This document shows, one piece after another, positions 1-64,000 of a stretch of DNA of 64,000 nt (the stretch's first letter is position 1; each line of letters begins with the position of its first letter). This DNA comes from Sporocytophaga sp. Lineage in GTDB: Bacteria > Bacteroidota > Bacteroidia > Cytophagales > Cytophagaceae. Below the pieces are notes generated by a model. It searched no databases, was not told where the DNA came from, and saw only the letters and a list, made by a program, of their open reading frames with translations. The stretch lies in the NCBI GenBank assembly GCA_024707265.1, contig JANQAB010000003.1, positions 682,001 through 746,000 on the forward strand, written 5' to 3'. A program made the position numbers and the translations under genes.

Positions 1-9
1 TTATAGAAT

Positions 10-37
10 TTTAGAGAGTCTTTAAAAACTCTCTAAA
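10..37. terminator. Hairpin, possible terminator of an upstream gene
   Basis: A perfect 10-bp inverted repeat (10-19 and 28-37) encloses an 8-nt loop. There is no clear T-tract on either strand, so it may be a terminator for a gene outside the window or only a structured leader. No gene can be seen in 1-225. Confidence 0.35.
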
Positions 38-225
38 ACTATAATTAAGCGCTCTAATCTCCTTTATCTTCATAATTAATGAGCCCAAGAGCCATACTTA
101 TTCATTCCTAGTTAAGACTTAAGTTAAATAACATATATAAGTTGAAAGATCTACGGGCAAAAATTATACAAAAGCTAAGGCTTTATTTTTTAAACTTTTT
201 ATTCAACAGAGGGATTTAAAATTTT

Positions 226-2376
226 ATGATTAATTACAAATTATCGGATCTGAAGCATGATCTGCCATCCGGGCTAGTTGTCTTTTTTATAGCTCTACCG
301 CTATGTCTCGGGTTAAGTCTCGCTTCCAATGCACCTTTATTCTCAGGTATTATAGCCGGGATAGTGGGAGGAATTGTGGTGTCACTAATCAGTAAATCAC
401 AGTTAAGCGTAAGTGGCCCTGCAGCGGGGCTGGCAATAATTGTAGCAGGTGCAGTCAGAGACCTGGGGAGCTTTGAAGCATTTACTGTAGCAATTGTTCT
501 TGCAGGTGTATTACAAATATTATTCGGTGTGATAAGGGCAGGTATTATTGCTTACTTCTTTCCATCCTCTGTCATAAAAGGAATGCTTGCGGCAATAGGA
601 CTTATTCTTATCATAAAACAGATTCCATATGCATTGGGGTACCACTCTAAAATATTTGGAGTAGACGAGTTTATGGACTCAGGAGAGAATGGCAAATTTT
701 CAATGATCACTAATGCTTTAGAGCACATTAATCCTTATGTACTATTGATAACCCTTATAAGCTTAGGAGTATATATCTTCTGGGATCTTGTACTTAAAAG
801 TAAATATTCGTGGTTTCCATCCGCTCTTGTAGCAATGCTTACAGGTACATTATTCTATGCCATTCTTGAATTATACTTTAACATACAGCTTCCAGATAGT
901 GAACTCGTTTCTATTCCGGACACCAATTTATTTAAAGGATTTAAGTTTCCTGATTTTTCATTACTTTTTAATGGAAAAATAATTTATCTGGCTTTTACTC
1001 TTGCCCTTCTTGCTTCTATTGAAAGCCTTATTACACTGGAAGCTATTGAAAAAATTGACCCACACAAAAGGCAACCTCATGTAAACCATGAATTGCTTGC
1101 TCAAGGTGCTGGCAATATTGTATCAGGATTACTGGGAGGCTTGCCGTTAACAGCATTAATTGTAAGAAGTAAAGCAAACGCAGACTCAGGTGCCAAAACA
1201 AAAGTATCTGCAATTATTCATGGTATCTTTATGATTTTAGCTGTATTTCTAATACCTCAATACATGCATCATGTACCTCTGGGTGTCCTTGCTGCAGTAC
1301 TTATAGGTGTTGGATTCAAACTTACAAGACCTGCAATTTTTAAAGAAGAATTTTCCCTCGGCTGGGCTTCGTTTATCCCATTCGCAATTACAATAATTGC
1401 AACCCTGGCAACAAACCTCCTTGTTGGAATTTTAATCGGTAGCATTGTCGGGGTTATATCTGTTGTCAGAACCAATTTCCATTCTGCTATCTCTGTTGAA
1501 GGAGATGGAGAGGGAGACACCGTCTATGTCCGGTTAAACAAAGATGTGTCTTTTCTTAACAAGCCTCAGCTTATTACCAAATTAAATAATATACCTAAAG
1601 ACAAGAATGTAGTCATAGATGGCTCTAAAGCTTCCTTTATTGATAATGATATTGCTGAGGTAATTGAAGATTTTAAAACCGCCTCAGATCACATACAAAG
1701 AAAAACTGAACTGATCAAAACTCAATACAAACTTGACTCTGATGAAAACGCCTTTCATGCCTTGCTAGACAGAAATAAAGAATGGGTGAAACAAAGAACA
1801 GACCTTGATCCGGATTATTTTAAACGTATGGCAAAAGGTCAGGCCCCTAAATTTTTGTGGATAGGATGTTCAGACAGTCGTGTAGCCACAGATGAAATAA
1901 CACAGACTGATCCAGGAGAAATATTTGTACATAGAAACATCGCAAACCTTGTTATCAAAACAGACTTTAATCTGATGAGTGTATTGCAATATGCAGTAAG
2001 TGTATTAAAGGTAAAGCACGTCATTGTCTGCGGTCATTACGAATGTGGAGGAGTTAAAGCTGCCATGGGCAATCAGAAACTTGGATTGATAGATAACTGG
2101 CTAAGTAACATCAAGGACACCTATGAAAAGTATCAGGAAGAACTGGGTGCTATAGAAGATGAAAAAGCTAAATTTAACAGAATGGTTGAGCTTGTTGTAA
2201 TGGAACAGGTTTATAACCTTTCAAAAATGTCAGTAATTCAGGAAGAGTGGAAAAATGGTAAGTTTCCCATCATACATGGCTGGGTTTATGATATTGCCAA
2301 TGGATCATTAAAAGACCTGGATATTAATATTGAAGCAACTTCTGCAATACCTGAAATTTATAAGTTTAAAATTTAA
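226..2376 (+). CDS. SulP-family anion transporter fused to beta-carbonic anhydrase
   Basis: The 716-residue protein joins two enzymes. Residues about 1-410 are a multi-spanning SulP permease (hydrophobic segments throughout, with the family-like SVSGPAAGLA stretch). Residues about 420-490 resemble a short STAS domain. Residues about 510-716 are a beta-class carbonic anhydrase, with zinc ligands visible as C548 and D550 (CSDSR) and H604/C607 (HYECGG). SulP-carbonic anhydrase fusions are known in bacteria and are thought to couple bicarbonate uptake to CO2 hydration. Substrate here is inferred as bicarbonate or another anion. It is a single gene facing ftsZ and shares a terminator with it. The start is the first ATG after a non-coding leader. 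Confidence 0.9.
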   Translation: MINYKLSDLKHDLPSGLVVFFIALPLCLGLSLASNAPLFSGIIAGIVGGIVVSLISKSQLSVSGPAAGLAIIVAGAVRDLGSFEAFTVAIVLAGVLQILFGVIRAGIIAYFFPSSVIKGMLAAIGLILIIKQIPYALGYHSKIFGVDEFMDSGENGKFSMITNALEHINPYVLLITLISLGVYIFWDLVLKSKYSWFPSALVAMLTGTLFYAILELYFNIQLPDSELVSIPDTNLFKGFKFPDFSLLFNGKIIYLAFTLALLASIESLITLEAIEKIDPHKRQPHVNHELLAQGAGNIVSGLLGGLPLTALIVRSKANADSGAKTKVSAIIHGIFMILAVFLIPQYMHHVPLGVLAAVLIGVGFKLTRPAIFKEEFSLGWASFIPFAITIIATLATNLLVGILIGSIVGVISVVRTNFHSAISVEGDGEGDTVYVRLNKDVSFLNKPQLITKLNNIPKDKNVVIDGSKASFIDNDIAEVIEDFKTASDHIQRKTELIKTQYKLDSDENAFHALLDRNKEWVKQRTDLDPDYFKRMAKGQAPKFLWIGCSDSRVATDEITQTDPGEIFVHRNIANLVIKTDFNLMSVLQYAVSVLKVKHVIVCGHYECGGVKAAMGNQKLGLIDNWLSNIKDTYEKYQEELGAIEDEKAKFNRMVELVVMEQVYNLSKMSVIQEEWKNGKFPIIHGWVYDIANGSLKDLDINIEATSAIPEIYKFKI

Positions 2377-2484
2377 ATTATAATATTCCGGGCTAAATTA
2401 CTTTCTTTTTTAAAAAAGAGACTTCATCCCGAATTTTTCTTAAAATTACTCTTCCTATTTGTATCAAAATTACTCATTAAATGA

Positions 2485-2512
2485 AAAGGCCTTGTCAAAC
2501 AACAAGGCCTTT
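2485..2512. terminator. Bidirectional terminator between the SulP-CA gene and ftsZ
   Basis: An 11-bp perfect stem (2485-2495 with 2502-2512) with a 6-nt loop lies between convergent genes. On the plus strand it is followed by a T-rich tail (cggtttta) and on the minus strand by TTTTCATTT, so it can serve both the transporter and the dcw operon ending with ftsZ. Confidence 0.75.
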
Positions 2513-2558
2513 CGGTTTTAGGGTTACTTTTTGACAAAAAATAAAACTATTCGGACAA

Positions 2559-4137
2559 TTAATCTACATTGTCATGAAGAAATTTATTATTTCCTAGAAT
2601 TTCATTATCATCATTCAAATTGAACCTCGAGATATTTCTTTCAGAAGAATGAGGGTAATCCTGAAGATTTACATTTTTTCTCATATATGCAGGAACATCC
2701 AGCTTTTCCTTGAACTCATCAGGGTTCATGGATGTATTCATGCTGCTAAGTCCTTTCAACTTCTTGATTCTCTCATTAGCCTGATGCATAAGCTGCCTCT
2801 TTTTTTCCTCCTCATAATATGAATCCTCATTAGTCTGAGGCTTCTTCATATCGAATGAGTGATATTTCGGAGTATCATCCGTTTTCTTAGGTCCTTCAAA
2901 GTATGGTTCATTGTTTCTTCTTTCATCCTGAAAATCATAACTTCTTATTTCAGGAGATTGAGTTTTTTGATTATCGAACTCAAAAGACAACATCTCTCCC
3001 GGATTTCTTCTAACATTATTTTGATTTGCAGGTGGTTGCGGCTCAACTCTGTTAGCAGGAGGAGTTGTAAATTGCTGTGCTGGCATCACATCGCGCTTTG
3101 CAACGTTGATCTGACGCTCTGATTCAAGATCAATAACCGTTTTTTTTGCAGGCACAAATTCCTTTTCGTGGAAACCAGTAGCAATAACAGTAACACGAAT
3201 CTGATCTCCAAGAGCTGCATCAATACCTTCACCAAATATAACTTCTGCATCATCTCCGGCTCTTTCTTCAATGTAGTCTGTGATTTCAGTAAGCTCATCC
3301 ATAGTAAGCTGTGCCTGATCTCCTGACATAATCGAAAGAAGAATTTTCTTGGCACCATGAATATCAGTATTGTTAAGCAATGGTGAAGACAATGATTCTT
3401 CAGCAGCACGTCTTGCTCTGTTTTCACCACCTGTAACAGCCGATCCCATCACAGCAGCACCAGAATTCGACATTACGGTTTTAACATCTTCAAAATCTAC
3501 GTTTACCTCACTGGTTACAGTAATGATCTCTGCTATACTTTTTGCGGCATTGGTAAGGACATTATCTGCCTGAGCAAAAGCATCTCGGATCGCAAGGTTA
3601 CCATAAATTTCTCTTAACTTATCATTAAGAATAATAAGCACTGTATCGCAGTACTGCTTTAATTCCGCAATACCATTATCTGCCTGAAGTCTTTTCTTTT
3701 TTACCTTCAAATGAAAATGGAACTGTTACAATAGCAACTGTAAGTATATCCATTTCTTTAGCAAGTTTTGCAATAACAGGAGCTGCTCCTGTGCCTGTAC
3801 CACCGCCCATTCCGGCAGTGATGAAAAGCATTTTGGTATTATTGCTTAAAAACTCACGAATCTCTTCTTTACTTTCAATAGCAGCATTCTTCCCTTTTTC
3901 AGGATTTGCTCCAGCTCCCAATCCGTCTGTCAGATTGACTCCAATCTGAATCTTAGTAGGGACAGGACTTGCCTTTAATGCCTGTACATCAGTATTGCAG
4001 ACAACAAATTCAACGTCTTTGATGCCCATGCCATACATGTGATTGACAGCATTACTTCCCCCACCACCAACACCAATAACCTTGATGATGGACTTATGAT
4101 GACTGGGTAAATCGAACTTATAAGAAAGCTGTGACAT
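2559..4137 (-). CDS. ftsZ: Cell division GTPase FtsZ (reading frame disrupted)
   Basis: FtsZ polymerises into the division ring. The N-terminal part (3676-4137) carries the GGGGSNAV start of the nucleotide site and the tubulin signature [10 protein letters not shown]. The remainder (2559-3710) carries the T7 loop region ([11 protein letters not shown]), a long acidic linker, and DVPAYMRKN near the end, which resembles the conserved C-terminal peptide that binds FtsA. The two parts are in different frames. They join at the coding-strand A6 run (plus-strand T6 at 3697-3702): removing one base gives one 525-residue protein. It is the last gene of the dcw operon. A sequencing error is the simplest explanation, because the gene is normally essential. 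Confidence 0.93.
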
Positions 4138-4233
4138 AATGCTTCTATTAAGAGTTATATTGATTACTTTGAATTTTACTTACTTAAACTTAAACAGTCC
4201 CGTATTATTACAAAATTAATAATTTTCTTTTGA

Positions 4234-5544
4234 TTAATAATCACCTTTATCATCAAGATCATCGATCAAAAGACCTTTGGTTCTGTCAATGATTCTCTTT
4301 AAAAATTGAGTACTGTTATCTTCTTTTTTCTTTTGTTGATTCACCTGCTTTCCGGTTGAATCCATGTCCATGTATTTGTTCTCTCTGTCGTCAATAGCAC
4401 GAAAACCTGCCAATACAAGACCTACAGAAGTTGCATACATCGGACTCTTTACAGCTTCGATCCTACTCTTTCCAAGATGCTCGTTAGGATAACCTATCCT
4501 TGCATCCATGCCAGTCATATATTCAAACAGCTGCTTTACATTCTGAAGCTGAGCTCCTCCACCTGTGATAACGATACCTCCGGCAAGTTTACCTTCATAT
4601 CCTGAACATATTATTTCAGAATGCACCAACTCTATGATCTCTTCCATTCTCGCCTGAATGATGTGAGAAAGATTTTTTATTGAAATCTCTCTAGGAGGTC
4701 TGTTTCTTAATCCTGGTATTGAAACGATTTCATTGCCATTAGCTTCCTCAGCCATAGCCCTTCCAAACTTGATCTTCAGAAGCTCAGCCTGGTTCTGCAT
4801 CACATTGCAACCTGACTTGATATCAGAAGTAATAATATTTCCACCGAAAGGAATTACTGCTGTATGGCGAATTATATTATCATGAAAAATTGCAAGGTCA
4901 GTCGTACCTCCACCAATATCAACCAGCACTACTCCTGCCTCCTTTTCTTCATCACTTAAAACCGCAAGACTTGAAGCCAAAGGTTCAAGAATCAGGTTAT
5001 CAATTTCCAGATCAGATCTTAATACGCATTTATTGATATTGCTGATAGCATTTGTCTGAGCAGTGATTACATGAAAATCAGCTTCCAGTCTTATGCCTGT
5101 CATCCCAACAGGATCCTTAATACCTTCCTCATAATCAACAATGTAATCCTGAGGCATCACATGAATGATTTCACAACCAAATGGCATTACAGTTTTATAC
5201 ATGTCATTTGTAAGCCTGTTGATATCTTCAACTGTGATTTCATCATCAGTAGTTTGACGTGTAATGCTGCCATGGTGCATGGAACTTTTAATGTGCTGTC
5301 CTGCGATCCCGACATTGACCACTTTTATATCTATACCTGATGCTTCCTCTGCTTCTTTAATAGCTTTGGTTATAGCATTTACTGTGGTATTAATATTAGT
5401 TACCATCCCACGTATCACACCTTCGGAAACTGCTTTTCCCATTCCGAGAATTTCCAGTTTTCCGTATTCATTCTTGCGGCCCACTATCACACAGATTTTG
5501 GTTGTACCAATATCCAGACCGACTACTATTTTATCTTTTTGCAT
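4234..5544 (-). CDS. ftsA: Cell division protein FtsA
   Basis: FtsA is the actin-like ATPase that tethers FtsZ to the membrane. The 436-residue protein begins with the phosphate-1 motif GLDIGTTKI, has the phosphate-2 motif VDIGGGTTDLA in the middle and ITGGGAQL near residue 330. A short amphipathic stretch near the C-terminus (FLKRIIDRTKGLL) fits the membrane-targeting helix. It lies between ftsQ (21-nt gap) and ftsZ (96-nt gap) in the usual order. The start is an ATG at 5544. Confidence 0.96.
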   Translation of the reverse strand: MQKDKIVVGLDIGTTKICVIVGRKNEYGKLEILGMGKAVSEGVIRGMVTNINTTVNAITKAIKEAEEASGIDIKVVNVGIAGQHIKSSMHHGSITRQTTDDEITVEDINRLTNDMYKTVMPFGCEIIHVMPQDYIVDYEEGIKDPVGMTGIRLEADFHVITAQTNAISNINKCVLRSDLEIDNLILEPLASSLAVLSDEEKEAGVVLVDIGGGTTDLAIFHDNIIRHTAVIPFGGNIITSDIKSGCNVMQNQAELLKIKFGRAMAEEANGNEIVSIPGLRNRPPREISIKNLSHIIQARMEEIIELVHSEIICSGYEGKLAGGIVITGGGAQLQNVKQLFEYMTGMDARIGYPNEHLGKSRIEAVKSPMYATSVGLVLAGFRAIDDRENKYMDMDSTGKQVNQQKKKEDNSTQFLKRIIDRTKGLLIDDLDDKGDY

Positions 5545-5565
5545 AGGATGTAAAAAGTAATAATA

Positions 5566-6345
5566 TTATTCACAAATAATTTGATTCTTGAATTTAAGAT
5601 TCACTTTGTTGTAAGAGTTCCATCCTTTGGTCGGAAGAATCTCTTTATAAAAAATCTTCAGCCTTTTGAATTTACTCTCCACTCCTTCCGGTTTTCCAAA
5701 CAAGATAAGTTGGTCTCCGATTTGAGTATACATGGAAATGTCTCCATTTCTCTCTACTGTCAACTGAGCGATTTGCGCTTTCCAGAATTTATCCTGATCC
5801 AGAAAATTTATAAGATCCAGATATGGTTTACCCTCTTCAGATTCGAAAAATTCTTTCTTCGTTAGTTTTGCAGAACCTGATCCATCTATCAGTAATACTC
5901 TTGCAGTAAACTCATCTGAAGTTGAAAGTGTATTACCTTTACTTCCGATATATGCATGCGGTCCGTCTGACTGCACAACCCTTGCTACCGGCCTGCACTG
6001 GCTTACGTCAACTGTTAGATTACCTTTAAGATCTTTATATACCTGCGCCTCCTCTACAAATTTATGACTTTTTATTCTCAATTCAAGCGTTTTAAGATCA
6101 ATATCATTATAGGAAGCACCAATAATACGATCGCTTCCGTTCTTTGATATTAAGTCCAATACTTTTTCTTCTGTCACAAAATAATTATCATATTCATAAT
6201 CGATATGAACATTGATTGCCTTTACTTCTCTATCAGCCTGCTTCTTCTCAACAAAGCTGATAAGGGTGAAAAGCACTATGGATCCGAGGATATAATATAC
6301 CTTCCTCTTTATCCTGAAACGATTAGCGACCGGCTTCTTTTTCAA
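5566..6345 (-). CDS. ftsQ: Cell division protein FtsQ
   Basis: FtsQ is the bitopic divisome protein that links early and late division proteins. The sequence has a basic cytoplasmic N-terminus, one membrane helix (about residues 17-35) and a POTRA-like periplasmic part of about 220 residues. It is recognised by position between murC and ftsA plus this topology, since FtsQ sequences diverge strongly. The only usable start is a TTG at 6345, because an in-frame stop lies just upstream. This start is inside the 3' end of murC, a 23-nt overlap that suggests translational coupling. Confidence 0.85.
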   Translation of the reverse strand: MKKKPVANRFRIKRKVYYILGSIVLFTLISFVEKKQADREVKAINVHIDYEYDNYFVTEEKVLDLISKNGSDRIIGASYNDIDLKTLELRIKSHKFVEEAQVYKDLKGNLTVDVSQCRPVARVVQSDGPHAYIGSKGNTLSTSDEFTARVLLIDGSGSAKLTKKEFFESEEGKPYLDLINFLDQDKFWKAQIAQLTVERNGDISMYTQIGDQLILFGKPEGVESKFKRLKIFYKEILPTKGWNSYNKVNLKFKNQIICE

Positions 6346-7705
6346 GTAATTTCTTTATTGGTTCTATAAACTGATCTATATCTCCCGCTCCAATTGTAAC
6401 AAGAATATCTGTTTCTGTTGACTCAAGTGTTTTCATCAAGTCTGACTTTGCAACTACCTTTTTCTCTGTCAAATTTACTTTGTCAAGCAGCACAGAAGAA
6501 GTTATTCCAGGTATCGGCAACTCTCTTGCCGGATAGATTTCAAGAAGAATTAACGCATCCGGTATTGCTAAGCTTTCAGCAAATCCATCCATGAAATCTC
6601 TCGTCCTTGAAAAGAGATGAGGCTGAAATATTGCCGTAACCTTTTTATCTTTATACACTTCCTTCACTGCACTCAGAAATGCTTTGATTTCTGTCGGATG
6701 GTGTGCATAGTCATCTATATACGTTATCTTTTCAGATCTGTAAATGTAGTCAAAGCGACGCTTTACACCTTTATACTCCTTTAACGCGCTTTTAATTGTT
6801 TCAGCCGGAATTCCTAACTGAAGGCCAACTGCAAACGCAGCAATGGAGTTTTGAACATTATGATCTCCGGGAACTCCCAGTGCAATATTGGTTATAGTTC
6901 CTGCAGGTGTTTTAAGGTCATAGATATAATATCCCTTTTCAATTCTTTTATTGAAAGGAGAAAAATCAGAGCCAGCTTCACCATAAAAATTTAAAGTTCT
7001 GCTGTTATCAAGTTTTCTGACAGGACAATTTCCTTGAGCAAAAACAACTCCATTACTTTTCACCTGTCCGGCAAACTGATTAAAGGTATCAACAAAATCC
7101 GCTTCGTCTTTATAAATATCAAGATGATCGGGATCCATGGCAGTAATGACTGTAATAGCCGGACTTAATCTTAAAAAAGATCTGTCATATTCGTCTGCTT
7201 CAACAACCATTATCTGTTCCCCTGCGCTTTTGTCTCCAACCAGCAGATTAGATTTATAATTCTGGGTAATTCCACCTACGAATGCAAATACATTTTTACC
7301 TGCATATTTAAGTATATGAGCTATCATTGAAGAAGTTGTTGTCTTGCCATGCGTCCCGGCAACAGCAACTGTAAATACTTCTTCTGTAACCTTACCGAGG
7401 ATTTCAGATCTCTTCCACAATTTTCTTCCCTGCGCTTTGAAATAATTAAGTTCTTTATGATCAGCAGGAATCGCAGGTGTGTACACGATCAATGCATCAT
7501 TCATAAAGTTTAAAGGAACAAGTTTAACGTCATCCTCATAATGAATGAGCATCCCTTCAGCTTCCAGCTGTTCGGTAAGAGTAGTCCTGGTACGATCATA
7601 ACCGGCAACATGATACCCGCTTCCACGAAACCATCTTGCCAATGCACTCATACCAATACCGCCTATACCAATAAAATAGACGTTGTTAAACTTTTCCAAT
7701 TTCAA
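6323..7705 (-). CDS. murC: UDP-N-acetylmuramate--L-alanine ligase MurC
   Basis: MurC adds L-alanine to UDP-MurNAc using ATP, in the cytoplasm. The 460-residue protein shows the Rossmann-like start GIGGIGMSALA, the ATP-binding loop AGTHGKTTT, the VVEADEYDRSF motif and DYAHHPTEI in the last domain, all typical of MurC. No ATG lies in frame upstream of the conserved N-terminus, so a TTG at 7705 appears to be the start. The gene follows murG after a 117-nt gap and overlaps ftsQ. Confidence 0.95.
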   Translation of the reverse strand: MKLEKFNNVYFIGIGGIGMSALARWFRGSGYHVAGYDRTRTTLTEQLEAEGMLIHYEDDVKLVPLNFMNDALIVYTPAIPADHKELNYFKAQGRKLWKRSEILGKVTEEVFTVAVAGTHGKTTTSSMIAHILKYAGKNVFAFVGGITQNYKSNLLVGDKSAGEQIMVVEADEYDRSFLRLSPAITVITAMDPDHLDIYKDEADFVDTFNQFAGQVKSNGVVFAQGNCPVRKLDNSRTLNFYGEAGSDFSPFNKRIEKGYYIYDLKTPAGTITNIALGVPGDHNVQNSIAAFAVGLQLGIPAETIKSALKEYKGVKRRFDYIYRSEKITYIDDYAHHPTEIKAFLSAVKEVYKDKKVTAIFQPHLFSRTRDFMDGFAESLAIPDALILLEIYPARELPIPGITSSVLLDKVNLTEKKVVAKSDLMKTLESTETDILVTIGAGDIDQFIEPIKKLLEKEAGR

Positions 7706-7789
7706 ACTATTATAAAAATATCTGCTTATTTTTAAAGGACTTCATTGACTTATAAAGTCTGAATCCATCCTATTAATCTTATCACTTTT

Positions 7790-7829
7790 AACTTTGAGCT
7801 TTAAACTTTGAGCTTTCAGCTTTAAGCTT
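7790..7829. repeat. Short 14-bp tandem repeat at the murG 3' end
   Basis: The 13-mer aactttgagcttt occurs at 7790-7802 and again at 7804-7816, followed by a third degenerate unit (agctttaagctt) that runs into the murG stop codon. It fills part of the murC-murG spacer. Function unknown; it could be replication-slippage expansion or a weak structural signal. Confidence 0.6.
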
Positions 7830-8937
7830 CAATTATCCTAATCACTTCTTCTGCTATATTAACAGCTGCATCAGGTTTACCAAGCTTTTTAATATTCTGA
7901 GAAAGCTCCTTTTGCTTGTTAAGATCTTTCAGTAAATCCAACGCTGCAGGCACCATCTTCTCAGAGGCCTCAATGTCTTTCACCATGATAGCTGCATTCT
8001 TTTCTACCAGAGCCATTGCATTTTTGGTCTGATGATCTTCAGCAACATTCGGAGAAGGTACTAATACCGATGGTTTACCTACCAGGCAGAGCTCAGAAAT
8101 AGAAAGCGCTCCAGCTCTTGAAATTACGACATCTGCAGCTGCATATGCCAGATCCATTCTGCTGATAAACTCAAGCACTTTCACATCCGGATTATTTTTC
8201 TGCCCTGCTTCTTCTTTCATTTTCTGAAAGTAAAATTTCCCTGTTTGCCAGATCACCTGAACACCACTAGCTTTCAACTCATCAATCTTTGCAAGTATAC
8301 TATTGTTCAAAGTTCTAGCTCCAAGACTTCCACCTATTACTAATATTACAGGTTTTCCTTCCTGAAGATTGAAATATGAAAAGGCTTCCTGCTTTTTACT
8401 TTCAAAATCAAGAATATCCTTTCTTACCGGATTGCCTGTAAGCTCCAGCTTGTCACCAGGAAAGTATCTTTCCATTCTTTCATATGCTACACAAATCTTG
8501 CTTGCATTTTTTGCAAGTAATTTATTGGTAACACCTGCATAAGAATTCTGCTCCTGGATCATTGTAGGAATTTTTTTCCAGTTAGCTGCAAATAACAATG
8601 GCCAGCTTGCATAACCTCCCACTCCTATTGCAATATCAGGCTTAAATTCACTTATAATCTTGCCTGCATTCCAGATACTTGAAATGACCTTTACAGGAAA
8701 TAATAAATTATCTACTGTTAATCTTCTCTGAATTCCGCTAATCCACAAACCTTCTATCTTGTAACCGGCAGCAGGAACCTTCTCCATTTCCATCCTGTCT
8801 TTTGCTCCTACAAAAAGGATTTCAGTAGAACTGTCGATTGCTTTCAGTGCATTCGCAATAGCTATAGCAGGATAGATATGGCCACCAGTGCCACCGCCGC
8901 TTATGATTACTCTATACGGTTTGTTTTTTGAGGCCAT
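7822..8937 (-). CDS. murG: UDP-GlcNAc transferase MurG (lipid II synthesis)
   Basis: MurG transfers GlcNAc to lipid I on the inner face of the membrane. The N-terminal glycine-rich loop GGGTGGHIYPA and the second-domain loop GGSLGARTLN are clear, followed by an SELCLVGKPSVLVPSPN-type acceptor and sugar-nucleotide region. I chose the ATG at 8937 (371 residues). A TTG four codons upstream is possible but less likely. The ATG lies 26 nt inside the 3' end of ftsW, so the two are probably translationally coupled. Confidence 0.95.
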   Translation of the reverse strand: MASKNKPYRVIISGGGTGGHIYPAIAIANALKAIDSSTEILFVGAKDRMEMEKVPAAGYKIEGLWISGIQRRLTVDNLLFPVKVISSIWNAGKIISEFKPDIAIGVGGYASWPLLFAANWKKIPTMIQEQNSYAGVTNKLLAKNASKICVAYERMERYFPGDKLELTGNPVRKDILDFESKKQEAFSYFNLQEGKPVILVIGGSLGARTLNNSILAKIDELKASGVQVIWQTGKFYFQKMKEEAGQKNNPDVKVLEFISRMDLAYAAADVVISRAGALSISELCLVGKPSVLVPSPNVAEDHQTKNAMALVEKNAAIMVKDIEASEKMVPAALDLLKDLNKQKELSQNIKKLGKPDAAVNIAEEVIRIIEA

Positions 8938-10063
8938 TTTTTGATTCAAAATTAGTTTCAGAAATATCTCCCCTGCTTACACTTAATATAATTCCCAAAG
9001 AAATTCCGGTAAATAATAATGAGGTTCCTCCCATACTTAATAATGGTAACGGCTGACCGGTAATAGGTCCTAATCCAACAGCAACCCCCATGTTAATCAT
9101 AGCCTGTATTACCAGACTAAAAGCAAGACCTGCTGAAAGCAAGCCGCCATAAGCTCTTTCACTGTTTGAAACAGTAAGCATTGCTCTGTACAATAATGCC
9201 AGATATAAAAACAATACTATAAATGCTCCTATGAACCCGTACTCTTCTATAATTATAGAATAGATAAAGTCTGAATAACTATGCGGAAGAAATTCTCCCT
9301 GAACACTTTGTCCCGGTCCTTTCCCGAAGATCATTCCTGTAGCTATTGCCTTATATGATTGTTCTGCCTGAAAAGGAATGTCTTTTGAGACAAAGAAAAA
9401 CTCTAACCTGCTTATTGCTGTTTCAAGCCTTTGTCCCAACTTTAACGCTATGGTACCACAAACGCCCCCAACTAAGACCAACATTGCTAAAAACTTAAAC
9501 GGCACCCTTCCAATAAACATCAATAATAAACAAGTGCTGAATAAAAGAACCGCAGTTGATAAATTAGACAAAGCTATCAATCCACAGATTAATCCACTCC
9601 ACAATACAATTGGGATAAATGATTCCTTAAAATCATCAATATTAGCTTGTCTTTTTGCAAGCATACTTGCCAGATTGGCAATTAATGCAAGTTTGGCAAA
9701 ATCTGATGGCTGAAATGATTGATTGATAACAGGAATAATAAACCATCGGCTCGCTCCATTAATATCACCGCCTTTAAAATAGGCAAATACTAATAATGGA
9801 ATGCTAAGCCAAAGTCCCAGCTTGCTTAACTTTGAATAATACTTATAGTCAATTTTATGAGCAACCCACATACAAGCCAAACTCAAAAAAACCAGGAACG
9901 AATGCTTAAAAAGATAATGTTCCGTATCACCTTTCATCCTCATATAAGCAAGACTTCCAATAGCACTATATACTACAAGAATACTTATCAATGAAAAGCA
10001 TAGTATTATCCCCCAGATCACAGGATCTCCTTTTAAGTTCTTTTGTAACCAGGTTTTTACCAT
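8912..10063 (-). CDS. ftsW: SEDS-family peptidoglycan polymerase FtsW
   Basis: FtsW is the integral-membrane glycosyltransferase that polymerises septal lipid II together with FtsI. The 383-residue protein is hydrophobic throughout, with about ten membrane segments. The SEDS signature region near the C-terminus (GLGPITGQPLPLLSMGGTS) is present. Its position between murD and murG and the presence of ftsI in the same operon favour FtsW over RodA. The ATG at 10063 is preferred over a TTG two codons upstream. Confidence 0.93.
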   Translation of the reverse strand: MVKTWLQKNLKGDPVIWGIILCFSLISILVVYSAIGSLAYMRMKGDTEHYLFKHSFLVFLSLACMWVAHKIDYKYYSKLSKLGLWLSIPLLVFAYFKGGDINGASRWFIIPVINQSFQPSDFAKLALIANLASMLAKRQANIDDFKESFIPIVLWSGLICGLIALSNLSTAVLLFSTCLLLMFIGRVPFKFLAMLVLVGGVCGTIALKLGQRLETAISRLEFFFVSKDIPFQAEQSYKAIATGMIFGKGPGQSVQGEFLPHSYSDFIYSIIIEEYGFIGAFIVLFLYLALLYRAMLTVSNSERAYGGLLSAGLAFSLVIQAMINMGVAVGLGPITGQPLPLLSMGGTSLLFTGISLGIILSVSRGDISETNFESKNGLKKQTV

Positions 10064-10069
10064 ATTCAA

Positions 10070-11429
10070 TTAATTCTTTACTACTTCTTTTTTTAACTCA
10101 AGTACCTGCGCCTTAAACTTTTCGCCTCTATCCTCATAGTTCTTAAACAAGTCAAAACTAGCGCAAGCAGGAGACAACAATACCACATCTCCCTTTGTTG
10201 CCAATGCAAATGCCTTCTGAACAGCATCATTTACATTGTCCGTATCTTCGAGCTTCTGAACCTTGCCTGAGAAAAACTCCATCAATTTTGAGTTATCTTT
10301 ACCCATGCAAACCAAAGCTTTCACTTTATCTTTTACCAACTGTTCAATCTGACTATAATCATTGCCTTTATCCAAACCACCTGCTATCCAGATCAATGGT
10401 TCTATAAAGCTATCCAAAGCATAGAACACCGAATCAACGTTTGTAGCTTTAGAGTCATTTACAAACTTCACACCATTGATCTCCCCTGCATCTTCCAGAC
10501 GATGTGAAGCATTTTTGAAATCAGACATTGCTTCAACAAACTTATTCTCATCAAGACCTATTGCCTTTGCAGCAAGCACAGCAGCCATCGTATTGACCAT
10601 ATTATGCTTCCCTTTTAATGGAAGTTTGTTTACAGGGAAGCTAAAGCTATCCTTGCTTAAAGAGAACTTAAGGTTTTCACCAGACTGACATGCTCCTTTA
10701 CCATTTTTCTCTGAAAGAGATACGGAAAGCAATTGAGGTTTCAGTTCTCTAGTCTTTAATTGTCCGGATATAATAGGATCATCAGTGAAAGTGATAAAAT
10801 AATCCGAACTTGTTTGATTCTGTAAAATCCTGAATTTGGAGTTTACATAGTTTTCAAACTTGTATTCATATCTATCCAAATGATCAGGGGTAATATTCAG
10901 AAGTATTGAAACATGTGCTTTAAAGTCAAACATGTCATCCAGCTGAAAACTACTTAGCTCAAGTACATAGTACTCAAACTTATCTTCAAGCACTTGCTTT
11001 GCAAGACTATCTCCTATATTGCCAGCAAGACCTGTATTTACTCCAAGTCTCTTAAGCAGGTGATAAGTCAGGAGAGTTGTAGTCGTCTTTCCATTGCTTC
11101 CTGAAATGGCAATAAATTTGGCCTTTGTATAATAAGATGCAAATTCAATTTCAGAAATTACTTTAATGCCCTTTTTTTCTTATGGCTTTGATCAGATCAT
11201 TCTTTTCAGGAATACCCGGACTTTTAATAATCAAATCAGCATTAAGAATTCTGGCTTCATCATGTTTCCCTTCTTCAAATTCAATTTCTTCTCCAGCCAG
11301 AATAGATTTATATTTATCCGCCACCACTCCTTTGTCGGATACAAAAACAGAATAACCTTTGGCTTTACCCAAAAGTGCTGCTCCTGTACCGCTTTCACCT
11401 GCCCCTAGTATGACGAGATTTTTTGCCAT
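10070..11429 (-). CDS. murD: UDP-MurNAc-L-alanine--D-glutamate ligase MurD (reading frame disrupted)
   Basis: MurD adds D-glutamate to the murein precursor. The N-terminal UDP-binding domain (11163-11429) begins MAKNLVILGAGESGTG. After a frame change at a coding-strand A7 run (plus-strand T7 at 11172-11178) the other frame continues with GIKVISEIEFA and then the ATP loop SGSNGKTTTT, which lies in 10994-11162 upstream of any usable start codon. The rest has HRLEDAGEINGV and NDSKATN. Deleting one A gives a single 452-residue protein, the normal MurD length. The central ATP site is only readable after the repair, so an indel error or slippage is more likely than real gene loss. Confidence 0.92.
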
Positions 11430-11436
11430 TGAACAA

Positions 11437-12648
11437 CTATCTAAGCTTTAATGTAGCTAAAGTTAAAATTGCCAAAAGGATACCTACGATCCAGAACCGC
11501 GTTACAATCTTCGCTTCATGCATTCCTTGCTTTTGATAATGATGATGAAGCGGAGACATTAGAAATACTCTTCGACCTTCTCCGTATTTTCTCTTGGTAT
11601 ATTTGAAGTAACTTACCTGAATTAAAACGGATAAATTTTCCACAAGGAAAATTCCGCAAAGTACAGGTATTAATAATTCCTTTCTGATTGCAATTGCCAG
11701 CACCCCTATGATTCCACCCAGAGTTAAGCTCCCTGTATCTCCCATAAATACCTGGGCAGGATAAGAGTTAACCCAAAGAAAACCTATACATGCCCCAACA
11801 AAAGCGGCGACGAAAATTACCATTTCACCACTGTTAGGAATATACATGATATTCAGGTAATCAGCGAAAATTGCATTTCCTGATACATATGCAAAAACGG
11901 CAAGAGCGACACCAATGATCGCAGAAGATCCGGCAGCAAGACCATCTATTCCGTCTGTGATATTTGCTCCATTAGATACCGCAGTGATAATAAATATTAC
12001 AAGTAATACATAAAATACCCAGATAAACTGATCTCCAAAAATCCCAAACAACTGAGAATAGTCAAGCTCATTGTTTTTCAGGAATGGAATTGTGGTAATC
12101 ATTGATTTTTCATCCACAAAGTTTGAAGAGATCAATCCATCCGAATTTCTGATAGCAGGATTCAGATAAGCTCTTACTACTACATTGTCATTAAAATAAA
12201 GTGTTAGTCCGACAATAAGCCCCAGCCCAATCTGTCCTATGATTTTGAATTTCCCCTGTAACCCTTCTTTATTTTTCTTAAATACTTTTATATAGTCATC
12301 CAAAAATCCGATCAGCCCCATCCACACTGTTGAGATCAGAAGCAGAATCACATAAACGTTGTCTACTTTAGCAAAGAGAAGAGCAGGAATCATAATGGCT
12401 GCTATTATGATGACACCTCCCATAGTTGGTGTTCCTTTTTTCTCCATCTGACCATGAAGACCAAGGTCCCTTATCGTCTCTCCTATCTGCTGCCTTCTCA
12501 GAAAATTGATCATCTTAGGACCAAAAAACATAGCGATAAACAATGAGCAAATCATTGCCATTCCAGCCCTAAACGAGATGTATCTGAAAACCCCGGCTCC
12601 GAAGAAGTCGAATTCTCTTTCTAAATAGTTAAAAAGATAATAGAACAT
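11437..12648 (-). CDS. mraY: Phospho-MurNAc-pentapeptide translocase MraY
   Basis: MraY makes lipid I by moving phospho-MurNAc-pentapeptide onto undecaprenyl phosphate. The 403-residue protein has about ten membrane helices, the Asp-rich loop [19 protein letters not shown] and the cytoplasmic loop with HHHYQKQG, all family markers. An extra extracytoplasmic segment of about 50 residues near residues 170-220 makes it longer than the E. coli enzyme, as is common in Bacteroidota. It begins 2 nt after the four-helix-bundle gene. Confidence 0.96.
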
Positions 12649-12650
12649 TT

Positions 12651-13043
12651 TTAGTTAAGGTTATGAATGTCCAGTTTTAAATTACTCTTAGTACCTTTCT
12701 GAGTCATATATGCTAGGATGCTAATAATCTCGTTCAACTGATCTACACATAGATCTCCTGACCAGGTGATGGTGTGTTTCATCTGAATAAGTTTCAGCCA
12801 GTATCTTGCTTCTACAGCTTCTTTGGTAGCCACTGCGATCTTTGCCATGTAATCCTGATTGTCAAGTGCTGCCAAGGACCCCTCTACATTGCCTCTGATA
12901 TTGGTTGTACTTCTAAGCAGTTTTTCCGAAATCTCAAATTCATTATTTCTGATTAGCTCTATATAAAGCTCTATAATGCTGAGAGAAAGCTTAAATGTTT
13001 TTTCAACCAATTGATCCTGTTTTTTAGCCCCAATCGTTCTCAT
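12651..13043 (-). CDS. Four-helix-bundle protein (S23 / 23S rRNA IVP-like family)
   Basis: The 130-residue protein resembles the four-helix-bundle family first met as ORFs in 23S rRNA intervening sequences. Visible family features are the [18 protein letters not shown] stretch (usually written as R-AA-SI-SNIAEG in relatives) and a following helix with SxxEAxYWLxL-like spacing ([13 protein letters not shown]). It sits between murE (3-nt gap) and mraY (2-nt gap) and must be co-transcribed with them. Its role is unknown; the family has no catalytic activity that I know of and may bind RNA or protein. The ATG at 13043 is unambiguous. Confidence 0.8.
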
Positions 13044-13046
13044 AAT

Positions 13047-14510
13047 TTATTTTCCTAGTAGTTGAAATAATTCCTTTACTGTTTCTTTATCATCAAAAGG
13101 ATGCTTTACTCCTTTAATCTCCTGATAATTTTCATGGCCCTTTCCTGCAATCAAAAGAATGTCATTTCCTCCGGCAAGCATAATGGCTGTTTTGATGGCT
13201 TCTTTCCTGTCAGTGATCACCATCGTTTTTTTCTGATCCATCAGACTTACTCCTTTTTGCATCTGTGCAATGATATCCATAGGATCTTCATTTCTCGGAT
13301 TATCAGAAGTAAGAATAACTTTATTACTGAGCTTGCATGCTATATCCGCCATTACCGGTCTCTTGGCCGCATCCCTGTTTCCTCCGCAACCCACCACCGT
13401 TATGATTTGCTCATTGCCTTGTCTCAAATCCTGAATGGTTTCCAATACATTTTTTAATGCATCAGGAGTATGGGCATAGTCTACAATAGCAGTTATGTTC
13501 TCCTTGGATATGATCTGCTCAAATCGTCCTTTTGCAGATTCAAGACTTGAAAGCTCCTTTAATACTTCTTCACTGTCCTCTCCTAATAATACTGCAATAC
13601 CGTATATGCCAAGAAGGTTGTATGCATTGAAGCTTCCAATCAATTTAAACCAGACATCTTTGCGGTCTATTTCCAGTTCAATTCCATGAAAGGTATTGGA
13701 AATAAGCTTCCCCTTGAAATCAGCCATGGTCTTAAGACCATAGGTTTGCTTTTTGGCTTTTGTATTCTGAATCATCACCATTCCCCTTTTGTCATCTGCA
13801 TTAATTAATGCAAATGCTGTAGAAGGAAGGTTATCAAAAAACATCTTTTTAGCTTTTATATATTCTTCAAAGGTTTTGTGATAATCCAGGTGATCGTGAG
13901 TAATATTGGTAAATGCTCCTCCTGCAAACGTAAGTCCCGCAATGCGATGCTGAACTATCGAATGCGAACTCACCTCCATAAAGCAATGCGTGCATCCAGC
14001 TTCCACCATTTTGTGCAGCAATTGATTTAATGTAACTGCATCCGGAGTTGTATGGGTGCTTGGTATGACCTCATCGTTGATTTTATTTTCAACTGTTGAA
14101 AGCAGCCCAGCATTGTACCCAAGGCTTCTGAACAATTTATGCAAAAGTGTCACAGTAGTGGTTTTACCATTGGTACCCGTAACTCCTACAAGACTCAGTT
14201 TTGAAGATGGATTTCCAAAGAAATTTGATGCAATAATACCTAGCGCTTCATTGCTATCCTTTACTTCTATATAGGTAATCCCCTCACGCAATTGAGATGG
14301 CATAATTTCACAAACAATGGCATTTGCACCTTTGTCAATGGCCATATCAATGAACTGATGCCCATCTGCCTGAGTCCCTTTTACAGCAACAAAAAGAGTT
14401 TTATCTTTTACTGCACGGGAATCCATGGTTATATTATCAACCTCTGTATCCGTAATTCCGGAGATAGAGACAAGTGATGCCTTATATAATATGTCTTTTA
14501 GAATAGCCAT
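13047..14510 (-). CDS. murE: UDP-MurNAc-tripeptide synthetase MurE, meso-DAP type
   Basis: MurE adds the third amino acid to the murein stem peptide. The 487-residue protein has the ATP loop GVTGTNGKTTT, the MEVSSH motif, DYAHTPDALKN and, in the last domain, DNPRNEDP. The DNPR motif marks enzymes that use meso-diaminopimelate rather than lysine, so the peptidoglycan is predicted to be DAP-type. Its ATG overlaps the ftsI stop codon by one base (TAATG), which points to coupled translation. Confidence 0.96.
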   Translation of the reverse strand: MAILKDILYKASLVSISGITDTEVDNITMDSRAVKDKTLFVAVKGTQADGHQFIDMAIDKGANAIVCEIMPSQLREGITYIEVKDSNEALGIIASNFFGNPSSKLSLVGVTGTNGKTTTVTLLHKLFRSLGYNAGLLSTVENKINDEVIPSTHTTPDAVTLNQLLHKMVEAGCTHCFMEVSSHSIVQHRIAGLTFAGGAFTNITHDHLDYHKTFEEYIKAKKMFFDNLPSTAFALINADDKRGMVMIQNTKAKKQTYGLKTMADFKGKLISNTFHGIELEIDRKDVWFKLIGSFNAYNLLGIYGIAVLLGEDSEEVLKELSSLESAKGRFEQIISKENITAIVDYAHTPDALKNVLETIQDLRQGNEQIITVVGCGGNRDAAKRPVMADIACKLSNKVILTSDNPRNEDPMDIIAQMQKGVSLMDQKKTMVITDRKEAIKTAIMLAGGNDILLIAGKGHENYQEIKGVKHPFDDKETVKELFQLLGK

Positions 14511-16616
14511 TATTCAAGTTCGATATAAATGGTGCTACCTTTAACTAATCTGACACCAGGAGGCATCGATTGTCTTGATACCCTACCATGACCAACATGT
14601 TTTACCCTTAGTCCGGCATTTTCAAAGACATAATATGCATCTCTCAATGTTAAGCCTGTACCATCTGGCACTGCTCCCTGAATCACTTCTTTTTGCTGCC
14701 ACATAACAGCATTATTGACAGCTTTAGCCATCACCCATTCATTCGCATCTTTGATAGGGTGATTTGATATGCCCAGTTCATTGCACAAATAATTCAGATC
14801 TTCATGATATCCTCCCTTAATAACCGGAAAAATTCCGTGCTGAGGACTTACTTTTGTTCTTGCAATCGGAAGGTGTAGATCAAGATCTGTTGCATAAATT
14901 TTGTCAGCAATTTCTTTAAAAACAGGAGCTGCCACATCGCTTCCATACTTTCTATATCCCTTAGGACTATCGATTACAACAATGCAGCTGTATTTAGGTT
15001 TATCTGCAGGGAAATATCCTGCAAAAGAGCAATAGTAATCTTTTATATATTGTCCGTTTTTAATCTTCTGAGCTGTACCTGTTTTTCCGGCAATCTTATA
15101 GATTGTATTGTTAATATTATTTGCTGTTCCTCTTTCTACCACCCCTTCAAGCATTTTCCTGACTTTAGACAGGGTATTATCCGAGCATATTTTTTCCCTT
15201 ACAACATCCGTATTGTAAGCCTTCAAAGTCTTGTCTGCCAATTTTGTTTCTTTAACAATTATCGGCTTTATCATCTTACCGTTGTTTGCTACTGCATTGT
15301 ACAACATAAGAGTCTGCAATGGAGATATTTTTAATTCATACCCAATGGACATCCATGGAAGCGAAATTCCGCTCCAGCTTCTGTCGGTAGGTTTTTTAAT
15401 AAAAGGTTTAGCTTCTCCGTGCATTTGAAAACCTATGGGATCTGCCAATCCTAATGAATGGATATAATCAATATACTTTTGAGGATTAAGGCCGAAATGT
15501 TCGTTTACCTTTCTGCTTATCCCTATGTTTGAAGATTTTTCGAAAGCTTCCTGAAAAGTTATTGTTCCATAACCTTCAGGCTTTGAATCGGTCATCAACC
15601 TATCATAGAACTCATAAGTACCTGTTCCTGTTTCGACGCTGTCTTCCAACTCAATATTAGAGTCCTCGAACAAAGCAATAACAGAAGCTAATTTGAATGT
15701 TGATCCCGGATCAGTCAACCCCTGGTTTCCGACAGCATAATTATAATTCTCCGCATAAACACCAGGTGATTGTTTGCCAAGATTAGCAATAGCTTTAATT
15801 TCGCCGGTTGCGACTTCCATCAGCACCACGCAGCCATAATCAGCATCATGGGCAGTAAGGTGCCTTAATAAGGAAGACTCCGCAACATCCTGCATGTTGA
15901 TATTGATCGTAGTCTGAATGTCTATCCCTTGCTTAGGTCTGACTTCAGATTCATCATGCATTGGCTTCCACTCTCCACCGGCAATTTTCATAAACAAAGC
16001 CTCTCCGTCAGTTCCACCTAAATCCCTATGGAAGGAATATTCAAGACCAGCTCCTTTATTATCTTCATTGATAAAACCAACAGTTCTCATTGCCAGATAA
16101 GAAAAGGGTCTGAATCTTTTATCTACCTTTTCAAATATTACCCCTCCCTTGGATCTTCCTTCTCTGAAAATCGGCCATTGCATCATCTGCTTTTTCGCCT
16201 GGAAGTTGATCATCTTTCTATTGATAACCAGATATTGAATTTCTTTCTTTGCTCTGGCATCCCAAAGTTTCCTTTTATACTCCAGGCTAGATTTATCTTT
16301 GAAAAATGCAGACAAAAGTTGGGACAGAGAATCGATTCCGCTTCTGAATACTTTTTCATCTGCAATTCTAGGATCTATGGCTACTTTATAAAAAGGTAGT
16401 GAAGTAGCAAGCAAGCTTCCATTATCTGAATAGATATTACCTCTAGTAGCTTTAACCTTTCTGAATTGAACTAGATTTTCAACGGCAAGTTTTCTCCACT
16501 TATCCCCGTCAACAAACTGGATATATAAAATTTTTTCCGATGATAGCGAATGAGAATAACAGAATGACAAGAAATGCCATTCTCACTCTCAGCACTATGG
16601 ATTTTTTAATATTCAC
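14510..16616 (-). CDS. ftsI: Penicillin-binding protein FtsI/PBP2x-like with PASTA domain (5' frame disrupted)
   Basis: This is the septal transpeptidase. The active-site Ser lies in GSTFK (about residue 305 of the repaired protein), followed by KSSN and by KTG in GKTGTAQ. The C-terminal 55 residues form a PASTA domain (VPDGTGLTLRDA). The membrane anchor is in another frame: from a GTG at 16616 the reading is VNIKKSIVLRVRMAFLVILL and then changes frame at a coding-strand A6 run (plus-strand T6 at 16531-16536). Removing one A gives 701 residues ending in the intact catalytic part. The GTG overlaps the ftsL stop; an ATG at 16580 is the alternative start. Confidence 0.92.
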
Positions 16617-16977
16617 CGTCTTTTAAAATAATTTTATATGGTGGTACTGAACTTTCTTCCAATCCTAATTGACTCACTTTTTTAGCTACTTCAGACTGTT
16701 TACTGTAATACATTAAATCAGCCTTGAGGGTAGTATAATCTGCTCTAAGATCATCTACTTCTGCTTTTAACTTTCCTATTCGTCTTACTGTCTTATCAGA
16801 ATAGTGTGTATTGCCGATGTAGAAAATTATTATACCTGTTATATACAGCACGTACGGCAGATATTTTACCGGTAATCCCTCTTCAAAAATCTTATCTACC
16901 TTGATGGCATTACCCATCATCGAAAACAGATTTTTCTTTTCCTCTCTTTGCTGCTGCTTAACTGTATTTTCAGCCAT
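16606..16977 (-). CDS. FtsL-like division protein
   Basis: A 123-residue protein with a single membrane helix (about residues 42-58) and a following coiled-coil-like stretch (KLKAEVDDLRADYTTLKADL), the layout of FtsL. FtsL pairs with FtsB to activate FtsWI. Sequence conservation is low in this family, so the call rests on topology and on position between rsmH and ftsI. I chose the ATG at 16977, one base after the rsmH stop; a TTG six codons upstream would overlap rsmH and is less likely. Confidence 0.8.
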   Translation of the reverse strand: MAENTVKQQQREEKKNLFSMMGNAIKVDKIFEEGLPVKYLPYVLYITGIIIFYIGNTHYSDKTVRRIGKLKAEVDDLRADYTTLKADLMYYSKQSEVAKKVSQLGLEESSVPPYKIILKDGEY

Positions 16978-16978
16978 C

Positions 16979-17881
16979 TTATATTTTTTCAGCAATTCTT
17001 AACTTAGCACTTCTTGCCCTTGGATTAGCTTTGATTTCTTCTTCTCCAGCTTCCAATGGCTTTTTATTTACAGGCTCTAAAGGTCTTTCAAAATTTCCGT
17101 AGATGTCTTTTTCCACCTCTCCGTAAAATTTACCTTTAGCGATATAATTCTTTACAAGCCTGTCTTCCAGAGAATGATAAGACATGATTACCAGTCGGCC
17201 GCCTTTGTTTAATACCTCTCCTGTCTGCGTAAGCATTTCTTCCAACACCTTCAGCTCCTCATTGACTTCTATTCTCAATGCCTGAAACACCTGAGCTGCA
17301 TATTTAAAATCTGCTCCACGTGGCGCTAATGGTTTTAAGATAGAAATCAGCTCTCCTGTTGTTTCAATCTTTCCCCTGTTTCTTGCCTGAATAATAGCGT
17401 TGGCAAGTGTCTTGGCATTCTTCACTTCACCATACATTCCGAAAATCCTGTGCAACTGATCTTCTGAATAAGTTCTCAGAATATCCTTTGCTGTAACGGG
17501 CGATTGCTGATCCATTCTCATGTCCAGTTCCGCATCGAAACGGGTAGAAAATCCTCTGGTACCTTCATCAATTTGATGAGAAGAGATACCCAGATCTCCC
17601 AGGATACCATCGACTTTAGTAACCCCGTGCAGCTTTAAATACCTTTTCAGATATCTGAAGTTTGCATCTATAAATGTGAAAGAACTACTTGTTATTTCAT
17701 CCGCATTATTTCTGGCATCGGGATCCTGATCAAATGAATACAAGTGACCGCTTGTCAAGTGCTTCAAAATCTCTTTTGAATGCCCTCCTCCACCAAATGT
17801 CAGATCTACATAAATCCCATCAGGTTTTATATTCAGTCCATCTACACACTCTTTCAGTAAAACCGGAACGTGGTATGCCAT
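16979..17881 (-). CDS. rsmH: 16S rRNA (cytosine-1402-N4)-methyltransferase RsmH (MraW)
   Basis: RsmH methylates N4 of C1402 in 16S rRNA near the P site, using S-adenosylmethionine. The 300-residue protein starts with YHVPVLLKECVDGL, contains the SAM loop VDLTFGGGGHS and GILGDLGISSHQID, and ends with PRARSAKLRIAEK, all characteristic. It follows mraZ by 9 nt, the standard head of the dcw operon. Confidence 0.97.
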   Translation of the reverse strand: MAYHVPVLLKECVDGLNIKPDGIYVDLTFGGGGHSKEILKHLTSGHLYSFDQDPDARNNADEITSSSFTFIDANFRYLKRYLKLHGVTKVDGILGDLGISSHQIDEGTRGFSTRFDAELDMRMDQQSPVTAKDILRTYSEDQLHRIFGMYGEVKNAKTLANAIIQARNRGKIETTGELISILKPLAPRGADFKYAAQVFQALRIEVNEELKVLEEMLTQTGEVLNKGGRLVIMSYHSLEDRLVKNYIAKGKFYGEVEKDIYGNFERPLEPVNKKPLEAGEEEIKANPRARSAKLRIAEKI

Positions 17882-17890
17882 TCTAATTCT

Positions 17891-18358
17891 TTATTTTTTA
17901 TCAGCCTGGTCAGGCTCATTGCCCAGGTATTTTTCTGCAAGCTTCGCAAACTCCTGTTGATCTTTGATCAGGAATTTTTCATACAATTCAGGATTCCATA
18001 GTTCTATCCTGTTTCCCAAACCAACGACTATCACGTCTTTGTCTATCTGGGCATGTCGCAGCAAGGGTTTTGGAATCAGAAACCTTCCGTTGTTATCCAG
18101 CTCCACTTCCGAGTTTCCTCTAAAAAAATTCCTTTGGAAATTTCTGTACTCTTCATTGAACTCATTGAGTCCCGATACTTTTGAGAATACTTTTTTCCAT
18201 TCATTCATCGGGTAGACAACAAGGCAAGGCTCAAATCCTCTGGTAATGACAATACTATTCTCAGAAGCCTCTGGCAGATTGGCTTTTATGCGTGCCGGAA
18301 GGACAAGGCGTCCTTTGGCGTCCATCTTACAGTCATACTCACTCGAGAAATAGGACAT
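17891..18358 (-). CDS. mraZ: Transcriptional regulator MraZ
   Basis: MraZ is a DNA-binding repressor of the dcw operon in several bacteria. The 155-residue protein has two SpoVT/AbrB-like halves: CKMDAKGRLVLPARI near the N-terminus and VELDNNGRFLIPKPLL in the middle, as expected. It is the first gene of the operon. Candidate binding sites lie 64-90 bp upstream of its ATG (18358), consistent with autoregulation. Confidence 0.96.
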   Translation of the reverse strand: MSYFSSEYDCKMDAKGRLVLPARIKANLPEASENSIVITRGFEPCLVVYPMNEWKKVFSKVSGLNEFNEEYRNFQRNFFRGNSEVELDNNGRFLIPKPLLRHAQIDKDVIVVGLGNRIELWNPELYEKFLIKDQQEFAKLAEKYLGNEPDQADKK

Positions 18359-18391
18359 TTATTATCGGGATTAGTCTAGAATCACCCTATA

Positions 18392-18422
18392 CAAATATAG
18401 AAAAGAAAATTCCAAAATCAAC
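18392..18422 (-). promoter_or_regulatory. Predicted Bacteroidota promoter of the dcw operon
   Basis: On the minus strand, TATATTTG (plus 18392-18399) matches the -7 element TAnnTTTG. A GTTG lies exactly 19 bp upstream (plus 18419-18422), close to the -33 element TTTG. Spacing and position 34 bp before the mraZ ATG fit a promoter. The third MraZ-like box overlaps the -33 element. Confidence 0.65.
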
Positions 18423-18447
18423 CACTTTCTACCACTTCAAACCACTT
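18422..18447 (-). promoter_or_regulatory. Three 10-bp-spaced repeats, candidate MraZ operator
   Basis: AAGTGG occurs three times on the minus strand, at plus 18422-18427, 18432-18437 and 18442-18447, with an exact 10-bp period (6-bp unit, 4-bp spacer). Known MraZ operators are short G-rich direct repeats with about one helical turn between them, upstream of mraZ. The site overlaps the predicted -33 element, which would allow repression by the octameric ring-shaped MraZ. Confidence 0.7.
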
Positions 18448-18456
18448 TGTGGATAA
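18448..18456 (-). promoter_or_regulatory. Perfect DnaA-box 9-mer next to the MraZ repeats
   Basis: The minus strand reads TTATCCACA, the consensus DnaA box, directly adjacent to the third AAGTGG unit. One exact match is expected by chance about every other 64-kb window, so location is the only extra support. Confidence 0.35.
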
Positions 18457-18625
18457 ATTACACCATAATCCACCATTTTGTTACACTTTTACACAAAAAT
18501 AGACCTGTTTTTTTGAAACCTTATTAGAACCTATGCCAACAAGAAAAGCCAAAAATCACACCAACTAACTGAATACCAATACAATAAATAGATTTCATTT
18601 GTTAAGAAGGGAAAAAACGAAAAAG

Positions 18626-18640
18626 TGGGAGAAAATGGGA
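18626..18640 (+). promoter_or_regulatory. Pair of TGGGA repeats, 10-bp period
   Basis: TGGGA occurs at 18626-18630 and 18636-18640 on the plus strand, exactly 10 bp apart, in the 393-bp mraZ/secreted-protein intergenic region. This is the same form as the enterobacterial MraZ repeat (TGGGN with 5-bp spacers). It may be a second operator reading toward 18752, or coincidence. The rest of 18359-18751 holds AT-rich sequence, two TAnnTTTG matches (18676-18683, 18684-18691) and no gene. Confidence 0.35.
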
Positions 18641-18751
18641 GATTCTTCCACTTCTAGACCAGTTTATAGTCAGTATAATTTTGTATTTTTGGAAGAAGTG
18701 GAGGAAAATGAGAACTTCTTCTTCATTCTCATAAAAAAATTAAAAATCCAA

Positions 18752-19345
18752 ATGCTTTTAAAGAGATTCATTATTATCCTTTTCTTTTCTGGTATAACAA
18801 ATTCCTTGTTTGCCCAAATACTAATGGAAAGAACTTACCGATGGGGAGAAATGATCACTCAAAAGGATACGATTCAATGCTATTTGGAAGAAAGGGAAAA
18901 CAAATATTCTAATAAAGTAAGATACAAACTAAAATCGGATGATAAGAGACCTTTAAAAATCAAATCAGCAAACATGGTCCAAATAAAATTTAACGATGAG
19001 GAAATTTATGATAGAATAAATAATGTACAAAATGAATTCGTTCTTCTAAAAAGACTTACAAGTGGACCTGTGAGGCTATACAAAGAAAATTTGAATAACG
19101 ATAGTTCTACAACAGTGGCATTGGGAGGTACCATGATATACGCAAGGCCTACACCTGATTTTTACTATTTGGTCAAACATGATCAGATCTATATAATGTC
19201 AAAACTAACATTCAGAGAATCGCTAAAAAAAATATTTACTAATAACCCCGAATTTGAAAAACTCATCCATGAAATAAAATATAGAGAATTTATAAATAAC
19301 ATAGAAGAAATCGTAAACGATTATAACAAGATGGCATCCAACTAA
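18752..19345 (+). CDS. Secreted protein, tandem paralogue 1
   Basis: I do not recognise a named family. The 197-residue protein has a signal peptide (MLLKRFIIILFF...SLFAQ). Its core follows the pattern shared by the four neighbouring paralogues: a strand with DTIQCYLEE containing a lone Cys, a YKL strand, LKIKS, a DR motif, a stretch ending in VRLYKE, then a C-terminal helical segment LKKIF...NDYN. This start was chosen because the ATG at 18752 begins the signal peptide; the upstream extension to a TTG at 18599 is charged and unlike the paralogues. Function unknown; probably periplasmic or surface exposed. Confidence 0.8.
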   Translation: MLLKRFIIILFFSGITNSLFAQILMERTYRWGEMITQKDTIQCYLEERENKYSNKVRYKLKSDDKRPLKIKSANMVQIKFNDEEIYDRINNVQNEFVLLKRLTSGPVRLYKENLNNDSSTTVALGGTMIYARPTPDFYYLVKHDQIYIMSKLTFRESLKKIFTNNPEFEKLIHEIKYREFINNIEEIVNDYNKMASN

Positions 19346-19397
19346 TTGTTTCTATTGTTATATACCCAATTCTTTCAAATTGTATTCATTCACTTAA

Positions 19398-20033
19398 ATG
19401 AACCTTTCAAAACTAACAACTATACTACTATTACTTTCTTCTTTAAATTTATCTGCCCAATCAGAAAATCACATAAATGAAGAAATCCGATCTTCTGAAT
19501 ACAAGCCTGGCAAGATTGTTACCCTGAAGGATACAATTAAATGCTTTATACTTGAGAGAGGAAACGACTATTATTTTAACGGAAATATTAAATACAAACT
19601 TCAACCCGGCGATGCTAAAACATTAAAGATAAAATCTAAAGACATTTTTCACCTCTCTTTAGATAGCATTGCCTCATTTGACAGGCTTCCGTATGGGCCA
19701 TTATCCTACCTGATGGTTAAACATGTTGACGGAGATGTAAAACTTTATGAGACGGCTGTAGATGGCTTTGATGATTATGGCACCTACAGCAATGGTGGCT
19801 TAAACACTACTAACAATCCGAATCTCGACAGATATTTTCTTGTAAGGGAATCATTGATCATCAGAGTTTCGAGAAGAATGTCAATTTCAGATATAAAGAA
19901 AATCTTCCCGGATGACAATGAATTTCTGAAGCAATATGAAAAAACGGATTATCAGAAGTTTTTAAAAAATATAAAACAATTAGTTATTAACTATAATAAT
20001 AATGTTAAATCAAAATCTGAAAATCATCAATAA
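19398..20033 (+). CDS. Secreted protein, tandem paralogue 2
   Basis: This 211-residue protein has a signal peptide ending near LNLSAQ, then the shared core: GKIVTLKDTIKCFILER with the conserved Cys, NIKYKL, LKIKSKDI, FDRLPYG, VDGDVKLYE and a C-terminal KKIFPDDNEF...INYNNN region. It is closest to paralogue 3. It follows paralogue 1 by 52 nt. The GKIVTLKDTI strand recalls many Bacteroidota secreted proteins with repeated beta strands, but I cannot assign a function. Confidence 0.85.
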   Translation: MNLSKLTTILLLLSSLNLSAQSENHINEEIRSSEYKPGKIVTLKDTIKCFILERGNDYYFNGNIKYKLQPGDAKTLKIKSKDIFHLSLDSIASFDRLPYGPLSYLMVKHVDGDVKLYETAVDGFDDYGTYSNGGLNTTNNPNLDRYFLVRESLIIRVSRRMSISDIKKIFPDDNEFLKQYEKTDYQKFLKNIKQLVINYNNNVKSKSENHQ

Positions 20034-20103
20034 CTGATACCATCAACGGAACGTACTTTCAGATAGACATAATAAAACCTGTTCTTTCATTTTTTAACAC
20101 TCC

Positions 20104-20760
20104 ATGCTTTCTAAAATTTACTTACTTCTGTTGGTATTTTTATTCATTGCCAATACACTTTATGCTCAAACTCCGAATCACATAGATGATGAGCTTCCAC
20201 CGATTAGCTATATATACAAATCAGGAAAGCTAATTACAATTAAGGATACCATTCCTTGCTTTATACTGGATAGAGATAACGACTACTACAACAAAGGAAA
20301 GATTAAATATAAAATATCATCTGATGCTTCAAAGCCATTAAAAATAAAATCTAAGGATATACTGCATCTAGAAATAGATGGCTATCCTCCACTAGACCGG
20401 TTTTCATTTGGTACTAAATCTTACCTATTGGTCAGGCTTGTTGATGGAGAGGTAAAAATCTATGGAGGAGAAGTTGAAAGTTTAGGTTTTAATACAACAA
20501 TTCCCAGTAGTGGAATGCCATATGCTCCCCAACCTATCTATACAAAAAACAAATCATACAAACGGTTCATCGTTAGAGGGAAAATGTTCTATGAAATAGA
20601 TCGTATAAATAAATATCAGGCAAAGAGAATTTTCTTCGATAACGCGGAATTGAATAACGAAATTGAAAATTTAACTGATCAGCAAATTTTAAAAAACATA
20701 CAGCTATTAGTTCAAAGGTATAACCATTCTCTTAAACTCAATACGAATGAAAGTAAGTAA
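20104..20760 (+). CDS. Secreted protein, tandem paralogue 3
   Basis: A 218-residue paralogue with signal peptide (ends near LYAQ). It has GKLITIKDTIPCFILDR, KIKYKIS, LKIKSKDILHLEID, LDRFSFG and VDGEVKIYGG, then a C-terminal helical part. It shares the DTIxCF motif with its neighbours. Its 3' end overlaps the following membrane-protein gene by 14 nt, which suggests co-translation. Function unknown. Confidence 0.85.
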   Translation: MLSKIYLLLLVFLFIANTLYAQTPNHIDDELPPISYIYKSGKLITIKDTIPCFILDRDNDYYNKGKIKYKISSDASKPLKIKSKDILHLEIDGYPPLDRFSFGTKSYLLVRLVDGEVKIYGGEVESLGFNTTIPSSGMPYAPQPIYTKNKSYKRFIVRGKMFYEIDRINKYQAKRIFFDNAELNNEIENLTDQQILKNIQLLVQRYNHSLKLNTNESK

Positions 20761-21259
20761 TAAGATGCTCATTGCAGCAATCGCTATTGGTTTTGTGACA
20801 ATAACTTTCAACATTATGTTTGAAAGCGATGATTTAAAACGCTGGGCAAATCTTGCAGAAGTCACTGCAGAATATGCAGGTTTTTATCTGCTTTATAAAA
20901 ACGGGACTTTCAAAGAATCCCCACTGTTTAGATTCACAAGTATATCCATAGCAATGGTTTTTATTGGAAGCATCTTAAAAATAATGCATTGGCCAGGTGC
21001 AGGTCCGGTTATTGGACTTGCCATAATCTCAATTGTCGTATTATATTCCGTTCATTTTAATTCGAAACGTCCCAAACAAGTATTAGACTGGGGAAAATTA
21101 CTGATTCTGATTTTGGTACTTTCAGGACGATCGTTTCGTTTCTTTCACTGGAAAAATGGTTATGAGTTACAATACATATCTACCTTTGCATTTCTGTGCT
21201 TTATACTTTATTACATAATAACCAGCCTGAAATCAGGAAGTTTATCTTTGGATAATTGA
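20747..21259 (+). CDS. Small integral membrane protein with HWPGAG motif
   Basis: The 170-residue protein has about five membrane helices and the sequence ILKIMHWPGAGP in the middle. The KIMHWPGAG motif is found in GldL and other Bacteroidota membrane proteins, but the length and lack of the GldL cytoplasmic tail argue against GldL itself. It overlaps paralogue 3 and precedes paralogue 4, so it likely works with this secreted family, for instance as a membrane partner. Function is not known. Confidence 0.65.
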   Translation: MKVSNKMLIAAIAIGFVTITFNIMFESDDLKRWANLAEVTAEYAGFYLLYKNGTFKESPLFRFTSISIAMVFIGSILKIMHWPGAGPVIGLAIISIVVLYSVHFNSKRPKQVLDWGKLLILILVLSGRSFRFFHWKNGYELQYISTFAFLCFILYYIITSLKSGSLSLDN

Positions 21260-21362
21260 TCCTCTTATCAAGTTATCATTTTCAGATCTTAGGTTTTCAA
21301 ATACTATTATAGAAATTTCAGTTTCATACTTTTAATAAATAATCTCAACCTAAAATTATATC

Positions 21363-22023
21363 ATGCGACTTTTTTTAATTCAACTTATCTTTCTATTTCT
21401 AATCAGTTTAATGCATTTGTCAAGTCAGGCTCAGGACGATTTATATGGTGAGCCCAGAAAAAAAAAGTGATACTGTAAATGTTAAACAGAAAGAACCATA
21501 TATACAGGGTAAAATTGTTACTATGTCTAATGAGACAATCAATTGCTTTATCTACAATCAAGAGCGTTACTATGAAGGAAAGATAAAGTACAAAGTAAAT
21601 ATTGATGATAAGAAAATACTGAAAATAAAACCAGAGAAAATACAACATTTATCAATTGATACTGTCACTTATGACAGGGTTTATTACGGAAGTTATTCTT
21701 TTCTTATGTTAAAACTGGTGAATGGACCTGTAAAGTTATATGATAATATTTCTCTAAAATCGACAGGCCCTGTCTTACTGCCTTTCGGTTCCCCTTCGAG
21801 TATCACATTTATTGAGAGGCGTTGTTATATTGTAAAAAACAGCAATGTTTATAAATTATCACGCTATACATTCAGAGATGATCTTAAAAAAGTGTTCGCT
21901 GGCAATGAAACATACTTAAAGCTCTTAGCAGAAATTAAGTATGGTGATTTTATTAAAGATTTAGAAAAAATTATATCTGGCTATAATGATGAATTATTAA
22001 AAGGAACAATGCTTTTGCATTAA
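21363..22023 (+). CDS. Secreted protein, tandem paralogue 4 (frame disrupted after signal peptide)
   Basis: The core (from 21445) has GKIVTMSNETINCFIYNQ with the conserved Cys, KIKYKVN, LKIKPEK, YDRVYYG, VNGPVKLYD and the C-terminal LKKVFAGN...SGYNDE region of the family. Its signal peptide is in another frame: the ATG at 21363 starts a hydrophobic leader ending in SSQAQDD, then a run of nine A (21458-21466) shifts the frame. Removing one A joins both into a 219-residue protein. Without the repair, translation from 21445 would give a protein with no export signal. Confidence 0.75.
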
Positions 22024-22190
22024 AAATTACTGTCGGTAAAAATAGTTAAGCATAAAAGAAGCCTTATAAACAGATTTTATATATGGGATCCTAATTGATA
22101 AGAACATTAAAAGTAAATGACAAAAGATATCATCTATTATTCAAGCAATAATACCGGTAAAATCGATTTAAAAAAAGATTTAAGAGTCTA

Positions 22191-22952
22191 TCAGATGTGA
22201 GAGTTAGTTGGCAAAACTTCGCTTTTAGCTTTTTCAATTTCTTTGACTTCTGAAAGATTATATTTTCCTGTCTTGGCGTTGTACATTACTTTAAAAAGCT
22301 CTGCTAATGTCAAAAAATAATGATAAAACTTAACACTACTTTTTCTGTCTGCGCTTTTCCAGGTGATAGGTAGTTCTTTAATTCCCAGATTCAATTTTTT
22401 AGCTAAAAATAAAATCTCAAAGTCAAATCCGAACCCACTAAGCTTTTGTCTGCTAAAAAGTATTTTAGCCGGTTTATTTAAAAATAATTTAAACCCGCAT
22501 TGACTATCTTGAATTCCTGGAACTAGTATTTGAATAAACAGATTTCCGATCTTACCTAGAAGCACTTTAAGAAATGAATTATTGACATTAGAATCACTAA
22601 GACCGCGTGAACCTATGACAATTGGGGTTTCATCGGTTATATATTGTTTTAATTTAACAAACTCAACGATAGGAACCGACAGGTCGGCATCAGTCAAGAG
22701 GATTAAGTCACCTGAGGCTGCCAACATTCCGGTTTTAACCGCCATGCCCTTTCCCTGATTAATTCCTAACTTTATTACTTCTACATTTTTAAAAGCACAT
22801 CCATTAATAAGCTCTACGGAATTATCCGAACTCCCATCATCAACAATAATTACTTCCACTTCTTCTTCTTTGAAAAAAGAATTAATTGTAGATATAGACT
22901 CTACAATTTTCTGAGATTCGTTAAATACTGGGATAACTATGGAGATCTTCAT
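22191..22952 (-). CDS. Family 2 glycosyltransferase, polyprenyl/dolichyl-phosphate glucosyltransferase-like
   Basis: The 253-residue protein is a GT-A glycosyltransferase: ISIVIPVFNES at the start, VEVIIVDDGSSDNS, LLTDADLSVP as the metal-binding DxD region, and QDSQCGFKLF further on. The order and the last motif match ALG5-type dolichyl-phosphate beta-glucosyltransferases and their bacterial undecaprenyl-phosphate relatives. It has no C-terminal membrane segments. It lies 4 nt after a methyltransferase gene, likely one operon for surface glycan or lipid-linked sugar metabolism. The ATG at 22952 is preferred over the TTG one codon upstream. Confidence 0.85.
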   Translation of the reverse strand: MKISIVIPVFNESQKIVESISTINSFFKEEEVEVIIVDDGSSDNSVELINGCAFKNVEVIKLGINQGKGMAVKTGMLAASGDLILLTDADLSVPIVEFVKLKQYITDETPIVIGSRGLSDSNVNNSFLKVLLGKIGNLFIQILVPGIQDSQCGFKLFLNKPAKILFSRQKLSGFGFDFEILFLAKKLNLGIKELPITWKSADRKSSVKFYHYFLTLAELFKVMYNAKTGKYNLSEVKEIEKAKSEVLPTNSHI

Positions 22953-22956
22953 CAAT

Positions 22957-23682
22957 TTATTTTTTCAATTTACCCTTAGCTACACAAGTTAAACCGAACA
23001 ATCTATTGTTTGAAAAAATAGAATTCTCAAGTGTAAAATATTTTATCAGAATATTGTTTGCCAATGAAAATATAGGCTTCATATCACTTTTAGCCTCTTT
23101 ATTACTACCTCCAGATAATTTTCTTTTTAGGTAAGCTGCTGGATATAAACTTCCAAATATGTAATGTACTGAATATATTTCCTGATCTACCAATAAGCGC
23201 GCTAGACTTTCAACTGTGTATCTGCGATAATGTCCCAAATAAACATCGTGTCCAGACCAGATATTTTCAAAAGCAGGGACAGTAATAAAGAAATAATTAT
23301 TGTTTCCTTCACATCTGCTAACTATTTCCTGTAAAAACTTTTTATCATCTTCAATGTGTTCCAAAACATCCATCATGATGATTATCGTGTTTGAAATAGA
23401 ATCAGGAAGATTTACAATACGCTTTGTCCGGGTACCAATGCATTCGTTTATATCTTCTTCAGAATATCCAATATCGCATTGTATTATGTCTCCAACTTTA
23501 TCACCAAATTGTTCAGAGATTTCATTTGAAAAAAAACCAGACCCAGAACCAATATCGAGGATATTTAAGTTCCTCTCTTGACTAACAATTTTTTCAACAA
23601 AAGACAACAATGGTTTTTTCTTCGTTTGATAATACCAATGTGTATTTTGATCAATACCGGAATTAAGTTCTTTTAGGTCCAT
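22957..23682 (-). CDS. SAM-dependent class I methyltransferase
   Basis: The 241-residue protein has the SAM-binding loop ILDIGSGSGFFSNEI, an acidic motif near QCDIGYSE and MMDVLEHIEDDKKFL, the usual signature of class I methyltransferases. The substrate is not evident. It directly precedes the glycosyltransferase gene (4-nt gap). I chose the ATG at 23682 because the 25 codons upstream overlap the decayed transposase remnant and do not look like protein. Confidence 0.8.
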   Translation of the reverse strand: MDLKELNSGIDQNTHWYYQTKKKPLLSFVEKIVSQERNLNILDIGSGSGFFSNEISEQFGDKVGDIIQCDIGYSEEDINECIGTRTKRIVNLPDSISNTIIIMMDVLEHIEDDKKFLQEIVSRCEGNNNYFFITVPAFENIWSGHDVYLGHYRRYTVESLARLLVDQEIYSVHYIFGSLYPAAYLKRKLSGGSNKEAKSDMKPIFSLANNILIKYFTLENSIFSNNRLFGLTCVAKGKLKK

Positions 23683-23723
23683 TTTATAAAAATAATACAT
23701 AAAAAAAATTATTCCCATAAATT

Positions 23724-24054
23724 TTAGATTTTTTTGATATTGAATAGAAAAAAACACATCAGAATCTTTGTCTTACATGATAATTTGGACCTTGCTTGAC
23801 AAAGAGCACTTGAACTTGGAAATAATGCAGCTGATAGACCCAAACTATCAAAATAAGAATTGATCTCCTTCTGGTAAGAACCATTATCTTTCTGTAACAG
23901 AAAGATTATCAGGTCTGAAAAATTAAAAGCTCGATCTCTTGTAAAATTATTTACCGACAGTCTATTACGGTCGATAAAATTTTCTTCATATATTTGCGTG
24001 GTAAGGTTTTCAAGGACTTTACAAGTTACTTTACTATGAGAAGCTCCTATTACG
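23724..24054 (-). pseudogene. Remnant of an IS4-type transposase N-terminus
   Basis: The minus strand from about 24054 to a stop at 23724 encodes a stretch that resembles the N-terminal domain of IS4-family transposases: YEENFIDRNRLSVNNFTRDR, then LIIFLLQKDNGSYQKEI, then ALCQARSKL, which matches the usual FxRxR / fLLn / AFsqARkKL pattern. There is no start codon in the expected place and no DDE catalytic domain, so it is a fragment. It lies in the gap 23683-24147. It probably marks an old insertion followed by deletion. Confidence 0.65.
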
Positions 24055-24070
24055 GGGCTTTTCTTTTTTT
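24038..24070 (+). terminator. Strong intrinsic-terminator hairpin without an obvious gene
   Basis: A 10-bp stem (24038-24047 with 24054-24063, including GU pairs) with a 6-nt loop is followed by seven T residues (24064-24070). On the plus strand nothing upstream codes in that direction for about 350 bp. It may end an unrecognised small RNA or be a leftover of an insertion edge. Confidence 0.5.
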
Positions 24071-24147
24071 CTACCCAAATCTAATAATTACACCCGTTTA
24101 TTCACATAGTTTTACTTTATTTTGCCTTAACTTAATGGCATTAATTA

Positions 24148-24594
24148 ATGATTATTAAAAGACAGTATGACAAAATTCAAACAATTATAGACCAGATAAA
24201 GTCTAAACAACTTGTTCTTATTTCTGCAAAAGATGAAGCTATCAATGCTATTTCCCCGCAATTTAGAAATGATTTTGATAATGCCTTTGGCGCTAACCTT
24301 AGAAATCTTGGATTCCGACAATCCTATATAGCTGTTTTTCACAATGGCAAACTTGTTAATGAATCCATTGGTGCGAACAATTTGGTTGAATATTGGGGAC
24401 AATTTTATGACCTTAATTTTTACGTTAAAAGCGCAGGCGCATCTCAGGGAAATGAGTCAAATATTAAAATCAACAACATAGAATTTTCACCAAACAACCG
24501 AGGATTAAATGTTGTTTCACTTGAAGAAGCTTCTCCTGGCAAATTTATCTTTAATTCCTTTAATTTTGATACCTACGAAAAATCGTATCAATAA
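24148..24594 (+). CDS. ILEI/FAM3-like protein with the two halves in swapped order
   Basis: The 148-residue protein matches the interleukin-like ILEI (FAM3) fold in pieces. Residues about 10-78 (LVLISAKDEA...LGFRQSYIAVFHNGK) resemble the C-terminal half of ILEI domains (GTIVLMxxxDE...NLGFRDNWVF). Residues about 89-145 (FYVKSAGASQG...NNRGLNVVSLEE...NSFNFDTY) resemble the N-terminal half (FxxxSGxA...RGINVALxxG...FDM). The halves are thus in the reverse order. Either it is a circular permutant or a slice of a tandem-domain gene. A stop precedes the ATG. No signal peptide is seen. Function unknown. Confidence 0.6.
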   Translation: MIIKRQYDKIQTIIDQIKSKQLVLISAKDEAINAISPQFRNDFDNAFGANLRNLGFRQSYIAVFHNGKLVNESIGANNLVEYWGQFYDLNFYVKSAGASQGNESNIKINNIEFSPNNRGLNVVSLEEASPGKFIFNSFNFDTYEKSYQ

Positions 24595-24602
24595 TCTGCT
24601 TG

Positions 24603-24649
24603 AATCAATACCCGTTCAAAATTATCAATAAATTGAGCGGGTATTGATT
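24603..24649. terminator. Long inverted repeat after the ILEI-like gene
   Basis: A 12-bp perfect stem (24603-24614 with 24638-24649) with a 23-nt loop that can form further pairs lies just after the stop at 24594. There is no T-tract, so termination is likely but not certain. Confidence 0.45.
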
Positions 24650-24680
24650 TGATCAAGAATTCAACCATCTTAGTAAAAAA

Positions 24681-25646
24681 ATGAAAAAGATAGCTAGAGC
24701 ATTCTTCATTGTTTTCATAGTATTTTTCATTTTCACCAACATTGTAGCCATCTTTCACAGCTATAAATTCACTCATTTTTCGTCAGAAAAACTGGCAAAG
24801 CCTAAGAAACCCGAAGATCTGACCAAAGCAGAAAAACTTAAAATAATGCTTCTGGGAATAAGGATTCCCAAGCCTTCGAATGACAAAAAACCTCATCAGA
24901 AATTTAAAACTATAGTACTTCAAAGCAACAAGAAAATAGAATGCTGGAGCATTAGAAATGAGGAATCCAAAGGTACTGTCATTCTTTTTCACGGATATGG
25001 CGGAAAAAAGTCTTCTATGATAGATAAAGCAGATGTATTTCTTGACCTCGGTTATAATGTTTTTATGGTTGATTTTATAGGTTCCGGTGGATCAGAAGGA
25101 TTACAAACAACTATTGGATATAAAGAAGCTGAAAATGTAAAAAGTGCATATGATTACATAAAAGAAAATGGTGAAAGAAATATTTTTCTATTCGGAACAT
25201 CAATGGGAGCAGCAGCAATTATGAAAGCCCTTGCCGATTACCCTTTGGAGCCTAAAGGAATCATTATTGAATGTCCTTTTAGAACGATGTATGAAGCCAC
25301 CAAAGCAAGGTTTAAAGCTGTTGGAGCGCCTGTCTTTCCAATGGCCGGGCTGGTTGTCTTTTGGGGAGGACTAACAAACGGATTCTGGGCCTTTGATCAT
25401 AACCCTGTTGAATATGCCAGGAAAATTAAATGTAATACACTCTTACTTTATGGCGAGCAGGATAAAAGAGTTAGCAGAGAAGAAATCAATGCTATATATT
25501 CCAACCTCCATTGCTCAAAAGAACTAAAAACTTATCCTTTGGCAGGCCATGTAAATTACCTTTTGAAATATAAAACAGAGTGGACTCAAGACATTGGTAC
25601 ATTTCTCGATCAAACCAATATTTCAATTTTTTCCAATCATCAGTAG
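24681..25646 (+). CDS. Membrane-anchored alpha/beta hydrolase
   Basis: The 321-residue protein begins with an uncleaved-looking membrane helix (residues 8-28) followed by an alpha/beta hydrolase domain. The oxyanion strand is VILFHGYGGKKSS, the nucleophile elbow GTSMGA, the acid Asp in YGEQDKRV and the His in AGHVNYL. It resembles the broad group of BAAT/acyl-CoA-thioesterase-like and prolyl-oligopeptidase-like serine hydrolases; substrate unknown. It stands alone with no obvious operon partner. Confidence 0.85.
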   Translation: MKKIARAFFIVFIVFFIFTNIVAIFHSYKFTHFSSEKLAKPKKPEDLTKAEKLKIMLLGIRIPKPSNDKKPHQKFKTIVLQSNKKIECWSIRNEESKGTVILFHGYGGKKSSMIDKADVFLDLGYNVFMVDFIGSGGSEGLQTTIGYKEAENVKSAYDYIKENGERNIFLFGTSMGAAAIMKALADYPLEPKGIIIECPFRTMYEATKARFKAVGAPVFPMAGLVVFWGGLTNGFWAFDHNPVEYARKIKCNTLLLYGEQDKRVSREEINAIYSNLHCSKELKTYPLAGHVNYLLKYKTEWTQDIGTFLDQTNISIFSNHQ

Positions 25647-25915
25647 TATTTACCTCCGGAATAAATGGAAGAAAAAATAAACTACTATTACAGTCCATCC
25701 CTGAAATAAGAAGCTCAAAATTAAATGTGGATATTTTTTAACTTTATTCAGAAAAAATTACATTCTCCCTACAAAATATTTATCCAGTGCTAATCATTCT
25801 GAAAATCAGTAAACAAAATTAAATTTTCAGGTTAATTATGAGTAATTTGATACTTTATTCTTTTTGCTGAAAAACGAATAAATTACTAAAATTGTCGGTT
25901 TAAACAATTAAAACA

Positions 25916-26372
25916 ATGGCACAGGATCAGGCTACAATTGACCAAAATCACAAAAAATTTATTCAACAGGTTGTTGAAACAGAACTGGTATGGGGACTAG
26001 AAACAGAAGACGGATTTGCGACCTCTTCTTCTATGGAATATGAAGATGCAGATGTTATTGCATTCTGGTCAGATGAAGCGTCTGCTGCCGCCTGCGCAGG
26101 TGAAGACTGGGCTGAATACACACCAGCTTCTATCCCCTTGGGCGACTTTCTTGAAAACTGGTGTATAGGTATGCAAGAAGATGGCTTGCTTGCAGGGACC
26201 AATTGGGATACGGACCTTACCGGCACAGAACTTGAACCACTTGATTTAGCTCTTGAAATCCTGGATGCACTAAAAGCAAAAGGCAAAAAAAATTCAATTA
26301 CAAGGATTTGCATCTCAAGAAATATTTGCTGAGGAACTGAAAAAAGCCTGGGAAGAAACTGAAGGCGAATAA
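25916..26372 (+). CDS. DUF2750 protein (frame disrupted near the 3' end)
   Basis: The first 120 residues match DUF2750: FIQQVVETELVWGL, FWSDEASAAACAGEDWAEY and IPLGDFLENWCIGMQEDGL. These proteins are small, acidic and uncharacterised. The frame changes at an A8 run (26285-26292). With one A removed the protein continues as GKKIQLQGFASQEIFAEELKKAWEE and ends at 26372 (151 residues); unrepaired it ends early at 26332 in an unrelated basic tail. The gap 25647-25915 upstream is AT-rich and holds nothing else I can name. Confidence 0.75.
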
Positions 26373-26416
26373 TAATTTCTCTCAAACATTAAGTCACTTT
26401 TAAGATTGTTGACATT

Positions 26417-26450
26417 CTACATGTTTTTCACCAAATTGAAAAACATGTAG
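26417..26450. terminator. 14-bp perfect inverted repeat, possible terminator
   Basis: The arms 26417-26430 and 26437-26450 are perfectly complementary with a 6-nt loop. It follows the repaired DUF2750 stop by 44 bp. There is no T-tract. The arms themselves end in a T5/A5 pairing, so it could act in either direction. Confidence 0.5.
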
Positions 26451-26576
26451 AAGGGTCATCATCTGTAGATTTTTATAATCTCTGTATGATAAATCATTAC
26501 AGAGCTTTTACTCTTTATTGTTCCCCCTACTGTAAAGTTTTAAAATTTCAATTTTATTACCCTTTAAGTTGTATAA

Positions 26577-27926
26577 ATGAATCACAGTCAAATCATTGAT
26601 TTCATAGAGCAGAATTCTATTCAGAAAATAAAATTTGCGTTTACTGATATAGATGGTGTGCTTCGAGGGAAAATTATCCATCGTGACAAATTTCTGAAAG
26701 GCCTTAAGGAAAACATAGGCTTCTGCGATGTCGTGTTTGGGTGGGATAGCGGAGATGCTTGTTATGACAATGTTAAAGTGACAGGATGGCATTCAGGATA
26801 TCCTGACGCTCCCTGCGCTATAGACCTTTCTACTTTCAGAAAAATTCCATGGGAAAATGATCTCCCATTCTTTATTGCAGATTTTAGCTGTAAGCCTTTG
26901 GCAGCTTGTCCGAGAAGCTTATTGAAATCAATAGAGAAACAATGCATTGAAATGGGCTTTCATGCCGAGTTTGCTCAGGAATTCGAATGGTTTAATTTTA
27001 GAGAAACGCCACAAACATTAAAAGAGAAAGAGTTTACCAAACTCAATCCCCTTACTCCTGGCATGTTTGGATACTCCGTCTTAAGACCTTCATATGAAAC
27101 TACCTATTATCACAATCTCTTTGATTTACTATTAAAATTTGATGTACCTCTGGAAGGGCTTCATACCGAAACGGGGCCTGGAGTTTATGAAGCAGCTCTG
27201 CTCAGGGACAGTGTTTTAAATGCAGCAGACAAAGCTTCATTATTCAAAACAGGTGTGAAAGAAATTGCTTACAAAAATGGTATCATGGCTACATTCATGG
27301 CTAAATGGAATGAAGAACTACCCGGATGTAGCGGACATATCCACCAAAGCCTTTGGAGTCTCGACAAATCAGACAACCTTTTCTTTGACCCAGTTAAAGA
27401 AAATAAAATGAGTGACCTTTTTAAACAATATCTGGCTGGCCAACTTTATTGTCTTCCATTTATTCTGCCAATGTATGCCCCTACCATTAACAGCTACAAA
27501 AGACTTGTTGAAGGTGCCTGGGCTCCTACAACCATTACCTGGGGAATTGATAACAGAACAACTGCTTTGCGTGTATTAAATACCTCAAAAGACCTGACAA
27601 GACTAGAAACCAGAGTTCCCGGCTCAGATAGCAACCCTTATCTGGCAATGGCTGCTGCACTTGCTTCCGGGCTGTATGGAATAAAACATCAACTGAAACT
27701 TGAGGCCTTACCAACAGAGGGAAACGGCTATAAAAATCTTGAGAACGGCAAACTACCATCTAACCTTCTAGAGGCAAGTCTGGCAATGAAAAACAGTCCT
27801 GTTGCTGTAGAACTCTTTGACTCTGCATTCGTCGACCACTTTGTCAGCACTCGAGAATGGGAATGGAGACAATTTTCTAAGCACGTTACAGATTGGGAAT
27901 TAAAAAGATACTTTGAAATCATTTAA
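26577..27926 (+). CDS. Glutamine-synthetase-family ligase
   Basis: The 449-residue protein has the two-domain glutamine synthetase fold. The N-terminal beta-grasp part includes FAFTDIDGVLRGK. The catalytic domain shows ETGPGVYE (metal ligands), GCSGHIHQSL, NSYKRL, NRTTALRV and RLETRVPGSDSNPYLA. All the usual active-site residues appear present. The beta-grasp form and the GPGVYE variant place it with the GlnA-like/gamma-glutamyl-amine ligases (PuuA, FluG-type) rather than with assimilatory GlnA. It is followed by a kinase-like and a HAD gene in the same direction, so it may make a gamma-glutamyl or related amide that those enzymes process. Confidence 0.8.
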   Translation: MNHSQIIDFIEQNSIQKIKFAFTDIDGVLRGKIIHRDKFLKGLKENIGFCDVVFGWDSGDACYDNVKVTGWHSGYPDAPCAIDLSTFRKIPWENDLPFFIADFSCKPLAACPRSLLKSIEKQCIEMGFHAEFAQEFEWFNFRETPQTLKEKEFTKLNPLTPGMFGYSVLRPSYETTYYHNLFDLLLKFDVPLEGLHTETGPGVYEAALLRDSVLNAADKASLFKTGVKEIAYKNGIMATFMAKWNEELPGCSGHIHQSLWSLDKSDNLFFDPVKENKMSDLFKQYLAGQLYCLPFILPMYAPTINSYKRLVEGAWAPTTITWGIDNRTTALRVLNTSKDLTRLETRVPGSDSNPYLAMAAALASGLYGIKHQLKLEALPTEGNGYKNLENGKLPSNLLEASLAMKNSPVAVELFDSAFVDHFVSTREWEWRQFSKHVTDWELKRYFEII

Positions 27927-27986
27927 TCATACCTGCTAAATATTTTAAAATTACCTTACAGACAAAGGGAATTAATAACTCTGAAA

Positions 27987-29030
27987 ATGAAAATTATAGA
28001 TTACTCTCTAATTATAAAAGAAGCCTGGAAAAACTTTGATGCATCCAAAACCATTTCTAAAATTGAAGATATCAGCGCAAAGGTTTCTACTAATCACGTG
28101 TTCAGAGTAACCTTTGACGATGAAGATTTAATTATAGCCAAGCTATCTTATTTTGGAAAGTATGAACACTTCAAAGAAGACCACAGACTTATCCATGCCC
28201 TATCAAATAATCTGCTCTTTCCCTTTGAAAATGTACTGGCCAAATCGCTCGTCAAAAACAACAAGGTATATACTTACAGATATCAGGAAAAACTTACAGA
28301 TGCATGGGTTGTATTTTACAATCCCATACGCGTTATGGAAAAGCTCCCAAGGCGATTAGAAGAGGAACATATTATCAAGCTCGGAAGAGAGATTGCTAAA
28401 TTTCATAAAGCCTGTGCCAAAGTAAAAAACGTACTCCCCAAATCTTCCAAAACACTTGTGTCAGATATCGAACATCTCCTTGAGATCCTTGATACTGAAG
28501 ATGGACAATATGAGCACAGAATGCATGTTGACTACCTAAGAAATCAGTGTAAAACTTTTCTCAAGAATATTGAACTGCTGAATTATAAATCCTTTGAAAA
28601 CATTCCAGTCTTTGTAGATTGGAACATTGGAAATTTTTCTGTAACAGATAAACTTGAATTATTCTCCCGCTGGGACTATGACTGGTTTAGGATGAGCTCA
28701 AGAGTATTAGACTTCTATTTTTTCAGCAGAGTCGTTTCAGATATTGGAGACAGAACAGTATTCAGTTATGTAATAGGACCATTAATGGAAGACAGATTTA
28801 TTCTTTTCCTGAAAGAGTATCATAAAGTATTTCCACTTACAAGAAATGAAATTCTTTTCCTGAAAGAATCATACAGATTCTTTATTTTGAATTATGTAAT
28901 CAAGCATGGTAGATACTTCTTTCATGAGATATATGCAACCAAACTTCAAAGAGAAGCTTATGAAACCTACTTCCCTTCCATAGAAAAAGAATTCAATGCA
29001 GATAGAATCTTAAATGAGCTTCAATTATAA
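27987..29030 (+). CDS. Aminoglycoside-phosphotransferase-like kinase
   Basis: The 347-residue protein resembles the APH/choline-kinase fold. A nucleotide-binding N-lobe is plausible (VFRVTFDDEDLIIAKLSY). The catalytic loop reads VFVDWNIGNFSV, keeping Asp and Asn of the usual HxDxxxxN but lacking the His, and the metal-binding motif is RWDYDWF in place of IDW. It should phosphorylate a small molecule; the substrate is not known. It lies 60 bp after the GS-like gene and 61 bp before the HAD gene. Confidence 0.7.
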   Translation: MKIIDYSLIIKEAWKNFDASKTISKIEDISAKVSTNHVFRVTFDDEDLIIAKLSYFGKYEHFKEDHRLIHALSNNLLFPFENVLAKSLVKNNKVYTYRYQEKLTDAWVVFYNPIRVMEKLPRRLEEEHIIKLGREIAKFHKACAKVKNVLPKSSKTLVSDIEHLLEILDTEDGQYEHRMHVDYLRNQCKTFLKNIELLNYKSFENIPVFVDWNIGNFSVTDKLELFSRWDYDWFRMSSRVLDFYFFSRVVSDIGDRTVFSYVIGPLMEDRFILFLKEYHKVFPLTRNEILFLKESYRFFILNYVIKHGRYFFHEIYATKLQREAYETYFPSIEKEFNADRILNELQL

Positions 29031-29091
29031 CCATTAGAACACGCAATAGAGATCTTTACCTTTACTTATTACTTAAAACTTATTACTCAAA

Positions 29092-29943
29092 ATGGTGCAA
29101 TTACAAGATTTCAAATCCATCGTTTCAAAATACAAGGTCATATTTTTTGATGCATTTGGAGTTTTGAAAAATTACAAGGGTTTGATACCAGGCATAGAAC
29201 ACACTTTTAATTATCTCCAGGAACAGAATAAAGACTACTTTATTCTCACCAATGATGCATCCAGAAGTCCTGCACAGCTTGCCGAATCATACCATAAGCT
29301 GGGACTTTTTGCAATCACTCCTGATAGAATAATTTCATCCGGAATGCTGGCTAAAGAATATCTTGACCTTAAAGTCAGCCATGGCACCGTAGCTTATCTT
29401 GGAACTGAAAACTCTGCTCATTATATAGAAAGATCTGGACTAAAAACCTTACCAATCAGCCAGCTTGAACTTGATAATATTGCAGAAGTGAATGCTCTTG
29501 TATTGCTTGATGATGAAGGTTTCGACTGGAATAAGGATTTGAATAAAACTATAAACCTGCTTCGTAACAGAAATATTCCTGTGATAGTCGCTAACACAGA
29601 TACAACTTATCCTGTCTCTCAATCACAGGTTGCCATTGCTATAGGGGGAGTTGCTGAATTGATTGAAAATGTTGTCGGAAAGAAATTTATCAGATTTGGA
29701 AAACCAGACTCGCAGCTTTTCAACTTTGCATTTGAACATGCTTGCAACAATTGCCTGGTAGATAAAAATGATATACTAATGGTTGGAGATACCCTGCATA
29801 CTGATATAATGGGCGGAAACAAATTTGGCTTCGACACTGCATTAATACTTACCGGAATAACTCAGCCAGAAATGGCGGAACAATATATCAGAAGTACAGG
29901 CATTATTCCAACATATATTTGTGAATCAGCCGTTATCAGATAA
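29092..29943 (+). CDS. HAD-IIA-type hydrolase (NagD-like) with altered motif I
   Basis: The 283-residue protein is a HAD superfamily member with the cap type IIA. Motif I is FFDAFGVL; the phosphatase consensus DxD is D-A-F here, so the second Asp is replaced by Phe. Motif II/III are seen as FILTNDASRS and GKPDSQLF, and motif IV as MVGDTLHTDIMGG. The missing acid is a feature of haloacid dehalogenases and a few HAD-IIA subgroups, so it may not act as an ordinary phosphatase. Third gene of the GS-like/kinase-like cluster. Confidence 0.8.
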   Translation: MVQLQDFKSIVSKYKVIFFDAFGVLKNYKGLIPGIEHTFNYLQEQNKDYFILTNDASRSPAQLAESYHKLGLFAITPDRIISSGMLAKEYLDLKVSHGTVAYLGTENSAHYIERSGLKTLPISQLELDNIAEVNALVLLDDEGFDWNKDLNKTINLLRNRNIPVIVANTDTTYPVSQSQVAIAIGGVAELIENVVGKKFIRFGKPDSQLFNFAFEHACNNCLVDKNDILMVGDTLHTDIMGGNKFGFDTALILTGITQPEMAEQYIRSTGIIPTYICESAVIR

Positions 29944-29957
29944 AAACAGTTTTTTTT

Positions 29958-30497
29958 ATGATTAAAGGATTTTTTAGTATTTGTATTTTATTAGCGGCTC
30001 TTTTTCCGACAAAAAGCAAACAATCAATTACAGTTAAAATTGTTCAAATCCCACCAACTAACATTAAAGTGATCAATTGTGTAATTAAAAACGGACCAAA
30101 AATTTCTCCGACATATGAAAAAGCTGTATGTACCGAGCTGGTAATTGGAATACTTAAAAACTTCATAAAACTCTCAGTAGAAGACAAAAAGAGAATTCGC
30201 ATCATTTCCAATGGAAACATTTATCTGTTGAGATTAACCAATTCTCCCATACCCAAGGGCGTATATTACGCACTTACTGAAAACGGAAAAGGAATACCCA
30301 TAAACACACTAGAAGAAGTTCAGCCCGGAGACTTTGTACAATTCTGGACAATAACCTGGGGGCATTGTGGTATTGTTAAAAGTATTGACATTGCCAATAA
30401 AACGATGGAACTATATTCTTCCTTTCCTTCTACTGGAGGTTATGGAATTCAGACATTTGATATTCCTCCTGAATGCTACTTTGTAAGACTTAAGTAG
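29958..30497 (+). CDS. Secreted NlpC/P60- or CHAP-like cysteine peptidase/amidase
   Basis: The 179-residue protein has a signal peptide and then two motifs that match the NlpC/P60/CHAP superfamily: a Cys preceding a helix (YEKAVCTELVIGIL) and GDFVQFW...WGHCGIV with the catalytic His. The order Cys...His is right for that fold. It begins 14 nt after the HAD gene, so it may be in the same transcript. It could cleave peptidoglycan or another amide. The match is by motif only. Confidence 0.5.
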   Translation: MIKGFFSICILLAALFPTKSKQSITVKIVQIPPTNIKVINCVIKNGPKISPTYEKAVCTELVIGILKNFIKLSVEDKKRIRIISNGNIYLLRLTNSPIPKGVYYALTENGKGIPINTLEEVQPGDFVQFWTITWGHCGIVKSIDIANKTMELYSSFPSTGGYGIQTFDIPPECYFVRLK

Positions 30498-31008
30498 AAA
30501 AAAATTCCTTCAACCTTTAAGGGTATTAAAGGAACAAAATTTCGCCCTTAAACAATGTAAAAATTTCTTATACAGTTACCTGATAAATGAACTTTTATTA
30601 TTTGATAAAATCTGCCTTATGAGTCAGGCTATTTAATTCAACCTTTGTTTTGCTAGATCCCCAGCACCTTCGATCAAGTTCTTAATTAGATATAAGAAGA
30701 GCTATTTGAATAGCGGAGCTTATTTAAAGTTCATGAAGTACTAAAAGAAAATTAGTCACTTTTGAACATGCATATACATAATTTGTTTTCAATTAAGAAG
30801 CTTTATTTATTCTTTAATAAAAGAAGATAAATAAAAAACTGAATGCTGTATTTGAAAAAATAATATTAGCAATGTTCGCTTCGTGAATACTAAATTAGGG
30901 TGAGCCGTATTGTGGAAGCAATGGACTTCCTTTAAACAAAATAAGTCTTAGTATATGTTCTTAAGAAGAACGTAGAACTATAAAAGGGACTGCTAAAAGT
31001 AAAGTTTG
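30498..31008. other. Non-coding stretch
   Basis: No convincing coding sequence is seen on either strand in these 511 bases. There is a 7-bp hairpin right after the preceding gene (30514-30532), a small inverted repeat (30957-30971), and AT-rich sequence that may contain the promoter of the small gene at 31009. Confidence 0.5.
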
Positions 31009-31404
31009 ATGTCAAAGAAAAAGGAAAATGCAAAAGCAGAAGATCTTTCTGACCATGAAGAACAATCCAATGCTCAGGGCGAAACGGATAATGAGTCCGA
31101 TATGACTCTGAAGGTTCCTTCATTAAAAGCCGGAAGGGTCAGCATGGATGCTGAAAATTTAAAATTTTCTATTTCTGTTAAAGCCCAGCTTTCTAATTTC
31201 TCAAATATAGAAATCGGAACAGACATTCATATTGATAAAATAAAGCTGGATGTGGATTCACTTGAGGCAGAAGCTCTTTTTACAGCAAAACTAAAAAAGA
31301 TTGAAACTATCTTTATCAAAGCACTTGAGTCACTCGATAAAAATCCGGAATTAAGAAATTGTAATAACCACAAGTCAGATAGGGAACGGGAAGAAGAAAA
31401 TTAA
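31009..31404 (+). CDS. Small charged protein of unknown function
   Basis: The 131-residue protein starts with an acidic, low-complexity tail (residues 1-30), followed by an amphipathic beta/alpha segment (LKAGRVSMDAENLKFSISVKA, then VDSLEAEALFTAKLKKIE) and ends with a helix (IFIKALESLDKNPEL). I know no named family for it. The ATG at 31009 is preferred over a TTG one codon upstream. It is followed by a second small gene. Confidence 0.55.
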   Translation: MSKKKENAKAEDLSDHEEQSNAQGETDNESDMTLKVPSLKAGRVSMDAENLKFSISVKAQLSNFSNIEIGTDIHIDKIKLDVDSLEAEALFTAKLKKIETIFIKALESLDKNPELRNCNNHKSDREREEEN

Positions 31405-31468
31405 TTATTGAATAATTAGTTATATCTGATGAACTGAGATATTATACTGGCATAATAATAATAAGGGC

Positions 31469-31715
31469 ATGAAAAAGTCAGAAAAAAGGTAAGCAAAAAA
31501 CTTCTGATGTAATCATATATGCGAAGGCAAAAATGAAATGTGTACATCTTATTCAATCAAGCAAAGTAGAGGTTAATCAATACTGTAACATTGATCATGA
31601 AAAAGAGAATGAAATAACTCGCACTAATGTGCCTGGTGAAATGCAAGATGGGAAAGATTATTATGATGCTATAGTTGCTACAAAAAGAGGAGTGTCTATA
31701 AAAGAATCAAATTGA
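31469..31715 (+). CDS. Small hypothetical protein (possible frame disruption near the start)
   Basis: From the ATG at 31469 the reading is MKKSEKR and then a stop. If one A is removed from the A6 run at 31482-31487 the frame continues as GKQKTSDVIIYAKAKMKCVHL and ends at 31715, giving 81 residues. The unrepaired alternative is a 60-residue protein from the ATG at 31533. A RAG-like pattern (ATAAGGG) precedes the 31469 start. The protein is charged and has no recognised domain. Confidence 0.4.
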
Positions 31716-31874
31716 CATTCAGCTTCTATTACAAAATTTAATACAGTTATAAATGGACCTATCCTTGTGTTTTTCCTGAAGAGATAAGAATACTGCTTTT
31801 TTGATACCTCTCTAAGACGTAGGTTATTCGTTGGACTCTGCCAAATCATCATAATACCACACATGACACAAAAA

Positions 31875-31898
31875 ATGCCTGATGTTTCCATCAGGCAT
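31875..31898 (-). terminator. Intrinsic terminator of dnaA
   Basis: A 10-bp perfect stem (31875-31884 with 31889-31898) with a tttc loop is followed on the minus strand by five T residues. It lies 35 bp after the dnaA stop codon. Confidence 0.85.
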
Positions 31899-31933
31899 CT
31901 CAGTATATTAAAAAGTAACCCTAAAAATTCAAA

Positions 31934-33361
31934 TTAAGCAGCTTTCAACTTCAGTTTTTTAATTAACTCCTGCATGGTTGCATTGAACTTTCTGTCAGTG
32001 TCCATTAAGTCGTTTACTGATGTTAAAGCATGTATAACGGTACTGTGATCTCTGTTTCCAAAATGGAAACCGATTGATTTCAATGAAAGGTTAGTATATT
32101 CTTTTGCAAAATACATAGCAACCTGTCTTGCTATCACAATCTCTCTCTTTCTTGTTTTCGCTTTAAGAGAATCAACAGTCACGTTGAAGAATTCGGCAAC
32201 AAATTTCTGGATATAATCTATACCCACTTCCGATTCTATGTTTTGAACTATGCTCTGCAGTGTCTGCTTCGCAAGTTCAAGATCAATTTCTTTCTGAGTT
32301 AAAGAAGATTGTGCAATCAAAGAGATTAATACACCTTCTAACTCTCTTACGTTGGTATCTATACTGTAAGCAAGGTACTCAACAACGCTGTCAGAGATTT
32401 CTACACCTTCAGACTGCATCTTTTTGCGAATGATCGCAATTCTTGTTTCAAAATCAGGCTGCTGCAGATCTGCAGTTAAACCCCATTTGAATCTGGATAA
32501 TAATCTTTCCTGTAATCCTTTCAAATCTTTTGGCGGGCAGTCGCTCGTCATAATGATTTGCTTACCTGATTGGTGCAGGTGGTTAAAGATATGGAAAAAT
32601 ATCTCCTGAGTTTTTTCTTTACCAGACAGGAATTGTACATCGTCTATTACCAGTACATCTACCTGAAGGTAGAAATTAGCAAACTCCTGGGTATTGTTGT
32701 TTTTAATTGCATCAAGAAATTGATTCGTAAATTTCTCTGATGATACATAAAGAACAAATTTGTCAGGACTGTTTTGCTTAATTCTGTTTCCTATTGCCTG
32801 TACAAGGTGGGTTTTACCTAAACCTACACCTCCGTAGATCATCAATGGATTGAAAGATGTTACTCCCGGTTTGTTAGCAACTGCATACCCGGCCGAACGC
32901 GCAAGTCTGTTACAATCTCCCTCAATAAACGTGTCAAAAGTATAGTTTACATTTAACTGTGAACTGAACGAAAACCTATCCAGCCCTTTTAAATCAAACG
33001 GACTCTTAACGGTCTGAGGAGCGTTATAATTTACATTTTTTGCATTACCATTCGGTTTTCCCTGAACCTGGTTCACAAAAGATTTGGATTGCTCTGATTC
33101 TTTTTCCATCATCAGAGAATATTCCAGCCTTCCGTCAGCGCCCAGTTCAGTATCAATCGCTCTCCTTAAAACCTGAACATAATGCTCTTCAAGCCATTCA
33201 TAAAAAAACTGACTAGGAACCTGAATTGTCAAAACGTCATTCTGTAACATTACTGGGATTATAGGTTCGAACCAAGTTTTAAAACTCTGCTCGCCTACAC
33301 TCTCCTTAATGATACGGAGACAGTTGTTCCACACTGTTTTACAGTCTTTTACAATTAGCAT
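31934..33361 (-). CDS. dnaA: Chromosomal replication initiator DnaA
   Basis: DnaA binds the origin and melts DNA in the ATP form. The 475-residue protein has an N-terminal interaction domain (about 1-90), a variable linker, the AAA+ domain with Walker A GGVGLGKTH and Walker B VLVIDDVQFL, and the C-terminal DNA-binding domain with RDHSTVIHAL. The upstream 290 bp (33362-33652) shared with mutA is AT-rich. I see no cluster of DnaA boxes there, so an origin at this spot is not evident. Confidence 0.97.
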   Translation of the reverse strand: MLIVKDCKTVWNNCLRIIKESVGEQSFKTWFEPIIPVMLQNDVLTIQVPSQFFYEWLEEHYVQVLRRAIDTELGADGRLEYSLMMEKESEQSKSFVNQVQGKPNGNAKNVNYNAPQTVKSPFDLKGLDRFSFSSQLNVNYTFDTFIEGDCNRLARSAGYAVANKPGVTSFNPLMIYGGVGLGKTHLVQAIGNRIKQNSPDKFVLYVSSEKFTNQFLDAIKNNNTQEFANFYLQVDVLVIDDVQFLSGKEKTQEIFFHIFNHLHQSGKQIIMTSDCPPKDLKGLQERLLSRFKWGLTADLQQPDFETRIAIIRKKMQSEGVEISDSVVEYLAYSIDTNVRELEGVLISLIAQSSLTQKEIDLELAKQTLQSIVQNIESEVGIDYIQKFVAEFFNVTVDSLKAKTRKREIVIARQVAMYFAKEYTNLSLKSIGFHFGNRDHSTVIHALTSVNDLMDTDRKFNATMQELIKKLKLKAA

Positions 33362-33652
33362 AATTAAAGGGTTTTTGAAAAAATCGTCCTCCTTGATTTT
33401 GGAGGGGAGACAAATTTGTAAAAAAAATAATTAACAAAAAAATGAAATGAGGACTTGACTTTTTCATATCCTTCAGGGCTTGTAAATTACGAAATATACC
33501 CTTGAATATTCTTAAAATAAAGCAATAAATTCTTTTAAATATACAACAATCAAAATGTTACTACATGTAAAATTAGACGTAAAAAACGAATGATTTTATA
33601 ATCTTTTTCTCCCTAAGTTGATTTTTTTAATAGCTTTAAAAAAAAAGAACCT

Positions 33653-34780
33653 GTGGAACATTCAACGTCTCTAAACAGCCTATTCCAAAAAACAGATAAA
33701 AACCTGTGGATCAACAAAATAAAAGCAGAATTAAAGCTTCAGGATCTTAATTCTTTAGTCTGGAATACAGGGCTAAATATAAATATCGAACCATTTTATA
33801 CCAAAGCAGATTTAAGCCGTATAAAGGTGTCATTTTTTGACAAAAATTTTGGCAATTGGAAAGTGGTCTATAAAATCAATTTCGTGGACTTAAATTCCCT
33901 TAAAAAAGAAATTGAAAAATCAAAAAAATTCAATGCAGATCATATAGAAATTTCAATCCGGGATAGCAAAAGTTTTAGTTTGAGTTCTATCAAAGAATTA
34001 TTAAAAGACCTTTCATTTACCATTGAAATCTCTGAGAGTGGGCAAAAAGAAATTTGGGGAAATATCCCATCTGGCAGTTTTTTAAATCTCTGTTCCAACA
34101 CTTATTTAAAAGAAAAGGATGATATCATCCATAATTTGTCCAAAACGTTTTTAAAAAACGATTCAACAAGTTCTTTTTTAGGAATTTCTGAGCCAAATGA
34201 GGACCCTGGAACTGAATTAGCTGATTCTCTTGCCAGAGCTGTTGAATATTTTGATCTCCTCACAGAAAAGGGAATCTCCGAAGCAGTCATATTATCCAAT
34301 ATTCATTTTCATACGTCCATTGGTGAAAACTTTATCATAGAAATATCCAAACTGAGAGCTTTCCGATCTCTTTGGAATAAATTAAAGGCACTTCTTCTGC
34401 CTGGAAATTCAGTTTATACAAATTTTCATTCAGAACTGATTCCATCAAAGTCATCTGTTAAAAGTGAAAATGATGAAATGATTGCCAATACTGTTCAGTT
34501 TGCAGCTGCGATTCTAGGTAATTCTGATTTTATTAAAATAAACAGCCAAACATCATCGACTGATTCCGTTGCGGAAGAGTTTTATCAAAGAGTACGTTTA
34601 AATATTGCTCATATATTAAGAGAAGAATCTTTTATGGATAAAGTTATGGATCCATTAGCCGGTTCTTACCTCATAGAAACTGTTACTTCAAAAATAAGCG
34701 AAATAGCCTGGGAGAAATTTAAAGCAATTGAAGAGACAGGTGGTTATTCGGAAGCAAAACGTAAAAGAGCAGTCAAATAA
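33653..34780 (+). CDS. mutA: Methylmalonyl-CoA mutase small subunit (short form)
   Basis: MutA is the non-catalytic partner of the B12 enzyme that interconverts methylmalonyl-CoA and succinyl-CoA. The 375-residue protein has [20 protein letters not shown] at the N-terminus and the TIM-barrel part, ending shortly after [12 protein letters not shown] and EETGGYS. It lacks the degenerate B12-binding domain of about 600-residue MutA proteins; short beta subunits of this kind occur in Bacteroidota. A GTG at 33653 is the only start near the conserved N-terminus. mutB starts 4 nt after its stop. Confidence 0.87.
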
Positions 34781-34784
34781 AATT

Positions 34785-36920
34785 ATGAAACCAGACTTTT
34801 CAAAAATACAGTACCATCAACTCCCTGATCCATCTTCTACAACAAATAAGGAGAAGGAAGTTTGGTTGACTTCAGAACAAATACCTGTAAAAAATCTATT
34901 TACCATTATAGACGGTGAAAGCTTTATCTATGATGATTATCCTGCAGGAAGCCCTCCTTTCCTTAGAGGGCCATATGCCAGCATGTATCTGGGAAAGCCC
35001 TGGACTATCCGCCAATATGCGGGTTTCTCCACAGCTGAAGAATCAAATGCTTTTTATAGAAGGAACCTGGCGGGAGGACAGAAAGGTTTATCAGTAGCAT
35101 TTGATCTTCCGACACATAGAGGATATGATTCTGATCATCCGAGAGTTACCGGAGATGTTGGAAAGGCTGGAGTAGCTGTTGATTCAGTCGAAGATATGAA
35201 AATACTCTTCGAAGGAATTCCTTTGGATCAGATGTCAGTCTCTATGACAATGAATGGTGCGGTTATCCCCATCTTAGCATTTTACATAGTTGCTGCGGAA
35301 GAACAAGGTGTGCCTCCGTCAAAGCTTAGCGGTACTATTCAAAATGATATATTAAAAGAGTTCATGGTAAGGAACACATATATATATCCTCCGCTTCCAT
35401 CCATGAAAATCATTGGGGACATTTTTGAATATACTTCTCGTCATATGCCTAAGTTTAACTCTATCAGCATAAGCGGTTATCATATGCAGGAAGCCGGAGC
35501 TACTGCAGATATTGAGCTTGCTTATACATTGGCAGATGGATTGGAATATGTTCGCACTGGCTTGAAAGCTGGTATCGACATTGACGACTTTGCACCAAGA
35601 CTTTCATTCTTCTGGGGAATAGGAATGAACTTCTTTATGGAGATCGCCAAGATGCGAGCCGGCCGTTATCTCTGGGCTAAGATGCTGAAAGAATTTAATC
35701 CGAAAAATGAAAAGTCACTTGCATTAAGAACACATTGTCAGACTTCCGGCTGGAGCCTGACAAGACAGGATCCTTTTAATAATATTACAAGAACCTGTAT
35801 TGAAGCCATGGCTGCAGTGCTTGGCCATACACAGTCATTACATACCAATGCACTTGATGAAGCACTTGCGCTGCCTACTGACTTTTCTGCTAAAATAGCA
35901 CGTGACACTCAACTATATCTTCAAAAGCACACAGATCTTTGTAAGTACATAGATCCATTCGGTGGCTCATACTATCTGGAATATCTGACAAATGAGCTTA
36001 TAGTTAAAGCTGAAAAACTCATCAGTGAAATTGAGGCTCATGGAGGAATGGCCAAATCAATAGAGGCTGGAATTCCACAAAGCAGAATAGATCAGGCAGC
36101 AGCAAGAAAACAAGCACGTATTGATTCTGGCCAGGATATCATAGTTGGAGTTAATAAATATGGTGTTGAAGAAGAAGGTAAACTTGATCTTCTTGAAGTA
36201 GACAACTCTCAGGTAAGAGAAAAACAAATTGACCGCCTTGCCAGAATCAAAGCCCAGCGAAACGAAAAAGAGGTACTTATTGCTTTGGATGCCATTACCA
36301 ATTGTGCTCAGGCAGGAAAAGGTAATCTTCTGGAACTAGCTATTGAAGCGGCAAGGAAAAGGGCCACATTAGGAGAAATATCAATGGCAATGGAAAAAGT
36401 TTTTGGAAGACATAAAGCTATGACTAGAACTACTTCAGGAATTTATGGAAGAGAATCTTCTGACACAGGCAACATGGACAAAGCTCGTGCACTTTCTGAT
36501 CAATTTGCTTCGATGGATGGAAGAAGGCCGAGAATTATAATTGGAAAACTTGGACAAGATGGTCACGACCGTGGAGCCAAAGTAATTGCAACAGCTTTTG
36601 CTGATCTGGGCTTTGACGTTGATCTTGCTCCTTTATTTCAGACACCTGAAGAACTTGCGCGCATGGGAGCTGAAAGTGATGTACATATAATAGGTGTATC
36701 AAGTCTTGCAGGTGGACATAAAACACTCATTCCCGAATTAATCGAAGCACTGAAAAAAATAGGAAGGGGTGATATAATGGTTGTTGCCGGAGGAATCATT
36801 CCACCGAAAGATTATGATTTTCTTTATGAGAAAGGAGTATCAGGAATCTTTGGACCGGGGACAGTTATTGCGATTGCTGCGCAGGATATACTTAAAAAAC
36901 TTATTAATGAAAATACTTAA
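34785..36920 (+). CDS. mutB: Methylmalonyl-CoA mutase large (catalytic) subunit
   Basis: MutB carries the coenzyme B12 and substrate sites. The 711-residue protein shows the catalytic TIM-barrel ([29 protein letters not shown]-like [24 protein letters not shown]) and a C-terminal cobalamin domain with the lower-ligand motif DGHDRG near residue 590. I chose the ATG at 34785, which follows mutA and starts the conserved N-terminus. It ends at a strong terminator. MeaB at 57620-58609 is its likely chaperone. Confidence 0.97.
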
Positions 36921-36923
36921 ATT

Positions 36924-36961
36924 AAAAGAGGCTGTCTTCAAAAGAAAAGACAGCCTCTTTT
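36924..36961. terminator. Bidirectional terminator between mutB and the CBM9-like gene
   Basis: A 15-bp perfect stem (36924-36938 with 36947-36961) with an 8-nt loop lies 3 bp after the mutB stop; T residues follow on both strands. It serves the two convergent genes. Confidence 0.9.
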
Positions 36962-36973
36962 GATTTAGAAAAA

Positions 36974-37759
36974 CTACTTTACAAGTTCCAGAGTTCCGAA
37001 CAAACCCGCATCAATCCAACCTCTGTTTTTATCTTCGCCTGGTATCTCCATTGATCCAACAAAATTCTCTCTGCCACCTGTTGTATCGTTGTCATTATAC
37101 GAAACCGCAAATCCTAATTTCTTTCCTTCTGTAAGTTTTACAGGTACGTTGTCTTCTCCGTCTTTGTAGGTATCATTAAATACTTTCATTCCGACTTCCC
37201 AAGTGTAAACGTTTCCATTCTTAGTTCTCTTGGTTTCCACATCTTTATTATATAAATGCGGTTTCTGATCTGGACCAATATCTACTGCATCATAATCCAA
37301 TGTTATGTGATAGGCAAAAGCATTGTGATTAAACTGATGGTTTCCACCTGATTTGTCTTCATCAATAAATAACTCCAGACAATCATCTTCCCACCAATCG
37401 TTGAATGGATCAGGTCTTTGGTCATTAAGAATTTCGTCTGTTATTTCAACCAGATAAAAGATTTTGTCTTCATTCCAAAGAATTTTATATCTGCCTGAAA
37501 AATCTTCCGGAGTGTAATCTCCCCCAAGCCATTTATATTTTAGAGGAGCCCATGTCGCTTTCTCCCAGCTCTTTTCATCTCCGTTACCATCTATTACTAT
37601 TTCTTCTGAAGTCTTATGAGCATTGTAATTCCCATCGCCAACACTATCTGCAGTTTCAGAACTGATCTTTTCTTCTGAATTGGCACCTGATTCAGGCTTT
37701 GTGCAAGAGAATAAAAACACCAGGACCTGAACCCAACAAAATAATTTTAGTTTTTGCAT
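36974..37759 (-). CDS. Lipoprotein with carbohydrate-binding module family 9-like domain
   Basis: The 261-residue protein has a lipoprotein signal peptide (lipobox LFSC, Cys at residue 19) and a CBM9-like domain starting near IDGNGDEKSWEKATW with the typical WEDDCLELFIDEDKS segment and later NRGWIDAGLFGTLEL. CBM9 modules bind sugars at chain ends; in lipoproteins of polysaccharide degraders they may be surface exposed. It has its own predicted promoter. It is convergent with mutB. Confidence 0.82.
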   Translation of the reverse strand: MQKLKLFCWVQVLVFLFSCTKPESGANSEEKISSETADSVGDGNYNAHKTSEEIVIDGNGDEKSWEKATWAPLKYKWLGGDYTPEDFSGRYKILWNEDKIFYLVEITDEILNDQRPDPFNDWWEDDCLELFIDEDKSGGNHQFNHNAFAYHITLDYDAVDIGPDQKPHLYNKDVETKRTKNGNVYTWEVGMKVFNDTYKDGEDNVPVKLTEGKKLGFAVSYNDNDTTGGRENFVGSMEIPGEDKNRGWIDAGLFGTLELVK

Positions 37760-37808
37760 GAATATTAAGTTTGTTTAAAAAGATTTTGATTCTTACTCTA
37801 TATGGAAA

Positions 37809-37839
37809 CAAATATAAAAAAAAATTAACTGGTGGCAAT
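37809..37839 (-). promoter_or_regulatory. Predicted promoter of the CBM9-like lipoprotein
   Basis: On the minus strand TATATTTG (plus 37809-37816) fits the -7 element. ATTG lies 19 bp upstream (plus 37836-37839), resembling the -33 TTTG. It lies 50 bp before the ATG. Confidence 0.5.
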
Positions 37840-37931
37840 GTCGCTTTAGTTGCTTACTTCATAAAAGAAATCAATAGTTTCAGGAAAAACTACAATCTAC
37901 AGTCCATTCAACATTTTAGACATAAATGAAA

Positions 37932-37957
37932 GCAGGCAGACTTCTCAGCCTGCCTGC
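37932..37957 (-). terminator. Intrinsic terminator of fabI
   Basis: An 8-bp GC-rich stem (37932-37939 with 37950-37957) with a 10-nt loop, followed on the minus strand by TTTCATTT, lies 28 bp after the fabI stop. Confidence 0.65.
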
Positions 37958-37984
37958 AAGATCTAATAATATATTTTCTATAAT

Positions 37985-38800
37985 TTACTTTTTGTTATAA
38001 AATGACTGAATGAACTCATCACTAAGGGCTGTGCAAGAAAAACCACCGTCATGGTATAAGTTCTGCATTGTAACTTTCTTCGTAAGATCTGAGAAAAGTG
38101 TAATGACATAATCAGCACATTCTTCAGCAGAAGCATTACCAAGTGGAGATAATTTTTCTGCAAAGTCCACAAATACATCAAAACCAGAGATTCCTTTACC
38201 TGCAGTAGTCATAGTAGGAGACTGCGAAACAGTATTTACCCTTACTTTTTTAGGTCCAAGTCGTAAACCATAACTTCTTGCTATAGATTCCAAAGCAGCT
38301 TTTGCTTCTGCCATATCATTATATCCCGGAACCGCTCTCTGTGCAGCAATATAGCTAAGCGCAACGATGGAAGCCCCTTCATTCAAAGCATCTTTTTTCT
38401 CCGCAATCTGCATGATCTTATGAAAAGAAAGAGCTGAGATATCAATAGTTTTAAGAAACCACTCATAGTTAAGATCTCCATAATCCTTCCCTTTTCGCAC
38501 GTTGGGGCTCATACCTATTGAATGAAGGATGAAATCAACTTTACCTCCTAAAGCTTCAAGAGATTTGGTAAACAGGTTTTCAAGATCTTCCAGAGATGTA
38601 GCATCAGCCGGAATGACCACTGCGCTACATTGTTCAGCCAGTTTATTGATCTCTCCCATTCTCATAGCTATGGGCGCATTGGTTAAAGTGAATGAAGCAC
38701 CTTCTTCATGTGCTTTTTCAGCAACTTTCCATGCTATGGAATTACTATCGAGTGCTCCGAATATGATTCCCTTTTTACCTTTTAAGAGATTATAAGCCAT
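37985..38800 (-). CDS. fabI: Enoyl-ACP reductase FabI
   Basis: FabI reduces trans-2-enoyl-ACP with NAD(P)H, the last step of the fatty acid elongation cycle. The 271-residue short-chain dehydrogenase fold has FGALDSNSIAWKVA at the nucleotide site and the catalytic Tyr150/Tyr160/Lys167 set (SYIAAQRAVPGYNDMAEAK). This spacing (Y-x6-K) identifies FabI. It is the likely only enoyl reductase here, though that cannot be seen from one window. Confidence 0.96.
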   Translation of the reverse strand: MAYNLLKGKKGIIFGALDSNSIAWKVAEKAHEEGASFTLTNAPIAMRMGEINKLAEQCSAVVIPADATSLEDLENLFTKSLEALGGKVDFILHSIGMSPNVRKGKDYGDLNYEWFLKTIDISALSFHKIMQIAEKKDALNEGASIVALSYIAAQRAVPGYNDMAEAKAALESIARSYGLRLGPKKVRVNTVSQSPTMTTAGKGISGFDVFVDFAEKLSPLGNASAEECADYVITLFSDLTKKVTMQNLYHDGGFSCTALSDEFIQSFYNKK

Positions 38801-38830
38801 TTTTTCTTTGTTTAATTAAAAATCAACTCG

Positions 38831-38861
38831 CAAAAATATTATTCTCCCGGATTCATTCAAA
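38831..38861 (-). promoter_or_regulatory. Predicted promoter of fabI
   Basis: The minus strand reads TTTG (plus 38858-38861), 19 bp, then TATTTTTG (plus 38831-38838). This is an exact match to the Bacteroidota -33/-7 form TTTG-N19-TAnnTTTG. The ATG is 30 bp downstream. Confidence 0.7.
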
Positions 38862-38893
38862 AATTCCAGGATAAATATCTTACATTTCTCCCT

Positions 38894-40552
38894 TTATTCG
38901 TTGATTTCCAACAACTCTTTTGCATTTTTCATTGCAGTTTCAGATGGCTTCTCCCCTCCTATCATTTGTGCAATTTCTTTTACACGATCCTCTTTAGTCA
39001 ATTCTTTTATTTTACTAACAGACCTTTTACTTGAATGATCTTTATATACGAAGTAATGTGCAGAACCTTGTGCCGCAATTTGAGGCAAATGAGTGATGGC
39101 TATCACCTGGTGGTTTTTAGACATCTGCTTCATCATCTTTCCAACTTTAAACGCTACCTCTCCGGAAATACCCGTATCAATTTCGTCAAATACTATAGTC
39201 GGCAAAGAAGATTTATCCGCAAGCATATATTTGATACACAACATAAGTCTTGAAAACTCTCCTCCTGAAGCAGCATTCTTAAGTTCTTCAGGTGCGATTC
39301 CCTTATTTGCGCTGAACAGGAAATTGATTCTATCCATCCCCAAAGGACCAAGCTCAGTAGCTTCTGAGTGAATATGCATACTAGCATTCGGCATACCTAC
39401 CTCTTTTAGTAATAATTCCAGTTCCTTCTTAATGCCTGGTATCACCTTAGTCCTTTGATTACTCAGTTTAACTGCTTTTTCGCGCAAACTCTTTTCCAAT
39501 TTTACCAATGCAGATTTTAATGTTTCGATCTTCTCAAAAAGATCTGAATTAGCACCCGCTTTATTTTCAAGGTCTCCCTGAATCGCTATAAGTTCCTCTA
39601 TTGTATTTACATGGTGTTTCTTTTCAAGCTTGTAAATTAAGCTTAGACGTTCTCTTTTCTCTTCAATTTTTTCAGGAGAATAATCTATCTTTTGTTCCGC
39701 TTCCTCAAGTTCTCCGTTGATATCTTTTAACTCTATTACAATACTTTGAAAGCGTTCACGCAATTTTTCATAGGATGGGGAATACTTAACAATTCCATCA
39801 AACAATTTACTTACAGTCTGCAATACAGCAATACTTGCCTGATCTGATTCAGAAAGTATACTCACCATCTGATTGAGCTTGCTTTTAATTTCTTCTGAAT
39901 TTTCAAGCAACTTAAGATCCTCTTCCAGTTTTTCCTGTTCCCCGTTTTGTAAACCAGCTTCCTCCAATTCACCTAAAAGAAAAGTATTAAAATCCTGTTG
40001 CTTTGAAGATTCTTCTGCCAATCGTGTAACTTCAACAAGTTCTGCTTCTTTATCTTTAAATTCCTTATATAGCTTTTTATAGTCTTCCAATAAAGCTTTA
40101 TTTCCTGCAAAAGCATCAACAATTCCTATCTGAAATGAAGATGCTCCCAACATTAGTGTTTCATGTTGACTATGCACATCCATAAGCCTTTGTCCCAGCT
40201 TTTTGAGAAAATCAAGGTTTACAGGAGTATCATTTACAAATGCTCTGGATTTGCCGCTGGGTGCTATTTCCCTTCTTACAAGACACTGAGTTTCATAATC
40301 AAGATCTTCCTCTTTGAAAAGGTCTTCAATATCATATCCGGAAATATCAAAAGCACCTTCAATGATGCATTTTTCTTCTTCATTGAAAAGTACTTTTACA
40401 TCTGCCCTGTTGCCAAGCAACAAACCAAGAGCACCCAGCATGATAGACTTTCCTGCTCCGGTTTCACCTGTTACAATATTTAACTCCGATGATGGTTGCA
40501 GTTCCAGCTCGCTGATCAGGACATAATTCCTGATTAAAAGATTCTTAAGCAT
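38894..40552 (-). CDS. recN: DNA repair ATPase RecN
   Basis: RecN is an SMC-like ATPase for double-strand-break repair. The 552-residue protein has a Walker A GETGAGKS in the first 45 residues, long coiled coils in the middle, and a C-terminal Walker B TIVFDEIDTGISG with signature ASGGEFSRLMLC. It is divergent from nothing; its 3' end faces fabI and it is the last gene of the bamD-rpoZ-coaBC-DUF4835-recN run. Confidence 0.95.
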   Translation of the reverse strand: MLKNLLIRNYVLISELELQPSSELNIVTGETGAGKSIMLGALGLLLGNRADVKVLFNEEEKCIIEGAFDISGYDIEDLFKEEDLDYETQCLVRREIAPSGKSRAFVNDTPVNLDFLKKLGQRLMDVHSQHETLMLGASSFQIGIVDAFAGNKALLEDYKKLYKEFKDKEAELVEVTRLAEESSKQQDFNTFLLGELEEAGLQNGEQEKLEEDLKLLENSEEIKSKLNQMVSILSESDQASIAVLQTVSKLFDGIVKYSPSYEKLRERFQSIVIELKDINGELEEAEQKIDYSPEKIEEKRERLSLIYKLEKKHHVNTIEELIAIQGDLENKAGANSDLFEKIETLKSALVKLEKSLREKAVKLSNQRTKVIPGIKKELELLLKEVGMPNASMHIHSEATELGPLGMDRINFLFSANKGIAPEELKNAASGGEFSRLMLCIKYMLADKSSLPTIVFDEIDTGISGEVAFKVGKMMKQMSKNHQVIAITHLPQIAAQGSAHYFVYKDHSSKRSVSKIKELTKEDRVKEIAQMIGGEKPSETAMKNAKELLEINE

Positions 40553-40554
40553 AA

Positions 40555-40782
40555 TTAAAAGGAGGCTGTATAATCGTAAATTATTTCACGAATGTTCTTA
40601 AAATCAATGGGGTGTAGGTCTAATCTACTGTCTTTCAGCAAGAGCTTTTGATCATCTGCCGAAACAAGACTTCCGAAAAGAGTAGTCTGATCGTGCATGA
40701 CGATATTGATTTCTTTTGAAACAACAGATGATATCTTGGAAGGAATGTCCTTTGCAGGTATTCGGATAAGCCTTTTTCCCAT
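40555..40782 (-). CDS. Small Sm-like (LSm/Hfq-type fold) candidate protein
   Basis: The 75-residue protein has INIVMHDQTTLFGSLVSADDQKLLLKD, which fits the Sm1 motif pattern (hydrophobic strand, D/N, G, G-x-L, D, L) and then DFKNIREIIYDY in place of Sm2. It could be a one-domain beta-barrel RNA or protein binder. I cannot name the family. It precedes recN by 2 nt and follows the DUF4835 gene by 51 nt, so all three are likely in one transcript. Confidence 0.5.
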   Translation of the reverse strand: MGKRLIRIPAKDIPSKISSVVSKEINIVMHDQTTLFGSLVSADDQKLLLKDSRLDLHPIDFKNIREIIYDYTASF

Positions 40783-40833
40783 TTTTATTAAATTATATGC
40801 TAATTTAATAAAAATAGGTAGAGTGAAGAATGA

Positions 40834-41736
40834 TCAGAGCTTAAGAAGCCTATTATATTTATCCGAATTTAAAGGATCCATCTGTCGCAGTGAATTTACG
40901 ACCTGCTGACGCATTTCCGGAGTGGCCTGGGAATAAATATTTATTATTTCCTCTACTTTGGCATTAAAAAAATTCTTGATCACAACGGAAGTCGGATTGA
41001 TGTTATAAACAGTTTTTATTTTGTCAAAAACAGTGATAATATCCTTTCTACTTTGATCTGCATTTATCAAAAATTTATCCATTGCCTGGCGATGATAAAT
41101 ATATAAGCCTTCTCTAAAAGGCGCAAATTGTGTATTGGTAAGATTTTGAATTAATGAATATCTCCCATTTGTCTCTAGTTGATCCCAACCTACGGCCTGA
41201 GAAGATTGTGCTATGTTTGCAATATCTCTCGCTTTCTCATAATATTTAGTCCCTCCCAATTGCCCAAAAGTATCATAGTCCAGAGCAAGGATCAAGTAGG
41301 CATAATAAGACAACATTGCGGTAAGATTGCCATTAAAGGTATTTTCAGTATAATAAATCGCACTTCCTTCAACATATTCAAAATTAAACTTCCTGTCAAG
41401 AAACTTGAGAATCATAGTTTCTTTATTGGTATTATAAAGAGGCCTGGTAGAGGTAATCATGGCTGTAGCCTCATAAAAGCTCTGACCGGAAACACCTGTA
41501 AGCGTGATCATAATATTACAGTTAATCCTCTCCTCCGGCTTATATTCATCAGTTGTCCACCTTTTGTTATTCATAAACTCCAGCATAGCTGCCTTCAACT
41601 GGGTCATAACATCCTTTTTATCACTATTCTCAATACTTTCAGCATCAATTGTAATGGTACAATTCAACTCACCCTGCTGTGCAAAAGCAACCAAGTTTGT
41701 TAGTATAAAAATCAAAGCTATTAAGTACTTTCTCAT
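40834..41736 (-). CDS. DUF4835 family secreted protein
   Basis: The 300-residue protein has a signal peptide ending at AFAQ, then a DUF4835-type sequence: INCNIMITLTGVSGQSFYEATAMI, SRPLYNTN (seen as STRPLYNTN), ALDYDTFGQLGGTKYYEKARDI and the C-terminal PEMRQQVVNSLRQMDP. DUF4835 genes lie next to coaBC and recN in many Bacteroidota. The role is unknown; association with envelope assembly is only suggested by bamD being nearby. Confidence 0.8.
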   Translation of the reverse strand: MRKYLIALIFILTNLVAFAQQGELNCTITIDAESIENSDKKDVMTQLKAAMLEFMNNKRWTTDEYKPEERINCNIMITLTGVSGQSFYEATAMITSTRPLYNTNKETMILKFLDRKFNFEYVEGSAIYYTENTFNGNLTAMLSYYAYLILALDYDTFGQLGGTKYYEKARDIANIAQSSQAVGWDQLETNGRYSLIQNLTNTQFAPFREGLYIYHRQAMDKFLINADQSRKDIITVFDKIKTVYNINPTSVVIKNFFNAKVEEIINIYSQATPEMRQQVVNSLRQMDPLNSDKYNRLLKL

Positions 41737-41806
41737 ATTTCTAAGGTGGAGAGTTACAGCAAAAAACTATGTATGTTACTGAATTTTATATTTATGGAAT
41801 GCCCTA

Positions 41807-43021
41807 CTATTTCTTCTTCAGATCCAGATGCTTCAACAACTCACTAATGATATCAGAAGCAACTTCTTTCTTACTTTTTAACTCAAAAGTCTGCACCATA
41901 TTGTATCTGTCAATAAATGTTACCTTGTTGGTATCATATCCAAAACCTGCACCATCATCTCTGAGAGAATTGAGGACTATAAAATCAAGGTTTTTATTTG
42001 CCAGCTTTGCTGATGCGTTTATAATTTCATTTTCAGTTTCTAAAGCAAATCCAACCAATATTTGATCTGCTTTTTTATTTGCCCCTACTGCAGCTGCAAT
42101 ATCTTTGGTTTTTACCAGGTCTAGGCTCAAATTTCCTTCTTTTTTTTTGATCTTCTGCTCTGCAACTTCTTTCGGAGTATAATCTGCAACCGCAGCTGAA
42201 AGTATTATAGCATCCGCCTCTCCAGCTTTTGTCATCACCGCATTATACATTTCCTCTGCCTTTTGCACCTTCACTAATTTAACTGAATCCGAAGGGCATT
42301 TTAATGCAGTAGGACCTGATACCAGAGTGACAGAAGCTCCCAGCTGGTCAAGCTGCCGGGCAATTTCATAACCCATTTTTCCAGTTGAATGATTGCCTAT
42401 AAACCTGACAGGATCAAGAGGTTCATAGGTTGGTCCGGCTGTAACCAATATTTTCTTCCCTGCTAGCCTGCTATTGTTTTGGAAATATTTTTTTACAAAA
42501 TCTGTAATATGTTCAGGTTCGGCTAAACGTCCTTCACCTTCAAGACCACTTGCCAAGAAACCGAATTCAGCATCTATAATGATATTGCCATAAGACTTTA
42601 GTTTTTCAATATTTGCTTTAGTTGCCGGATGCCGGTACATATCCAGATCCATAGCTGGGGCAAACATTATAGGACATTTAGCACTAAGATAAACTGCTGT
42701 TAGGAGGTTGTCACATGCACCATGAGCCAACTTAAAAATTGTATTTGCAGTGGCTGGTGCTATAAGAATCAGATCTGCCCATAAAGCAAGATCTACATGG
42801 TTATTCCACTCCCCTGCTTCATTTCTGATTAAAGATTCATAAACAGGTTTTCCGGAAAGTGTTGAAAATGTAAGAGGCCCAATAAATGAAGAAGCAGATG
42901 GTGTCAGTATTACCTGAACCTCTGCTCCTTCTTTTATCAATAGTCTTGTTAATATAGCTGCTTTATATGCCGCAATGCTTCCGCAAACACCAAGTATAAC
43001 TTTTTTTCCGCGAAGCATCAT
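41807..43021 (-). CDS. coaBC: Bifunctional phosphopantothenoylcysteine decarboxylase/synthetase CoaBC
   Basis: CoaBC makes 4-phosphopantetheine for coenzyme A. The 404-residue protein has the flavin-decarboxylase half (GVCGSIAAYKA, TLSTLSGKPV-type, LIAPATANT, FAPAMD with the active His/Asn region) and the synthetase half beginning LVTAGPTYEPLDPVRFIGNHSTGKMG. Start at the first of two adjacent ATGs. It lies 9 nt after rpoZ. Confidence 0.96.
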   Translation of the reverse strand: MMLRGKKVILGVCGSIAAYKAAILTRLLIKEGAEVQVILTPSASSFIGPLTFSTLSGKPVYESLIRNEAGEWNNHVDLALWADLILIAPATANTIFKLAHGACDNLLTAVYLSAKCPIMFAPAMDLDMYRHPATKANIEKLKSYGNIIIDAEFGFLASGLEGEGRLAEPEHITDFVKKYFQNNSRLAGKKILVTAGPTYEPLDPVRFIGNHSTGKMGYEIARQLDQLGASVTLVSGPTALKCPSDSVKLVKVQKAEEMYNAVMTKAGEADAIILSAAVADYTPKEVAEQKIKKKEGNLSLDLVKTKDIAAAVGANKKADQILVGFALETENEIINASAKLANKNLDFIVLNSLRDDGAGFGYDTNKVTFIDRYNMVQTFELKSKKEVASDIISELLKHLDLKKK

Positions 43022-43030
43022 TCACATAAA

Positions 43031-43360
43031 TTATTTCTCTTCGTTAGGCTTTCTGAAATGAATTTTTCCTTCGAAAAACTCATCGATAGCTACATTCGTT
43101 GGTTTTGGCATTCTTTCGTAGAACTTGGAAATCTCTATCTGCTCTCTGTTTTCAAAGATTTCTTCAAGGTTATCAACTGTAGAAGCAAAATCAGCCAGTT
43201 TGTTATTCAATTCTTCTTTTACTTTTGAAGAAATTTGTCTTGATCTTTTTGCCACAACAACAAGAGACTCATAAATATTTCCTGTAGGTGCAGATAACTT
43301 TTCAAGATCTCTCGTCACTATTGACGAAGGAATAGTAGTAACTTTTGCTTTATTGTTCAT
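43031..43360 (-). CDS. rpoZ: RNA polymerase omega subunit
   Basis: The 109-residue protein is the Bacteroidota omega type: SSIVTRDLEKLSAPTGNIYESLVVVAKRSRQI holds the conserved core with NIYESL and AKRARQI-like motifs. Omega helps assemble RNA polymerase. It overlaps the bamD stop by 1 nt (TAATG) and is followed by coaBC. Confidence 0.88.
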   Translation of the reverse strand: MNNKAKVTTIPSSIVTRDLEKLSAPTGNIYESLVVVAKRSRQISSKVKEELNNKLADFASTVDNLEEIFENREQIEISKFYERMPKPTNVAIDEFFEGKIHFRKPNEEK

Positions 43361-44163
43361 TAGCTTTGAAAATTCTTTAAACGTTCTGTAATCCGATCAT
43401 ATAACTCTTCAGCATCTTTCTTGAACTTACTATCCGGAAATCTGTCAATGAACCCGTAATAAAACTCAAGTGCTGTATTATATCTTTCTTTTTGTAATCT
43501 TAATACACTATTTTTAGCCAGATTATACTGGGCCTGAAATTGAATAAAAGTAGCTTCTTCCGAGAACTTCCCTGACGGATACCTGTCCAGAAATGTTCCG
43601 AGACTTACGACAGCAGACTTATAAATACCTATTTTATAATAAAGTTTTGCATTTTCAAATGCTTTATACTCTGTTTTAGCATTCAATTCATCCGTCATTC
43701 TGTTTACCTCCTCCATATAGCTACTTTGGGGATATCTCACTCCGAACATCTGAATTGTCTGCAATGCTTCATCTGTATTTCCCTGATCAAGCTTAAAGCT
43801 GGGGCTATCCATATAAAGGGACTTCACATGCATATACATGCTTTGTTCTGCATATTCGCTTCTTGGATAGGTTTCATACAAATCCTTGAAGTAATAGCCG
43901 CTCATGATATACTGCTTATCATTAAAATAGGTATTGGCAAATACAAATTGTGCTTTTTCAGCTTCAGGCCTCCCTTTTAGCAAGGGCATTATTTCTTCCA
44001 AAAGGACGTTGGCTTTGTAATTATCCTTTTTCTCATAATATTTCATCGCCGCCTCTAGCTTTTTGTTGACATCTGAACTTTTCTGAATTCGCTGAAATTC
44101 ACTGCATGAAGACAGTAAAATCAAGAACCCCAACAAAAGACTTTTAGCAAAACCTAACTTCAT
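43360..44163 (-). CDS. bamD: Outer membrane assembly lipoprotein BamD
   Basis: BamD works with BamA in inserting outer membrane proteins. The 267-residue protein has a lipoprotein signal (LLSSC, Cys at residue 20) and TPR-like repeats (YYEKKDNYKANVLLEEIM, FANTYFNDKQYIMSGYYF, YPRSEYAEQSMYM). This matches the YfiO/BamD family. It starts a conserved block (bamD-rpoZ-coaBC-DUF4835). Confidence 0.92.
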   Translation of the reverse strand: MKLGFAKSLLLGFLILLSSCSEFQRIQKSSDVNKKLEAAMKYYEKKDNYKANVLLEEIMPLLKGRPEAEKAQFVFANTYFNDKQYIMSGYYFKDLYETYPRSEYAEQSMYMHVKSLYMDSPSFKLDQGNTDEALQTIQMFGVRYPQSSYMEEVNRMTDELNAKTEYKAFENAKLYYKIGIYKSAVVSLGTFLDRYPSGKFSEEATFIQFQAQYNLAKNSVLRLQKERYNTALEFYYGFIDRFPDSKFKKDAEELYDRITERLKNFQS

Positions 44164-44274
44164 AAGACCGTAAAAGTAAACAAAATATGCTTTTTCTTCT
44201 AATTATTTTAATCCAAATTAATTTTACAGGCAGTTTAAGTCCATAAAATCATGGGATATAACGCATCTATTTAA

Positions 44275-45786
44275 CTAATTGACATACCGCACTCCTAAAA
44301 CATCCTTTTTAGTGGGTCTTTCTTTACCTCTCCAAACAAACCCTTTGAGCCTGGTTTCAGGTTCTAAAATTTCATGAGGAGGAATAAATTTAGCATCCGG
44401 ACTTTTAATAAAAGAGATGGTATTTACCTTAGCTTCTTTGAATCTAACAATCAGATCACTACAAACTACTTTATTCATTCCTATTACCACTGAATCGCCT
44501 TCCAGAGCGAAATACAAACTTTCTCCATTTCCATTCACATCAACCTTTTGAATTTTGTTTTCCTGAAAGTGTGCTACCATTTTCTTCCCTTTTACCTGAT
44601 TATAATTTTCAAGACTATCAATAGATGCCATAAATGCATTTACCTTCATATTCATCTTTGATACTTTATTATTAACAAGGAGAATATTTATTGAGTCTGC
44701 TACTATCTGATTTTTTTCACTCCACAAAACCGGATCACCATAAAAATAGATCGTTGAATCTGCAAAATCATATACCAGCGAATCACATTTTCCCTGAAGG
44801 TCATGACGGAATATTTTGGTATTCTTAAATGCGATCAGTTTCTTAATTTTTTTCTCAGGGTAATCCAGCGATATTAAAGTGTCCGCAGAAAGAAACAGTG
44901 TGTCTCCTCCGGAATAATTTTTCATTACCGGATTTCCAAAAACTTTTGAGGTTCCTCTCTTACTCCAGTAATTCGCCCTTTCCCCAAGTATCTGTACGCT
45001 GTCCTTCGGGCTTCTTAAAATAACATTGCCTTTGGCTATTCCATTTCCTTGCCTTTCATCGTAATCCAGATTATCTGCCTCTATATCAAAATTACCCGAC
45101 TGTACATTAGATCTTTCTTTAGTTGCAGTCACTTTACTCATGATATTATATTCACCTTCTGTAGTAACAACAACTCCGTCAGGAGAAATGATCTTGGTCG
45201 GACCTTTAAAATAAGCTATGTTGGTATACGAGTTGTAATCAAGGCTGTCAGTAGTAAGGACAAAATTCTGAGATGGATTTACTACTCTTACATCCTTCCG
45301 GAAATTAAATACCTTCTCTCCTAGATTATAATACCCTTCCCTGCTTGTAAGAGTGCTTTTCTCATCTTTGATAGTACCACCGTTTGGATAAAATGCTCTT
45401 CTTGCAGAAAGGTCATAGTGAAGAATATCGGTAAAAAGAGTCATTGTTTTATCTTTCAGCACTACATTCCTTTTGGCAATCGTCTTTTTGGTATTTCCTT
45501 CATAAAGAAGATTCCGGCAGGTAAGATTGACCGTGTCTGCCTGATTCATTCGGACATTTCCAAATGCCTCGATCGAATTATTTTTTGGATTCTGATAAGC
45601 TGAATCGCAGTAGAGGTATGTTCCTTGCTGTTTAAAAATCACATCCCCTTTTAATCTCCTTATGTTAACGCCATTAACAATAATACCTTCCAGTTCTTTT
45701 GCCTGGACTAGGTCTATTTTTCCCTGCGCATTTACCAGGTCGGGAATAAAAACCAGCAGAAAAAACAGATATAAGCAATATCTCAT
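44275..45786 (-). CDS. OstA-like (LptA/LptD N-domain) secreted protein
   Basis: The 503-residue protein has a signal peptide (MRYCLYLFFLLVFIPDLVNAQ) and repeated beta-strand units such as LKGDVIFKQQGTYLYCDSAYQN and NLLYEGNTKKTIAKRNVVLKD, typical of the OstA/LptA organic-solvent-tolerance domain. Such proteins bridge LPS across the periplasm. It lacks the LptD barrel. The ATG at 45786 opens the signal peptide; a longer reading from 45834 is charged and less likely. It is divergent from tilS with the starts about 48 bp apart. Confidence 0.85.
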   Translation of the reverse strand: MRYCLYLFFLLVFIPDLVNAQGKIDLVQAKELEGIIVNGVNIRRLKGDVIFKQQGTYLYCDSAYQNPKNNSIEAFGNVRMNQADTVNLTCRNLLYEGNTKKTIAKRNVVLKDKTMTLFTDILHYDLSARRAFYPNGGTIKDEKSTLTSREGYYNLGEKVFNFRKDVRVVNPSQNFVLTTDSLDYNSYTNIAYFKGPTKIISPDGVVVTTEGEYNIMSKVTATKERSNVQSGNFDIEADNLDYDERQGNGIAKGNVILRSPKDSVQILGERANYWSKRGTSKVFGNPVMKNYSGGDTLFLSADTLISLDYPEKKIKKLIAFKNTKIFRHDLQGKCDSLVYDFADSTIYFYGDPVLWSEKNQIVADSINILLVNNKVSKMNMKVNAFMASIDSLENYNQVKGKKMVAHFQENKIQKVDVNGNGESLYFALEGDSVVIGMNKVVCSDLIVRFKEAKVNTISFIKSPDAKFIPPHEILEPETRLKGFVWRGKERPTKKDVLGVRYVN

Positions 45787-45834
45787 TTGTATATTTATCT
45801 CACCAAAATTAATCAAAAAAGCAATTTTTCTCAT

Positions 45835-47162
45835 ATGTTACAAAGATTCCGCCAATTTATCTCAGCCAACCAGCTCATCTCCAAATCTACATATGTTTTG
45901 GCAGCTGTAAGCGGAGGTAAAGACAGTGTGACCATGTGTGAACTTTTACATTTGGCCGGAATAAAGTTTGGAGTTGCACACTGCAACTTCCAGCTTAGAG
46001 GAACCGACTCTGATCTGGATGAAGAATTTGTCAGAAAACTTGCAACTCACTATAAGGTTCCGTTTTTTTCCGAACGGTTTGAAACGGAAACATTCTCCAA
46101 AGATAACAGAATTAGCATTCAAATGGCTGCAAGAGAATTGAGATATACCTGGTTCAGAAAATTAGCATCTGAAAAAGGTTTTGATTCAATTGCTACTGCC
46201 CACCATTTAAATGATCTGTTTGAAACAATCCTGCTAAACCTTACCAGAGGCACTGGATACGCTGGATTGCAGGGCATACAACCTCGCAATGGAAATATAA
46301 TCCGACCTCTTCTTTTTTGTGAAAGAGAAGAAATAGATCGTTTTGTACTGGAAAAGAATCTTCAATGGAGAGAAGACATTTCAAATGCTTCTACAAAATA
46401 TTACAGAAATCTTATCCGACACAAAGTGATACCTGTTCTAAAAGAAATCAATCCTGGCCTGGAACAGACTGCATTTGAAAGCACTGAAAAAATTCGTGCT
46501 GTTGCACACTTCTTCAAATCCAAGATTAATGAAATTAAATCCAGGGCTCTTTCCTACAGTGGCTCTGACATCAGAATTGACCTGGAAACTGTTCTCTCGG
46601 AACCGGAGCCAACCATTGTATTAAGCGAACTGCTAACAGAATATGGCTTTACCTATAAGGATTCAGTGAATATTTTGAATACAAGGACTACCGGGAGTTT
46701 ATATTATTCTAAATCTCATGTTTTAAATGTAGACCGGCAATCATTGTTAATCAATTTCCTAAATGACTCACATGTAGCTGAAGAATTAAAGATAAGCGAA
46801 CATCTTAATAATTTTACTTTCGGAAATTTTTCATTTGGGCTAAACAAAATAAGTAATGATGGGTTTAATGTCCATTCAAATAATTTTACAGCTTACCTTG
46901 ATTGGTCTGCTCTTAAATTCCCTCTCATAGTTAGAAATTGGTTACCCGGTGACAGATTCATTCCTCTGGGAATGAAAAACTTTAAAAAGTGAGTGATTTT
47001 TTGATTGACCAAAAAACGCCCTTACTATTAAAAAAGAATACCTTAGTAATAATCAGTGATGAAAAAATCGTGTGGATAGTAGGAATGAGAATTGATGACA
47101 GGTTCAAAATCACGACAAACACTAAAAATACTTTAAAAATCTCCGTAAATCCTCTTTCCTGA
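45835..47162 (+). CDS. tilS: tRNA(Ile)-lysidine synthetase TilS (3' frame disrupted)
   Basis: TilS converts the wobble cytidine of the AUA-reading tRNA-Ile to lysidine. The protein has the PP-loop AAVSGGKDSVTM (residues about 21-32) and the C-terminal domain with LPGDRFIPLGMKNFKK. There the frame ends early at 46992. If one A is added to the A5 run at 46984-46988 it continues VSDFLIDQKTPLLLKKN and ends at 47162 with 442 residues, the expected length and a normal TilS C-terminus. An indel error is likely. Start ATG at 45835. Confidence 0.93.
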
Positions 47163-47257
47163 GGTCAATTTTGGCAAAAAACATTTTAATATTGACATAC
47201 TTTGGATAAATTTACACGCCTAGTTTATAATCATTAACTAAAAAATCACATTTTACT

Positions 47258-48196
47258 ATGAAAGTAACAGTAGTAGGAGCAGGTAACGTTGGAGCAACCT
47301 GTGCCGATGTTTTAGCATATCGTGAGATTGCAAATGAAATCGTTCTTGTTGATATCAAAGAAGGTTTCGCAGAAGGTAAAGCGCTTGATATTTGGCAGAA
47401 AGCACCGATCAATGTTTACGATTCGAAAACAGTTGGTGTAACTAACGACTACTCCAGAACTGCTGGTTCTGAAGTGGTAGTAATTACTTCAGGTCTTCCA
47501 AGAAAACCGGGTATGACTAGAGATGACCTTATCTCTACAAACGCTTCCATCGTTCAGTCAGTTACTGAAAATGTGGTAAAATACTCTCCTAATGCAATAA
47601 TCATCGTTGTTTCCAATCCTTTGGACGTTATGACTTATTGCGCTCACCTTGCTTCAAAACTTCCAAGAAACAAAGTGATCGGTATGGCTGGTATCCTTGA
47701 TACTGCAAGATACAGAGCTTTCCTTGCAGATGAGATCGGATGTTCTCCAAAAGAAATTCAGGGAATGCTGCTTGGTGGCCATGGCGATACTATGGTTCCA
47801 CTTCCAAGATATACTACTGTAGGTGGTATTCCAGTTACCGAGCTTGTTGCTAAAGACAAACTTGATGCTATCATCGAAAGAACTAAAAACGGTGGTGGAG
47901 AGCTTGTGAAACTGATGGGTACTTCTGCTTGGTATGCTCCAGGTTCTGCAGCTGCACAAATGGTTGAGGCTATAGTGAAAGATCAGAAGAGAATCCTTCC
48001 TGTGTGTATCAAACTTGAAGGTGAATATGGTATTGATGACTGCTACCTTGGTGTTCCGGCTGTTTTAGGTAAAAACGGAATCGAGAAAGTAATCGAGCTG
48101 AAATTGAACAACGAAGAAATGGAGTTACTTCAGACTTCAAGAAAACACGTGAAAGAAGTGATGAACGTGTTGGATAATATGGCTGCAAAAGCTTAA
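47258..48196 (+). CDS. mdh: Malate dehydrogenase
   Basis: Mdh oxidises malate to oxaloacetate with NAD in the TCA cycle. The 312-residue protein has GAGNVGATCADV at the NAD site, the loop GLPRKPGMTRDDL with substrate-binding Arg residues, MAGILDTARYR and the catalytic His in LGGHGDTMVP. The sequence is of the LDH-like, tetrameric type seen in Bacteroidota. It ends 14 bp before the group II intron that separates it from its terminator. Confidence 0.97.
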   Translation: MKVTVVGAGNVGATCADVLAYREIANEIVLVDIKEGFAEGKALDIWQKAPINVYDSKTVGVTNDYSRTAGSEVVVITSGLPRKPGMTRDDLISTNASIVQSVTENVVKYSPNAIIIVVSNPLDVMTYCAHLASKLPRNKVIGMAGILDTARYRAFLADEIGCSPKEIQGMLLGGHGDTMVPLPRYTTVGGIPVTELVAKDKLDAIIERTKNGGGELVKLMGTSAWYAPGSAAAQMVEAIVKDQKRILPVCIKLEGEYGIDDCYLGVPAVLGKNGIEKVIELKLNNEEMELLQTSRKHVKEVMNVLDNMAAKA

Positions 48197-48210
48197 TTTC
48201 TATTGAATTA

Positions 48211-50180
48211 ATCGAGTAGGAAAATAGCCCTTATTGGGCTATTTGTCCTCTCACACCACCGTACGTACCGGTCTGGTATACGGCGGTTTGTTAAAACATA
48301 GATGGCTGTCCTTGAGTTTGTCTGTAATAGTAAGAAAAACCTTGGTATCCCTGTTTCTTCCAGAAGCTTTTGGTAAGGGTTCTTTTAAGTATTGGACTAT
48401 GTGCTATTCTACACGGGCCTTTGCTTGTGTTACCCCACTGGTAAGCCTTTGACTTTGACACTCCTAGTTTGATCAGATTACTTATTTTGGTCCTTATCCG
48501 CTTCCAATTACGCCATTTTGCTATACGCAAACGTGTTCTGATCTGCTCGTCAAGTTCTTCCAATTTAATCATAGCTTGTGCTATCTTAAAATAGTTTACC
48601 CAACCTCTAATTATATCATCCAGTTTCTTGAGTTTGATACTTTCAGCTGTCGCGTCTCTTGAACTTGTAATCTTCTTACATTTTTCCTTGATACTTTTCA
48701 ATGTTTGAGCACCTAGTCTTATCAAGAATTCTCCTTTCATTTTGTAAAAGGAAAAACCTAGCAATTGGCTTTCTTTTGGACGGCTGATTCTCGTCTTCGA
48801 TCTGTTAACTTTTAGGAGTAGCTTGTCTTCTATGTATTTGCTGATACTCTCTGCTACTCGTTTGGCTGACTTTTCACTTCTTACATAGATACTGCAGTCA
48901 TCCGCATACCTTACGTATTTAAGCCCTCGTCTTTGTAACTCTTTGTCCAATTCGTGTAGCATAATATTAGACAGTAAGGGGCTTAACGGACTCCCTTGTG
49001 GCGTTCCCTCACTACGGGGACTTGTTACTCCTCCTTCCATTATACCACTCCGAAGATAGCAGCCTATTAATTTTAATAGCCGGATATCTCTTATCTTCTC
49101 TGAAACAAGACATAGCAGTTTCTGGTGATTCATCTTGTCGAAGAACTTCTCTAGGTCAAGCTCGATTATCCACGTATAGCCTCTTTGCAAATATTCCTGG
49201 GCTTTCTTTACTGCCTGATGAGCATTCTTTCCTGGTCTGAATCCATAACTGCGGGGAGAAAAATCAATCTCGTATAGCGGACTTAAAAATTGGTAAATAC
49301 ATTGCTGGATAAACCTGTCTAAGACTGTGGGAATACCTAACATTCTCATTCCTCCTCCTGGTTTGGGTATCTCTACCTTTCTTACTGGACTTGGTTTGTA
49401 ACTGCTTTCTAGAATACTTTTCCGTAAAGCCTGGTAGTGGGTATAGATAAAAGGTCGAAGGCTATCGAACTGCTGATTATCTATCCCACTGGCTCCTTTA
49501 TTGCGTTCTACCGCTTTAAGGGATTTTTCCAGGTTCTTAAAGGTTAATATATTTTCTAGCATTTACTTAAACTCATTTTTACGCATCCTGAGTGTAATAT
49601 CATCTCTTCTTAGTATGGCTAAGCTCCTCTTATATTCTACTTTCAGTTTCCGACTTATCCTCATATAAGCAGTTCTCTTACGTGTTTCGGCTTTTACTTT
49701 TTTTTTCGCTTTCTAAGTTCCTTGATATCCACCCAATTTTAACATTCGGCCCTTCGTGATTCCTGTGAGACCTCTCCGCTTTTTTTTTCACGAAGCTCGT
49801 TTACCTTCACTACTATGACCTCTGCTGACTTCTTGCAATACCCAGTAATATCCCTATTATTAGTTGCCGCTTCGAGATGCGCTTCTCTCGTTACCAACAT
49901 ATTACAAGATCTCTCAGGGTAAATTTATTTTCTTTCCATTCATGTAGCTTCTGCATTTACATTATTACATTCTGTGTAGTGTCGGACTTTTGTTTCTTTG
50001 GCAACATTATCCATGTAATATCTGCCTCTTATGCAGTTTCTGTTCGTAAGCTCAAATGTTTGCCGTAAGCTTCCTTCAGATTCGCAGTCACCCACGACAC
50101 CCTTGCTTTTGGCTAATGCTAGGCACTACAACCCGCACTCGGGACTTGCACCCTAGAGAAAATAAATATGCCTGACGCAC
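48211..50180 (-). mobile_element. Group II intron with maturase
   Basis: The minus strand has the 5' consensus GTGCG at 50180, a maturase gene, a domain V helix just after the maturase stop (about plus 48255-48290, ACCGCCGTA pairing with TACGGTGGT), and a domain VI hairpin whose end CCTACTCGAT at 48211 carries a likely branch-point A and the usual AY 3' end. Length is about 1.97 kb. It lies between mdh and the terminator at 50186-50213. In the minus orientation it follows that terminator, which is typical for group II introns that insert after terminator stems. Confidence 0.82.
48291..49562 (-). CDS. ltrA: Group II intron reverse transcriptase/maturase
   Basis: The 423-residue protein has the reverse transcriptase domain with QGSPLSPLLSN and the active site YADD (residues 219-222), followed by a maturase domain (RGWVNYFKIAQAM). 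No HNH endonuclease domain is visible at the C-terminus. It helps splicing and retrohoming of the intron that encodes it. The region 49563-50180 upstream holds intron domains I-IV and no other gene. The protein looks full length. Confidence 0.93.
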   Translation of the reverse strand: MLENILTFKNLEKSLKAVERNKGASGIDNQQFDSLRPFIYTHYQALRKSILESSYKPSPVRKVEIPKPGGGMRMLGIPTVLDRFIQQCIYQFLSPLYEIDFSPRSYGFRPGKNAHQAVKKAQEYLQRGYTWIIELDLEKFFDKMNHQKLLCLVSEKIRDIRLLKLIGCYLRSGIMEGGVTSPRSEGTPQGSPLSPLLSNIMLHELDKELQRRGLKYVRYADDCSIYVRSEKSAKRVAESISKYIEDKLLLKVNRSKTRISRPKESQLLGFSFYKMKGEFLIRLGAQTLKSIKEKCKKITSSRDATAESIKLKKLDDIIRGWVNYFKIAQAMIKLEELDEQIRTRLRIAKWRNWKRIRTKISNLIKLGVSKSKAYQWGNTSKGPCRIAHSPILKRTLTKSFWKKQGYQGFSYYYRQTQGQPSMF

Positions 50181-50185
50181 CATAA

Positions 50186-50213
50186 AAAAAACCCGGCTTA
50201 AACCGGGTTTTTT
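50186..50213. terminator. Bidirectional terminator shared by mdh and the methyltransferase gene
   Basis: An 11-bp stem (50186-50196 with 50203-50213) with a 6-nt loop has a poly-T/poly-A flank on each side (TTTTTT on both strands). It overlaps the stop of the minus-strand methyltransferase. On the plus strand mdh now lies almost 2 kb upstream because of the intron. Confidence 0.85.
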
Positions 50214-50886
50214 ATTTTGTCAGGATATAAATCGTCCGTTCTTTTAATGTTGTGGTTTTGTAGTGAATTTCTTCTGCCATACCGAACCCAGCTTCCTTCC
50301 CTATTTTTTCAATTTCTGAAAATGAAGGTATGTAACAATCCAAAGTACCATACTCATTAGAAATATGAAGTCTTTGTTTATCCAAATGCTGAGCAAAAGT
50401 CTGAAAACCTATTTTAGGAACATCAATTACCAACTTCCCCCCTTTATTAAGAAATCCTTCGACCTTGCTAATACAACTCTTTTGCTCCTCTAAAGAAAAG
50501 TCTATGATACCAGACCACATCCATAAAGCCACATCTACCTTTCCTTCCATGGAATAGGTTTTAATATCACCAAATACAACTTCAACATTTTTGTAGGTTT
50601 CAGTCAGGTAATCAAATAATACCGGGCTTTTTTCAAGAGCAATAATTTTCCCCTGAAATTTATTCTTCATCAGAAAATCGATACATCTGCCATATCCTGC
50701 ACCAATTTCAAGGATTGCATTGGCACTTTTTAGGCTTGAGTTTACCATCCAAAGATCCGGATAATCTGCAAATCCACCTTTTACTGCAAGTTCTTTAAGG
50801 GTGTTTACTCCCAACCTGTTGTAATAATTGATATTTCTATCATTCATTATTTCTTCTGACAAAAAAGACATATTGTTGCTAACCAT
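50212..50886 (-). CDS. Class I SAM-dependent methyltransferase
   Basis: The 224-residue protein has the SAM loop ILEIGAGYGRCIDFL, ALEKSPVLFDYL and VFGDIKTY, then VALWMWSGI. It is a small-molecule-like methyltransferase with an uncertain substrate. The ATG at 50886 starts the ORF; an internal Met at residue 6 is a possible alternative. It is divergent from the NhaC-type antiporter, 73 bp apart. Confidence 0.75.
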   Translation of the reverse strand: MVSNNMSFLSEEIMNDRNINYYNRLGVNTLKELAVKGGFADYPDLWMVNSSLKSANAILEIGAGYGRCIDFLMKNKFQGKIIALEKSPVLFDYLTETYKNVEVVFGDIKTYSMEGKVDVALWMWSGIIDFSLEEQKSCISKVEGFLNKGGKLVIDVPKIGFQTFAQHLDKQRLHISNEYGTLDCYIPSFSEIEKIGKEAGFGMAEEIHYKTTTLKERTIYILTK

Positions 50887-50959
50887 TGTGATCTAAAACG
50901 GTTTATTAAAAAAATAGGATACTTTGCGGGACTATTATTTTAATAAAAACCTGATAATT

Positions 50960-52897
50960 ATGAGAGGATTACTTCTTCTTATAGTTTATTCTTTTATATC
51001 CTCTCCTCTAACATCCCAATTGTACGCAAAAACGGATTATAAGTTTTCTGCACCCAATTATATAATCGGCGATGAATTTGCTGAAATTCAAATTGTCAGG
51101 TTAAACAATAAAGGCACTCCTGATTCGACCTTTAACGGAAAAACTGGCTTCTACATTGATCAGGAACTTAAAGTACTGGAATTTATCCAAGGTAAGGCTT
51201 TATATACCACCACCTTATTTAACTCAAGCGAAATCACCTTTAAACCTCAGAATCAGACCGATATTTATAGTATTAAAATCCGACATTTGCCTGATTGGCT
51301 TAGCATCATCCCTCCATTGCTAGCGATCGCCTTATCATTAATTTTTCACGAGGTTATTACATCTTTATTCCTAAGCGTATTTGTCGGCGTATTATTACTC
51401 ATAGGATTTGAATTTTCTAATGTTATCCCGGCTTTTTTTAGAGTAATAGACTCCTACATATTGGAAGTTTTACGAGACAGTAAACATCTTTCATTAATTT
51501 CCTTTGCATTTATGGTTGGTGGAATGATTGCTCTCATTGCCAAAAATGGAGGTCTAACAGGCTTGGTAAATAAAATTTCAGGAATTGCTCACTCTTCCAG
51601 AAGTGCACAATTAACCACCCTGTTTTTAAGCCTAACCATATTTTTCGACAATTATGTAAATATCCTCATTGTAGGAAATACAATGAGGCCGATTACAGAC
51701 AAATATAAAGTCTCGAGAGAAAAGCTGGCATTTATTGTAAGTACAACTGCAGCCTCAGCTGCCTCTTTAGCTTTCTTCACGACCTGGACAGGAGCCGAAA
51801 TGGTCTATGTGCACGATGCAGCATCCTATTTAAGATTGGGAAACTCTGCATTTTCCATCTTTTTTAAATCATTACAATATGCCTATTACCCAATCTTTAT
51901 GCTGATATTATCTTTTGCTTTAATAGTTTCCAAAAAAGATTTTAATAAAATGGCAGATGCTGAGGTAAATGCTCGAAGCGCCGGCATTAAAAATGAGCAA
52001 AATGATAAATCAATTGAAAAAAACATAGAAAGAGATATTGTTGAAATTTTACATCCCGAATCTCAAAACGGAGGAAGGTGGATCAATGCAGCATTTCCCT
52101 TAGCAGTGCTTTTCATTTCAGCTATTGCTGGCTTAATTCTGACAGGGACGGAAAACATATATCAAAAAATGCTGGGAAAAGGTATCCCCATAACAAGCCA
52201 AAATCTATCATCTGTCTGGAAACATTTGTATGAATTTGATAATAAGAATATCAGCATTTTTCAAAAACTTGGGGAATTATTAGGTAACGGAGACTTTTAC
52301 ATTGCGCTACTATGGTCATCATTCTCAAGTCTTTTGACTGCTTTTCTATTAACTTTATTGCATAAAAATTTATCTCTAAAACGAACCACAGAAATCATGA
52401 TCCATGGTTTCCGCGTGATGTTATCAGCCATAATTATTCTGATTTTTTCATGGTCACTGGCAGAAATCACTGAGGACCTTCATGCAACTGAATATCTTTC
52501 CTCTGTGATAACCGGCTATATTAAACCAAGTCTTCTTCCATTTGTAAGTTTTCTGCTAGCTGCAACTTTTGCATTTTCTACCGGATCAGTTTGGGGAGCC
52601 ATGGCAATTTTATATCCATTGCTGGTACCCGTAAGCTGGATGATTTCTGCATCTTCAGGGCTCTCAATTTCTGAAACAGAAAGTATTACCTATAATGTGA
52701 TTGCAACAATTTTGAGTGGATCTGTATTTGGCATCCATTGTTCTCCTGTTTCAGACTCTACCATCATGAGTTCCATAGCATCTGACTGTAACCATATTCA
52801 ACATATTAAGACTCAATTGCCATATGCCGCGACAATAGCTTTAATAAGCATCCTGGTCTTTTTTTTTCAGTTTGATAAACCTCCACTGGATTTTTAA
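50960..52897 (+). CDS. NhaC-family Na+/H+ antiporter with N-terminal extracytoplasmic domain
   Basis: The 645-residue protein starts with a signal peptide and about 85 residues of beta-rich extracytoplasmic sequence (after YAKTDYKFS), then the NhaC-type membrane part: LSIIPPLLAIALSLIFHEV, FDNYVNILIVGNTMRPI, and FGIHCSPVSDSTIMSSIASDCNHIQH. The last is a strong NhaC motif. It should exchange Na+ for H+. I chose the ATG at 50960, at the signal peptide; the TTG at 50924 is an unlikely alternative. Confidence 0.85.
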   Translation: MRGLLLLIVYSFISSPLTSQLYAKTDYKFSAPNYIIGDEFAEIQIVRLNNKGTPDSTFNGKTGFYIDQELKVLEFIQGKALYTTTLFNSSEITFKPQNQTDIYSIKIRHLPDWLSIIPPLLAIALSLIFHEVITSLFLSVFVGVLLLIGFEFSNVIPAFFRVIDSYILEVLRDSKHLSLISFAFMVGGMIALIAKNGGLTGLVNKISGIAHSSRSAQLTTLFLSLTIFFDNYVNILIVGNTMRPITDKYKVSREKLAFIVSTTAASAASLAFFTTWTGAEMVYVHDAASYLRLGNSAFSIFFKSLQYAYYPIFMLILSFALIVSKKDFNKMADAEVNARSAGIKNEQNDKSIEKNIERDIVEILHPESQNGGRWINAAFPLAVLFISAIAGLILTGTENIYQKMLGKGIPITSQNLSSVWKHLYEFDNKNISIFQKLGELLGNGDFYIALLWSSFSSLLTAFLLTLLHKNLSLKRTTEIMIHGFRVMLSAIIILIFSWSLAEITEDLHATEYLSSVITGYIKPSLLPFVSFLLAATFAFSTGSVWGAMAILYPLLVPVSWMISASSGLSISETESITYNVIATILSGSVFGIHCSPVSDSTIMSSIASDCNHIQHIKTQLPYAATIALISILVFFFQFDKPPLDF

Positions 52898-52995
52898 TCT
52901 CAGCCTCGGCACAGCCCTTATCATATTAATTATAAAATTTTCCGGAAAAAGAGTAGAATAAATTAGTATCTTTAGTAAAGCTGGATTTTAATTGC

Positions 52996-53574
52996 ATGAA
53001 AAAGATATTAATTTATATATTCCCCTGGTTTTTAGCTATTTTATTTGGTTTTATCATTTATAAAACTAATTTTAATAATGAAGAAAAAAGTGATGAGATT
53101 AAGACAATTTCTTCTCACCATCTCATACAGGAAAGAATAATTAGTTTAGGAAAACTGGAAGTAGTTAAATACTATTTAAAGGATATAGTGGAACATGAAG
53201 TTAAAAACCCGTGGTATCTTCCTGATCCTAAAGCAGTTTTGATCGCAAGCGGAGAGGTTGTCGGTTGCATCGATCTGACAAAAATAGATACTTCAAATAT
53301 AAAGTTCTCTGGCAACAAGGTTTCCATTCAGTTGCCACAGCCTGAACTTTGTTATTTTAAGATTAACCATTCTGACTCCAAAATTTACAGTATAGAAAAA
53401 GGACTTTTTCAGGAATCAGATCTAATAGATGCAGCTTATAAAGAAGCTGAAAAGCATTTGCAAAAGACTGCGCTTCAGATGAAAATTATGGATCAAACCA
53501 AAGAAAATGCAAAATTGATTCTTAAACCTTTACTGGAGAAAATTTCTGAAAAAGAAGTAGAGTTAAGTTTTTAA
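52996..53574 (+). CDS. DUF4230 family protein with an N-terminal membrane anchor
   Basis: The 192-residue protein has one membrane helix (residues 4-22) and then a DUF4230-like sequence: SLGKLEVVKYYLKDIVEHE, VLIASGEVVGCIDLTKID, VSIQLPQPELCYFKI, ending with IDAAYKEAEKHLQ and TKENAKLILKPLLEKI. The function is unknown. It follows the NhaC gene by 98 bp and may be expressed from its own promoter. Confidence 0.85.
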   Translation: MKKILIYIFPWFLAILFGFIIYKTNFNNEEKSDEIKTISSHHLIQERIISLGKLEVVKYYLKDIVEHEVKNPWYLPDPKAVLIASGEVVGCIDLTKIDTSNIKFSGNKVSIQLPQPELCYFKINHSDSKIYSIEKGLFQESDLIDAAYKEAEKHLQKTALQMKIMDQTKENAKLILKPLLEKISEKEVELSF

Positions 53575-53713
53575 AAAAAGAAAATAGTTTTTTATTCAAA
53601 TCCATCTGAACTTTTCCACAAAATGAGTTAAAATAGTCCACATTCATAACAATTTACGGAGATTATTGTTTTTCCCAGAATAAAATAAAATTTTGACTTA
53701 GCTAACAGTTGAA

Positions 53714-56023
53714 ATGAAAGAAGAACTTGTCCAACCAATTACATTCAGCTATTTTTTAAACTTTATCAAAAGTCAGTTTTTGGAGAAGGGGAATAATGAG
53801 ATAAAGGATTATTTTTTAAACAAATCCCGTGACCAGAAACGACTTCTAACGCAGTTGATACTTCTATTTAAAGGTATTAAATGTCAGGGAGATGATCCTC
53901 TTATTAAAAACATAATTGATTTACTGATAAAATCTGGGCTAACTGTATGCGAAACAGAGGAATTTATTCTTAGGTACAAAAAACTACTTATTAAATTTAT
54001 TTGCCAATATACCTCTGACTCCGAAGTCTCATCCACATTGCTCATTTATCTTCAAGACGCCTTTTATCTTATTGAAAATGAAATATTTAAAAGGAAACTT
54101 CGACATAATAAATCAGAGGAAGACAATGATGCTTGTTTATCCATAAACATAGATGGAAAAATAACCCATTGGAATAAACAGGCAGAAAAGCTTTTTGGAT
54201 ATCAGGAACAGGAAGTAATAGGAAATTCTCTAATCCTTCTTATTCCGGAACGAATGCAGAAGGAATTAGTGGAAAATGTAATTGCTTCCAAAAGCAAAAA
54301 AATCAAGAAGAAAGACACCAAAGATGAAGTCAAAGTTCTGAATGGCATTTTCCCTATTAAGGATATTTCAGGAAATCATATTGCAAGTGGGATCCTGCAC
54401 AACGACGATGTTACGCTCCAAAAAGCTGAAGATAAATTAAAGGAAACAAGAGAGCTGATTAACCAGATAGCGGATGCAACTCCAAATGTCCTGTATGTTT
54501 TTGATACGCGGTATAAAAAAATAGTATATGTAAACAAGGCTATTACTGAGGTATTAGGTTATACACCTGAAGAGGTTCGAGACATGTCTCCTCTTAAAAT
54601 TAAGTCATTAATACATTCTAAAAACCAAATTAATATTGAAAATTGGATAGACTTGTTTTCTGAACAGGCAAAAGATCAAATTCTAGAATCTGAGTGTCGT
54701 TTTCTTAATAAAAATGGAGATTGGAGATGGATGAATAAAAGGGAAACTGTATTCCGCAGAGAAGAGGATGGTTTACCAATTCTTATTTTAGGGATTGTTC
54801 AGGACATTACAGAACAGAAAAAAGCTCAGGAAAAAGTAAGAAAAAGTAAATCTCTTTTGCTCGAAGCTCAGGAACTTGCCTGCCTTGGCAATTGGGAATG
54901 GGATCTTGTTACTAATGAAATTACATTCTCTGATGAATTATACAAGATGCTGGGTTTTGATCCCATGCAGATTTCCATAAGCTTTAATGATGTTAAAAAT
55001 AAAGTTGCATTAGACGACTGGACCATTTTTGATGAACATGCCAAAAGCCTTTTAAAAACTGGTATTCCGGTTACTTTTGAGCAAAAAGTAAAGAAAAACG
55101 GACAAGACAGATACATTTATATTAAGGCTAAACCAGTATTTAATGAAAAACGGGAAGTCATCCGTATTCATGGGATAGCTCAGGACATAACCGATCGGAA
55201 AAAAGCTGAAGAAGAAATTCAGAGAGCAAATGATGATCTGAAAAAAGCCCAGGAAGAACTGATAGATAATAATAATCTTCTTGAAGCAAGAGTGAGGGAA
55301 AGAACCGAAGAACTTATCAAGAAAAATGAAGCCTTAGAAAAAATCAATACTGACCTTGACAATTTTGTTTATACTGCTTCTCACGACCTTAAAGCTCCGA
55401 TTTCAAATATAGAAGGTCTTATTGCCTCTCTTGACCTTCAGATAGACGCGGAAAACGATGATATAAAATTTATCATAGGACTGATGAAGGTTAGTATTTT
55501 AAGATTTAAAGAAACCATTAAAGACTTAACTGAAATTTCAAAAATTCAGAAGAACTTTAATGAAGACGAAACCATTGTTGAATTTGAAGATTTCCTTGAA
55601 GATATAAAATTTACTCTTTTAGAAATGATAGTTGGGTCTGAAGCAATTATTGATGCAGACTTCAGCCAATGTAAAAGAATCTCATTCAGCAGAAAAAACT
55701 TTAAAAGCATTTTGTTTAATCTGATCAGTAATGCTATTAAATATCAATCGTCTGATAGGAAACCGGAGATTTTCATAAAATCGTGGATAGAAGGAAATTA
55801 TGCAGTAATTTCAATTAAAGACAATGGGCTTGGTTTTGAGGAAAAAGATAAAGGTAAAATCTTTGGCATGTTCAAACGTTTGCATGACCATGTAGATGGG
55901 TCCGGAGTTGGATTGTATATTGTTAAAAGAATAATAGAAAATGCAGGTGGAAAAATTGAGGCCTTCAGCGAAAAAGGAAAGGGAACTGAATTTAAAATAT
56001 TCTTCCCTTATAAGGTCATATAA
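53714..56023 (+). CDS. Multi-PAS sensor histidine kinase
   Basis: The 769-residue protein has an N-terminal helical domain (about 1-139), three PAS domains (about 140-240, 245-370, 380-505), a coiled coil, a dimerisation/phosphoacceptor domain with His557 in SHDLKAPISN, and the ATPase domain (NLISNAIKYQ, DNGLGFEEKDKGKIF, GSGVGLYIVKRI). It has no membrane segments, so it senses a cytoplasmic signal. There is no response regulator next to it. The first domain resembles helical sensor domains of RsbR-type proteins only weakly. Confidence 0.92.
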   Translation: MKEELVQPITFSYFLNFIKSQFLEKGNNEIKDYFLNKSRDQKRLLTQLILLFKGIKCQGDDPLIKNIIDLLIKSGLTVCETEEFILRYKKLLIKFICQYTSDSEVSSTLLIYLQDAFYLIENEIFKRKLRHNKSEEDNDACLSINIDGKITHWNKQAEKLFGYQEQEVIGNSLILLIPERMQKELVENVIASKSKKIKKKDTKDEVKVLNGIFPIKDISGNHIASGILHNDDVTLQKAEDKLKETRELINQIADATPNVLYVFDTRYKKIVYVNKAITEVLGYTPEEVRDMSPLKIKSLIHSKNQINIENWIDLFSEQAKDQILESECRFLNKNGDWRWMNKRETVFRREEDGLPILILGIVQDITEQKKAQEKVRKSKSLLLEAQELACLGNWEWDLVTNEITFSDELYKMLGFDPMQISISFNDVKNKVALDDWTIFDEHAKSLLKTGIPVTFEQKVKKNGQDRYIYIKAKPVFNEKREVIRIHGIAQDITDRKKAEEEIQRANDDLKKAQEELIDNNNLLEARVRERTEELIKKNEALEKINTDLDNFVYTASHDLKAPISNIEGLIASLDLQIDAENDDIKFIIGLMKVSILRFKETIKDLTEISKIQKNFNEDETIVEFEDFLEDIKFTLLEMIVGSEAIIDADFSQCKRISFSRKNFKSILFNLISNAIKYQSSDRKPEIFIKSWIEGNYAVISIKDNGLGFEEKDKGKIFGMFKRLHDHVDGSGVGLYIVKRIIENAGGKIEAFSEKGKGTEFKIFFPYKVI

Positions 56024-56039
56024 GTTATCTGGAAACCAA

Positions 56040-56264
56040 TTAAAACTCCTGATTTTCCATTTTCCTTTTAGCTGGTTTGAGTATAGAAAAAATAATCATC
56101 ACCAGATCTGCAAACCACCAGATGCCAAAACCAGCAAAAGTCAGAAGCTTCAGCCACCAGTATTTATAACCTAACATTAATCTGTCAATTCCAAACCAAC
56201 CAAAAAAGAAAGAAACTAGAATAAGAATACTTTTCTTAGGCGGTTCTTTTGTTACCGTATTCAT
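56040..56264 (-). CDS. TM2-domain membrane protein
   Basis: The 74-residue protein fits the TM2 family: FFFGWFGIDRLMLGYKYW and GIWWFADLVMI, two short membrane helices. Function is unknown in bacteria. Its ATG overlaps the stop of the thioesterase gene (ATGA), so they are translationally coupled. Confidence 0.85.
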   Translation of the reverse strand: MNTVTKEPPKKSILILVSFFFGWFGIDRLMLGYKYWWLKLLTFAGFGIWWFADLVMIIFSILKPAKRKMENQEF

Positions 56265-56839
56265 GAAGTTGGTTTCGTGTCAATATTTAGTTTCAGGACA
56301 CATCTTTCTTTTTCGAGTTTATACAACTCTTCATCAATAGCTAGATTTGACTTCTCATTATTAAGCTGTTCTTTATACTGAAACTTTAACTCTTTTCTTT
56401 TAATGGCTTCAAGATATCGCCTGACCTCTTCCCTTGTTTCAAGGACCAGACCTGGAATTTCCTGCAACTTTCCTTCAAGGTTTTTAGCAACCATTGTAAA
56501 GTAAGAAGTATTAGTATGCTTTACGCTTCCTATAGTGACATTTTCTGCTATCACCTTTATGCCAATAATTAAAGATGTATTACCGACATAATTAACCGAT
56601 GCATGCAAAGATACCAGGTCCCCTACTTCAACCGGTTGTAAAAACTCGACGTTGTCAACTGCAACTGTTACACAATATGCACCGGAATGCTTAGCTGCAC
56701 ATGCATAGGCAACTTTATCCATGAGGGAAAGAAGGATTCCCCCATGTATTTTACCTCCAAAATTTGCATAGGAGGGTATCATTAATTCAGTAATTGTAGT
56801 CTGCGAAAAACGTACAGACTTAAATAATGAGGTATCCAT
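56261..56839 (-). CDS. Acyl-CoA thioesterase, hotdog fold
   Basis: The 192-residue protein has a hotdog domain with IPSYANFGGKIHGGILLSLMDKVAYACAAKH and TVAVDNVEFLQPVEVGDLVSL, typical for YciA/BFIT-type acyl-CoA thioesterases. The catalytic Asp in LMDKVA is present. A C-terminal extension of about 60 residues is charged and of unknown purpose. It hydrolyses acyl-CoA; the chain length is not known. Confidence 0.88.
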   Translation of the reverse strand: MDTSLFKSVRFSQTTITELMIPSYANFGGKIHGGILLSLMDKVAYACAAKHSGAYCVTVAVDNVEFLQPVEVGDLVSLHASVNYVGNTSLIIGIKVIAENVTIGSVKHTNTSYFTMVAKNLEGKLQEIPGLVLETREEVRRYLEAIKRKELKFQYKEQLNNEKSNLAIDEELYKLEKERCVLKLNIDTKPTS

Positions 56840-56847
56840 TCAATAAA

Positions 56848-57564
56848 TTATATTCTATTCTTCAATTCCTTTTTCACCAGATCCAGACTATTGAATAGCT
56901 CTTCATAATTATTAATTACAAAATATCTCTCTTGAAATCTGTTTTTGATGTATGGGGTTTCCATCATCTTGCCAACGTTGAAATCATATTTTGGTACTCC
57001 AGCGCTCAATGAATAAGCTGTTTCGCTTCTTGATGACAACAAATGAGCACCATAAATCTTCAGAGTTTGCTCAGAAGCTTTTATACCAAACTGAATCGAA
57101 TGCCAGTATACTCTTTTTAGCAAAGAAATGGCATTATCATTCTCAAGATATTCAAGTGCAAGTTTTCCAAGACCCGTGAGATACTCACAATAGGATGGTA
57201 TGGTCAATAATGGTGTATGCCCAATCACATCATGAAAAATATCATAAACATCTTCTTCATGTTCTGTTTGCTCCTGGCTTCTTATCCATGTTCTGCAAGG
57301 ATATTTTTTGCTGGCAAGCATACCGATAAATTCTTTATCCTCCACCATATTTTCCAATGGCACAATTTCCCAGTCCGAAAAGGTTTTTATTTTTTGATTC
57401 AGATCTTCAAAATCCGGAATATGATCAGCAGGGAAGCCTATTCTTTTGATGCCTTGCAAAACCATATCATCTGCAGTTTCAGGCAAGAATTGAATAATTC
57501 TGCTGTAAAGGGTTGTCCAGATTATTTGTTCCTGATCTGTGTAGCTGTAAGATTGTTTAATCAT
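56848..57564 (-). CDS. phhA: Aromatic amino acid hydroxylase homologue lacking the iron-binding Glu
   Basis: The 238-residue protein is a pterin-dependent phenylalanine hydroxylase homologue: DWEIVPL, YPCRTWIRS and the metal motif DIFHDVIGHTPLL with H111 and H116. The third iron ligand, an invariant Glu in the usual WFTVEFGL, is replaced by Gln158 in YWHSIQFGI. The codon is CAG at 57091-57093, one base from GAG. It may therefore be inactive or have a changed metal reaction. It is 8 nt from the thioesterase gene. Confidence 0.85.
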   Translation of the reverse strand: MIKQSYSYTDQEQIIWTTLYSRIIQFLPETADDMVLQGIKRIGFPADHIPDFEDLNQKIKTFSDWEIVPLENMVEDKEFIGMLASKKYPCRTWIRSQEQTEHEEDVYDIFHDVIGHTPLLTIPSYCEYLTGLGKLALEYLENDNAISLLKRVYWHSIQFGIKASEQTLKIYGAHLLSSRSETAYSLSAGVPKYDFNVGKMMETPYIKNRFQERYFVINNYEELFNSLDLVKKELKNRI

Positions 57565-57619
57565 CCTTTTTCAATTTAAATTAACATCCTGGTGTTGTAA
57601 AAATATCAAAATATATTCT

Positions 57620-58609
57620 TTAATGTCCTTTTCCCTTAAAAATATTAAATAACTGTTTAGCTGCCTCCTGAGCTGAAATTTCCCCTCTCATTACGGAGTC
57701 TTTCATTGTTAGGAAGTTATTTTGTACTTCCTCATTTTTATAAAACTCATTATGAAGCATCTGATCGATTATCCCAACCAACCAGAAGTAATTTTGTTGC
57801 CTTCTTCTTTCATTAAGGCTTCCATCATATCTGCTGGTACTTTCAACACTCCTGATATAATCCCAAAGCTCTGAAAGCCCATATTCCGATTCTGAGGAAC
57901 AATTGAACACTTGTACGGAATCTTTCGATAAATAACTAAGACTTTGTTCTATGGCTTTGGCATATTCTAAAGCTCTTTCCATATTTTCACCATCGGTTTT
58001 AGACACGATAAAGACATCTGCCACTTCCATAATTCCTTTTTTCAAGGTTTGAAGCTCATCCCCGGTACCGGCAACCAACAGAAGCAATACAAGGTCCGTC
58101 AATTCAGAGATCTTTACCTCAGACTGTCCCACCCCAACTGTTTCAATAAAAACTAAATTATATCCTGCGGCTTCACAAAGGAGAATGGCCTCCTGTGTTC
58201 GGGATGTCACTCCCCCAAGCATACCGCCAGATGCAGAAGGTCGAATAAAAGCATTTGGATGAGAAGAAAGTTTTTCCATCCTTGTTTTATCTCCTAAAAT
58301 GCTTCCTTTGCTGTATCTGCTTGAAGGGTCAATCGGAAGAACAGCTATTTTCATGCCTGTATTTACAAGCATACTGCCAAAGCTTTCGATAAAAGCACTT
58401 TTGCCTGCTCCTGGCACTCCTGTTATTCCTAATCTCAAGGAATTTCCGGAATGAGGTAATATTTTTTGAATAAGAAGATCTGCCAGGTCCTGGTCTTCCG
58501 GTAAAGAACTTTCTATTAGAGTAATAGCTTTTGAAAGTATTAATCTATCCCCGTTTAAAATTCCATCGTAATACGACTTAAGATCTAGTCGGTTTTTTTT
58601 TTGAGACAT
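57620..58609 (-). CDS. meaB: Methylmalonyl-CoA mutase-associated GTPase MeaB (ArgK)
   Basis: MeaB protects and loads B12 on methylmalonyl-CoA mutase. The 329-residue protein has the P-loop GVPGAGKSAF, the PIDPSSRYSKGSILGDKTRM motif, VFIETVGVGQSE and VSKTDGEN (G4-like NKxD as SKTD). It is separated from mutA/mutB by more than 20 kb here. An ATG at 58609 is a clear start. Confidence 0.95.
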   Translation of the reverse strand: MSQKKNRLDLKSYYDGILNGDRLILSKAITLIESSLPEDQDLADLLIQKILPHSGNSLRLGITGVPGAGKSAFIESFGSMLVNTGMKIAVLPIDPSSRYSKGSILGDKTRMEKLSSHPNAFIRPSASGGMLGGVTSRTQEAILLCEAAGYNLVFIETVGVGQSEVKISELTDLVLLLLVAGTGDELQTLKKGIMEVADVFIVSKTDGENMERALEYAKAIEQSLSYLSKDSVQVFNCSSESEYGLSELWDYIRSVESTSRYDGSLNERRRQQNYFWLVGIIDQMLHNEFYKNEEVQNNFLTMKDSVMRGEISAQEAAKQLFNIFKGKGH

Positions 58610-58705
58610 GCCTGCAAATAAAATACTGACTAAAAATATTCCAATTTAAAATCAGGAAAAAAGTTATTTTTACTAAATGTATCCATCGAAATTCCACTTC
58701 ACTTT

Positions 58706-60007
58706 ATGAAAAGGAAGATTTTACGAGACTCTATAGGTGCCACCATTTTTACAATGATAGTCCTTTGGATTTTATCTCAGATAGAAATTAATTCAGATGT
58801 ATTAAATCCGGTATCTAAAACATTTGGAGATTTTCAAATCACTGACCTTTATTTTTCCCAATTTAAAGAAAGTGAAAAAGCTGATACCAATATAGTATTA
58901 GTGAACATCGGCAACCTTGACAGAGCTGGTATTGCCGAAATGGTTAACAAAATTAATGCTTTCAATCCAGGGGTAATAGGCATAGATGCATTTTTCAGAA
59001 AACCCAAAGACAAGGAAGGAGATTCTTTGCTTGCGGATGCTTTTTCAAAAGTAAAAAACCTTGTACTCGTCAGTAAGGTAAGCAAATGCGATGGCAACAT
59101 TTGTGATAGTCTTGAAACAAGTCATCCTATGTTCTCTCAATATGCTGAAACAGGCATGTCCAATATGATCTCTGAGGGATATGATAAATTTAAAACATCA
59201 AGGGAATTCAGTAAATATGAAGTTTACAGGAAAAAAGTAAGGCAGTATGGAAGTAATAACAAGATGTATTTTGAAAGTCAGGTTGATACCATAGAACTTG
59301 ATTTTGCTGCAAAATTAGCCGGTTATATTAATCCTGCTGCTGTAGATGCTTTGCTTGAGCGAAAAGATACGGTTGAGGTTATTAACTATGCAGGAAACAT
59401 TGAAATCCATGGAGATGTTAATCCTAATGCATCCATAAAATATTTTGCTCTTGATGTAGGTCAGATTTTTGAGATGGAAGATTTATCTTTTATGAAAGAT
59501 AAAATTGTATTGATGGGATACCTGGGACCTAACTTTGAGAAAATAACTTGGGAAGACCGCTTTTTTACCCCATTGAATATTAATTACATTGGGAAAGCCA
59601 ATCCGGATATGTATGGTGTCGTTATTCATGCCAATAAGATATCTATGATTTTAAATGGTAATTATGTCAATAATGCAAACTGGCTTTTCACCCTACTGGT
59701 CAACTTTATAATCATCTTTTTCAACATTGCCTTATTTTCTTACCTATTTTTAAAATTAGGTCATTGGTATGACGGGGCAAGTTTGTTTCTTACTTTACTC
59801 GAGGCAATAGTTATGATTTTCCTGGTAATCATGATATTTCATCGATATAACTATAAAATCGATTTTACCCTGGCTACAGTGGCACTATTCTTGACTGGGA
59901 ACATGACTGAATTATATTACAGCGTTTTAATACCTTTAATAAACAAATACAAGAAACATTTGCTAAATTTACATATACTCAAAAAAGGACAAGCTTATGA
60001 GAACTAA
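58706..60007 (+). CDS. CHASE2-domain membrane protein
   Basis: The 433-residue protein has one N-terminal membrane helix, a CHASE2 sensory domain outside (ITDLYFSQF, VLVNIGNLDRAGIAEMVNKI, VIGIDAFFR, DKIVLMGYLG) and three C-terminal membrane helices. CHASE2 domains usually sit on kinases or cyclases; here no enzyme domain follows. It overlaps the next gene by 11 bp, so the two proteins probably act together, perhaps in sensing an extracellular signal. Confidence 0.82.
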   Translation: MKRKILRDSIGATIFTMIVLWILSQIEINSDVLNPVSKTFGDFQITDLYFSQFKESEKADTNIVLVNIGNLDRAGIAEMVNKINAFNPGVIGIDAFFRKPKDKEGDSLLADAFSKVKNLVLVSKVSKCDGNICDSLETSHPMFSQYAETGMSNMISEGYDKFKTSREFSKYEVYRKKVRQYGSNNKMYFESQVDTIELDFAAKLAGYINPAAVDALLERKDTVEVINYAGNIEIHGDVNPNASIKYFALDVGQIFEMEDLSFMKDKIVLMGYLGPNFEKITWEDRFFTPLNINYIGKANPDMYGVVIHANKISMILNGNYVNNANWLFTLLVNFIIIFFNIALFSYLFLKLGHWYDGASLFLTLLEAIVMIFLVIMIFHRYNYKIDFTLATVALFLTGNMTELYYSVLIPLINKYKKHLLNLHILKKGQAYEN

Positions 60008-60920
60008 AGCTTTACAAATTATTTGCTTATTATTTTTCATTTCGACAACTGTATTTGCGCAGGATAATCTCTTTACCGTCTTAGCTACTAAAGGGGCCAA
60101 CAAATATGCATCGTCAGGTTCAAGTGATTGGAAGGCTATTACTCCAGGTAAAAAACTATTAAAAGATGATAAACTTTCAATAGATGAAAACGGATATATA
60201 GGGCTGGTTCATAAAAGTGGCAAAACCATTGAAATAAAAAAGGCTGGTGTATACGAAGTAGCAAAACTGAATGGTGAAGTTGCAACACAGAATAGCTCCA
60301 TAACAAAAAAATATGTTGATTATGTTACAAGCGAAATCTCTAACGGTGGTTCTGAGAAAATGGCTTCAAACAGACATAAGTATATGGATGTTACCGGATC
60401 TGTGGAAAGAGATGTACCTGCTATCAAAGTGCTTGCTCCAAAAGAATCTTTCGTAATCGGATTGCCAATACTATTAAAATGGAAGCCTGTTGCCGGTGCA
60501 AAAAGTTATGCAGTAACTGTTAAAAATCTTTTTGATGAACCTGTATATAGCATCGAGGTTGATAATAATTTTGCAATCCTTGATTTCGGTAAGCTAAATA
60601 TTCAAAAAGATAAGGTGTACGGATATCAGATTGAAACAAAAGGGGCTGAACACTTTGCAAAATTTGAAGGATATTCCTTTAAATATCTTCCGGATGATAA
60701 AGCTGCTAAAGCAAGTAAAGAAGCTGAAGAATTGAAAGCTAATCTGAATGAAGAAACTGCTTTAAATAAAATAATTCTGGCAACCTTTTATGAAGATCAA
60801 AATTTACTGTTAAATGCTCTTGAATGTTATGAAACAGCCTTAAAACTTGCACCTGATATTGAAGAATACAAAGTAGCATACGGCAAGTTTCTTGATCGAC
60901 ATAAACTTGCAGAAAAATAA
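59997..60920 (+). CDS. FecR-like secreted protein with TPR-like end
   Basis: The 307-residue protein has a signal peptide ending at VFAQ, then a FecR-like beta stretch (WKAITPGKKLLKDDKLSIDENGYIGLVHKSGKTIEIKKAG, split for length: ITPGKKLLKDD and YIGLVHKSG), a middle beta domain, and a C-terminal TPR-like helix pair (NALECYETALKLAPD). It overlaps the CHASE2 gene. It may bind a ligand outside and relay it to CHASE2. Function is inferred only. Confidence 0.7.
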   Translation: MRTKALQIICLLFFISTTVFAQDNLFTVLATKGANKYASSGSSDWKAITPGKKLLKDDKLSIDENGYIGLVHKSGKTIEIKKAGVYEVAKLNGEVATQNSSITKKYVDYVTSEISNGGSEKMASNRHKYMDVTGSVERDVPAIKVLAPKESFVIGLPILLKWKPVAGAKSYAVTVKNLFDEPVYSIEVDNNFAILDFGKLNIQKDKVYGYQIETKGAEHFAKFEGYSFKYLPDDKAAKASKEAEELKANLNEETALNKIILATFYEDQNLLLNALECYETALKLAPDIEEYKVAYGKFLDRHKLAEK

Positions 60921-60924
60921 TATT

Positions 60925-60962
60925 AAAAGAAGAGGTTGATGTACAAATCAACCTCTTCTTTT
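60925..60962. terminator. Bidirectional terminator
   Basis: A 16-bp perfect stem (60925-60940 with 60947-60962) with a 6-nt loop follows the FecR-like gene by 4 bp and is followed by T residues on the plus strand. On the minus strand it is 14 bp after the stop of the PRC-barrel gene. Confidence 0.9.
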
Positions 60963-60976
60963 TTAGCCTATTCCTA

Positions 60977-61480
60977 CTAAGGATTTGGGCTACTAAAATA
61001 GTGGTCTGGATTGGGCGCAAGAAGTGACTGATCAAACAGGCCAGGTTCATCTGTTATTTCTTTATAATACCCCGTCTTAATCGATTCCAATGCACTTTCC
61101 GGGCTAAGCACTTCCCTCAGCGTATGCTCATAATCCAAAGTTACGATTCCCCCTTTTACAATTGGGAATTTTAATAAAAGATCTCTATCTATACCTCTTA
61201 AGAGAAGAGTTTGTAATGGCATACTGAATTCACAATAACCAAGGGCAATAAACAAATGTCGCTCTCCTCCACCATGACTAAATTCCTTGCTCGTTATAAC
61301 ATCAATGAACTTTGTCTTTCCTTCAATTGGATCTATAATGAGATCTGATACTTTTCCTAAGGTTTCACCTTTATCATTCACAACCTCATATCCGAGAAAA
61401 CTTTCTTCTTCCACCAGGTTGCTGTGCTTCAAACCACTAAAGCGTACTAAATGTCTTTTCCATTCCATCTCATCTTCCAT
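60977..61480 (-). CDS. PRC-barrel domain protein
   Basis: The 167-residue protein has a PRC-barrel-like core: SFLGYEVVNDKGETLGKVSDLIIDPIEG. The C-terminal half is charged. PRC-barrel proteins have roles from ribosome maturation to stress; this one is unassigned. It has an unusually perfect Shine-Dalgarno sequence, AAAGGAGGT at plus 61486-61494, 5 nt before the ATG, that overlaps the stop of the upstream gene. That is rare in Bacteroidota. Confidence 0.7.
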   Translation of the reverse strand: MEDEMEWKRHLVRFSGLKHSNLVEEESFLGYEVVNDKGETLGKVSDLIIDPIEGKTKFIDVITSKEFSHGGGERHLFIALGYCEFSMPLQTLLLRGIDRDLLLKFPIVKGGIVTLDYEHTLREVLSPESALESIKTGYYKEITDEPGLFDQSLLAPNPDHYFSSPNP

Positions 61481-61492
61481 TATACACCTCCT

Positions 61493-62124
61493 TTATGATG
61501 GTTGCTCCATTTCGTCAATAATATCTGCTACCTCAACAAAAAAATCCTCAACTTTATTTTTCTGTGCTTCTACAGATTTGTCCGGAGATAAAGAGCCTGC
61601 CATATTACTTATATTTTTAGACTCCTTATCGAGTGAAGGAAAATTCTCCTTCTGAATTTCAGTTACAACCTTTGATGTAGAGGTAAATATTTTCTTCAAA
61701 TCACTCGGATTATCTGTCAGCGCTGGATTTTTTATCATATCATTTACCTTTCCGTTAAACTCTTTCAGCCTCTCTACAACTTCAGGATTACGTTTATTTT
61801 CCGTACTAATAGCATTTAATGCCTGAGACATCTTTACAATGGCCTGCAATGTTACCACATTATCTTTTCCAATAGATTTTTTTGCTTTTTTAGAATTTAC
61901 AAATTCAAGGAAGTCGACGACTCTTTGTTCCTTGTTAAAATTTCTAGGAAGAGAATTAACATCAGCCTTATCGCTATCAACAGGAAAAGGTTCATAAATA
62001 ACAATTTCTTCTGCCTCACCTGATTGATTTACATCACCTGTTGTCTTCTTGATATATATCCATGAACCTACAAGGATAACTACAAGAACGATTATCCATG
62101 GCCAGAAGGACTTTTTTTATTCAT
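61493..62124 (-). CDS. Membrane-anchored protein of unknown function (frame disrupted near the start)
   Basis: The long frame (from GTG at 61858) has no proper N-terminus. Upstream of it in the same frame there is a membrane segment (FWPWIIVLVVILVGSW) and a charged stretch, but no start codon. An ATG at 62124 with MNKK is in another frame. Adding one A to the coding-strand A7 run (plus T7 at 62112-62118) joins the two into a 210-residue, single-span protein. The C-terminal part is acidic and helical. It is followed directly by the PRC-barrel gene. Confidence 0.6.
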
Positions 62125-62205
62125 ATTAGTACCTTTCATCCCTTTCTCATCATATATAAAAAAACCTGACTGAAAAAATATTGGTTCAGGATTGCTACCT
62201 ATATA

Positions 62206-62240
62206 AAAAAAGCTCCCCGGAAAATCCGGGGAGCTTTTTT
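62206..62240. terminator. Bidirectional terminator
   Basis: A 15-bp perfect stem (62206-62220 with 62226-62240) with a 5-nt loop has T6 on the plus strand and T6 on the minus strand. It lies downstream of the DUF3467 gene on the minus strand. Confidence 0.85.
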
Positions 62241-62357
62241 GCTGTTTGAAAGATCCATTCTCTATGTCAACCACAACAAAGAGAAGCGAATCTAGCTAAT
62301 TTATAGATATTTACAATAATCTTATTTAATTATTTTTAATTATCGAAAATTAATGAA

Positions 62358-62690
62358 TCAGGCTTCTCCCATTGTACCGCCAAAATTCATCGGGAATCGG
62401 GGAAAATCTTCTGTATTGTTAATTTCTCCAAAAGCCTCTTCATATTTTTTTACATTCTCTTTCAAGGCTACAACCAATCTTTTGGCATGCTCCGGAGTGA
62501 TAACAATCCTTGCCTTTACTTTGGCCTTAGGTACTCCAGGCATTAACCTTATGAAATCAATAACAAATTCACTATTTGAATGAGCAATCATTGCCAGATT
62601 AGAATATACACCTTCTGCTATTTCCTCAGTTAACTCTATGTTAATCTGATTCTGCTCAGCATGTTGATTTTTCTTTTTGTCGTCTGCCAT
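62358..62690 (-). CDS. DUF3467 family protein
   Basis: The 110-residue protein matches DUF3467: INIELTEEIAEGVYSNLAMIAHSNSEFVIDF and AKVKARIVITPEHAKRLVVALKENVKKYEE. These small proteins lie next to rpoC in Bacteroidota and their role is unknown. Here it follows rpoC with a terminator between them. Confidence 0.9.
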   Translation of the reverse strand: MADDKKKNQHAEQNQINIELTEEIAEGVYSNLAMIAHSNSEFVIDFIRLMPGVPKAKVKARIVITPEHAKRLVVALKENVKKYEEAFGEINNTEDFPRFPMNFGGTMGEA

Positions 62691-62727
62691 ATTTTTTTCT
62701 ATTAAATTCTAAAACAGGTATAAAAAA

Positions 62728-62770
62728 TAAGACCTTAGACTTCAATTATTTCTGAATGCCTAAGGTCTTA
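62728..62770 (-). terminator. Terminator of rpoC
   Basis: An 11-bp perfect stem (62728-62738 with 62760-62770) with a 21-nt loop lies 20 bp after the rpoC stop. T6 follows on the minus strand. Confidence 0.75.
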
Positions 62771-62789
62771 ATACATCTATGCTAAAATA

Positions 62790-64000
62790 CTATTTCTCCT
62801 GAAGTTCTTCCTTCTTTGAAGCCTGATGAAAAGCCTCTCTAGAAGCATTAAGTTGATCGTATTCTTCCTTAGATCCCACAATGTAGGACTGGTACTCTCT
62901 TTGTCCAGTTCCTGCAGGAATCAAGTGACCTACAATAACGTTTTCTTTCAAACCTTGTAGATAATCTACTTTTCCTCTGATTGAAGCTTCGCTCAGTACC
63001 TTTGTAGTTTCCTGGAATGATGCAGCAGAGATAAAGCTTTCTGTACCCAAAGAAGCCTGAGTAATACCTTGAAGAGTCGGTCTTGAAACTGCAGCCTCTG
63101 CATCTCTTACAGTGACAAGTTTCATATCTTTTCTCTTAAGGCTTGAATTCTCGTCTCTCAATCTTCTTGCAGTAACAATCATACCTGGTTTTAGAGTTTC
63201 AGAATCTCCAGCATCTACTACAACCTTCTTGTCAAGCACGCTGTCATTTTCTTCTCTGAATGAGAATTTATCAACAACTTGATTTTGTAGGAAGTTAGTG
63301 TCACCAGCTTCAATGATCTCTACTTTTTGCATCATTTGTCTTACTATAACTTCGCAATGCTTGTCATTGATTTTTACACCTTGAAGTCTGTAAACCTCCT
63401 GAATTTCGTTTACGAGATATTCCTGAACAGCAGTAGGACCTTTGATTGCAAGGATATCTGAAGGAGTAATAGCTCCATCTGATAATGGATAACCTGCTTT
63501 TACAAAGTCATTATCCTGAACCAAGATATGTTTAGATAGAGGTACCAGGTATTTCTTTCTAACACCATCTTTAGATTCGATAAAGATTTCTCTGTTACCT
63601 CTCTTGATACCACCGTATGTTACTACACCATCGATTTCAGAAACAACAGCAGGGTTAGAAGGATTTCTTGCCTCGAATAACTCTGTTACTCTTGGAAGAC
63701 CTCCAGTGATATCTCTTGTTTTACCTACAGCTCTCGGGATCTTTGCAAGAATCTGACCTGCCTTCACTTCCTGCTCGTTTTCAACAGCAAGGTGGGCACC
63801 TACCGGAATGTTAAATGTTTTTGTTTCACCCTTTTTAGAGTGGACAAGTATCGCAGGGTTTTTAGATTTATCCTTGGTATCAACGATAACTTTTTCCCTG
63901 TGACCTGTTTGCTCATCTGACTCTTCGCGGAAAGTAACACCTTCTACGATAGCTTCAAATTCGATTCTTCCGTCAAACTCAGAAAGAATTACAGCATTGT
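62790..64000 (-). CDS. rpoC: RNA polymerase beta' subunit, 3' part (partial)
   Basis: The window ends within this gene. The C-terminal 400 residues include [34 protein letters not shown] (the conserved region near the end of beta'), then [27 protein letters not shown] and [19 protein letters not shown]-like sequence [31 protein letters not shown]. The gene continues beyond 64000 on the minus strand. Confidence 0.96.

Follow-up and report, generated by a model that had tools for sequence, protein, structure and literature searches.

We analysed a window of 64,000 nucleotides of Sporocytophaga sp. DNA (contig JANQAB010000003.1), in which three complete genes follow one another:

26577..27926, plus strand: glutamine-synthetase-like gamma-glutamyl ligase (GS), 449 aa, complete ORF, PF00120
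27987..29030, plus strand: orphan kinase of the APH/choline-kinase superfamily (KIN), 347 aa, complete ORF, AlphaFold2 model
29092..29943, plus strand: HAD-IIA protein (HAD), 283 aa, complete ORF, TIGR01460 and TIGR01459

From the ORF calls, the gaps are 60 bp between GS and KIN and 61 bp between KIN and HAD, all on the same strand. The initial annotation had described these genes as complete, in one direction and about 60 bp apart, encoding a full glutamine-synthetase-like ligase, an APH-like kinase with a VDxxxGN loop and a HAD-IIA protein with DAF in place of DxD; every one of these points was borne out by the ORF calls and by the profile and model comparisons given below. No Rfam match was found between positions 24000 and 31000 of the window. 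Elsewhere the window contains a series of ORFs for related, secreted proteins some 200 aa long (19398-22023, YKxGKIVTLKDTIxCFI...) that are seemingly genus-specific, and an ORF (24148-24594) matching the ILEI (interleukin-like EMT inducer) domain PF15711, an odd name for a bacterium. A dnaA-like gene on the minus strand (31934-33361) precedes a pair of plus-strand genes for methylmalonyl-CoA mutase subunits (33653-36920), a neighbourhood that recurs in related genomes of the genus.

In the Pfam profile search, GS matched PF00120 with 300 bits across the full profile. With the NCBIfam equivalog models it scored 212 bits for glutamine synthetase (cut-off 429) and 175 bits for the gamma-glutamylputrescine synthetase PuuA (cut-off 650). 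GS resembles PuuA in aligning at full length as a glutamine-synthetase-like ligase, but its score is so far under the cut-off that a PuuA identity was rejected. The residues contacting metal, ATP and glutamate are retained (E135, E137, E198, E205, H254, H256, R309, R327, R332 and R346), and the column of the flap Glu327 of true glutamine synthetases is occupied by W315, a Trp being found there in 43/43 triad sequences. The flap Glu is Phe in GlnA4 and Trp in PauA7, a change that makes room for larger amines at the ammonia site (PMC6529630). GS displays both residue features of GlnA4-like enzymes, namely conserved catalytic residues and an aromatic residue at the flap Glu position. Its best PDB match after the GS-like structure 11zs was 5dm3, which we take to come from an ethanolamine cluster of Chromohalobacter. 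A housekeeping glutamine synthetase was also rejected as the identity of GS, because of the score below the cut-off, the absence of the flap Glu and the fact that the genome has two PF00120 genes besides that of the triad.

KIN lies under the detection level of the Pfam APH family and gave no Pfam match. An AlphaFold2 model built from 38 relatives (pLDDT 90.8) adopts the APH/choline-kinase fold, with a Z of 21.8 across 312 residues to 6sum and of about 20-22 to APH/choline-kinase folds overall. K52, the D211-N216 loop (VDWNIGN, with D211 and N216), D230 and D232 are invariant in the 38 relatives, and KIN was placed in the superfamily on its fold, its catalytic Asp-Asn loop and its ATP Lys. AmiN, NahK, homoserine kinase and aminopropanol kinase tied as fold matches (Z about 20, 11-15% identity), and no greater closeness of KIN to ethanolamine or choline kinases than to the remaining APH-fold families emerged. 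Since many families tie, the fold gives no substrate, and a substrate assignment on this basis was rejected. KIN shares with AmiN, NahK, aminopropanol kinase and LicA an almost full-length fold, the catalytic Asp-Asn loop and the metal-binding Asp, but differs from them by its low identity (11-15%), by a Val in place of the HxD histidine and by the lack of a known paralogue. Sequence and profile searches of the PDB and a plasmid search with KIN returned no match, and no weaker relative or recognisable paralogue was detected down to an E-value of 1e-3 in the KIN-bearing genomes. The KIN of a Sporocytophaga MAG is 95% identical to that of the window.

HAD scored above the cut-offs of both TIGR01460 (137.7 bits for 100.2) and TIGR01459 (112.2 bits for 103.8). 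The nucleophile D20, T53-N54, K204, D233 and D238 are invariant, and the second Asp is replaced by Phe, so that the window protein reads DAFG and not DxDG. A D[AS][FY]GV motif is present in 117/117 readable relatives; HAD and these relatives differ in this from the canonical HAD-IIA phosphatases NagD and chronophin, which carry the DxD pair. HAD is about two-thirds identical, over nearly its full length, to the Cytophaga-type solved structure 2HX1 (67-71% among close relatives), a structure that, like the HAD-IIA proteins of TIGR01459 type, has no assigned function and on which nothing relevant was found in open-licence papers. The closest characterised relatives by sequence are pyridoxal-phosphate phosphatases. 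HAD variants in which the acid/base Asp is replaced use better leaving groups or carry out other chemistry. For HAD, the missing Asp points to a substrate whose leaving group is good, to a slow turnover or to another proton donor.

The three families were then surveyed in a sample of 395 Bacteroidota genomes; as the genomes counted are related, p-values on the counts are descriptive and overstate independence. KIN was detected in 42/395 genomes and HAD in the same 42, in one copy each and in two classes. HAD adjoins KIN on the same strand in 120 of 121 KIN loci, the contig ending in the remaining one, and GS is found within 5 kb on the same strand in 75 of the 121. The order GS-KIN-HAD on one strand is kept in 74/74 complete triads, with median gaps of 68 and 52 bp. 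Their flanks vary: any other gene family adjoined the triad in at most 8 of the first 41 loci. The initial annotation had made its reading depend on such a neighbourhood survey and on the three genes being linked in other genomes; linkage was indeed found, in two classes and with unrelated flanks. That the genes are neighbours without common function, GS being a housekeeping glutamine synthetase, is consequently very improbable: descent alone can keep gene neighbourhoods, but this reading must contend with the unrelated flanks in two classes, with the perfect co-occurrence of KIN and HAD and with the features of GS listed above. In the loci lacking GS, the genes at its position (among them a Mur-ligase-like and a CPSase-like ORF) vary from locus to locus and were rejected as a hint to the substrate.

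A linked GS was missing in 8 of the sampled KIN-HAD genomes. One of them (G181) encodes a ligase of the catabolic clade described below, 6 encode a second type of ligase, and in the last one (G256) no ligase of either type was found. The second type is 33-38% identical to the window GS, forms its own clade in the tree and has 11zs and 5dm3 as nearest structures. It is encoded with an SDR, an ALDH and an amidotransferase in most of the genomes read, and twice with an ethanolamine permease; SDR, ALDH and amidotransferase are also the genes accompanying the ligase in the Streptomyces glnA4 cluster (PMC6529630). Taking both types together, a ligase is present in 41/42 KIN-positive versus 14/353 KIN-negative genomes and, counted by genus, in 18/18 versus 13/153. 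For Dyadobacter, Runella and other genomes with an unlinked KIN-HAD pair, we predicted an unlinked ligase before searching for it. Consistently, exactly one ligase was recovered in 44/44 further named genomes with KIN-HAD (window clade in 20, second type in 24), a set overlapping the 395-genome sample by one or more genomes. The Dyadobacter ligase belongs to a GS-SDR-ALDH(-amidotransferase) operon and that of Runella stands alone. The association is unidirectional, in that ligase operons can be found in the absence of KIN-HAD, but KIN-HAD hardly ever in the absence of a ligase. Replacement of the ligase arose in several genera. It is a plausible, if tentative, reading that KIN-HAD is a fixed pair whose genome must also encode a ligase of the gamma-glutamyl-ethanolamide type, whether linked or unlinked.

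The substrate of the ligase was approached through GS of the same clade outside KIN-HAD loci, which are 60-66% identical to the window GS (61-64% in seven sampled genomes). In 7/7 of these genomes the operon comprises genes for an ethanolamine permease-like protein, an Fe-alcohol dehydrogenase (Fe-ADH) and an aldehyde dehydrogenase, the permease scoring above the TIGR00908 cut-off in the 7 checked. A PuuD-like hydrolase (Peptidase_C26, PF07722), at least partly readable, is present in 6/7; an ORF on the opposite strand occupies the hydrolase position in L186, and L181 yielded a long ALDH frame but no hydrolase ORF of its own. Operons combining permease, GS-like ligase, Fe-ADH, PuuD-like hydrolase and ALDH were observed in Bacteroidota at L097:7268-13393, L181-L186, L222 and L223, the ethanolamine catabolic gene set being full in L097, L181-L185 and L223 and partial in L186 and L222. 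They probably encode the ethanolamine gamma-glutamylation route with an alcohol dehydrogenase different from the SDR of Streptomyces. In the tree, the seven catabolic GS group together (98/92) on a short branch of 0.11, next to or inside the triad ligases. The invariant residues of triad and catabolic GS agree, consistent differences being limited to positions 255 and 348, neither of which is an aligned catalytic position. As the active-site residues match, the substrate class of the triad GS is likely to be an ethanolamine-type amino alcohol. The substrate, given as unknown in the initial annotation, is in this way narrowed for the ligase by operon context and active site, while those of KIN and HAD can only be proposed from it.

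The triad GS resembles the ligases of ethanolamine gamma-glutamylation (GlnA4 of Streptomyces coelicolor, PMC6529630; MED193_10046 of Phaeobacter, PMC10132767) in lacking the flap Glu of the ammonia site, and its sister clade is encoded with permease, dehydrogenases and gamma-glutamyl hydrolase. The triad differs from that route in having a kinase and a HAD protein instead of a linked permease, dehydrogenase or hydrolase: no ethanolamine transporter, alcohol or aldehyde dehydrogenase, or gamma-glutamyl hydrolase accompanies GS in the window. Moreover, at the thresholds used, Fe-ADH and SDR orthologues of the gamma-glutamyl-ethanolamide route were absent from 13/13 linked-triad genomes tested, the sole Fe-ADH relative being a distant one (31%) in G002. 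Several triad genomes encode an ethanolamine permease with EutB/EutC and are predicted from these genes to degrade ethanolamine otherwise. In these genomes the triad would not be the ethanolamine-degrading route, and its amine might differ. With the dehydrogenases absent from triad genomes and EutBC in use in some, we considered it unlikely that the triad is the ethanolamine-degrading route.

Conserved order in two classes, single-copy co-occurrence and ligase replacement argue for a shared pathway. We tentatively favour one in which a gamma-glutamyl amino alcohol is made by GS, phosphorylated on its hydroxyl by KIN and dephosphorylated by HAD. GS would first join the gamma-carboxyl of glutamate to the amine of ethanolamine or of a close amino alcohol, as in the ethanolamine gamma-glutamylase route; this predicted reaction is well supported. 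KIN would next phosphorylate the hydroxyl of the product, where the known route uses an alcohol dehydrogenase, a step suggested by the absence of Fe-ADH and SDR orthologues in triad genomes. Finally, HAD may hydrolyse the phosphate of the KIN product or of a downstream compound. The gene of a gamma-glutamyl cyclotransferase (PF06094) lying divergently to GS in Mucilaginibacter also speaks for this scheme. Against it, a kinase and a phosphatase sharing one compound would cycle futilely if neither regulation nor an intervening, missing step kept them apart. More specifically, and more doubtfully, kinase may have replaced dehydrogenase in a branch that yields a gamma-glutamyl-O-phospho-amino-alcohol, hydrolysed or cleaved by a HAD with an aromatic residue for the acid/base Asp. 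The initial annotation had supposed that the set makes and processes a gamma-glutamyl or phosphorylated small molecule: the shared pathway and gamma-glutamyl intermediate hold up, and the action of KIN and HAD on that product is conjectural. In line with its statement that it knew of none, searches of open-licence papers found no described pathway with this gene set and, under the names tried, no paper on phosphorylated gamma-glutamylethanolamine.

KIN and HAD could instead act on the free amino alcohol, KIN making phosphoethanolamine, HAD returning ethanolamine and GS sharing the pool, so that phospholipid headgroup turnover is set against nitrogen assimilation. Ethanolamine, choline and aminopropanol kinases do have the fold of KIN, the nearest characterised relatives of HAD are phosphatases of pyridoxal phosphate, and the ligase requirement fits equally. 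We nevertheless regard this as unlikely, given that ethanolamine kinases are no closer to KIN than the other families and that KIN-HAD pairs without any GS, linked or unlinked, which should be useful alone, are nearly absent.

Among the nitrogen compounds that membranes release, ethanolamine is a major one; it is known to undergo ammonia-lyase cleavage, gamma-glutamylation with subsequent oxidation, or phosphorylation. If the favoured pathway is correct, gamma-glutamylation-phosphorylation would be a further fate, carried by a single-copy module in two Bacteroidota classes, and would provide candidate substrates for two orphan families, one of kinases and one of HAD proteins, the latter with a crystal structure (2HX1). 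The enzyme types are familiar and the parts of known kinds; the module itself appears undescribed in the open-licence literature.

A last reading concerns the fate of the gamma-glutamyl group. In 33 loci, a GGACT gamma-glutamyl cyclotransferase (PF06094) adjoins GS, divergently and within 400 bp in 29 of them, which fits removal of this group. In butirosin synthesis, a gamma-glutamyl protecting group is added by BtrJ and then removed by BtrG. Similarly, GS might add a temporary protecting group to another amine, such as an amino sugar or aminopropanol; KIN and HAD would alter the protected compound, and GGACT would deprotect it. NahK being among the top fold matches of KIN, ethanolamine being already degraded by EutBC in some triad genomes, and the window's genome encoding one GGACT, away from the triad, are compatible with this scheme. 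It is still quite unlikely, as the GGACT linkage is confined to Mucilaginibacter-type loci (L066:4556-4969 and 32 similar ones), the active site of the triad GS is the same as in ligases encoded with an ethanolamine permease, and the triad GS is replaceable by another ethanolamine-type ligase. In Mucilaginibacter-type loci, a type II glutamine synthetase often lies beyond GGACT. Several of them (L067, L069, L140, L148 and others) also contain an ORF of about 130 aa between GS and KIN, with relatives elsewhere (L088).
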